DNA of 34,953 nucleotides from Gemmatimonadota bacterium. GTDB lineage: Bacteria; Gemmatimonadota; Gemmatimonadetes; Gemmatimonadales; GWC2-71-9. Shown in pieces: positions 1 through 34,953 of this stretch (positions are counted from its first letter, which is position 1; each line of letters opens with the position of its first letter). Below the pieces are notes generated by a model, which was not told the origin of the DNA, did not search any database, and was given only the letters and a program-made list of their open reading frames with translations. The DNA is taken from the NCBI GenBank assembly GCA_024641745.1, contig JAHECL010000012.1, positions 1-34,953 of the forward strand, read 5' to 3'. Both the position numbers and the translations under genes were made by a program.

Positions 1-299
1 ACCACGATGCGACCGTCGGAGAGGCGCAGCACGGGAGCGATGCCCGCAAACGGCGTGACGGAATCGCCGAGGTCGAGGGTCGGCGCATCGGCCACCATCC
101 ACGGCGAGGTGTCGCCCCACACCGGGGCCGAGTCCTCGACGATGCGCAGGTCGGCCGCGGCCGCGACGAGCGGCCCGGTATCGAAGTCGGGCACGACGGC
201 CGGGGCAGGGGTGGTGTCGCTGCAGGCGACCAGGAGCGAGAGCATCCCGATCATTGGAGTGAGGATTCCGAGCGGGCGGCGGGCGGCAGGTGAAAACAT
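1..299 (-). CDS. Lipoprotein, N-terminal part (6-bladed beta-propeller type suspected)
   Basis: Only the first 99 codons are present; the gene runs off the left edge. Translation from ATG at 299 gives a short basic N-terminus, a hydrophobic stretch and the lipobox LLVAC with the acceptor Cys near residue 26, so this should be an exported lipoprotein. After it come an acidic, proline-rich linker and the segment APVWGDTSPWMV, followed by LDLGDSV and LRLSDGRIVV. Strings of this kind (a D-x-G-D-S turn, then a strand ending in LSDGRIVV) resemble the first blade of 6-bladed beta-propeller lipoproteins common in Gemmatimonadota, but the fold is inferred from a fragment. A Shine-Dalgarno GGAG lies 6 nt before the ATG, and a good promoter sits further upstream. 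The partner or ligand is unknown. Confidence 0.75.
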   Translation of the reverse strand, partial: MFSPAARRPLGILTPMIGMLSLLVACSDTTPAPAVVPDFDTGPLVAAAADLRIVEDSAPVWGDTSPWMVADAPTLDLGDSVTPFAGIAPVLRLSDGRIV

Positions 300-348
300 C
301 AGGACTCCACGGCAATCCGGTTGAGGGCGTCTGGGGGTTCGGGGGTGG

Positions 349-377
349 AATCTAGACGGAGAAGGGAAGGAAGTCAG
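349..377 (-). promoter_or_regulatory. Sigma70-type promoter for the lipoprotein gene
   Basis: Read on the minus strand: CTGACT (377-372), 17-nt spacer, TAGATT (354-349). The -10 ends 49 nt before the ATG at 299, which leaves a leader of about 43 nt containing the Shine-Dalgarno site. The spacing is ideal and the -10 has 5 of 6 consensus bases. Confidence 0.5.
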
Positions 378-480
378 GTCTCGATAGGAGTATCTGTACA
401 GACTGTGGCATGGTACTGTCGTGACACTTGATCGAAAAATGGGCGGTTGCGGCGCCTCCTCCACCCCGGCACTATTCGGT

Positions 481-1689
481 ATGACTGTCCCCTCCGAACC
501 AGTTGCTCGTTCCGCCGCCCCTGCCGCACCGGCGGCCGTCGAGGTCATCGCCGATCAGGCGGCCTTCGATGCCCTCGTCGATTCCTTCATCGGCGTGCCG
601 CTCCTGGCCGTCGACACCGAGGCCGCGAGCTTTCACCGCTTCGAGGACCGGGTCTACCTCCTGCAGGTCTCATCGCGCGAACGCACCGCCGTCGTCGACC
701 CGCTCGGCATCACGAGCCTCGATCGCTTCGCCGCCCTGCTCGCCGACCCCGGCATCGAGATCATCTTCCACGACGCCGACTACGATCTCCGCCTGCTCCA
801 CCGGCAATACAACCTGCGCGCGGCGCGTCTGTTCGACACCCGCGTGGCGGCGCAATTCCTCAACGAACCCGGGATCGGGCTCGCCGCGCTCCTCGCCAAG
901 TACTTCGGGGTCACCCTCAACAAGAAGTACCAGCGGGCCGACTGGTCGGCGCGCCCCCTCTCGGCCGAGATGGTGGACTACGCCGCCACCGACACGCATT
1001 ACCTGCCGGCGCTGCGGGACGAACTCCGGGCCCAGCTCGAGGCGAGAGGCCGCCTGGCGTGGGCGGAGGAGGAGTTCAGCCTGCTGGAAGGGGTGGCCTG
1101 GGCGCCGGTCGAGGCCGGGGAGTCGAACTACCTGCGCCTCAAGGGCGCGAAGGCGCTCAAGGGACGGGAGCTGGCGCTGCTCCGGGCGCTCTATGACTGG
1201 CGCGAGGCCAGCGCGCGCCGGCTGGACCGCGCCTCATTCCGCATCCTGAACAATGAGCCGCTGTTCACGATGGCGAAGCAGCCGCCGCGCACCCTCGATG
1301 AACTGCAGCGCGTGAAAGGGGTCGGGCCGGAGACGATCGCACGGCGGGGGGGGGAGATCCTGGAGGCGATCGAGCAGGCCATGGCGATTCCCGAGCGCGA
1401 CCTGCCGCGGATTCCGCGGCCGCCCCGGCGGGTGCCCGACCCGGAGGCGGACGCGCGGCTCGACCGGCTCAAGGCGGCACGGAACATCATCGCGAAGCGC
1501 CTCGACCTGGCGCCCGGCGTCGTCTGCCCCAACGGGACACTGGAAGAGATCGCGCGCCAGGCGCCCACGCGCCTCGAGGACCTCGAGGCGGTCCCGTCAC
1601 TGCGGCGCTGGCAGCGCCTGGAATTCGGGAGGGAACTGCTCGGCGCCGCGGCGGACCCGCCCCCGGCGCCCTCGGCTGACGGCGCCTAG
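481..1689 (+). CDS. rnd: Ribonuclease D (DEDDy 3'-5' exoribonuclease with HRDC domain)
   Basis: 402 aa from ATG 481. The exonuclease domain (about residues 20-190) shows the DEDDy set: motif I AVDTEAASF (D45, E47), motif II HDADYDLRLL (D102) and motif III DYAATDTHYL (Y167 and D171, the Y-x-x-x-D form). Residues about 220-300 form an HRDC domain (LALLRALYDWREASARRLD, then LQRVKGVGPETIARRG), and the C-terminus probably carries a second, weaker HRDC-like unit. This is the order of RNase D, which trims 3' ends of tRNA precursors and other structured RNAs in the cytoplasm. A GTG at 421 would add 20 residues, but neither start has a clear ribosome site. I prefer 481 because the added residues are not family-like. 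The stop codon overlaps that of the convergent gene (CTAG at 1686-1689). Confidence 0.9.
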   Translation: MTVPSEPVARSAAPAAPAAVEVIADQAAFDALVDSFIGVPLLAVDTEAASFHRFEDRVYLLQVSSRERTAVVDPLGITSLDRFAALLADPGIEIIFHDADYDLRLLHRQYNLRAARLFDTRVAAQFLNEPGIGLAALLAKYFGVTLNKKYQRADWSARPLSAEMVDYAATDTHYLPALRDELRAQLEARGRLAWAEEEFSLLEGVAWAPVEAGESNYLRLKGAKALKGRELALLRALYDWREASARRLDRASFRILNNEPLFTMAKQPPRTLDELQRVKGVGPETIARRGGEILEAIEQAMAIPERDLPRIPRPPRRVPDPEADARLDRLKAARNIIAKRLDLAPGVVCPNGTLEEIARQAPTRLEDLEAVPSLRRWQRLEFGRELLGAAADPPPAPSADGA

Positions 1690-1982
1690 CCGAGGAAGGC
1701 GCGGACGCGCGGGTCCATGCGATCGGGCGTCCAGTAGGGTTCCCACACCAGTTCGACCTCGACGCTGTTCACGCCCTCGAGGTCGCTCACGACCGATTGG
1801 ACGTCGCCCATGATTTCCGGCCCCGACGGACACCCCGGCGAGGTCAGGCTCATCGTGATGTGGACGTCGTTCGCCTCGGACAGGGTGATGTCGTAGATCA
1901 GCCCGATATCCACGACGTTGAGCCCCAGTTCCGGGTCCTTCACGCCCTTCAGCGCTTTCCGCACCAGATCGACGGTCAGCAT
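1686..1982 (-). CDS. DUF59 / MIP18-family metal-sulfur cluster assembly factor (SufT/PaaD-like)
   Basis: 98 aa, a normal length for a stand-alone DUF59 domain. The family pattern is clear: VKDPELGLNVVDIGLIYDI near the N-terminus (the D-P-E-x-x-x-x-V-D-x-G-L-I core) and MSLTSPGCPSGPEI in the middle with the conserved Cys of T-x-x-G-C-P. Stand-alone members such as SufT act in maturation of Fe-S proteins; others sit in phenylacetate oxygenase clusters (PaaD). No paa or suf genes are nearby, so a general Fe-S maturation role is inferred. The start is set by a strong AAGGAGGT site 6-13 nt before the ATG at 1982. It is the last gene of a minus-strand set with the DUF393 and matrixin genes, 45 nt after the former. 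Confidence 0.88.
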   Translation of the reverse strand: MLTVDLVRKALKGVKDPELGLNVVDIGLIYDITLSEANDVHITMSLTSPGCPSGPEIMGDVQSVVSDLEGVNSVEVELVWEPYWTPDRMDPRVRAFLG

Positions 1983-2027
1983 GGCCCACCTCCTTCACGG
2001 CAACCTATCGGACCGCCCCGCCACGCG

Positions 2028-2402
2028 TCAACGCGTCGCACAGGCGTCGCCGCCGATCCGGTGCCGGCGACGCGCGACGGCGTCGTAGAGCCGGTCGGCG
2101 GTCCAGCTGACGCCGGGCACGCGGGCCAGCCACCCGAGCGGGCGACCCCCCGGCAACCACGGCAGCAGGGCGATCACGCCACGCGCGCCGGTGCAGATCC
2201 GGCCATCGGGCAGGAGGACGTGCAGGGCGCGCTCGAGCGCGGCATCGTCGAGGGGCGGCACGCCGGGCAGGTTCGCGCGCGCCCGGGAGGGATGCTGCCG
2301 GATCCGTCCGGCCCGGTCCCAGGCGGCGAGGCGGCGTGACCACCGGCGACAGACGCCGCACTGGTCGTCATAGAGCAGCAGGGGCGCGTCAGGCAGCGGC
2401 AC
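2028..2402 (-). CDS. DUF393 (DCC-family) thiol-disulfide oxidoreductase-like protein
   Basis: 124 aa, starting at GTG 2402. The N-terminus LLLYDDQCGVCRRW contains the hallmark D-D-x-C-x-x-C of the DCC/DUF393 family, a small thioredoxin-like group. The rest (LHVLLPDGRICTGARGVIAL and the C-terminal LARVPGVSWTADRLYD) also follows the family layout. Family members are presumed redox proteins; substrates are not established. Only one base separates its start from the stop of the upstream matrixin gene, so the two are surely co-transcribed and probably translationally coupled. It probably acts in the cytoplasm, since there is no signal peptide. Confidence 0.87.
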   Translation of the reverse strand: MPLPDAPLLLYDDQCGVCRRWSRRLAAWDRAGRIRQHPSRARANLPGVPPLDDAALERALHVLLPDGRICTGARGVIALLPWLPGGRPLGWLARVPGVSWTADRLYDAVARRRHRIGGDACATR

Positions 2403-2403
2403 C

Positions 2404-3141
2404 CTACCGCCGCCGCGGCGGGCGCAGCGAGCCGGGCGGGAGGGAATAGAGCAGCCGCGCGGTGGCGAGGTCCCGCGCCGACAGCGCGACCGCCCGCGTC
2501 ACCGGGAACATCACGTCGACGCTGTCGGCGGAATGGGGCAGGCCCATGGCGTGCCCCAGTTCGTGCACGGCGGCGCCGAGGAGCGCGTCGTCGGTGAAGA
2601 GGGAGTCGCCGGCGTTGCGGGTGGCGAGCGAGACGTAGGCGCGGAGGACGGGGCCCGCGCTGGACCACCGGAGGTTGGTCTCGCCGGTCTGGTTGCCGTG
2701 GCCGAAGCTGTCCCGCCACCGAAAGACGATGTCGGCGCTCGCGCTGTCGCTGGTGAACGCAAACCAGAACCCGAGACCGGCCGTCTCCCAGAGAGCGGTC
2801 GCCTGGCGGACAAACCCGGCCATGCGCGGCGCATAGTCCGCGATGCCCCCCTCGACGATCGCGATCCGGAACGGCGTGCCGCCCCGATCGGGCCACCGCC
2901 GGACGAGGGAATCGGTGCTGATCAGCATCGAATCGAGGTATGTTTGTCCGGCGTCGCGGGCGAGCAGGGCGAGCGCCGCCCAGCGCGCGCTGTCCGCCGC
3001 CGCCGGGACGGCGGGCTCGACGACCGGGGCGCTCGCCGCGGCGGCCGAACGCTGGACCTCCGCCCCCCGGGTGCGGCGGACGGTGCTGGCAAGCAGCAGG
3101 AGGATGAGGCCGGCCAGGGCGAGGACAAGGAATCGCTGCAT
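2404..3141 (-). CDS. Matrixin-type zinc metalloprotease, membrane-anchored or secreted
   Basis: 245 aa from ATG 3141. An N-terminal hydrophobic segment (FLVLALAGLILLLLAS) acts as signal peptide or anchor. The catalytic zinc motif HELGHAMGLPH (H193, E194, H197, H203) has the extended metzincin form H-E-x-x-H-x-x-G-x-x-H, and MFP with M211 fits the Met-turn just after it. The stretch ADIVFRWRDSFG before it is typical of matrixin/peptidase M10-like domains, where a strand precedes the active-site helix. There is no cysteine-switch propeptide. It should cleave proteins outside the cytoplasm; targets are unknown. A GTG at 3183 would extend it by 14 residues but would put charged residues ahead of the signal. 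It is the first gene of the operon with DUF393 and DUF59 and is divergent from the MMPL transporter. Confidence 0.85.
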   Translation of the reverse strand: MQRFLVLALAGLILLLLASTVRRTRGAEVQRSAAAASAPVVEPAVPAAADSARWAALALLARDAGQTYLDSMLISTDSLVRRWPDRGGTPFRIAIVEGGIADYAPRMAGFVRQATALWETAGLGFWFAFTSDSASADIVFRWRDSFGHGNQTGETNLRWSSAGPVLRAYVSLATRNAGDSLFTDDALLGAAVHELGHAMGLPHSADSVDVMFPVTRAVALSARDLATARLLYSLPPGSLRPPRRR

Positions 3142-3272
3142 GGGTGCAGGGGAATATGGGCGTGGACCCGGAGTGCCCGCCACATCGGGTGGCGGGACCG
3201 ACCCACGACCCCTAACATTCGCGGGATCGGGCCCGCGCGTCGCGGCCCCGCCGCCGAGGAGATGATCAGGCT

Positions 3273-5531
3273 GTGGTGATGAGGTTGTTCGCGCGGGCCG
3301 TCGTGAAGTACCGCTGGGCGGTCATCGGGCTGTGGGTCATCATCGGAACCCTCGCGGTCATCCAGGCGCGCCACACGCCGGAGCGCCTCGACCTCCGGGG
3401 CGGCAGCACGCGCGAGAGCGAGGCGGTGCTGGCCGACCGCCTGCTGCAGAGCCGGTTCAGCCGGTCGATCGGCGAGTTCTTTGCGATCACCGTCGAGGCG
3501 CCCAGCCCCATCGACCGGCCCGGTCCGTCGGCGGTGCTCGATTCCCTCACGGCGGTGCTGGAACGCGAGCCCTACGTCCGCTCCGTCCTCGCCTTCAATA
3601 CCGTGCGCGACTCCATCTTCCTCAGCGCGGACGGCCGCACCACGCTCATCCTGGCCGCCCTCACCGTCCAGGGGAAGGAAGCCGGCAACTACGTGGTCCC
3701 GGCGCGCCGGGCGATCCACCGCGTCCTGAACACCTTTCCCGACGCGGGGGACTACCGGGTGCTGGTCACCGGACGCGCCGCCCTCGAGCTGGACATTCGC
3801 GCCATCAGCGGCGAGGACAGCCGCCGCAGCGAGGTGCGGACCCTCCCGCTCACGCTGATCGTCCTGGTGCTGGCCTTCGGCGCCCTCGTGGCGGCCCTCC
3901 TGCCGGTGGCGGTGGGCATCCTCGCCATCTTCGTGGCCCTCGCCATCATCGGCATCATCGCCCTGTACACCCCGATGTCGGTGTTCGTCCTCAACCTGAC
4001 GACGATGATCGGCCTCGGCGTCGGCATCGACTACTCCCTCCTGATCGTGACGCGGTTCCGGGAGGAGCTGAAGCGCGGCCTCCGGCGCCACGAGGCGGCC
4101 CGGCGGACCCTGGCGACCGCCGGCTCCGCCGTCATCACGTCGGGCCTGACCGTCCTCGTCGGCTTCGCCGCCCTCCTCATCCCGCCGATGGTGGAGACCC
4201 GCAGCATCGGGATCAGCGGCCTGGTCGTGGTGGCGGTGGCGGTGCTGCTCTCCACCACCCTGCTCCCCGCCCTGCTCGCCATGCTCGGGCGCGGCATCGA
4301 CACCCCGCGCTGGCTGGCGCGGCGCCTCGCCTGGTACCACGCGCCGACCATCTGGGAGCGCTGGGCCCGCTCCCTCGGCCGCCATCCCTACCGCGCGCTG
4401 ACCCTCGGCGGCCTGGGCATCGCGCTGCTGACCGCGCCGGTCTTCCTGATGAAGATCGGCCTGCCGTCGCGGCACTGGTGGCCCACCGCCACCGAGGCGG
4501 GCCAGGGCGCCGAGGCGCTCTCGCGGATGGGCGCGTCCGGAGTGATGCTGCCGATTCGCGTCCTGGTGGAGTTGCCGGAGGGGGAGACGGCCGTGACGGC
4601 GACGCGGCTCCGCGGGCTCCGCAACCTCGGCGATTCCCTGGCCGCCGATCCCCGGGTGGGGCGCGTCACCAGCCTGATGACCGCGCGGGCGGGGGCGTCG
4701 CTCCTCGAATACTCGGTGCTCTACAGCGACCTGCCCGCCGCGCGTGCCGACCTGGGCGGATTCCTGGACGCCTACCTCAGCTCGGACCAGCGCATGGCGC
4801 TGGTGGACGTCTTTCCCGCCGACACGACCAGCCTGACCACCTCGATGGACCTGGTGCGCGACATCCACGCGATGGTGGACGCACCGATCCGGGGGCTGAA
4901 GGGCGCCACCTTCCTGGTCGGCGGCTATACCGCGGCCGCCACCCAGTTCCAGGACGACCTCCTCGCCGTCTTCCCGCTGCTCATCCTCGTCGTGCTCGGC
5001 GTCACGGCCATCATGCTCGCCATCGCCTTCCGGTCGGTGCTGGTGCCGCTCAAGGCGATCGTGATGAACAGCCTCTCCGTCAGCGCCACCTTCGGCCTGA
5101 GCGTGCTGGTGTTCCAGTATGGCTGGGGGGCGGGGCTCTTCGGGCTGGACGGTCCGACCTCGGCGATCTACGTCGTGGTGCCGGTGATGGTGTTCGCCAT
5201 CGTGTTCGGGCTCAGCATGGACTACGAGGTGTTCCTGCTCAGCCGCATCAAGGAGGCCTACGACCGCACCGGCAAGAACGACGAGGCGACGATGGAGGGG
5301 CTCTCCGCCACCGCCTCCGTCATCACCTCCGCCGCGCTGATCATGATCTTCGTGTTCGGGGCGTTCGCCTTCGCCCGGGTGCTGATGGTGCAGTTCCTCG
5401 GCTTCGGCCTGGCGGTGGCGGTGCTGCTCGACGCGACCGTGATTCGGATGGTCCTGGTGCCGGCGTTCATGCACATCGCCGGCCGGTGGAACTGGTGGCC
5501 CGGCGTGCGGGAAAAGAAGGAGGTCGCCTGA
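3273..5531 (+). CDS. MMPL/RND-family transporter
   Basis: 752 aa inner-membrane transporter with two MMPL repeats. Each repeat has a first transmembrane helix (KYRWAVIGLWVIIGTLAVI near the N-terminus; YRALTLGGLGIALLTAPVF near 370-390), a periplasmic loop and a bundle of five helices. The proton-relay helices carry GLGVGIDYSLLIVTRF (near 245-260) and IVFGLSMDYEVFLLSR (near 645-660), each with the G-x-x-x-D-Y signature of MmpL/HpnN-type pumps. The length and short periplasmic loops match the MmpL/YdfJ type rather than the tripartite AcrB type, and no adaptor or outer-membrane factor gene is nearby. It probably moves lipids or other hydrophobic compounds by proton antiport; the substrate cannot be read. 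GTG 3273 or ATG 3279 could be the start; GAGGAG at 3256-3261 suits 3273 better. The gene ends 12 nt from convergent polA. Confidence 0.9.
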   Translation: MVMRLFARAVVKYRWAVIGLWVIIGTLAVIQARHTPERLDLRGGSTRESEAVLADRLLQSRFSRSIGEFFAITVEAPSPIDRPGPSAVLDSLTAVLEREPYVRSVLAFNTVRDSIFLSADGRTTLILAALTVQGKEAGNYVVPARRAIHRVLNTFPDAGDYRVLVTGRAALELDIRAISGEDSRRSEVRTLPLTLIVLVLAFGALVAALLPVAVGILAIFVALAIIGIIALYTPMSVFVLNLTTMIGLGVGIDYSLLIVTRFREELKRGLRRHEAARRTLATAGSAVITSGLTVLVGFAALLIPPMVETRSIGISGLVVVAVAVLLSTTLLPALLAMLGRGIDTPRWLARRLAWYHAPTIWERWARSLGRHPYRALTLGGLGIALLTAPVFLMKIGLPSRHWWPTATEAGQGAEALSRMGASGVMLPIRVLVELPEGETAVTATRLRGLRNLGDSLAADPRVGRVTSLMTARAGASLLEYSVLYSDLPAARADLGGFLDAYLSSDQRMALVDVFPADTTSLTTSMDLVRDIHAMVDAPIRGLKGATFLVGGYTAAATQFQDDLLAVFPLLILVVLGVTAIMLAIAFRSVLVPLKAIVMNSLSVSATFGLSVLVFQYGWGAGLFGLDGPTSAIYVVVPVMVFAIVFGLSMDYEVFLLSRIKEAYDRTGKNDEATMEGLSATASVITSAALIMIFVFGAFAFARVLMVQFLGFGLAVAVLLDATVIRMVLVPAFMHIAGRWNWWPGVREKKEVA

Positions 5532-5543
5532 CGGCGGCGACGG

Positions 5544-8375
5544 CTACCGCTTCGCCTCCAGCCAGTTCGTTCCCACCCCCACATCCACCACCAGCGGCAC
5601 GTCGAGCACCGCCGCCCCCTCCATCAACGCCTTCACCAGCGGCGTCACCCGTTCCACCTCCGCCTCGGGCGCCTCGAACACCAGTTCGTCGTGCACCTGC
5701 AGCAGCATCCGTGTCCGGAAGCCGCCGTCCCGCAGCGCGTCGTGGATCCGGCGCATCGCCACCTTGATGAGGTCGGCGGCCGACCCCTGCAGGGGGGTGT
5801 TCTGCGCCGTCCGCTCGGCGAAGGCGCGCACGTTGAAGTTCTTGTCGCGGATGTCGTTGATGTACCGCCGGCGACCGAGGAGCGTCTCGACGTAGCCCTG
5901 CTCGCGGGCCACCTCCACCTGCCGGTCGAGGTAGGTGCGCACCCCGGCGAACCGCTCGAAGTACTGCGCGATGAACTCCTTCGCCTCGTCCTGCGAGATC
6001 CCCAGCTGCTTGGACAGGGCGAACGGCCCCTGGCCGTAGATGGTGCCGAAGTTGATGGTCTTGGCGCGCGCCCGCATCTCGCCGGTCACCGCCGACAGCG
6101 GCACGCCGAAGATGATGGCGGCGGTCTGGCGGTGGATATCGTCACCCTGCCGGAAGGCGGCGGTGAAGGCGGGGTCGCCGGAGAGGTGCGCCATCAGCCG
6201 CAGCTCGATCTGCGAATAGTCCGCCGCCACGAAGAGGCACCCCGGCCCCGGGATGAAGCCCGCGCGGATCTCCTCGCCGCGCGGCGTGCGCACCGGGATG
6301 TTCTGGAGGTTCGGGTCGGAGGAGCTCAGCCGGCCGGTGGCCGCGCCGGTCTGGTTGAAGCTGGTGTGGATGCGGCCGGTCGCGGCGTTGACGCGGGCGG
6401 GCAGGACCTCGATGTAGGTGGAGCGGAGTTTCTGCAGCTCGCGGTACTCCAGGATGAGCCGCGGGATCTCGTGCCCCATCGCCGCCAGCTGGTCGAGCAC
6501 GTCGGCGTCGGTGGACGGCCCGGTCCGGGTCTTCTTCAGGATGGGCATGCCGTGCTGCTCGTAGAGCACCTGCCCGAGCTGCTTCGGCGAGTTGAGGTTG
6601 AAGGTGGTGCCGGCCGCGGCGTGAATTTCCGCCTCCAGGCGGGCCAGGTCCGCCCCCATTTCCCGCGAAAGCCGCGCAAAGAGCGGCCCGTCAATCGCGA
6701 TGCCCGCCCACTCCATGTCCACCAGCACCTCGACCAGCGGCATCTCGATCGTCTCGAAGAGCGGCGCCAGCGCCATCTCCTGGAGCTGCGGGGCGAAGAT
6801 CGCGCGCAGCGCGAGCACGGTGGCGCTGTCGGCGCCGCAGTACGCCGCCGCGTCCGACACCGCCACCTCGGCGAAGGGGATCTGCGACGCGCCCTTGCCG
6901 GTCAGGTCGGTGTAGCTCCGCATGCCGCGGCCGAGGTGTTCGAGGCTCAGCGCATCGATGGCGTGGGACCGGCGGCCCGGGTCGAGGACAAAGCTGGCGA
7001 GCATCGAGTCGTACGCCACGCCGCCCAGCTCGACCCCGGCCCGGCGGAGCACCTGCCAGTCGTACTTGATGTTCTGGCCCGCCTTCGGCACCGCCGCGTC
7101 GCGGAGCAGGTCGGCGATCGGCGCGCAGGCGGGGTCGGTGATCGGCGGCAGGTTGCGCACCGGCGCCGGGGCGGCGAGCTCGCCGCCCCGCGGGCGGTGG
7201 CCGAAGGGGAGGTACCAGACCTCCGTCGCGCTCGCGGCGAGCGAGAGGCCGATCAGGTCCGCGTCGTGGGGTTCGAGGGAGCTGGTCTCGGTGTCGAGAG
7301 CCAGGAGCGGCGCCTGCCGGAGACGCGCGACCAGCGCCGGGAGCTCGGCGGGGTCGTCGATGACGGTCACGGCGGCGCCGTCCTCCGTCGGGCCGGGGGA
7401 CAGCGGCCCGGGAACGGCGCCTTCGTCTCCTGCCCCCCCGGCCGTCGACCCGTCGGCCCCGCCTCCCAGCCCCAGTCTCCGTGCCAGCCCGTAGAACTCC
7501 AGTTCCGCGAGCACCCGGGCCAGCGCCTCGCGGTCCGGTTCGTGGCGCGCCATCCGCTCGGGATCGAACGCCACCGGCACGTCGGTCTGGATCGTCACGA
7601 GCTCGCGGGAGAGGCGCGCCTGGTCGCCCTGGGACAGCAGCGCCTCCCGGGCCCGCTTGCCGGAGACATCGGCGGCATGGGCCAGGATGTCCTCGAGGTC
7701 GCGGTAGTCCTCGAGCAGCTTGCGGGCGCCCTTGTCCCCGATCCCCTTGACGCCGGGGACGTTGTCGGAGCTGTCGCCGACCAGCGCCAGGTAGTCGACC
7801 ACCTGGCGGGGCGGGACGCCGAGCCGCTCGGCGGCGTTCGACTCGTCGACCCAGGTCTCCTCCACGGCCCCCGGTCCGCCGCGGCCGGGATTGAGGAGCG
7901 CCACGTGCGGACCGATCAGCTGGTAGAAGTCCTTGTCGCCCGAGACGATCACCACCTGCAGGTCCCGCGCGGCGGCCTGCGCGGCGAGGGTGCCGATGAC
8001 ATCGTCCGCCTCGTAGCCCTCCACCGCGACGAGCGGGACCTTCCAGGCGTCGAGCAGCTGGGTGATCCGGGTGACGGCGGTGTCGAAGTCCGCCTGCAGT
8101 TCCTCGTCGAGCTTTTCGCGGGTGGACTTGTACTCGGGATACCGGGCCGTGCGGAAGGAGTCGCCGGCGTCGTGCACCCAGGCCACGTACGCCGGCCGGT
8201 GGGTGTCGAGCAGGCGGGCCAGGAAATTCGACACCCCCCAGGCGGCGGAGGTGTTCTCGCCCTTCGCGGTCCGCAGCGGTCGGGAGATCATCGCGAAGAA
8301 GGCGCGGTAGATCAGCGCAAAGCCGTCCACCAGGAAGAGGCGCGGGTGTCCATCGTCCGGCGGGGCAACGCTCAC
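5544..8375 (-). CDS. polA: DNA polymerase I, with 5' nuclease and intact proofreading domain
   Basis: 943 aa, full length. Residues about 10-300 form the 5'-3' exonuclease (LFLVDGFALIYRAFFA, EGYEADDVIGTLA, VSGDKDFYQL, GDSSDNVPGVKGIG). Residues about 335-530 form the 3'-5' exonuclease, with LALDTETSS (D-x-E), GQNIKYDWQVL and AAYCGADSAT (Y-x-x-x-D) all present, so proofreading should be active. The polymerase domain has motif A AADYSQIELRLMAHLSGD, motif B RARAKTINFGTIYGQG (Phe at the position equal to E. coli F762) and motif C LLQVHDELVFEAP. It fills gaps in repair and removes Okazaki primers in the cytoplasm. The GTG start at 8375 overlaps the TGA of the upstream GWxTD gene in GTGA, which implies translational coupling. 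A variable Gly/Pro-rich linker near 305-330 joins the nuclease domains. Confidence 0.97.
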   Translation of the reverse strand: MSVAPPDDGHPRLFLVDGFALIYRAFFAMISRPLRTAKGENTSAAWGVSNFLARLLDTHRPAYVAWVHDAGDSFRTARYPEYKSTREKLDEELQADFDTAVTRITQLLDAWKVPLVAVEGYEADDVIGTLAAQAAARDLQVVIVSGDKDFYQLIGPHVALLNPGRGGPGAVEETWVDESNAAERLGVPPRQVVDYLALVGDSSDNVPGVKGIGDKGARKLLEDYRDLEDILAHAADVSGKRAREALLSQGDQARLSRELVTIQTDVPVAFDPERMARHEPDREALARVLAELEFYGLARRLGLGGGADGSTAGGAGDEGAVPGPLSPGPTEDGAAVTVIDDPAELPALVARLRQAPLLALDTETSSLEPHDADLIGLSLAASATEVWYLPFGHRPRGGELAAPAPVRNLPPITDPACAPIADLLRDAAVPKAGQNIKYDWQVLRRAGVELGGVAYDSMLASFVLDPGRRSHAIDALSLEHLGRGMRSYTDLTGKGASQIPFAEVAVSDAAAYCGADSATVLALRAIFAPQLQEMALAPLFETIEMPLVEVLVDMEWAGIAIDGPLFARLSREMGADLARLEAEIHAAAGTTFNLNSPKQLGQVLYEQHGMPILKKTRTGPSTDADVLDQLAAMGHEIPRLILEYRELQKLRSTYIEVLPARVNAATGRIHTSFNQTGAATGRLSSSDPNLQNIPVRTPRGEEIRAGFIPGPGCLFVAADYSQIELRLMAHLSGDPAFTAAFRQGDDIHRQTAAIIFGVPLSAVTGEMRARAKTINFGTIYGQGPFALSKQLGISQDEAKEFIAQYFERFAGVRTYLDRQVEVAREQGYVETLLGRRRYINDIRDKNFNVRAFAERTAQNTPLQGSAADLIKVAMRRIHDALRDGGFRTRMLLQVHDELVFEAPEAEVERVTPLVKALMEGAAVLDVPLVVDVGVGTNWLEAKR

Positions 8376-9706
8376 GATTCGCCCCGCCGCACCCGGGAGA
8401 GCACCCGCTCATAGGCGGAGCGCGAATCGCCCGTCAGGCGGAAGCGGCTGACGCTGGCCTGGTCCTCGAACACGACCTCGAGCCGGAGCTGGGTGAACGT
8501 CCACCGGATGATGCGCCCCTGCGCCGTGGAGCTGCCGTTGTAGATCTCCTCGGGCTCGCCGAGGGTGATGAAGACCATGCCGCGATCGGTGCGCCAGCCC
8601 GGCACTTCCTCGTTGGTGAACCGCTGGTTCGCGATGGCCATCCGGCCGAAGTACTGCTCCAGCGCCTCGTTCTCCGGGGTCGCCGGCACCGGGTCGGTCT
8701 CGCGATAGAACTCCACCCACAGCCGGGCCCGGTCGCTCTCGGGCGCCTTCTTGAGCGCCTTGATCAGGTCCTCGTGCCCGAACCAGCGCAGGAGGTCGAT
8801 CATGTCGGTGTAGTTGGTGAGGATCCACGCGCCGGAAAAGGAGACCAGCGCGCTGGTCTGCCGCGTCGCCTCGCCGGTGCCCACCACCAGGCGCAGCTCG
8901 CCCAGCGGCTGGCTGTCGGGGATGATCCGCACCACCTGGGGGTCGACCTCGTGCCGGCCGGAGAATCGCAGGGTGTCGCGGGTGACGACGTTGTCGCGAT
9001 CATCGATCAGCTCGAACGGCACGGCGGTGGGGACGGTGTAGTTGTAGCCCTCGACGAGCGCGAGCAGGGTGTCGCCGCCGTAGTTCACGGTGCCCCGCGG
9101 GCTCAGCACGACGGCGAGGTCCTGCTCCCGCGTGCGGCGGCCGGTCACCTGGTAGGCCAGGATCGGCGCGCTGAACGATGCGGCGCTGAAGTCGGGGGCG
9201 ACGAAGTCGGCGTCCGACTGCGCCTGCCGCCCCGTCGTCAGGTCCCGGACCATGACGGTGACGTGGTAGTCGCCCGGCTTCAGGTGGTAGAGCTGCTGGA
9301 AGAGTACGCTCTCGTCGTTGCGCATCGTCTCGCTGAATTCCGCCACCCGGACCTCCTGGTCTCGGGCGAAGCGGATCGGCGCGGCGGCGGTGGCTTCGAG
9401 GAACATTTCCACCCGGTACCGGGCCAGGAAGGTGTTCCCGTCCTTCTGGAACGAGAGGGCCCGATTCTCGATCGAGAGCCCCAGGATCGCCTTGACCGAG
9501 TCCACGGGCCCCGCGGCAAAGGCCATCGTGCCGACGAACGGCAGGGGTGCGCCGGCGGCCAGCCGCCCCATCCCGCGGTACACGGTCGGCATGTCGAAGA
9601 GGCTGGTGAGCGTCTCCTCGGGCGTCGGCTCGGCGCCGTGACCGACGCGCTGCCACGAGCTGCAGGCGGTGAGGAGCAGGAGCAGGGCGAAGCGGGATCG
9701 GAGCAC
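8372..9706 (-). CDS. GWxTD-domain lipoprotein
   Basis: 444 aa from GTG 9706, with AAGGGGG upstream as ribosome site. A signal peptide ends in the lipobox LLTAC (Cys at residue 15), so the mature protein is lipid-anchored. The first 280 residues look like beta-sandwich repeats (RYRVEMFLEATA, GDYHVTVMVRDLTTGRQ). The C-terminal third contains the diagnostic GWRTDRGMVFITLGEPEEIY with GWxTD at 370-374. This domain is widespread in Gemmatimonadota, Acidobacteriota and Bacteroidota and has no established function. Being in one transcript with polA and overlapping it by 4 nt is unexpected for an envelope protein. The pair has its own promoter. Confidence 0.9.
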   Translation of the reverse strand: MLRSRFALLLLLTACSSWQRVGHGAEPTPEETLTSLFDMPTVYRGMGRLAAGAPLPFVGTMAFAAGPVDSVKAILGLSIENRALSFQKDGNTFLARYRVEMFLEATAAAPIRFARDQEVRVAEFSETMRNDESVLFQQLYHLKPGDYHVTVMVRDLTTGRQAQSDADFVAPDFSAASFSAPILAYQVTGRRTREQDLAVVLSPRGTVNYGGDTLLALVEGYNYTVPTAVPFELIDDRDNVVTRDTLRFSGRHEVDPQVVRIIPDSQPLGELRLVVGTGEATRQTSALVSFSGAWILTNYTDMIDLLRWFGHEDLIKALKKAPESDRARLWVEFYRETDPVPATPENEALEQYFGRMAIANQRFTNEEVPGWRTDRGMVFITLGEPEEIYNGSSTAQGRIIRWTFTQLRLEVVFEDQASVSRFRLTGDSRSAYERVLSRVRRGES

Positions 9707-9755
9707 GAGGCCCCCTTCGGGAGCTGGCAGGAATCGAGGCGATGGGCGCAGGCGA

Positions 9756-9785
9756 AGGGTATCCCCTGCGGCGAATCAGGGTCAA
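9756..9785 (-). promoter_or_regulatory. Promoter of the GWxTD-polA operon
   Basis: On the minus strand: TTGACC (9785-9780), 18-nt spacer, TACCCT (9761-9756), about 50 nt before the GTG at 9706. Its -35 is only 19 bp from the -35 of the divergent kinase-pyrE promoter, so the two face away from one small shared region. Confidence 0.5.
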
Positions 9786-9804
9786 GCACGGGGAGCATCG
9801 TTGC

Positions 9805-9833
9805 TTGCCCGTGCCGCCCGCGGCGAGTACCTT
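9805..9833 (+). promoter_or_regulatory. Promoter of the kinase-pyrE operon, near-leaderless
   Basis: TTGCCC (9805-9810), 17-nt spacer, TACCTT (9828-9833). A start point about 7 nt after the -10 would leave only 3-4 nt before the ATG at 9844, and no Shine-Dalgarno site is visible there. The same TACCTTCCTC string precedes mnmE. Confidence 0.5.
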
Positions 9834-9843
9834 CCTCACTCTC

Positions 9844-10737
9844 ATGACGCCAGACGAACTCATTGGCCGCACTGTGGCCGGACACCGCCTCGTGAAGCAT
9901 GTTGGCGAGGGGGGCACGGCGCTGGTGTACAAGGCCGAACATCCCGAGCGCGGCCCCACCGCGATCAAGGTCCTCCGCCCCCGCCTCGGGCAGGACCCGG
10001 TCGCCGTCAAGCGCTTCCTCCGCGAAGCCGAATTCGGCGTGCGCGTGGTGCACCCGAACGTGGTCCGGACCTGGGAGTACGGCGAGGAGCACGGCGCCTA
10101 CTTCCTGGCGCTGGAATGGGCGGAGGGCGAGGCGCTCGAACTCTTTGCCGCACGGTCCGGCCCGCTCGCCGTGCCGGTCGTGGCCAACATCGTGGAACAG
10201 GTGGGCGCCGCGCTGACGGCGGCGCACACGGCGGGAATCATCCACCGCGACCTGAAGCCCGCCAACATCATGTACGATCCCGCCACCCAGACCGCGAAGC
10301 TGCTGGACTTCGGGATCGCCCGCGACGCCGAGCTCCCGCAGGAGGAGCGGCTGACCCGGGCCGGGTTCTTCGTGGGCACCCTGCAGTACGTGGCGCCGGA
10401 GGCGCTGTCCGGGGAGCTGGTGGGCGAGCAGGCCGACGTGTACAGCCTCGCCACCATCGCGTACTACCTGCTCACCGGGGAACTCCCCTTCCCGGGCAAG
10501 TCGCCGCGGGAGCTGTTCCAGCAGCTGCTGACCCAGACGCCGCGGCCGCTGGCCGAGGTGGCCAAGCACGGCAAGTTCGGGCCGGACCTCGAGGCGGCCC
10601 TGATGGCCGGCCTCGAACGGGACCTCGGCAAGCGCCCCAAGACGATCAGGCAGTTCACCGATCGTTTCTGCGCCGCCGCGCGCAACGAACCGGAAAAGAA
10701 GAAGGGGTTTCTCTCCGGGCTCTTCGGCAAGGACTGA
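9844..10737 (+). CDS. Serine/threonine protein kinase (soluble, PknB-like)
   Basis: 297 aa from ATG 9844. The kinase domain fills residues about 14-270: glycine loop VGEGGTALVYKAEH, catalytic Lys in TAIKVLRP (K42), HRDLKPANIM (134-143), DFGIAR (155-160), and VGTLQYVAPEA as activation-segment end with the APE motif. All catalytic residues are present, so it should be active. No transmembrane helix follows; the protein ends in a basic stretch and FLSGLFGKD, which may form a short membrane-binding or docking helix. No sensor domain is present, so the input signal is unknown. pyrE follows after 3 nt, hence one operon. An upstream in-frame ATG at 9742 is rejected because it lies ahead of the promoter and adds non-family residues. 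Confidence 0.93.
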   Translation: MTPDELIGRTVAGHRLVKHVGEGGTALVYKAEHPERGPTAIKVLRPRLGQDPVAVKRFLREAEFGVRVVHPNVVRTWEYGEEHGAYFLALEWAEGEALELFAARSGPLAVPVVANIVEQVGAALTAAHTAGIIHRDLKPANIMYDPATQTAKLLDFGIARDAELPQEERLTRAGFFVGTLQYVAPEALSGELVGEQADVYSLATIAYYLLTGELPFPGKSPRELFQQLLTQTPRPLAEVAKHGKFGPDLEAALMAGLERDLGKRPKTIRQFTDRFCAAARNEPEKKKGFLSGLFGKD

Positions 10738-10740
10738 GCG

Positions 10741-11289
10741 GTGGACGACCACGCCGCCCTGCTGCACCTCCTCGCCGAGCGCTCCGTCCGCCACGGCGAC
10801 TTCACTCTCGCCTCCGGCGCCCGCTCCACCTACTACATCGACGCCCGCCCCACCACGATGTCCGCCGAGGGGCTGCACCTCATCGGCCGGCTGGGCGTGG
10901 CGGCGATTCGCGCCCAGGGATGGTCGCCCGCCGTGGTGGGCGGGCTCACGATGGGCGCCGACCCGGTGGCCTACGCCGTGGCGCTCGCGAGCCGGGCCCA
11001 CCCGCCGGCCATCGACGCCTTCAGCGTGCGCAAGGAGGCCAAGGGGCACGGCACGAAGCGCCGGGTCGAGGGCAACTTCCGGCCGGGCCAGGCGGTGGTC
11101 GTCGTGGAAGACGTGATCACCTCGGGTGGCTCCGCCATCCAGGCGATCGCCGCGGTGGAAGAGGCGGGCGGGACGGTGGTGGGGGTCCTGGCGGTGGTGG
11201 ACCGGGAGCAGGGGGGGCGCGCGGCGCTCGAGGAGCGGGGTCACCAGGTGGTGGTGCTCGCCACGGCCACGGAGCTCAAGCTCCGCTAG
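10741..11289 (+). CDS. pyrE: Orotate phosphoribosyltransferase
   Basis: 182 aa, starting at GTG 10741. It joins orotate to PRPP to make OMP, the fifth step of UMP synthesis, in the cytoplasm. The PRPP-binding motif VVVVEDVITSGGSAIQAI (about 120-137) is complete. The N-terminal FTLASGARSTYYIDAR is the orotate/phosphate-binding strand of OPRTases, and FSVRKEAKGHGTKR holds the catalytic Lys-rich flexible loop (R-K-x-x-K-x-H-G). The length is typical of the shorter bacterial type. No other pyrimidine gene is adjacent; the upstream neighbour is a Ser/Thr kinase 3 nt away. A strong hairpin terminator follows 21 nt after the stop. Confidence 0.95.
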   Translation: MDDHAALLHLLAERSVRHGDFTLASGARSTYYIDARPTTMSAEGLHLIGRLGVAAIRAQGWSPAVVGGLTMGADPVAYAVALASRAHPPAIDAFSVRKEAKGHGTKRRVEGNFRPGQAVVVVEDVITSGGSAIQAIAAVEEAGGTVVGVLAVVDREQGGRAALEERGHQVVVLATATELKLR

Positions 11290-11310
11290 CCGGCTCCATC
11301 GACCCTCAAG

Positions 11311-11347
11311 ACGACGGCCCTCCGGGAGATTCCCGGAGGGCCGTCGT
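11311..11347. terminator. Bidirectional hairpin terminator between pyrE and the AraC gene
   Basis: A perfect 17-bp inverted repeat (11311-11327 with 11331-11347) with a 3-nt loop. It lies between two convergent genes, 21 nt after the pyrE stop and 11 nt after the AraC-gene stop. There is no T tract, so termination would rely on the stem alone or on Rho. Confidence 0.75.
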
Positions 11348-11358
11348 GCGTCCGGCGC

Positions 11359-12288
11359 TCAGCGGGGAGGCGCCTGACCCGTCGGACAGTGTCCGCTGCC
11401 CCAGCTCCCTGGTTCCAGGGGATGGAAGACGGGCCAGACGCCCCCGTAGGGGAGGATCATGAGTTCGAGGAAGCGCTCCAGCGCGACAGGGAAGGGGAAT
11501 CGCCGCCGGAACTCGAGGGAGGTGATCCCCAGCATCGCGCGGACGTGCCGACCGAAGCTCTGCGGGGAGGAGTACTCCATCCGGTAGGCGACGTCGGCGA
11601 TCGACCGGCCCGGCGCGTCCAGCAGGTGCGCGGCGTGGAGCAGGCGGATGCTCGCCAGGTAGCTCTTGGGGGAGGGAAGTCCGGTGCGGGAAAAGCGGGA
11701 CATCAGGGTGCTGGGACGCACCCCGCACGATCGGCAGAGGGCCCGGACGGTGGTGATCTCGGGGGCGAGGCGCACCAGCATTTCGAAGAAGAGCCGGAGG
11801 TCGGCGGGCACCTCGCCGAGGGCGCCGATCAGCGGACCCTGGATGCGGGCGGCGGCGCGCGTCACCGGCGCGGCCATCAGCTGGCGCAGGCGCTGCCAGC
11901 CGGCGGGGCCGGTCACGTCGACCACCTCCCGGAGCCCGGTGGCGCCGAGGTGGAGCAGGGCCTCGCTCGCGGAGGCGTCGTGGGCGGAGAGGAGCGCCAC
12001 GGTCGGAATCCCCGGAAAATCATGGACCAGCCGGCGGATGTCGGCGGCGGCGTTCGGGGGACACCGGTGCACCGAGAGGAGGATGCCGTCCACCGGCCGC
12101 TCCCGGACCGCCCGCACCGCCTCCGGCACGCTGTCCCGATGGAGGAGGGTGAAGCAGCCATGGCCGGCGGCCTCCACCCGGAGGCGCTCGGTGGGCAGCA
12201 GCACGGCGGCGATGGTCGGTGGACCCTCGCGGGTCGTCGCGAGTGAATCAGGCACGGGGTGGCTCCGTAGTGGTGTGGTGGGGACCAC
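11359..12288 (-). CDS. AraC-family transcriptional regulator with receiver-like N-terminal domain
   Basis: 309 aa from GTG 12288; GTG 12255 (298 aa) is equally possible. Residues about 170-260 form the double helix-turn-helix of AraC/XylS proteins: the first in TVRALCRSCGVRPSTLMSRF, the second in SIADVAYRMEYSSPQSFGRH, followed by LGITSLEFRRR. The N-terminal 125 residues alternate strands and helices like a response-regulator receiver (AAVLLPTERLRVEAAG, VDGILLSVHRCPPNAAADI, GIPTVALLSAHDASASEALLH), but the usual acidic pocket and phospho-Asp are not convincing, so it may be a phosphorylation-independent pseudo-receiver. It is divergent from the large TPR kinase gene and could control it; the 137-bp gap shows no clear operator. 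A 45-residue tail after the HTH is unassigned. Confidence 0.87.
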   Translation of the reverse strand: MVPTTPLRSHPVPDSLATTREGPPTIAAVLLPTERLRVEAAGHGCFTLLHRDSVPEAVRAVRERPVDGILLSVHRCPPNAAADIRRLVHDFPGIPTVALLSAHDASASEALLHLGATGLREVVDVTGPAGWQRLRQLMAAPVTRAAARIQGPLIGALGEVPADLRLFFEMLVRLAPEITTVRALCRSCGVRPSTLMSRFSRTGLPSPKSYLASIRLLHAAHLLDAPGRSIADVAYRMEYSSPQSFGRHVRAMLGITSLEFRRRFPFPVALERFLELMILPYGGVWPVFHPLEPGSWGSGHCPTGQAPPR

Positions 12289-12410
12289 GCTAGGCGTCTC
12301 CCCTCAACAGCAGTCCAAACCGGAGCGGCGCGGGATCGCCGGGTCGGCAACCCTTTGGGCGCGACGGGCATCCAACCGAAGAAATCCCTGTGCGGAAGGG
12401 GGCCGGTGTG

Positions 12411-12416
12411 TATTTT
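12411..12416 (+). promoter_or_regulatory. Putative -10 element of the TPR-kinase gene
   Basis: TATTTT at 12411-12416 ends 9 nt before GTG 12426, a layout that matches near-leaderless starts elsewhere in this window. No good -35 is seen. If real, it excludes the longer start at GTG 12390. Confidence 0.3.
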
Positions 12417-12425
12417 GAAGAACCC

Positions 12426-15400
12426 GTGGATGGCGCGGCCCCGCCGCCCGTCGCGGATGATCCCTCTTTCGCTTGGAGTCGCCGGGTGAACCAACCCCAA
12501 TCCGGTCCGGGACTGGCCGCACGCCTGCAGGCCGCCCTGGGGTCCCAGTACGAACTGGGTGCCGAGATCGGCCGCGGCGGCATGGGGGTCGTCTTCGAGG
12601 CACGGGACGTCACGCTGGCCCGCGACGTGGCCGTGAAGGCCGTCCATCCCGAGCTCGCCATCCACTCGTCCATCGCCCAGCGATTCCTGGCGGAGGCGCG
12701 CATGATCGCGCGCCTCCGGCATCCGAACATCGTCACCGTCTACACCGCCGGTGAGGCGGGCGACATCCTGTACTTCGTCATGGACCGCGTCCCGGGGGAG
12801 TCGCTCCGCGACCGCCTGAACCGCGACGGGAAGCTGCCGCCGGAGGAGGCCCGGCGGATCACGATGGACCTCGCCGCCGCCATCGACGCCGCGGCGAGCG
12901 CCGGCCTGGTGCACCGCGACGTGAAGCCGGAGAACGTCCTCCTCGAGGCGGGCACCGGACGCGCCCTGCTGGCCGACTTCGGCATCGCCCGCGCCCTGGC
13001 CGGGGAGACGCGGGGCGCCGTGGAGCAGCCCGTGACCGGCCGGGGGATGGTCGTCGGCACGCCGAACTACATGAGCCCGGAACAGGCCGCCGGCGAGGAA
13101 GTCGATGCCCGAAGCGACCTCTATTCCCTCGGCGTGGTGGCGTACGAGATGGTGGCGGGACACCCGCCGTTCGTCGGGCCGAACCGGGTGGTGGTCTCCA
13201 AGCACATCTCCGAACAGCCGGTTCCGCTGACCCGGATCCGTCCCGAGTGTCCCTCCGACCTCAGCGCCGGGATCATGCGGGCGCTGGCCAAGTCGCCGGG
13301 CGAGCGGTTCCAGTCGGGGGCGGACCTCCGCGCGGCGCTCGGCGGCACGCCCACCCCCGTCCCGCGGTTTGCGCGGACCCGCCGGACGCGGCTCGCCGGC
13401 GGCGCGGTGGTGATCGGGCTCCTCGCCGTGGTGGCGGCCTTCCTCCTGCGGCGCCCCGGCGGGCCGCCGGACGGCGTCAACCCGCGGCTGTCGATGCTGA
13501 TCCTCCCCTTCGACAACCTGCGGGACGACCAGAGCACCGACTGGCTCCGCAACGGCAGCGTCAACATGCTGGCGCTCAACATGTCGCAGTGGAAGGACAT
13601 GACGGTGGTGGACCACGAGCGGGTGCACGACCTGCTCGCGCGCCACGGGCTCACCGCCCAGGACGACATCGGGCTCGACATGGCGCTCCAGCTCGCGCGC
13701 GAGGCGGGCGTGTGGACGGTGGTGCTGGGCGACTACCAGCAGGTGGGCGACTCGCTGCACCTCACCGCGCGGGTCTTCGACGTCGGGAGCGGCACCCGGG
13801 CGGACCTGGTGGAGGTCAGCGCCCCGGCCACCGACGATCCCCGCCCCGGATTCGACCAGCTCGCCCTCCGCCTGCTCGACATTTCCGGCGCGCCGGGCGA
13901 GGTGTGGGCCAACCTCGCCTCCGCCACCACCAGTTCGCTCGAGGCGTATCGCGCCTACCTGAGCGGCGTCGACCGGCTGAACCGCTGGGAGCTGGCGGCC
14001 GCCCAGCGCAACTTCGAGCGGGCAGTCGAGATCGACAGCACCTTCGGCCTGGCGTACTACAAGCTGGCGCTGACGCGCGGCTGGCTCGTGGGGACGGCGG
14101 ACTCCACCGGCCAGCACGCCATCGACCGCGCCGTGCTGTATTCCCAGAACCTCCCGGCCCATGACCGGGCGGTCATTACCGCGTACCGGTTCTTCATCCT
14201 CGGCCAGAACGCCGCGGCGCGGAACATCTACCAGCAGCTGCTGGCGCGGGATCCGCGCGACGCCGACGCCTGGTACGGGCTCGGCGACGCCTGGTTCCAC
14301 GACGCGGCCAACCGCGTGGACCGGAACTTCACCGAGTCGCTCCGCGCCTTCCGCCGGGCGCTGGCGCTGGCCCCCGACTACACCCTGGCCTACGAGCATG
14401 TGCAGTTCGCGCTCAACCTGGCCAGCCGGCCGGGGGCGCCGGTGCTGCTGGTGACGCCCGATTCCTTTGCCATGGCCGCGGAGCTGGACAGCACGACCCG
14501 GTCGGCCGCGGCCACGCGCGCCCGGCTCGCCGCCCTGGAATCGAGCCGTGCCTGGAGCGCCGCCCAGCCCGCCACCGGCCGCGCCCACCTCGCCCTGGTG
14601 GACGCCCTGCTGGCCAACCAGCAGTACCCCGAGGCGCTGGCGGAGGTGGCACGGTTCCGGGCCATCGATCCGGGCAACCCGGAGATGCCGTTCCTGCAGG
14701 CCCGGGTCCGGTTTGCCAGCGGCGACGGACCGAAGGCGGCCGCCGAGCTGAAGTCGGCGCTGGCCACCATCACGCCGGGTGACTTCGCCGGCGCCGAGGA
14801 CGCCCCGACGGTGATGGCCGACGTGATGGCCGGCGCGAACATCTTCGCCTACTACGGGGACCTGTCGAGCGCCGCGCGGGTCATCGAACTGGCCGACGGC
14901 ATCCGGACCGACGTGCTGCCCGCGTCGATGCCGCACGACATGAAGGGGGGCGACTGGAAGCGGTCGATGCTGGCCGGGCTGTACGGGTCCGCCGGCGTGC
15001 CACTGGCCACGCTGGACCGGATCTGGGCCGCGACGGCGGAGGAAGCCCGCAGCGTCCCGGCCGAACAGCGGGAGGAGGTGCTGCACAGCGGGGCCGATGC
15101 CGCGCTCGGGCTGTTCCTCAGCGGGACGACCGGCCCGATCGAGGAGTACCAGGCCATCAGCAGCGAGCCGCTCCCCCCGGAAGTCCTCGCCCTGCTGGCC
15201 CTGAGCCGGAAGGACACCGTCGCCGCGCGCCAGGCGATGTCGGCCAGGACCGACGACCGGAAGATGATGAACAACTCCGGATGGCGGCCGCTGACCGCCG
15301 TGGCGCAGTACGAGCTCGGCGACTACGCCGGCGCGATCGAGACGCTCGCGCTGTACGAGACAGAGCAGTTCAGCACCCGCGGGTTCGATTCACGCTGGGC

Positions 15401-15578
15401 GGCGATCGGGCGGGTGCGGCTGCTGCGCGCCGCGGCGTACGAAAGACTCGGGCGCACAGCGGACGCGGCAGCCCAGTACCAGCTGGTGCTCACGCAGTGG
15501 AAGGCGGCGGACCCCGACCTGCAGGCCTTCATCGAGGAGGCCGAAGCGGGGCTGGCGCGGGTGCAGGGCCGGGGGTAG
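12426..15578 (+). CDS. Receptor-like serine/threonine kinase with TolB-like and TPR sensor region
   Basis: 1050 aa from GTG 12426 (GTG 12390 and GTG 12486 are alternatives). Kinase domain about 42-300: IGRGGMGVVFEAR, DVAVKAVHPE (catalytic Lys), VHRDVKPENVLL, ADFGIARAL, VGTPNYMSPEQA; all key residues are intact. A single transmembrane helix follows (GGAVVIGLLAVVAAFLLRR, about 324-341). Outside lies a TolB/FlgO-like domain (LSMLILPFDNLRDDQSTDWL to HLTARVFDVGSGT, about 357-460) and then many TPR-type helical pairs to the C-terminus (for example AAQRNFERAVEIDSTFGLAY and YPEALAEVARFRAIDPGNPE). This layout is common in Gemmatimonadota and Acidobacteriota. It presumably senses an envelope cue and phosphorylates cytoplasmic targets; neither is known. 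rnpB begins 37 nt after its stop. Confidence 0.93.
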   Translation: MDGAAPPPVADDPSFAWSRRVNQPQSGPGLAARLQAALGSQYELGAEIGRGGMGVVFEARDVTLARDVAVKAVHPELAIHSSIAQRFLAEARMIARLRHPNIVTVYTAGEAGDILYFVMDRVPGESLRDRLNRDGKLPPEEARRITMDLAAAIDAAASAGLVHRDVKPENVLLEAGTGRALLADFGIARALAGETRGAVEQPVTGRGMVVGTPNYMSPEQAAGEEVDARSDLYSLGVVAYEMVAGHPPFVGPNRVVVSKHISEQPVPLTRIRPECPSDLSAGIMRALAKSPGERFQSGADLRAALGGTPTPVPRFARTRRTRLAGGAVVIGLLAVVAAFLLRRPGGPPDGVNPRLSMLILPFDNLRDDQSTDWLRNGSVNMLALNMSQWKDMTVVDHERVHDLLARHGLTAQDDIGLDMALQLAREAGVWTVVLGDYQQVGDSLHLTARVFDVGSGTRADLVEVSAPATDDPRPGFDQLALRLLDISGAPGEVWANLASATTSSLEAYRAYLSGVDRLNRWELAAAQRNFERAVEIDSTFGLAYYKLALTRGWLVGTADSTGQHAIDRAVLYSQNLPAHDRAVITAYRFFILGQNAAARNIYQQLLARDPRDADAWYGLGDAWFHDAANRVDRNFTESLRAFRRALALAPDYTLAYEHVQFALNLASRPGAPVLLVTPDSFAMAAELDSTTRSAAATRARLAALESSRAWSAAQPATGRAHLALVDALLANQQYPEALAEVARFRAIDPGNPEMPFLQARVRFASGDGPKAAAELKSALATITPGDFAGAEDAPTVMADVMAGANIFAYYGDLSSAARVIELADGIRTDVLPASMPHDMKGGDWKRSMLAGLYGSAGVPLATLDRIWAATAEEARSVPAEQREEVLHSGADAALGLFLSGTTGPIEEYQAISSEPLPPEVLALLALSRKDTVAARQAMSARTDDRKMMNNSGWRPLTAVAQYELGDYAGAIETLALYETEQFSTRGFDSRWAAIGRVRLLRAAAYERLGRTADAAAQYQLVLTQWKAADPDLQAFIEEAEAGLARVQGRG

Positions 15579-15603
15579 CCGGGCGGGAGGCGGGCCCGGC
15601 GGC

Positions 15604-15609
15604 TATATT
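15604..15609 (+). promoter_or_regulatory. -10 element of rnpB
   Basis: TATATT ends exactly 7 nt before the first base of the closing P1 helix of RNase P RNA (15616), the distance expected for a transcription start. No recognisable -35 lies 16-18 nt upstream; that region is pure GC. Confidence 0.55.
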
Positions 15610-15615
15610 GCCGGC

Positions 15616-15990
15616 GGGTCGGGCTCGATGGTCGCGGGTGCTTCGGCATCCGAGGAAAGTCCGAGCTCCACAGGGCAGACTGCCAGGTAACGCCTGGGCG
15701 CCGCAAGGCGACGGACAGGGCCACAGAAAGCAAACCGCCCGAGGGCGCGCAAGCGCCGGAGGGTAAGGGTGAAAGGGTGGGGTAAGAGCCCACCGCGTCA
15801 CTGGCAACAGTGGCGGCACGGTAACCCCCAGTCGGAGCAAGGCCAAATATGCGGCGAGGTGCGGCCCGCACCGACCCCACCGGCAACGGTGAGCCGCGGG
15901 TAGGCTGCTCGAGGCGGTCGGCAACGGCCGTCCCAGACAGATGACCATCCCCTGGCGACAGGGTACAGAACTCGGCTTATGGCCCGACCC
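15616..15990 (+). ncRNA. rnpB: RNase P RNA, bacterial class A
   Basis: The catalytic RNA of RNase P, which cuts 5' leaders from pre-tRNAs. The ends are fixed by the P1 helix: GGGTCGGGC at 15616-15624 pairs perfectly with GCCCGACCC at 15982-15990, giving 375 nt. The universally conserved parts are present in order: GAGGAAAGTCCGAGCTCC near 15651-15668, ACAGAAAGCAAACCGCC near 15723, GGTAAGGGTGAAAGGGTGG near 15762, the L15 loop GGGGTAAGAGCCC with its GGU that pairs with tRNA CCA, and ACAGAACTCGGCTTAT near 15965 just before P1 closes. It lies between the TPR-kinase gene and a secreted-protein gene. The protein partner rnpA is also in this window, beside the origin. Confidence 0.98.
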
Positions 15991-15991
15991 A

Positions 15992-16019
15992 CGCCGCCCC
16001 GGCCTCCACCGGGGCGGCG
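15992..16019 (+). terminator. Hairpin terminator of rnpB
   Basis: An 11-bp perfect GC stem (15992-16002 with 16009-16019, 6-nt loop) begins 1 nt after the P1 helix of rnpB. Only a short GTT follows; there is no long T tract. Confidence 0.6.
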
Positions 16020-16131
16020 GCCGTTATGGGGGTGCCCGCGCGCGGGGCGGCCCTCTACATTTCCCCCGTCGGGAGCCGGCCCGCGCCCAGCGGCCCGGGG
16101 CTCCTGACGCTGCCCCCACATCGAGGATGCC

Positions 16132-16935
16132 ATGTTCGCTCGTTTGCTTACCACCGCGGCAGTGGCCGGCGGGTTTGTCGCCGCGCCGATGGCGCCTGCC
16201 CCCGCGCCCGCCATCACCACGCTGCACTACAAGATCAGCATCGGCGCCCAGTCGACGATCGACCTGTCCGCCATGGGCGCCGGTGAGCAGACCAACAGCA
16301 CCGGGTTCACCGGGTACTTCACGATGACGCTCAAGGACACCACCGGCGGCAAGGCGCTGCTGGCCGTCCTCGACAGCATGGTGGTGGACAGCGCGACGCA
16401 GGGCCAGGCGATGCTGCAGACGGCCGCCGACTCCGCCAGGGGCGCCACCTGGAACGGCCTGCTGACCAAGCAGGGGAAGATCGAGAACCTGGTCTTCGCG
16501 CAGGGCGGGCCCGGCGCCAAGCAGTTCGAGACCGTGCTGACCGGTTTCTTCCCGCGGGGTGAGGCCCACACCAGGAAGAAGGGCGACGTGTGGAGCGATA
16601 CCCTGACCTACATGTCGAACTCCGACGGCGGGGGCATGAGCGTCACGGTCATGACCGCCTTTACCGCCGCCGGCGAGGGGATGTACGCCGGCGCCAAGGC
16701 CCTCCAGATCAACACCACCAGCGTCGTCACCTCGGCGGGCAGCCAGGACGGGCCCGGCGGCGACATGCAGATCGAGGGGAACGGCAACGGGATCGGCGAG
16801 TACTACGTGTCCAGGGATGGGCGCTACCTCGGCGGCACCAATACCGTCAACTCCGACATCGTCCTGACGACCTCCCAGGCCCCGCTGCCCATTCCGCTCA
16901 CCCAGCGCACGGTCATCACGGTCAGTTCCTACTAG
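16132..16935 (+). CDS. Secreted protein of unknown function
   Basis: 267 aa. The start ATG 16132 is supported by GAGG 6 nt upstream. A signal peptide is clear (MFARLLTTAAVAGGFVAAP, cleavage probably in the Ala/Pro-rich stretch before residue 28). The mature part is Gly/Thr-rich with alternating strands (LHYKISIGAQSTIDLSAMG, GYFTMTLKDTTGGKALLAVL, GTNTVNSDIVLTT) and no cysteines, suggesting an all-beta periplasmic or surface domain. It has a W-S-D-T-L-T-Y segment (GDVWSDTLTY), seen in some secreted proteins of unknown function, but I do not recognise a named family. The mtgA gene begins 7 nt after its stop, so the two are probably co-expressed and it may belong to envelope assembly; that link is inference. 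Confidence 0.8.
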   Translation: MFARLLTTAAVAGGFVAAPMAPAPAPAITTLHYKISIGAQSTIDLSAMGAGEQTNSTGFTGYFTMTLKDTTGGKALLAVLDSMVVDSATQGQAMLQTAADSARGATWNGLLTKQGKIENLVFAQGGPGAKQFETVLTGFFPRGEAHTRKKGDVWSDTLTYMSNSDGGGMSVTVMTAFTAAGEGMYAGAKALQINTTSVVTSAGSQDGPGGDMQIEGNGNGIGEYYVSRDGRYLGGTNTVNSDIVLTTSQAPLPIPLTQRTVITVSSY

Positions 16936-16942
16936 CACGGGC

Positions 16943-17797
16943 GTGCGCCGCGCCATTCGCTGGATCGCCATCGCCGGGGGCGTGTTCCTCCTCTGGCTGG
17001 TGGCGGTCTGGCCGCCGCCGCTCTGGTACCGGACCCACTGGCCGGCCCGGACGGCGTTCATGGCGATGCGGGGAGACGCCGTGGCCGGCGACGCAGACGG
17101 GCCGACGGGCCGACGGAGCAGGGGGTTCCCGGCTGAGCCGACGTACCGGCCGGTCCCGCTCGATTCGATCTCGGTCTGGCTGCCGCGCGCCGCCATGATC
17201 GGGGAAGACAATCGCTTCCTCGAGCATGGCGGCGTGGACTATCTGGCCATCCTCGAGGCGCTCGGCTATCGACGCGCAGAATTCGCCTGGAGCGACCCGA
17301 AGGATCGGACCGAACTCCGGTCCACCTTCGGCTCCCTCTGGAGCCGACGAGGCAGGCTCCGCGGCGCCAGCACCATCACACAGCAGCTGGCGAAGAACCT
17401 CTACCTCTCCCCCGATCGCAATCCGCTCCGGAAGGTGAAGGAGGGGGTCACCGCTTACCGGCTCGAGGCCACGCTGAGCAAGCGGCGGCTGATGGAGCTG
17501 TACCTGAACGTGGTGGAACTGGGACCCAACATCTGGGGGGCCGAGGCGGCCAGCCAGTTCTACTTCGACCGGCCCGCCCGCCGGCTCACGCCGGCCCAGG
17601 CCGCCTCACTGGCCGGCTCGCTGCCCTTTCCGCTCTCCTCCAACCCCGCCTACCGGACCGGCCGCATGCGCTGGCGCCGGGACCTGATCATGCGCCGGAT
17701 GCGCGGGGAGGTGGTGGAGGTGCCGCGCGAGGAGGAAGAGGTGGTGGTGCCCCCGCCGCCGGTGGTCGAGGAGATGGTGGTGCCGGACAGCCTGTAG
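16943..17797 (+). CDS. mtgA: Monofunctional biosynthetic peptidoglycan glycosyltransferase
   Basis: 284 aa from GTG 16943. It polymerises lipid II into glycan strands at the outer face of the inner membrane. An N-terminal anchor (WIAIAGGVFLLWLVAVW) is followed by a GT51 domain with all five signature motifs: EDNRFLEHGG (catalytic Glu 88), RGASTITQQLAKNLYLS, RKVKE, LMELYLNVVELGPNIWGAEA (second catalytic Glu in the E-L-Y-L-N block) and ASLAGSLPFP. No transpeptidase domain follows. The C-terminal 35 residues are unusual: a long Glu/Val/Pro run (VPREEEEVVVPPPPVVEEM) not part of GT51, perhaps a flexible tether. The linker near 45-70 is longer than usual. Confidence 0.93.
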   Translation: MRRAIRWIAIAGGVFLLWLVAVWPPPLWYRTHWPARTAFMAMRGDAVAGDADGPTGRRSRGFPAEPTYRPVPLDSISVWLPRAAMIGEDNRFLEHGGVDYLAILEALGYRRAEFAWSDPKDRTELRSTFGSLWSRRGRLRGASTITQQLAKNLYLSPDRNPLRKVKEGVTAYRLEATLSKRRLMELYLNVVELGPNIWGAEAASQFYFDRPARRLTPAQAASLAGSLPFPLSSNPAYRTGRMRWRRDLIMRRMRGEVVEVPREEEEVVVPPPPVVEEMVVPDSL

Positions 17798-17837
17798 GCG
17801 GGGACGCGGGGCAGAGGGGTTTTCCAGCGGGAACGCG

Positions 17838-17868
17838 CGAGGGGCAGCCGGTCATCGGCTGCCCCTCG
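17838..17868. terminator. Bidirectional hairpin terminator after mtgA
   Basis: A perfect 13-bp stem (17838-17850 with 17856-17868) with a 5-nt loop, between the convergent mtgA and outer-membrane protein genes. The stem core GAGGGGCA recurs in the hairpin after dnaN. Confidence 0.7.
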
Positions 17869-17901
17869 TCGTCTTGCCGCCTTCCGGCCACGCGGACCCG
17901 G

Positions 17902-18840
17902 CTAGAAGGTCACCGCGCCGTTGAGCTGGATCGAATAGCCCTGCACGGTGGAGGCGTTCCCCATTTCGCCGAAATACTTGAAGCCGATGAGGACCCCGCG
18001 CTTCGGCAGGAGGACGTTGAGCGCTCCGCCGAGGGCGTTCACCCCATAGCGTCCCGGCACGACGAAGGGGGAGCCGTCCGCCTGCAGCGCGTCGGTGGTC
18101 TGGTGCTGCGCGTACCCGACCAGGCCGACCTGCAGGAGGGTCGTCATGTCCTTGTCGAGCGGCAGGAACTGCATCAGCGAGTAGTCGATGTTGAAGGTGT
18201 TGCCGGGCTTGATGTCGCTGCCGTCCTGCTTGCCGTGGAACTCGTACATCTCGAACGCCGAGAGGGTGGTCCCCTTGTTCTTGGTCAGGTACACCGTCTG
18301 GCCGGCGGTGATGGCGTTGGTCCAGTAGCCGGTGCCGACGTTGTCGGAGGCGCCGGCAGTGAACTTGCCGGTCGGCGCAAAGAAGGCGTAGCCGCCGGTG
18401 AGGTCGGCCCGCGCCAGCTTCCAGCCGAGCAGGAGGGGCTGGACATAGAGGTTGGAGACGCCGCCGGCGCCGCCGATCGACCCGAGGTTGGCGGCGGTGA
18501 GGGCGCTGGTGGCGAACGGCACCCCGATCGCGGCGGCGTACGTGCCGCCGAGGATCTTCTTGGTGCTCACCCATTCAAGCAGGGCGATGTCGACGGCGAC
18601 CGCCGCGTCCCCGGAGACGGACGTGGCCGCGTTGCCCTCGGCATCCTTGAGCTGGTCGAAGGAATAGAACAGGAAGAAGTTTGCGAAGGTGAGGCCGGCT
18701 TCGGGCATCGTGCCGGAATTGGTGGCGCTCATGCCGGGGGTGTACTGGCCGCGAACCGGGGGCGGATACTGGGCGAACAGCGGCGTGGCACTGGCAAGCA
18801 GGGCGAGGGCGAGGCTCAGCCGGACCGTGGTGCGGGACAT
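17902..18840 (-). CDS. Outer-membrane beta-barrel protein, SphA/MetA-pathway channel-like
   Basis: 312 aa from ATG 18840, with GGAG 9 nt upstream; a longer in-frame reading to 18975 lacks a signal peptide at its start and is rejected. The signal peptide is MSRTTVRLSLALALLASATPLFAQ. The rest alternates amphipathic strands typical of outer-membrane barrels (AAAIGVPFATSAL, GGYAFFAPTGKFTAG, LLQVGLVGYAQHQTTD, GVLIGFKYFGEMG) and ends in a terminal aromatic residue (AVTF), the usual BAM signal. The A-x-G-x-P-F pattern and GGYAFFAPTGKF resemble the transporter family linked to phenol/meta-pathway operons. The cargo is unknown. It follows the PQQ-like gene by 150 nt on the same strand. Confidence 0.82.
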   Translation of the reverse strand: MSRTTVRLSLALALLASATPLFAQYPPPVRGQYTPGMSATNSGTMPEAGLTFANFFLFYSFDQLKDAEGNAATSVSGDAAVAVDIALLEWVSTKKILGGTYAAAIGVPFATSALTAANLGSIGGAGGVSNLYVQPLLLGWKLARADLTGGYAFFAPTGKFTAGASDNVGTGYWTNAITAGQTVYLTKNKGTTLSAFEMYEFHGKQDGSDIKPGNTFNIDYSLMQFLPLDKDMTTLLQVGLVGYAQHQTTDALQADGSPFVVPGRYGVNALGGALNVLLPKRGVLIGFKYFGEMGNASTVQGYSIQLNGAVTF

Positions 18841-18990
18841 CGTGGGACTCCAGGGGTGATGGGTCAGCGAACGGGTGCCGCCGCGGACTGCGGGCGCACC
18901 CCAAACGTAATGCAGCCCCCGTCGGCGGTGGAGGCGATGTGCCCCACCGGGCACCACCTGCACGGTCAGGGCCATCGGCGCGCGCTCGCC

Positions 18991-20625
18991 TTACGGCGCC
19001 GAGGCGGCGGCCGCGGGCACGACCTGCAGGGTGAAGAAGCTCCTGCCGACCGCCGTCGGGAAGTAGACCCGACCGCCGTAGCCTGGCGTGGTCAGGGAGT
19101 TGATGGTGAGCGGCTCGAAGAAATCCGACTCGGCCAGGATCCGCCCGGTCAGGGCGTCACGCCAGGTGAGCTGTTCGGTGTAATTCTCGGTGAAGAGCGC
19201 GAGCTTCAGCGGCTCCCGCGCGACGTTCTTCTTCATGTTGGTGAGGAGCAGGACCCGCCGGTCCTTCGGCCCGAGGATCGGCTGGAAGGTGGTCGTGATG
19301 TTGTCGAGCACGAACGCCACCTCCAGCTTGCCGGTGGCCTGGTCGAGCTTGATCCCGGCCACCTTCCCCATGCCCATGTCGGCCGAGTAGATCATGCTGT
19401 TCTCGGGGTCGGCTCCGCTCTTGGGCGGTGCGAAGCTCCACTGGCCCTTCTCGAGCTGGCCGAAGGGGAAGATGATCTCCTTCCGCGTGGTATCCCGACT
19501 GTCGACGACGAGGATGCTCGACGCGACCGTTTCGCTCCCGGCCCCATTCAGCTGGAAGGCGACCCAGTCGCCGACCATCGTCGGCGCCGTGGCGGTGGTC
19601 TGGCCCGGCTGCATCGGGTAGAGCACCCAACTCGAATCCGCCGACAGCTGCCGCGTGGCGGGGTCCCAGAAGTAGCGCCGGGCGCTGGTGTTCATGCCGA
19701 TGTAGATGGCGATCCGGCCCTGGTACATCGCGATGATGTGGGGCGAGGAGGCGGGCTCGGGGAGGTGCAGGGTGTCGAGCACGGCCAGGGTGTTCGGGTC
19801 CACCGCCACCAGGATGGAGTTCGGCTGGGTCATCCCCTTCTCGGTGCATGTGATGATCGCCATCGTGCCCTGGACCGTGCACCCGAGCGGGCGGGTCTGG
19901 TCCTTGAGGATCAGCGTGCCGTCCGGCGCCACCGTGACGTGCTTGAAGTTGACGTCCTCGACCGGCGCCTCGCCCCCCGGCAGGGTCGCGTGCCGGAGGA
20001 TGTGCCCGTTCTCGGGGTCGAGCAGCACAACCTGGTTGGCCCAGGCCAGGACGATCGTCCCGTTGTCGAGGAGATTGAGGTTGGCGTTGGCAATCCAGTG
20101 GCCGGAGGCGTTGAGGTTGTCGAGGTAGGTGCGCCAGACCTGCTTCCCGGTCGTGGCATCGGCCTTGGCCACCCACGGCCCGATCGGCACCGGGTCTGCC
20201 AGCGTCGGATACTCGCCCCCGACGAGGTACAGCTCACCCGGCCGGCCGTTGTTGATGTACGAGACACCGGGATACTGGTCCTCGCTGCGCCACGCCAGGA
20301 CCCGGTTGGCCCCGTCAAACGAGCCGGCGAAGGTGGCGCAGGGAAAGCGCCCGCTGCGCTCGGCGTCGGAGATCTCGGCGCCGTTGAGCGAGGGGTAGTA
20401 GCCGGGCGTCGGGATCTGCTGCTGACAGGCGAGTTCCCTCGCGTACAGCGCCACGTCGCCCGGCAGCGGGCCGACCGCCGCCACCTCGTCGGCGGTCAGG
20501 CCCACCCGAGCCATTCGCTGCTCCACCTTCCCGCCGATGACGGCGCCGAGCAGCCGGTAGGCCAGGACGGCCACCACGGCGAGCACCACCCACACCGCCA
20601 CCTTCGCCCCCTTGGACATCGCCAT
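18991..20625 (-). CDS. Membrane-anchored PQQ-like beta-propeller protein of unknown function
   Basis: 544 aa. ATG 20625 is chosen because a strong GGGGAGGAG precedes it; an in-frame extension to 21303 would run through the neighbouring gene and is rejected. An N-terminal helix (VAVWVVLAVVAVLAYRLLG) anchors the protein, with the bulk outside the cytoplasm. Blade-like repeats are visible: VAKADATTGKQVWRTYL, VVLLDPENGHILRHATL and LVAVDPNTLAVLDTLHL, the D-x-x-T/N-G-x pattern of PQQ-like propellers. No catalytic PQQ-dehydrogenase motif is seen, so it is more likely a scaffold or binding protein. It lies 47 nt after the DUF1254 fusion gene on the same strand, so they are probably one operon. Function is not known. 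Confidence 0.78.
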   Translation of the reverse strand: MAMSKGAKVAVWVVLAVVAVLAYRLLGAVIGGKVEQRMARVGLTADEVAAVGPLPGDVALYARELACQQQIPTPGYYPSLNGAEISDAERSGRFPCATFAGSFDGANRVLAWRSEDQYPGVSYINNGRPGELYLVGGEYPTLADPVPIGPWVAKADATTGKQVWRTYLDNLNASGHWIANANLNLLDNGTIVLAWANQVVLLDPENGHILRHATLPGGEAPVEDVNFKHVTVAPDGTLILKDQTRPLGCTVQGTMAIITCTEKGMTQPNSILVAVDPNTLAVLDTLHLPEPASSPHIIAMYQGRIAIYIGMNTSARRYFWDPATRQLSADSSWVLYPMQPGQTTATAPTMVGDWVAFQLNGAGSETVASSILVVDSRDTTRKEIIFPFGQLEKGQWSFAPPKSGADPENSMIYSADMGMGKVAGIKLDQATGKLEVAFVLDNITTTFQPILGPKDRRVLLLTNMKKNVAREPLKLALFTENYTEQLTWRDALTGRILAESDFFEPLTINSLTTPGYGGRVYFPTAVGRSFFTLQVVPAAAASAP

Positions 20626-20672
20626 CGTGCTCCTCCCCTGGGATGTGGCCGGTGTCCCGGCGCGCTGCTGGA

Positions 20673-23507
20673 TTACTTCCGCGGCCCGTTGGCCTCGAAG
20701 TCCGCCTTGGTGGTGTAGTAGCCCTTCGGGTAATAGGGCCCCATCACCGCCTCCTCCATCCCCGGCTTCGTCACGTTGACCGGGCTCTGAGGCCAGGCGG
20801 GGTCGTTGGCAATGAACCGCAGCATCAGCATGCCGAAGTCGGGGCGGTTCTTCGGGCCGTCCACCCCTTCGCCCCGCGGGCTCCACTCGATCCACGCGAT
20901 GCCGTTGGCGTCGGTGGCGTTGGCGGGCCGGTCCTCGGCCCGGCTGTAGACGATCGTGTAGTAGCCGTCCTTGTCGAGCGGCACCTGGAAATCGGTCAGG
21001 GCATCCACGATCTGTCCGGACGGCATCGCCTCGGCGCTGACGATGGACCAGTACTGGGTCTGTGCCGCCGGCATCACCTCGAGGCCGGCCCCGCCGTCGC
21101 CGGCGTAGGTGTCCGGGAAGGTCGGCATCTTGCCGCGCATCACGTACAGCGGCCCGAACTTCCGCGAGAGCTGGATGAACATGTATTCCGTTTCCGGGTC
21201 GCCGCCCCCGTCGATCGCCCCTGCGAAGGGGATCGTCGCCCGCTCCGCCGGCGTCTTGAACGAACCGAGGATGGAGTACCGCATGTTCCAGTACTTCTCC
21301 CACGTCGGATCGGGACGCGCCGGGGCGGTGGCCGGGTCAAGGGCGGGATCGTTCGCCTTCGCGTGCACCAGCTCTTCCCATTGTTCCGCGCTGACCGGCT
21401 GCTTGGGGGCCGCCATCCGGCGGCCGAACTGCGCGACCACCTCGGCGGCCGAGAGCCGGGTCCCGTCGGCCAGGGTGCCGGTGTAGGTCGGGAGCCCGGC
21501 CCCCTCCCCCGGCGACGACGCCGGTCCCCACCCGGCGCCGTCGCTCCCCTGGTCGGCGAGGTAGGTCCGGTTGACGAACATCAGGTCCCCGCCGTCCTTC
21601 CCGACAAACAGGGTGTTGGCGCCCCGCTGCGTCGGATCCGCCGGCGCGTCGCGCGCCACGAGCTGCAGGGTGAAGTTGCGCTTCTCGGCGAGGCGGTCGG
21701 CGCCGACCCGGAAGGGATTGGTCGAGCCCGGATCGGGGTCGATGCTCGGTCCGGAGAGATCCTCGCCGATGGAGACGAACGTGGCACCCACCTCCTTGTA
21801 GAGCGCGAACTGGAAGTACCGGGCGCGCGGGTAGGTGTAGTTCAGCGTGAGCGTGGCCCCGGCCGGGAGCGCCAGCCGCCCGATCAGGTACGTCGACTGC
21901 ATGTCGGGCCAGAGGTTCGGATTCTGGATCGGGCGCGGGTATTCGAGGTGGTTCCAGTAGCCCCACCCCCGCGGGCCCTGGAAGAGGCCGTCGTGCCCGT
22001 AGCGGGTGTCCGTCCGCACGATGTTTTCCAGTGACTTGTCACCGAAGCGCCGCACGGCACCGGCGTTGAGGTTGCGGACCGGCACGAGCGGGGGCGGTTG
22101 CCAGGTCCCCTTCCCGAGCGGGTAGACCGATGGCTGCTCGGACGTCGGCCAGTACAGCCGCATCACCACGAACATCGGCCCCTTCGGCGCCGGGAGCCAG
22201 TTGGATTCCCTGTCCTTGCCGGGCGAGTCCGCCTGGATGTAGACCGTCAGGGAGCCGTCGGCGTTCTTCTTGAGGTCCGGCAGCATCGGCGAGTTGATCA
22301 GGTACCGGTTGACCGGGTTGTCGATCAGCAGCTGGGTCCGCCCATCGTACATCGTGATGGACCAGAAGGCGTTGACCGGCGGCAGCTGCCCCGCCGCAAA
22401 GGTCATCTGGTAGGTGTGCTTGCTGCCGTCGAGGGCGATCCCGTTGACGTCGCCCCGGGTGTAGGGATAGACCGCTTCGGCCTCGCTGTTGCCGTAGATG
22501 CCGAGCTTGGCGGCCGCGGCCCGCAGCGCCCAGTCGCCGTCGTAGAACTCGCGGCTGCCGGCGGCCGAGCCGATCTGCCAGCCGTTCACGTTGGTGCCGA
22601 TGCTGTCCGCCACCTGACCGATCCTGGCCACGGCGGCCCTGATGGCGGCTCCCAGCGCCGCCTTCATCTCTGGGGAAAGCGGTTGCGCCCCGGCCGCCTT
22701 GGGTACCCCGATACCGATTCTGGCAAACTTGGCCCGAAGCGGCGCCTCCACGGCGGCCGTCCCGGTGGGGGGACAGAACTGCAGGAGGAAGGTCAGGAAC
22801 TCGCCGAACTCCGAGGTGAATGCTTCCGCGGTCGGGGCCGGCCAGTTCACGGCGGGGGCCGGCGGCGGGGCCGGCTTCCCGAGGAACGCCGAGAGGGACT
22901 GCAGCCTGTAGCCGGCCTGGATCTTCTTCACGTTGACAAGGTCGGCGGGATTGAAGAGCTGGGTCCGGTAGACGACCAGCGAGAACTGCGTCTCGCTCCG
23001 GAAGACCCTGGCGACCCCTTTCGGTCGGCTCCCCTGCCAGTCGGGGCCGGCCACCAGGTAGCATCCGGCCCCGTTGCCGGTGGTGCGGCTCCCCATGTAG
23101 CCGTAGTTGTTGGTGTAGAGGTCCACCAGCTGCACGTCGTAGTACCGGCGCTTTTCCATGGCCGGCATGCAGAGGACGAAGGGCTCCGCCCGCAGGTCCA
23201 GCAGGGCCATCGAGTACGGGGTGTCGCTGTTCGGCGAGCTGATGGCGGTGTCGGCGGGCGTGAAGACGCGCGCCTCGTTGCTCAGCTGGTTGATCGGCGC
23301 CTTGAACTGCCCGGAATTGGGGTCGATGAAGAAGGAGTGCATCACCTTGTACCCGACGATCATCGGGATGCCGTAAAGGTAGGCCTCCTCGGCGACGGCC
23401 TGGAGCTGGGCGGTGGCGGGTGCATCCTGCGCAAGCCCGGGGTTCGCCCCTGCCAGGGTCAGGAGGGCCACGAAGGCCGTCAGGCGGCCAGGGCGCGCGT
23501 CAGACAT
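20673..23507 (-). CDS. Secreted double-module protein: DUF1254/DUF1214 plus a second DUF1214-like half
   Basis: 944 aa from ATG 23507, with AAGGAG 9 nt upstream. A signal peptide (LTAFVALLTLAGANPGLAQ) leads to a full DUF1254-DUF1214 pair: EEAYLYGIPMIVGYKVMH, SSPNSDTPYSMALLDLRAEP and YYDVQLVDLYTNNYGYMG mark DUF1254; FWSITMYDGRTQLLIDNPVN and the following N-R-Y-L-I block mark DUF1214, ending near residue 480. A single-module protein would stop there. This one continues for about 460 residues with LWPDMQSTYLIGRLALPAG, ARYFQFALYKEVGATFVSIG, NPFRVGADRL and a closing region YWSIVSAEAM...MLMLRF that echoes the DUF1214 core. Single modules are known secreted or viral/bacterial proteins of unclear role. 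It heads the operon with the PQQ-like gene. Confidence 0.85.
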   Translation of the reverse strand: MSDARPGRLTAFVALLTLAGANPGLAQDAPATAQLQAVAEEAYLYGIPMIVGYKVMHSFFIDPNSGQFKAPINQLSNEARVFTPADTAISSPNSDTPYSMALLDLRAEPFVLCMPAMEKRRYYDVQLVDLYTNNYGYMGSRTTGNGAGCYLVAGPDWQGSRPKGVARVFRSETQFSLVVYRTQLFNPADLVNVKKIQAGYRLQSLSAFLGKPAPPPAPAVNWPAPTAEAFTSEFGEFLTFLLQFCPPTGTAAVEAPLRAKFARIGIGVPKAAGAQPLSPEMKAALGAAIRAAVARIGQVADSIGTNVNGWQIGSAAGSREFYDGDWALRAAAAKLGIYGNSEAEAVYPYTRGDVNGIALDGSKHTYQMTFAAGQLPPVNAFWSITMYDGRTQLLIDNPVNRYLINSPMLPDLKKNADGSLTVYIQADSPGKDRESNWLPAPKGPMFVVMRLYWPTSEQPSVYPLGKGTWQPPPLVPVRNLNAGAVRRFGDKSLENIVRTDTRYGHDGLFQGPRGWGYWNHLEYPRPIQNPNLWPDMQSTYLIGRLALPAGATLTLNYTYPRARYFQFALYKEVGATFVSIGEDLSGPSIDPDPGSTNPFRVGADRLAEKRNFTLQLVARDAPADPTQRGANTLFVGKDGGDLMFVNRTYLADQGSDGAGWGPASSPGEGAGLPTYTGTLADGTRLSAAEVVAQFGRRMAAPKQPVSAEQWEELVHAKANDPALDPATAPARPDPTWEKYWNMRYSILGSFKTPAERATIPFAGAIDGGGDPETEYMFIQLSRKFGPLYVMRGKMPTFPDTYAGDGGAGLEVMPAAQTQYWSIVSAEAMPSGQIVDALTDFQVPLDKDGYYTIVYSRAEDRPANATDANGIAWIEWSPRGEGVDGPKNRPDFGMLMLRFIANDPAWPQSPVNVTKPGMEEAVMGPYYPKGYYTTKADFEANGPRK

Positions 23508-23660
23508 GTGGGGACTCCTTGGAAAGTGGCTGGCGGAGGTCACGCCGAGCCCAATCGGAAACGGGAAGGGAAGCCGACCAGTCAGGAAGCTGGCACAAAG
23601 GAATCGTGCCGCAAGGGGGGGGGAAGCGGGTCCGCAGGCCCATCGGGGGTCGAAATGCAC

Positions 23661-23689
23661 GAGGGGCAATCGGGTTTCGATTGCCCCTC
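23661..23689. terminator. Hairpin terminator downstream of dnaN
   Basis: A perfect 12-bp stem (23661-23672 with 23678-23689), 5-nt loop, 44 nt beyond the dnaN stop and ahead of the DUF1254 gene. It separates the replication genes from the envelope operon. The 225-bp gap around it (23508-23732) shows nothing else that I can name. Confidence 0.7.
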
Positions 23690-23732
23690 ACCGGGCCGCC
23701 GTGTGAGTGCCGGGCTGCCCCCCTGCTGCCGC

Positions 23733-24842
23733 CTAGTCCACCAGGCGCAGCGGCATCACCAGCGTCATGTAGCTGGCCGGGTCGTCCCAGCCGACCGGCT
23801 CGCAGGTGGCGGCCCGCTCCGGGGCCTTGAAGGTCATCCGCACCTCGTCGGTCGGGATGAACTTCAGGATTTCCAGCAGGTAGGTGGCGTTGAACCCGAT
23901 CTCGAGCGGCTCCCCCTCGTAGGTGACCGTCAGTTCGTCCTGGGCCTCCCCGAGGTCGGGGGTCTGGACCGAGAGCTTGCAGCCGCCGCTGGAGAACGCC
24001 ATCCGGATGCGGTGGGTCTGGTCGCTGGCGACGGTGCTCATCCGCCGCAGGGCGGCGGCCAGGGCCGCCTTGTCGGCGGTGGCCACCTTGTCGTTTTCCC
24101 GAGGGATGACCTGCTCGTAGTTCGGGTACGGCCCCTCGATGAGGCGGCTGTAGACCTGGGTCGTCGCGGAACGGAAGCCGAGGTGGTTGTCGCTCCGGGC
24201 CATTTCCACGGTGTCGTCGGCGCCGAAGAGCCGACGGATCTGGTCGAGCGCCTTGGGCGGCACGATGAGGTCGGCCTGGGTCTTCCCGCCGGACACCGGG
24301 ACGTCCATCCGGGCCAGGCGATGCCCGTTGGTGGCCACCATCCGCATCTTGTCGGGCCGAAGTTCCCAGAGCACGCCGTTCAGGATCGGCCGGCTCTCCT
24401 CGGTGCTTGCCGCGAACGCCACGTGCCCGATGAGCTTGTGCAGTTCCCTGGCCGCCACCGTCCAGCCACCGTCGAAGCTGACGGTCGGGAAGGCGGGAAA
24501 CTCTTCCCGCGGCAGCCCGAGCAGCTTGAACTTCGATTTACCGCACTCCAGGGTCACCCGCTGTTCGCCGGACGCCGTGAACCGGATGCTGGCACTCGGC
24601 AGTTCCCGGACGATCTCCACCAGCTTCCTGGCCGGAAGGGTGATCGCCCCTTCCTGGTCGACACTGGCTGCCACGGTCGTGCTGACCGCGATGTCGAGGT
24701 CGGTGCCGGAGATCCGGAGCCCGTCCTTGGTCGCCTCGAGCAGGATGTTGGCCAGGACCGGCAGGGTGGTCTTGGCGGGCACGCTCGCCGCCACGGCCAC
24801 CAGGCCTTCCTGGAACTGTTCTCGCGTGATCGTGAACTTCAT
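23733..24842 (-). CDS. dnaN: DNA polymerase III beta subunit (sliding clamp)
   Basis: 369 aa, normal length. The clamp is a dimer of three-domain subunits encircling DNA and holding Pol III and other partners. Family features: MKFTITREQFQEGL start, VPAKTTLPVLANILLEA and DGLRISGTDLDIAV in domain 1, LVEIVRELPSASIRF, FPAFPTV, HVAFAASTEESRPILNGVLW in domain 2, and the C-terminal YMTLVMPLRLVD that forms the partner-binding pocket (usual form M-P-M-R-L). It lies downstream of dnaA on the same strand, separated by the 250-bp origin core. recF and gyrB, which often follow dnaN, are absent here. Confidence 0.97.
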   Translation of the reverse strand: MKFTITREQFQEGLVAVAASVPAKTTLPVLANILLEATKDGLRISGTDLDIAVSTTVAASVDQEGAITLPARKLVEIVRELPSASIRFTASGEQRVTLECGKSKFKLLGLPREEFPAFPTVSFDGGWTVAARELHKLIGHVAFAASTEESRPILNGVLWELRPDKMRMVATNGHRLARMDVPVSGGKTQADLIVPPKALDQIRRLFGADDTVEMARSDNHLGFRSATTQVYSRLIEGPYPNYEQVIPRENDKVATADKAALAAALRRMSTVASDQTHRIRMAFSSGGCKLSVQTPDLGEAQDELTVTYEGEPLEIGFNATYLLEILKFIPTDEVRMTFKAPERAATCEPVGWDDPASYMTLVMPLRLVD

Positions 24843-24894
24843 GCCATCCCCGACGTACAGGTGGTCCAGCGTCCAGGTCCTTCGGAGTGCAAGT

Positions 24895-24960
24895 AGTACA
24901 AGTACTTCTATTGATATATAAGACTAGTAGTAGTAGTAGAGGGTGTGGGGATGTGGATGA
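24895..24960 (-). other. oriC: Replication origin core (oriC): DnaA boxes, DnaA-trios and AT-rich unwinding site
   Basis: Read on the minus strand, from dnaA toward dnaN: DnaA box TCATCCACA (24960-24952, 8/9 to TTATCCACA), a weaker box ATCCCCACA (24952-24944, 6/9), a CCCT stretch, then CTA repeated five times (24939-24925), then CTTATATATCAATAG (24922-24908). On the opposite strand the repeats read 3'-GAT-5' five times, the DnaA-trio consensus that DnaA uses to open the duplex, followed by the AT-rich part that melts. Order and polarity match the Bacillus subtilis basal unwinding system. At the far end, AGTACAAGTACT (24895-24906) is a small interrupted palindrome. The rest of the gap to 25092 has only weak CCACA cores (25017-25025, 25061-25069, 25071-25079). 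Confidence 0.85.
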
Positions 24961-25092
24961 CATCGCCAACCCACCGCACCGCAACATCCTTGCTCACGTC
25001 GGCGCTGTCGGAACCGTGTGGAGCATCTGGAAAGACCCGCCGATTCCACGCGCCAACGTTGATTCCACATCTGCCCACATTCGCCGCGCCGA

Positions 25093-26478
25093 CTATTGTG
25101 CGAACAACTCCTGCCGTGCCAGCTCAACTCGCTCGCGGAACGCACGATCGCGCGCCATCTGGCGCTCCACCTTGTCCACACTGTGAATCACGGTGCTGTG
25201 GTCGCGACCACCGAACGCCTGCCCGATTTCCACCAGCTGCATCTGCAGGACTTCCCGCGCCAGGTACATCGCGATCTGCCGCGGCACCGTCAGGGTCTGG
25301 ATGCGCGCCTTGGAGCGCAGGCCCTCGGGAGTGACGCCCCACCGTCGTGACACAATTTCCTGGACCCGGTCCACCGACGGCATGGCGCGGGGTGTCACGC
25401 TGGCCGCCTCCTCGCTGGCCTTGATCTTGTCGGCCAGGGACTCGCGCGCCAGTTCGATGGTGATCTCGCGGTGCTTCAGCGACGCGAAGAGCAGCAGCTT
25501 GATGATACAGCCCTCGAGCTCCCGCACGTTCGACCGCACATGCTCGGCGATGAACCGGAGGACATCGTCCGGGATCGTCATCTCGAGGTGGTCCTGCTCC
25601 TGCTTCTTCTGCAGGATGGCGATCCGGTGTTCGAGGTCGGGGAGCCCGCTGTCGGCCACCATCCCCCACTCGAAGCGGCTGACCAGCCGGGCCTCGAGGC
25701 CCGGGAGCTCCTTGGGCGGCCGGTCGGAGGTCACCACGATCTGCTTCCCCGCCTCGTAGAGGGCGTTGAAGGTGTGGAAGAACTCCTCCTGCGTCCGCTC
25801 CTTGCCCTCCAGGAAGTGGACGTCGTCCACCAGGAGGAGGTCCACGTCGACCCGATACCGGCGCTTGAGCTCCGGGGTAGTGCGGCTGTGGATGCTCTCG
25901 ATGACCTCGTTGATGAACTGCTCGGCGCCGACGAAGAGGACCCGGGTGCTGGGGTCCCGCTCGACGACCGCGTGGGCGATGGCCTGCATCAGGTGGGTCT
26001 TGCCCAGCCCGGTGGCCCCGTAGATGAAGAGCGGGTTGTAGGTCTTGCCCGGCGCCTCGGCGACCGCGTGGGCGGCGGCGGCGGCCAGCTCGTTCGACTT
26101 CCCGATGACGAAGGTGTCGAAGGTGTAGCGCTCGTTGAGCGGCTGGGTGTTGCGAATGGCCGCCGCCGCCTCGGGCGCGGAGGCCGGCGGCGCCACGAAG
26201 AAGTCCATCTGCGGGCGCTGTTGCCGCTCTTCCTGGACCCGGAAGACGATCCGGGTGGCATGCCCCAGCAGCGGCTCGGCCAGTCGGGCGAGGACGCCGG
26301 CGTGCTTGGTCTCGTTCCACTCGACGGCAAACTGGTCCGGGGCGCCAATGACCAGATCGGATCCTTCCAGCGCTATCGCCGTCGTCGGCTCCAGCCAGGT
26401 GCGGATCGCATGTTCTGGAAGCTCGCGGTGTGCATCTTCGAGGATGCGTTTCCAGGCTTCTTTGGCGGACAGCGGCAT
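25093..26478 (-). CDS. dnaA: Chromosomal replication initiator DnaA
   Basis: 461 aa. Domain I (about 1-80) begins AKEAWKRILEDAHRELPEHAI; a short linker follows; the AAA+ domain III starts at LNERYTFDTFVIGKSNELA. Walker A GATGLGKTHL (154-163), Walker B DLLLVDDVHF (213-222), sensor 1 IVVTSDRPPKELPGLE, and the arginine-finger segment RLVSRFEWG are intact. Domain IV has LYLxxE-like AMYLAREVLQMQLVEIG and the DNA-binding signature GGRDHSTVIHSVDKVE, which reads the DnaA box. ATP-DnaA assembles on the boxes and trios described beside it. It is divergent from rpmH. The promoter upstream carries a DnaA box, which points to self-repression. Confidence 0.98.
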   Translation of the reverse strand: MPLSAKEAWKRILEDAHRELPEHAIRTWLEPTTAIALEGSDLVIGAPDQFAVEWNETKHAGVLARLAEPLLGHATRIVFRVQEERQQRPQMDFFVAPPASAPEAAAAIRNTQPLNERYTFDTFVIGKSNELAAAAAHAVAEAPGKTYNPLFIYGATGLGKTHLMQAIAHAVVERDPSTRVLFVGAEQFINEVIESIHSRTTPELKRRYRVDVDLLLVDDVHFLEGKERTQEEFFHTFNALYEAGKQIVVTSDRPPKELPGLEARLVSRFEWGMVADSGLPDLEHRIAILQKKQEQDHLEMTIPDDVLRFIAEHVRSNVRELEGCIIKLLLFASLKHREITIELARESLADKIKASEEAASVTPRAMPSVDRVQEIVSRRWGVTPEGLRSKARIQTLTVPRQIAMYLAREVLQMQLVEIGQAFGGRDHSTVIHSVDKVERQMARDRAFRERVELARQELFAQ

Positions 26479-26520
26479 CGAGACTCGTGTACCCGGTGGG
26501 AGATTTACCTTGGGGGGACG

Positions 26521-26549
26521 ATTCTATGGCTCAGGTGTGGAAAAGTCAA
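26521..26549 (-). promoter_or_regulatory. dnaA promoter with an internal DnaA box
   Basis: On the minus strand: TTGACT (26549-26544), 17-nt spacer, TAGAAT (26526-26521); 5/6 at both elements. The spacer begins with TTTCCACA, so TTTTCCACA (26544-26536, 8/9 to the DnaA box) overlaps the end of the -35 and fills half the spacer. The leader to ATG 26478 is about 36 nt. Confidence 0.75.
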
Positions 26550-26862
26550 CGCAGCACTATCTGCGGCGCGCGTGACGCGCTCTTGACAGATCCGGAATCG
26601 ATGTTCACGAACTCCGGAACCAGAGGGAAGACAGGGAGATGCGTGTGTGTTTCCACACGCCGCGCGACTCCGGCGCGGATGTGCATTGCCCGTTACATGG
26701 CAATCGGACGGGCTCAGCGCTGAGGGCCGGCTCGGGAGCCTCGTGTGGCGCGCCGAGACCGGTGTTCATGCCCGCAGCCCCGCCTCCCTCCCCCCTCCTT
26801 GACCTGTCCACATGGTGAGTTTAGCTTTCTCGGCTCATTAAGTCTCACTATAGGATAGAGTT
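26550..26862. other. dnaA-rpmH intergenic region with DnaA-box-like sites and palindromes
   Basis: This part of the 384-bp gap between divergent dnaA and rpmH codes for nothing I can support. It holds: a 7-bp hairpin GCGTGTG/CACACGC (26641-26660) containing GTTTCCACA (26649-26657, 7/9 to a DnaA box); the inverted repeat ATTGCC/GGCAAT (26685-26704, 8-nt loop); the perfect 12-bp palindrome CTCAGCGCTGAG (26713-26724); and CTGTCCACA (26804-26812, 7/9). Together with the box in the dnaA promoter this would be the upstream half of a bipartite origin like that of B. subtilis. A putative rpmH promoter, TTGACC (26799-26804), 17 nt, TAGCTT (26822-26827), overlaps the last box. Confidence 0.5.
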
Positions 26863-27024
26863 ATGAAGCCCACGTATCGGCCGCGGAACAAGCGGCGTAT
26901 CAGCAAGCATGGCTTCCGCGCCCGGATGGCGACCCGCTGGGGTCGCGCGGTGCTGTCCCGCCGTCGGAAGAAGGGTCGGAAGTCGCTGGCCGTCAGCCTT
27001 CCGTCGAAGCACGGGGGCTCCTGA
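26863..27024 (+). CDS. rpmH: Ribosomal protein bL34
   Basis: 53 aa, very basic, somewhat longer than the usual 44-47 residues of bL34 because of a short tail (SLPSKHGGS). The family pattern is complete: [20 protein letters not shown], then [19 protein letters not shown]. Start ATG 26863 has AGGA 7 nt upstream. It is part of the large ribosomal subunit. The order rpmH-rnpA-yidD-yidC-mnmE is the conserved bacterial cluster beside oriC. The rnpA reading frame remains open through the whole gene. Confidence 0.97.
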
Positions 27025-27386
27025 CGTCCGGTGAGGAATTTCCGCGGGCCAGGCGGCTCGCGAAATCGTCGGACATCCGCCGTCTGCTCTCGAGGGGCCG
27101 ACGGATGCGCACCGGGCATCTGGATTTTCTCTGGTTGGACAACACGGCGGGCCTTCCCCGGATGGGACTCATCGTCCCGAAGTACCAATCCACGGGGGTG
27201 GCCCGCAATCGTTTGCGCCGCCGGCTGAAGGAACTCTGGCGGCGCGAGGTGCAGGGTGCCACGCCGCCCTTCGACCTGCTGGTGCGGGCGCGCCGCGAGG
27301 CGTATGGGGCCCCGTTTTCCGCGCTCCGGTCGGAGGTCCATGCCTGGCGCGACGCCGTCGCCGGGGGCGCCGATGCGGCTTCGTGA
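27021..27386 (+). CDS. rnpA: RNase P protein component, with an irregular start
   Basis: The protein subunit of RNase P, which helps the rnpB RNA bind pre-tRNA leaders. Homology is clear in one frame: [20 protein letters not shown] at the N-terminus (like the F-P-x-x-x-R-L start of RnpA), [11 protein letters not shown], then the RNR signature [17 protein letters not shown], ending [11 protein letters not shown]. The first ATG in frame is 27105, which would give 93 aa and lose the conserved N-terminal 25 residues. No ATG, GTG or TTG exists between the in-frame stop at 26856 and 27105. I give CTG 27021 (121 aa), which overlaps the rpmH stop as CTGA, as the best guess; a lost base near 27034 that would bring GTG 27031 into frame is the alternative. 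It overlaps yidD by 14 nt. Confidence 0.85.
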
Positions 27387-27600
27387 ACTGCCGCGCCGGG
27401 TGCTGCGCCTCCCGATCCGCGGCTACCAGCGGTTCATCAGCCCGGCGCTGCCGCCGAGCTGCCGGTTTTCGCCGAGCTGTTCCCAGTACGCGCTCGAGGC
27501 GGTCGAGAAGTACGGCGCCCTCAGGGGGACCTGGCTCGCCGCCCGCCGACTCATTCGCTGCCACCCGTTCAATCCCGGCGGGTATGACCCGATTCCCTGA
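27373..27600 (+). CDS. yidD: Membrane protein insertion efficiency factor YidD
   Basis: 75 aa from ATG 27373, the usual size; a longer in-frame reading upstream is rnpA shadow. The family hallmark is complete: [20 protein letters not shown], then [16 protein letters not shown] with the two conserved Cys, and [18 protein letters not shown] at the C-terminus. YidD is a small peripheral inner-membrane protein thought to aid YidC-dependent insertion, and it sits directly before yidC (15-nt gap). Its first 14 nt overlap the end of rnpA. Confidence 0.96.
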
Positions 27601-27615
27601 TCCCGTGACCTGACC

Positions 27616-29325
27616 ATGGATCGTCGATTCATCTGGGCGATGGCGCTCATGACCCTGATCGTCATGGTGCCCAGCCTCCTCATGAAGAAGCCGCCGGTGG
27701 TCCCGGTGCCCGCCGACTCGGTGGCGACCACGGCGACGATCGCCCCGGCGCCGGAAGCCGCTCCGGCGCTCGCGCCGCCGCCGCCGGCCGCGGACGCCCA
27801 GCCGGACCCGGCGCTCGACGCCGCGCCGGGCGACACCGTGCTGGTGCACACCGCCCTTGCCACGTACGGCATCGCCACCCGCGGCGCGCGCCTCGTGACC
27901 GCGGAACTGACCGAATACGGCGACCAGGCGCCGGGCGCGAAGGGACGCGCGGCGAACCTGACGCCCCCCGGCTCGGCGCTGATGGGCCTGCGCCTGGTGC
28001 TCGGCGCGGATACCCTCAGGCTGGACGACTGGAACTTCACCACCACCGCGGCGGAGATGTCCACCGACGTCGCCAAGACGATCGACTTCACCGCCACCCG
28101 CGGTGAGGTGACCGTCACCCTCGCCTACACCTTCCGGCCGAACACCTACCAGATCGGGGTCGTGGGCTCCGTGACCGGCGTCGGCCCGAACGGCGGGCTG
28201 GTTCTGGTGGGGATGGGGCCCGGCCTGGCGAACACCGAAGCCAACCTGGCCGAGAACGAGCGGGCCATGGGGTACGTGACCAAGGCCCAGGGCACGAAGT
28301 TCAAGGCCTTCCAGTCGCTCGACACCGCGGAAGTGGCCACCGTGAGCGGTCCGTTCGAGTGGGTGGCGATCAAGTCGAAGTACTTCGTGGCGGCCGTGCT
28401 CGCCTTCGAGCCGGGCGCGGCGCCGATCGGCGGGCTGACGGTCCGGCCGCTGCCCGAGCCCGGCCAGAAGAAGGCGCACCGCGCCGCCGTCTGGGCCAGC
28501 ATGCTCCTTCCCGCGGCGGGCGAGTTCCGGTACGAGCTCTATGCCGGGCCGATGGAGCACCCCCGCCTGGCCAGGGTCGGCCACGACTTCGACGACGTGA
28601 ACCCCTACGGCTGGCCGGGCTTCCGGACCATCATCCGCCCGGTGGCGGTGGCGGTGCGCTGGATGCTGGTGTGGATGCACACCAACCTGCACCTGGCCTA
28701 CGGCATGGTGCTGGTGCTGTTCGGGATCCTGGTGCGGCTCATCCTCTGGCCGCTCAACCAGAAGGCGATGCGTTCCTCGATGGCGATGCAGGCCATCCAG
28801 CCCGAGCTGAAGGCGATCCAGGACAAGTACAAGGAAGACCCGAAGCGGCTGCAGCAGGAGATGTTCAAGCTGTACAAGGAGCACGGCGTCAACCCGCTGG
28901 GCGGGTGCTGGCCGATGATGCTCCCGATGCCGGTGCTGCTGGCGCTCTTCTTCGTCTTCCAGAACACCATCGAGCTCCGCGGGCAGGCCTTCCTCTGGCT
29001 CCCCGACCTGGCGCGCCCCGACCCCCTCTACATCATCCCGCTCATCATGGGCCTCTCGATGTTCGGGCTGACCCGGATGGGCCAGCGCGGGCTCCCGCCG
29101 AACCCGCAGATGAAGATGATGATGTACGTCATGCCGGTCATGATGACGGTGCTCTTCCTCAACTTCGCCTCGGGGCTCAACCTGTACTACGCGGTGAGCA
29201 ACCTGGCGAGCATTCCGCAGCAGTGGCTCATCAGCGAGGAGCGGATGAAGCTGATGGCGCTGCGGAACGGTGGGGGAGAGAAGAAGCAGGACGCGACGAA
29301 GCAGCAGGCCTCGAAGAAGAAATAG
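27616..29325 (+). CDS. yidC: Membrane protein insertase YidC
   Basis: 569 aa, the Gram-negative form. An N-terminal transmembrane helix (FIWAMALMTLIVMVPSLLM) leads to a Pro/Ala-rich linker (about 28-75) and the large periplasmic domain (about 75-335; VLVHTALATYGIATRGARLV, FEWVAIKSKYFVAAVLAF). The conserved 60KD_IMP core follows: YGMVLVLFGILVRLILWPLN with the groove Arg, the coiled cytoplasmic hairpin (MQAIQPELKAIQDKYKEDP), HGVNPLGGCWPMMLPMPVLL and the last helices MMMYVMPVMMTVLFLNFASG, NLYYAVSNLASIPQQWLI. The basic tail (KKQDATKQQASKKK) may contact ribosomes. It inserts membrane proteins with or without Sec. The presence of the periplasmic domain supports a diderm host. Confidence 0.97.
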   Translation: MDRRFIWAMALMTLIVMVPSLLMKKPPVVPVPADSVATTATIAPAPEAAPALAPPPPAADAQPDPALDAAPGDTVLVHTALATYGIATRGARLVTAELTEYGDQAPGAKGRAANLTPPGSALMGLRLVLGADTLRLDDWNFTTTAAEMSTDVAKTIDFTATRGEVTVTLAYTFRPNTYQIGVVGSVTGVGPNGGLVLVGMGPGLANTEANLAENERAMGYVTKAQGTKFKAFQSLDTAEVATVSGPFEWVAIKSKYFVAAVLAFEPGAAPIGGLTVRPLPEPGQKKAHRAAVWASMLLPAAGEFRYELYAGPMEHPRLARVGHDFDDVNPYGWPGFRTIIRPVAVAVRWMLVWMHTNLHLAYGMVLVLFGILVRLILWPLNQKAMRSSMAMQAIQPELKAIQDKYKEDPKRLQQEMFKLYKEHGVNPLGGCWPMMLPMPVLLALFFVFQNTIELRGQAFLWLPDLARPDPLYIIPLIMGLSMFGLTRMGQRGLPPNPQMKMMMYVMPVMMTVLFLNFASGLNLYYAVSNLASIPQQWLISEERMKLMALRNGGGEKKQDATKQQASKKK

Positions 29326-29364
29326 CGGAGGTAGTCGGCGTCCCTCGCCCGGACCAACTCCTTC

Positions 29365-29427
29365 GGCACTGCAGTTCACGTCGGAGGGAAGGATCACGCA
29401 GAGGGGCAACCCGTGAACTGACGTGCC
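29365..29427. repeat. Long imperfect inverted repeat between yidC and mnmE
   Basis: GGCAC-TG-CAGTTCACG (29365-29380) faces CGTGAACTG-AC-GTGCC (29412-29427): 14 paired bases with one 2-by-2 mismatch around a 31-nt loop. It begins 40 nt after yidC and ends 42 nt before the mnmE -35. It could end the yidC transcript or be an operator; nothing decides between them. Confidence 0.4.
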
Positions 29428-29468
29428 TCCGGAGCCGGCCCGGGCTTGGGGGGTCTGATACAACCCTG

Positions 29469-29497
29469 CTGCCCCGCTGCTTCGCCCGCGCTACCTT
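29469..29497 (+). promoter_or_regulatory. mnmE promoter, leaderless
   Basis: CTGCCC (29469-29474), 17-nt spacer, TACCTT (29492-29497), then 6 nt to the ATG at 29504. A start 7 nt after the -10 falls on the A of the ATG, so the transcript would have no leader, and indeed no Shine-Dalgarno site is visible. Confidence 0.5.
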
Positions 29498-29503
29498 CCT
29501 CCC

Positions 29504-30859
29504 ATGCTCTCCGATCCGATTGCCGCACTCGCCACGCCGCCGGGCCGTTCCGCCCTGGCGGTGGTCCGGCTGTCGGGGCGCGGTGCGTTCGAGGTCGCGG
29601 CGCGGGTCGTGCCGACTTTCCGGGCGGAGCCGTCGAGGACCGCGCAGCTCGCCTCCTTCGTGCATGGTGACGGCACACTGATCGATCGCGGGCTCTATAC
29701 TGTCTTTCCCAACCCACACAGCTATACCGGCGAGGACCTCGTCGAATTCTCCTGTCATGGGGGGTTCGTCGTGCCGGTGCAGCTGGTGTCGGCCCTGCTT
29801 GCGGCGGGCGCCCGGGCGGCGCTTCCCGGCGAATTCACCCGGCGTGCCGTCCTGAACGGCCGCATGGACCTCCTGCAGGCCGAGGCGGTGGGCGACCTGA
29901 TCGACGCCACCGCCCCGGTCCAGGCCCGCTCGGCGCTGCACCAGCTGGACGGCGGCCTGTCACGCCGGCTGACGGAGCTGCGCACCGCCCTGCTCGACGT
30001 GGAGGCGCTGCTCGGCTACGACATCGACTTTCCCGAGGAGGACGACGGCCCGGTGGCGCCGGCGCGGATCGCCACGCGGATGGCCGACCTGCAGGCGCAG
30101 ATCCGGCGGCTGCTGGCGACGGCCCCCGCCGGGGAGCGGCTCCGCGCCGGGGCGCTCGTGGTGCTGGCCGGCCCTCCCAATGTCGGGAAGTCCTCCCTCT
30201 TCAACGCCCTCCTCGGCACCGACCGCGCCATCGTGACCGCGACCCCCGGCACCACACGCGATGCGATCGAGGCCGCCACCGAGTTCCTCGGCTGGCCGAT
30301 CCGGCTGGTGGACACCGCCGGCCTGCGGGAGTCGGAGGACGAGGCGGAGCAGCTTGGCGTGGGGTTCAGCCGGCGGTATGCGGAAGCGGCGGAGGTGGTC
30401 ATCGCCTGCGCGGCGAGCGGAGACCGGGACACCGGCCGTCAGGGAGGCAGCGTGGTGGTTTCCGACACGACGGCGGGCCGGGTCGTGCATGTGCTCACGA
30501 AGTCCGATCTCGCGGCCCCGCCGCCGCCCCGCCTTCCTCTCTCCCCGATTCCCACCTCCGCCCATACCGGCGAAGGCCTCGACGACCTCAAGGCCGCCGT
30601 CGTCCGACTCGCGTTCGGGAAGCGGGCGGCGTTGCCCGACCTCGAGCCGGCGCTGACCCGCGAGCGGCACCGGATCGCGCTGGAGCGCGCGCAGGCGGCG
30701 CTCCAGGCCGCACTGCCCCAGCTGACCGAGCATCACGAGCCGGTGCTGGCGGCGCATCATCTGCGCGACGCGGCCCGGGCGCTCGAGGCGCTGATCGGGG
30801 TAGTGGATGTCGACGAGGTGCTGGACCGGGTGTTCCGGAGCTTCTGCGTGGGGAAGTGA
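29504..30859 (+). CDS. mnmE: tRNA-5-carboxymethylaminomethyl-2-thiouridine GTPase MnmE
   Basis: 451 aa. With MnmG it modifies U34 of certain tRNAs. The N-terminal folate-binding domain (about 1-115) has [38 protein letters not shown] and [20 protein letters not shown]. The GTPase insert (about 215-380) has G1 [13 protein letters not shown]2 [13 protein letters not shown]3 DTAG and G4 TKSD. The C-terminal [20 protein letters not shown] ends in FCVGK, whose Cys is the conserved catalytic one (usual C-I-G-K). The GTPase domain is a little short between G3 and G4, where an irregular [16 protein letters not shown] replaces the usual region. mnmG does not follow; the next gene is convergent and starts at the adjacent base. 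Confidence 0.96.
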
Positions 30860-31057
30860 TCAGCGCTTCGTGTGCTCGTTGTGGGTGCCGTCGCAGAACG
30901 GGGCGGTCTTCGAGTGGCCGCAGCCGCACAGCTTCAGGATGCCGGGATGCTTCTCGGGCGGGCGGGGGATCGGGGTGCCGTCGCGGTCCTGCAGGACGAC
31001 ATCGCCCTCGATGGAGATGCTGCCGGAGGGCTTGATCGTGATGGTCGTCGGCTTCAC
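30860..31057 (-). CDS. CDGSH iron-sulfur domain protein
   Basis: 65 aa from GTG 31057. The CDGSH motif is complete: LCGCGHSKTAPFCDGTH, i.e. C-x-C-x2-S-x3-P-x-C-D-G-T-H, which binds a [2Fe-2S] cluster through three Cys and one His. The N-terminal half (ITIKPSGSISIEGDVVLQDR, then PEKHPGILKLC) is the usual short strand region of stand-alone bacterial members. Such proteins are proposed to take part in redox sensing or cluster transfer; the precise role is not known. GTG 31057 overlaps the stop of the upstream DUF2268 gene (GTGA), so they are one operon. Its stop touches that of convergent mnmE. Confidence 0.93.
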   Translation of the reverse strand: MKPTTITIKPSGSISIEGDVVLQDRDGTPIPRPPEKHPGILKLCGCGHSKTAPFCDGTHNEHTKR

Positions 31058-31992
31058 GCCACGCCTCGTGCCGCCTCGTCGGCCGCCTGGACGTCTTCCG
31101 CCGGCGCGCGGAGCGCCGCGGCGATGCCGTGCTGGCGGACCAGCGCCTCGGTCATGCGGTGGCCGAGGTAGTAGCCGCTGCGCTCCGGAACAACCTTCCC
31201 CTGCACCAGCCGGGCGGCCGGGCTCATGCCGCCGGAGAGATACCGGAGCCGGAGGCCGAGCGCGCTGCGGTCGAGGTCGGGCTCGACGGCGCGGGTGAGG
31301 AACGCCTCGAGTTCGCGGAGGCGGTGATACTGGCGCCGGGTGTATCCGAAATAGTCACTCAGCCGGAAGCCGGGAGCGACCGCCTCGGCGGCGCGCACGG
31401 CGAGTCCTTCATTGACGAGGAGCTCGCGGAGGGTGGCGCGGCGACCGGTCTCCCAGTAGTCGTAGTAGCCGGCAGCATCCGACACCAGGCGTCGGAGATC
31501 GCTCCGGCTCGTCGCCGAGGTGTAGCGCACCGTGTGCGCCATCTCGTGGGCGACCCAGAGCGGGATCAGGTCGGGGGTGAGCCCGAGGCCGTAGGTCTCC
31601 GGGTTGGCGCGGCCGGTGAAGTGCTCGAGGCAGATGAACGCGACCCCGCGTCCGCCGACGACCAGTTCCCCGGCGTTGGCGCCGCCCATCCCCACCATCA
31701 GGTAGCAGTCGGTCGGCCGGTCCACCTGCAGTGTATCCTCGGCGCGGGTCAGCGTCTCCTCGACGGTGCGCACGATGTCGACAGTCGAGAGGAGGGCGTG
31801 CAAGTCGCTGCGGTCGGCGGCCAGTGCGGTACGCACGACCTCCCGGGCGGCGGGTGATTCGGGCTCGAGGACGTAGTTGCGCCAGTAGGCAGTGAGGACG
31901 GCGCGGTGGGCATCGAAGTATCGCTGCCAGGCCGCCTCACGATCGGGGTCGGCAAGCACGGCGAGAAAATCGGGGACGAGATTAATGAGCAC
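31054..31992 (-). CDS. DUF2268-like putative zinc-dependent protease
   Basis: 312 aa from GTG 31992. The zinc motif HEMAHTVRY (H-E-x-x-H, near residue 150) comes after LIPLWVA, and a downstream LLVNEGLAVRAAE gives the third ligand Glu, the spacing seen in DUF2268 predicted Zn-dependent proteases (gluzincin type). The region DCYLMVGMGGANAGELVVGG and the C-terminal SGYYLGHRMTEALVRQHG are also in the style of that family. No signal peptide or transmembrane helix is present, so it is cytoplasmic. Substrates are unknown. It shares a 4-nt overlap with the CDGSH gene. Confidence 0.8.
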   Translation of the reverse strand: MLINLVPDFLAVLADPDREAAWQRYFDAHRAVLTAYWRNYVLEPESPAAREVVRTALAADRSDLHALLSTVDIVRTVEETLTRAEDTLQVDRPTDCYLMVGMGGANAGELVVGGRGVAFICLEHFTGRANPETYGLGLTPDLIPLWVAHEMAHTVRYTSATSRSDLRRLVSDAAGYYDYWETGRRATLRELLVNEGLAVRAAEAVAPGFRLSDYFGYTRRQYHRLRELEAFLTRAVEPDLDRSALGLRLRYLSGGMSPAARLVQGKVVPERSGYYLGHRMTEALVRQHGIAAALRAPAEDVQAADEAARGVA

Positions 31993-31997
31993 GCGCC

Positions 31998-32026
31998 AGA
32001 ATAGGAAAGAATGGTGCGCGATGCAA
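31998..32026 (-). promoter_or_regulatory. Promoter of the DUF2268-CDGSH operon, leaderless
   Basis: On the minus strand: TTGCAT (32026-32021), 17-nt spacer, TATTCT (32003-31998), then 5 nt to GTG 31992. The transcript should begin at or next to the start codon. Confidence 0.5.
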
Positions 32027-32079
32027 GTGGGGTGATCGGCGACGCGCTGTCAGGCGGGCAGGCGGAAAGGGAGGACACC

Positions 32080-32110
32080 GGAAAAATCAAGGGCGCCCCA
32101 GGGGGCGCCC
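32080..32110 (-). terminator. Intrinsic terminator of the cbs-ddl-rhomboid operon
   Basis: On the minus strand, 26 nt after the rhomboid stop, a 9-bp GC stem (32110-32102 with 32099-32091) is followed directly by TTGATTTTT (32090-32082). This is the only hairpin in the window with a real T tract. Confidence 0.8.
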
Positions 32111-32135
32111 GTGCACACCAGGGGTGGACGCGGGA

Positions 32136-32966
32136 TCAGTGGCGCTTTCGTTTCGAGGCGTCGTCGAGGAATTTCCGCTCCGCCGGTGTGAGGCTCGCGA
32201 TGCCCTGTCCGCTGATCTTGTCGAGCAGGCGGTCGGTCTCGAGGGCGACGGGATCAGGTGCCGGTGCGGCCCGCCGGCGGGGACGCGGCACCGGGGTGTC
32301 GGCCTGCTCCGCCTCGCGGGAGATCGACCGGACCATCACCGCCCGCTCGACCACGCGAGGCCGCGGCACCCCCGCGGGACCGGCGAGGCGCTGGAAGCGG
32401 AAGAAGAGGAAACCGAAGGCGGCGCCGCCGAGGTGGGCGAGGTGCGCGATGCCGTCGCCGGGGTTGAGCAGCGCCATCGCCAGGTCGAAGACCAGGAGGG
32501 CGATGACCAGCGTGCGGGCCCGGATCGGCCAGGGCAGGGGGAAGATCATCAGCTCGGCGTCGGGCCAGAACATCGCGAACGCCACCGCGACGCCGAGCAC
32601 CGCCTCCGACGCGCCCGCGATGGGGTACGGCTGGAGGCTGGCGAGCCCGAGCGAGAAGAGCGCCCCGCCGAGACCGCAGTAGAGGTAGAAGAGCAGGAAG
32701 GGCCGGCCGCCCATCCGTTCTTCCACGCGGGTGCCGAGCGAATAGAGGATCAGCATGTTGAACGCGAGGTGCCAGAGCCCCGCGTGCACGAACATGTAGG
32801 TGCCGAAGGTCCACGAGTGGCGCAGGGCGTCCTGGAGGTTCGGCACGAAGACGAGCGCGGGCACCAGCCCCGGCACGAGCGCCTTGAGCAGCAGCAGCAC
32901 GACGGCGTTGGCGACGATGAGTCGCCAGACCCACGGGGTGGGACGCGGAAGGCCGTACATGCTCAT
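32136..32966 (-). CDS. Rhomboid-family intramembrane serine protease with C-terminal DUF6576-like tail
   Basis: 276 aa. Six or so helices in residues 1-190. Rhomboid landmarks: FGTYMFVHAGLWHLAFNMLI (the H-x4-H-x3-N stretch), the conserved E-x-R-M-G-G loop (RVEERMGGRPF), the catalytic Ser in PIAGASEAVLGVAVAF, and the catalytic His in AHLAHLGGAAFGFLFF. The Ser-His dyad is therefore present, but the Gly that normally follows the Ser (G-x-S-G) is Glu. The cytoplasmic tail is basic and ends with LLDKISGQGIASLTPAERKF, which resembles the DUF6576 motif found behind some Bacteroidota-type rhomboids. It cuts membrane-anchored proteins; targets are unknown. It starts 1 nt after the ddl stop. Confidence 0.92.
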   Translation of the reverse strand: MSMYGLPRPTPWVWRLIVANAVVLLLLKALVPGLVPALVFVPNLQDALRHSWTFGTYMFVHAGLWHLAFNMLILYSLGTRVEERMGGRPFLLFYLYCGLGGALFSLGLASLQPYPIAGASEAVLGVAVAFAMFWPDAELMIFPLPWPIRARTLVIALLVFDLAMALLNPGDGIAHLAHLGGAAFGFLFFRFQRLAGPAGVPRPRVVERAVMVRSISREAEQADTPVPRPRRRAAPAPDPVALETDRLLDKISGQGIASLTPAERKFLDDASKRKRH

Positions 32967-32967
32967 G

Positions 32968-33990
<1,023 letters not shown>

Positions 33991-34953
33991 TTACCGCGCT
34001 CCAATCATTTCGCGGAGGACGTCGTACCGGCTGACGATGCCGATCAGCACGCCGTTCTGCTCGACCAGCGCGGCGGGCAGGTCGCGGTTCAGCATCGGGG
34101 CGAGGCGGTCGGACGCGAACCCGGCATCCACCACCGGCAGCGACTCCTCCATCACCTCGCGGACCGGGCGGTCGAGGATGGCGGGCTGGGTCAGCACCCG
34201 GGTCATCAGGGTGCTCTCGGTGAGGGTGCCGACGGAGCGGCCCTCGTCCAGCACCGGGATCTGGCTGATGCCCCAGGTGCTCATCAGGCCGAGCGCCTGC
34301 CGCACCTGCGCCGAGGGGGCGAGGCTCACCAGCGGCGGGTGGGCACCCTGGCGGCGGGCGAGGAGGTCGGCGACGGTGGTGCGGGGCATGTCGAGGAGCT
34401 GGTTCTCCTGCATCCACTCGTCGTTGAAGAGCTTGCTCAGGTACCGCTCGCCGGTGTCACAGAGGATGGTGACGACGCAGGCGTCGGGATCGTCCACTTC
34501 GCGTGCGACCTGGAGCGCGAGGGCGACGTTGAGTCCGGCCGAGCCGCCGACCAGCATCCCCTCCTCCCGGGCCAGCCGGCGCGCCATCGCCATCGACTCG
34601 CGGTCGCCCAGCTGGCGGAATTCGTCGATGTACTCGTGGACGATGGTCGTGGGGATCTTGTCGCCGCCGATGCCCTCGACCTTGTAGGGGGCGCCTTCGC
34701 CCATCGTGCCGGTTTGCGCGTAGCCGGTGTAGAGCGAGCCGATCGGGTCGCCGGCGATGACGCGGACCTTCGGGTTCTGCTCCTTGAGGTACTTCCCCGT
34801 GCCGCTGACGGTGCCGCCGGTACCGGCGCCGGCGATGAAGTGCGTCACCTTCCCGCCGGTCTGCTCCCAGATCTCGGGGCCGGTGGTGCGATAGTGCGCC
34901 TCCGGGTTGACCGGGTTGTAGAACTGGTTGGCCAGGATCGCGCCGGGGGTGTC
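33991..34953 (-). CDS. Cystathionine beta-synthase, C-terminal 320 residues (cut by window edge)
   Basis: The start lies beyond the right edge. The visible part begins in the PLP-enzyme fold (QFYNPVNPEAHYRTTGPEIW), with the phosphate-binding loop GAGTGGTVSGTGKYL and the conserved EGMLVGGSAGLNVALAL and DTGERYLSKLF. After about residue 190 of the visible part come two CBS motifs (LGLMSTWGISQIPVLDEGR and PAALVEQNGVLIGIVSRYDVL), which may bind adenosyl nucleotides. Cysteine-synthase-fold enzyme plus a C-terminal CBS pair is the arrangement of cystathionine beta-synthase, which joins homocysteine and serine in transsulfuration; a cysteine synthase with a CBS pair cannot be fully excluded without the N-terminus. 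It is the first visible gene of the operon with ddl and the rhomboid. Confidence 0.9.
   Translation of the reverse strand, partial: DTPGAILANQFYNPVNPEAHYRTTGPEIWEQTGGKVTHFIAGAGTGGTVSGTGKYLKEQNPKVRVIAGDPIGSLYTGYAQTGTMGEGAPYKVEGIGGDKIPTTIVHEYIDEFRQLGDRESMAMARRLAREEGMLVGGSAGLNVALALQVAREVDDPDACVVTILCDTGERYLSKLFNDEWMQENQLLDMPRTTVADLLARRQGAHPPLVSLAPSAQVRQALGLMSTWGISQIPVLDEGRSVGTLTESTLMTRVLTQPAILDRPVREVMEESLPVVDAGFASDRLAPMLNRDLPAALVEQNGVLIGIVSRYDVLREMIGAR

Follow-up and report, generated by a model that had tools for sequence, protein, structure and literature searches.

A probable DNA-melting origin core between dnaA and dnaN in Gemmatimonadota and a conserved sequence element beyond its AT-rich run

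The dnaA-dnaN gap and its surroundings

The window, which is the whole 34,953-nucleotide stretch of DNA that was analyzed, carries dnaA (25093..26478, minus strand, 461 aa; TIGR00362, 507 bits; aligned to 8btg chain A) and dnaN (23733..24842, minus strand, 369 aa; TIGR00663, 325 bits), separated by a gap of 250 bp. rpmH (26863-27024), rnpA, yidD, yidC and mnmE are located beside dnaA in divergent orientation and form a classical origin neighbourhood with dnaA-dnaN; rpmH, rnpA and yidD were named by eye from their translations. The nearest named records were Gemmatimonadetes metagenome assemblies, the closest being JAKLGU010000034.1 with a DnaA 96% identical to that of the window, in agreement with the phylum proposed in the preliminary description of this DNA. 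With the window's own genome (94% complete) in 228 contigs, GC skew was sampled in 20-kb stretches of three relatives. An inflection of the skew at this site had been named as a check on the origin, and it was observed in two of the three. The skew of a complete genome from the same order flipped at dnaA, with a mean of +0.019 after the gene and -0.027 before it (p = 0.0006), and a flip at dnaA was also found on a 1.55-Mb contig of a genome of the same family (p = 0.02), but no usable skew was found in the sampled stretches of the third relative (G021).

The elements of the gap were read directly on the minus strand, where they follow each other 5' to 3' from position 24960. DnaA box 1, TCATCCACA (24952..24960), has one mismatch to the consensus TTATCCACA, and a TCCACA-like sequence is present at the same position in relatives. 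DnaA box 2, ATCCCCACA (24944..24952), begins 8 nt after box 1 and is degenerate, with a TCC(A/C) position that is conserved in relatives. The two boxes had been described as abutting; the pair is present, but base 24952 is common to both, giving an overlap of 1 nt. The boxes are followed by the GC-rich spacer CCCT (24940..24943), which is 4 nt long in most relatives too, and by five exact CTA repeats (24925..24939), corresponding to 3'-GAT-5' DnaA-trios of the plus strand. The last element is the AT-rich DNA unwinding element GTCTTATATATCAATAG (24908..24924), which is T/A-rich in relatives as well. Spacer, error-free repeats and AT-rich run are thus as first described. Two upstream low-affinity box-like sites, each with 2 mismatches, were found at 25017..25025 on the minus strand (TGCTCCACA) and, in the opposite orientation, at 25061..25069 on the plus strand (GATTCCACA).

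A search for the box core followed by 12 nt and (CTA)5 gave one match in the window at up to 3 mismatches and none in 100 shuffles, and the 15-mer CTACTACTACTACTA has a single copy in the genome of 2,674,934 bases, at the dnaA-dnaN gap. Because of the single match, the empty shuffles and the genome-wide uniqueness, the core is not a product of chance. The rule used by Pelliciari et al. (2021, PMC8287927) to search for elements of the basal unwinding system (BUS) across bacteria consists of a box with at most 2 mismatches, a spacer of at most 16 nt and at least 3 NAN trios. The core of the window falls within this rule, with 12 nt between the better box and its five GAT trios, and it has a tandem second box in addition. 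Alignment to the B. subtilis BUS structure 8btg showed that the DnaA of the window has counterparts of I190, K222 and the arginine finger R264 of B. subtilis.

The gap element was assigned, with a probability of about 0.9, as the DNA-melting core (BUS) of a Gemmatimonadota chromosome origin. This is the origin-core reading of the preliminary description, with polarity, order and place as in B. subtilis, and the spacing, uniqueness and conservation of the element agree with it. By analogy with B. subtilis and other species, DnaA would bind both boxes as duplex DNA and so seed an oligomer. Further DnaA-ATP would lengthen the oligomer along the 3'-GAT-5' trios of the plus strand, and the oligomer on the trios would open the adjacent AT-rich element.

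Conservation of the core in the phylum

Conservation was examined directly in 148 dnaA-dnaN gaps, 98 from close relatives (near-duplicates removed, window included) and 50 from other families; DnaA identities across the compared families reach down to about 40-50%. The trios were kept, as the preliminary description had expected of relatives: at least three of the first four trios read CTN in 129/148 gaps. Trio letter frequencies over the 148 gaps were 0.91 for C, 0.91 for T and 0.87 for A, with G as the main variant at the third position. These values lean somewhat towards the motif, since the anchors of distant loci favoured box-plus-CTN, 14 of them having been placed manually. The box pair and the 4-nt spacer were retained in most of the gaps.

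A perfect five-fold CTA repeat could come from slippage, and the repeats might then be a microsatellite that arose by chance and has no function. This explanation is refuted by the conservation, with practically no probability left to it: the position, spacing and phase of the trios are alike in most of the 148 gaps, and the 15-mer is unique in the genome. In four distant Gemmatimonadota (L181, L182, L187 and L141), runs such as CTATGATGATG replace the CTA repeats at the same place after the boxes. These runs are possibly deviant DnaA-trios of the kind suspected in PMC8287927.

Two further observations were made on dnaA and its homologues. A contig filed under a Thermoanaerobaculaceae assembly, JALOLB010000374.1 (L076), carries a dnaA 76% identical to that of the window, and the same assembly has a second, different dnaA (L192); the contig is probably a misbinned Gemmatimonadota contig. 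A protein of 660 aa in which DnaA-type AAA+ domains stand in tandem (two matches to PF00308) and the DnaA DNA-binding domain is missing was found in most of the 61 genomes searched; in the window's own genome it is encoded on the minus strand at L057:1789-3771 (G000:C155:4288-6270). Its gene adjoins those of an Arf/MglA-like small GTPase and a DUF4388-TPR protein. The protein may be a DnaA-like regulator that the phylum has conserved.

The preliminary description had also presented the core as a mechanism kept far from Firmicutes. The core is indeed conserved in the phylum, but the implied surprise is not supported, as BUS-type origins have already been reported domain-wide. PMC8287927 gives a predicted BUS, of the kind described in B. 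subtilis, for 1,755 (85%) of the 2,070 bacterial origins considered, so that the presence of the core in Gemmatimonadota is not surprising; the phylum is not named in the main text. The core alone is of limited news because the reach of the mechanism beyond Firmicutes is already established, and it adds one more cleanly documented phylum for a mechanism already thought ancestral.

The right-hand element past the AT-rich run

A conserved right-hand half, on the dnaN side of the AT-rich run, was found in addition to what had first been described. In the window's family, CT[AGT]CT was present on the opposite strand in 59/76 loci against 21.4±3.4 expected from dinucleotide shuffles, a statistic that, like the other shuffle comparisons below, retains shared ancestry and so shows conservation and not independent origins. 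The same-strand control was near chance (13 against 9.7). Start positions of the inverted trios peaked 29-36 nt after the trio start, and after thinning to segments less than 70% similar, the inverted trios were still seen in 19/27 loci (6.8±2.1 expected). The commonest motif on the dnaN side in an unsupervised search of the same family was ACTACT[A/G]CT, recovered from the opposite strand of 96% of loci, and this motif varies at the third trio position, like the left trios. Loci of this family also have a same-strand box 45-46 nt past the start of the trios, close to where the sister families described below have theirs.

In 80% of loci from the sister families of the class, the motif recovered by the unsupervised search was an opposite-strand DnaA box, T[T][T/A]TCCAC[A/G]. 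An opposite-strand box 46-55 nt past the trio start was present in 29/49 loci (1.1±1.1 expected). The inverted-trio signal of these families was modest, with a score of 5.07 against 4.47±0.23 (2/500 shuffles), and box, spacer and trios could be read by eye on the right side, e.g. in L147, L152 and L183. For most lineages the right half falls short of a complete mirror BUS: loci of the window's family combine trios with a box that faces away, and those of the sister families combine the opposite-strand box with the modest trio signal.

The window's own right half is weak. Its inverted run GTACTTCTA (24902..24910, plus strand), which corresponds to the family motif and points back at the AT-rich element, is trio-like but weaker. 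At the family position of the right-hand box the window has the degenerate ACTTGCACT (24886..24894, minus strand), and no DnaA box was found there at 2 mismatches.

At the level of sequence, the family-wide signals show that a right-hand element exists in Gemmatimonadota. Since inverted trios or an opposite-strand box lie on the dnaN side, the AT-rich element is bracketed by signals that resemble DnaA targets. A literature search of openly readable main texts found no report of trios on both strands or of trios in Gemmatimonadota, and the conserved right-hand element appears to be unreported as far as searchable papers show. The core is thus a known kind of element, and its right-hand partner appears to be previously undescribed in this phylum.

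An outgroup, the phylum of G310, gave 11 trio-like pattern matches, some of them probably inside genes and one with inverted trios, in a small sample reached via a contig that itself looks misbinned. Judged from these matches, the right half does not look general beyond Gemmatimonadota. In the dnaA-dnaN gap of L201, from the same phylum, arms of the CTACTACTAG and CTAGTAGTC type are separated by about 30 nt, with TTATCCACA located upstream of them, and the gap is reminiscent of the two-sided layout.

Possible functions and comparison with known systems

Left trios and inverted trios form an inverted repeat, CTACTA being complementary to TAGTAG about 20 nt away, and the repeat could be kept as a DNA or RNA hairpin. 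This is disfavoured as very improbable, since neither covariation nor a fold signal was found: left-hand CTG variants are not accompanied by right-hand CAG (Fisher p = 1), and the strand of the window folds no better than its shuffles (z -0.45).

The preferred explanation for the right-hand element is that of a candidate DnaA site on the second strand for the second helicase. A second DnaA site could engage the minus strand and help to hold the bubble or to place a second helicase. That the element holds or loads the second strand is put forward tentatively, at a little below even odds. DnaD (PF07261) was detected in none of 21 Gemmatimonadota genomes, with B. subtilis and L. lactis detected as controls, and DciA (PF05258) was detected in 20 of the 21. 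In such two-sided origins DnaA might capture both strands, position two DciA-dependent helicases and replace the strand-marking role of DnaD in Bacillus, a proposal which is possible but rather doubtful as a whole.

A serious rival holds that the right-hand signals do not form a second unwinding site, and that DnaA bound there regulates transcription of dnaN, or that the signals anchor a loop and increase the DnaA concentration locally. The element is located just upstream of dnaN, and the distal DnaA box of B. subtilis, which acts by looping whichever way it is oriented (PMC6669920), fits the flip of orientation between lineages. Loop anchors, however, accept many positions and the right-hand element is fixed to within a few bases; a regulatory or looping role also leaves unexplained the inverted trios with their trio-like variation at the third position. 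No sigma-70-like promoter was found in the gap of the window by a scan that is blind to other promoter types. A regulatory or loop-anchor role is conceivable and is likewise put below even odds. The preferred second-strand reading bears on a question raised in PMC10201434, whether further oriC elements direct helicase loading on opposite strands. A second-strand DnaA signal in a phylum with DciA and apparently without DnaD would make two-strand helicase loading testable.

The BUS of B. subtilis (DnaA-boxes 6/7 and DnaA-trios, incC) and the core of the window are alike in their box pair, 4-nt GC-rich spacer, CTA-type trios and AT-rich element, as well as in their location between dnaA and dnaN and their polarity. 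The B. subtilis boxes are 8 nt apart, as in the window. In contrast to the B. subtilis BUS (trio string in PMC10201434 and PMC10316083), both boxes of the window deviate from the consensus, the trios are perfectly regular, and Gemmatimonadota relatives have an additional element, of inverted trios or a box, beyond the AT-rich run. The rule of PMC8287927 seeks one unwinding module per origin, and the passages covered make no mention of a second half facing the first.

The DnaD recognition element (DRE) of B. subtilis is strand-specific, is read by DnaD and has been proposed to act in the loading of the second helicase (PMC10201434). The DRE and the right-hand element are both strand-specific signals, but the DRE is complementary to the trios, whereas the Gemmatimonadota candidate is a separate site beyond the AT-rich run and resembles a DnaA target. 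E. coli oriC also has DnaA sites in opposite orientations. In E. coli, however, both arrays are on one side of the unwinding element, whereas the sites in Gemmatimonadota bracket the AT-rich element.
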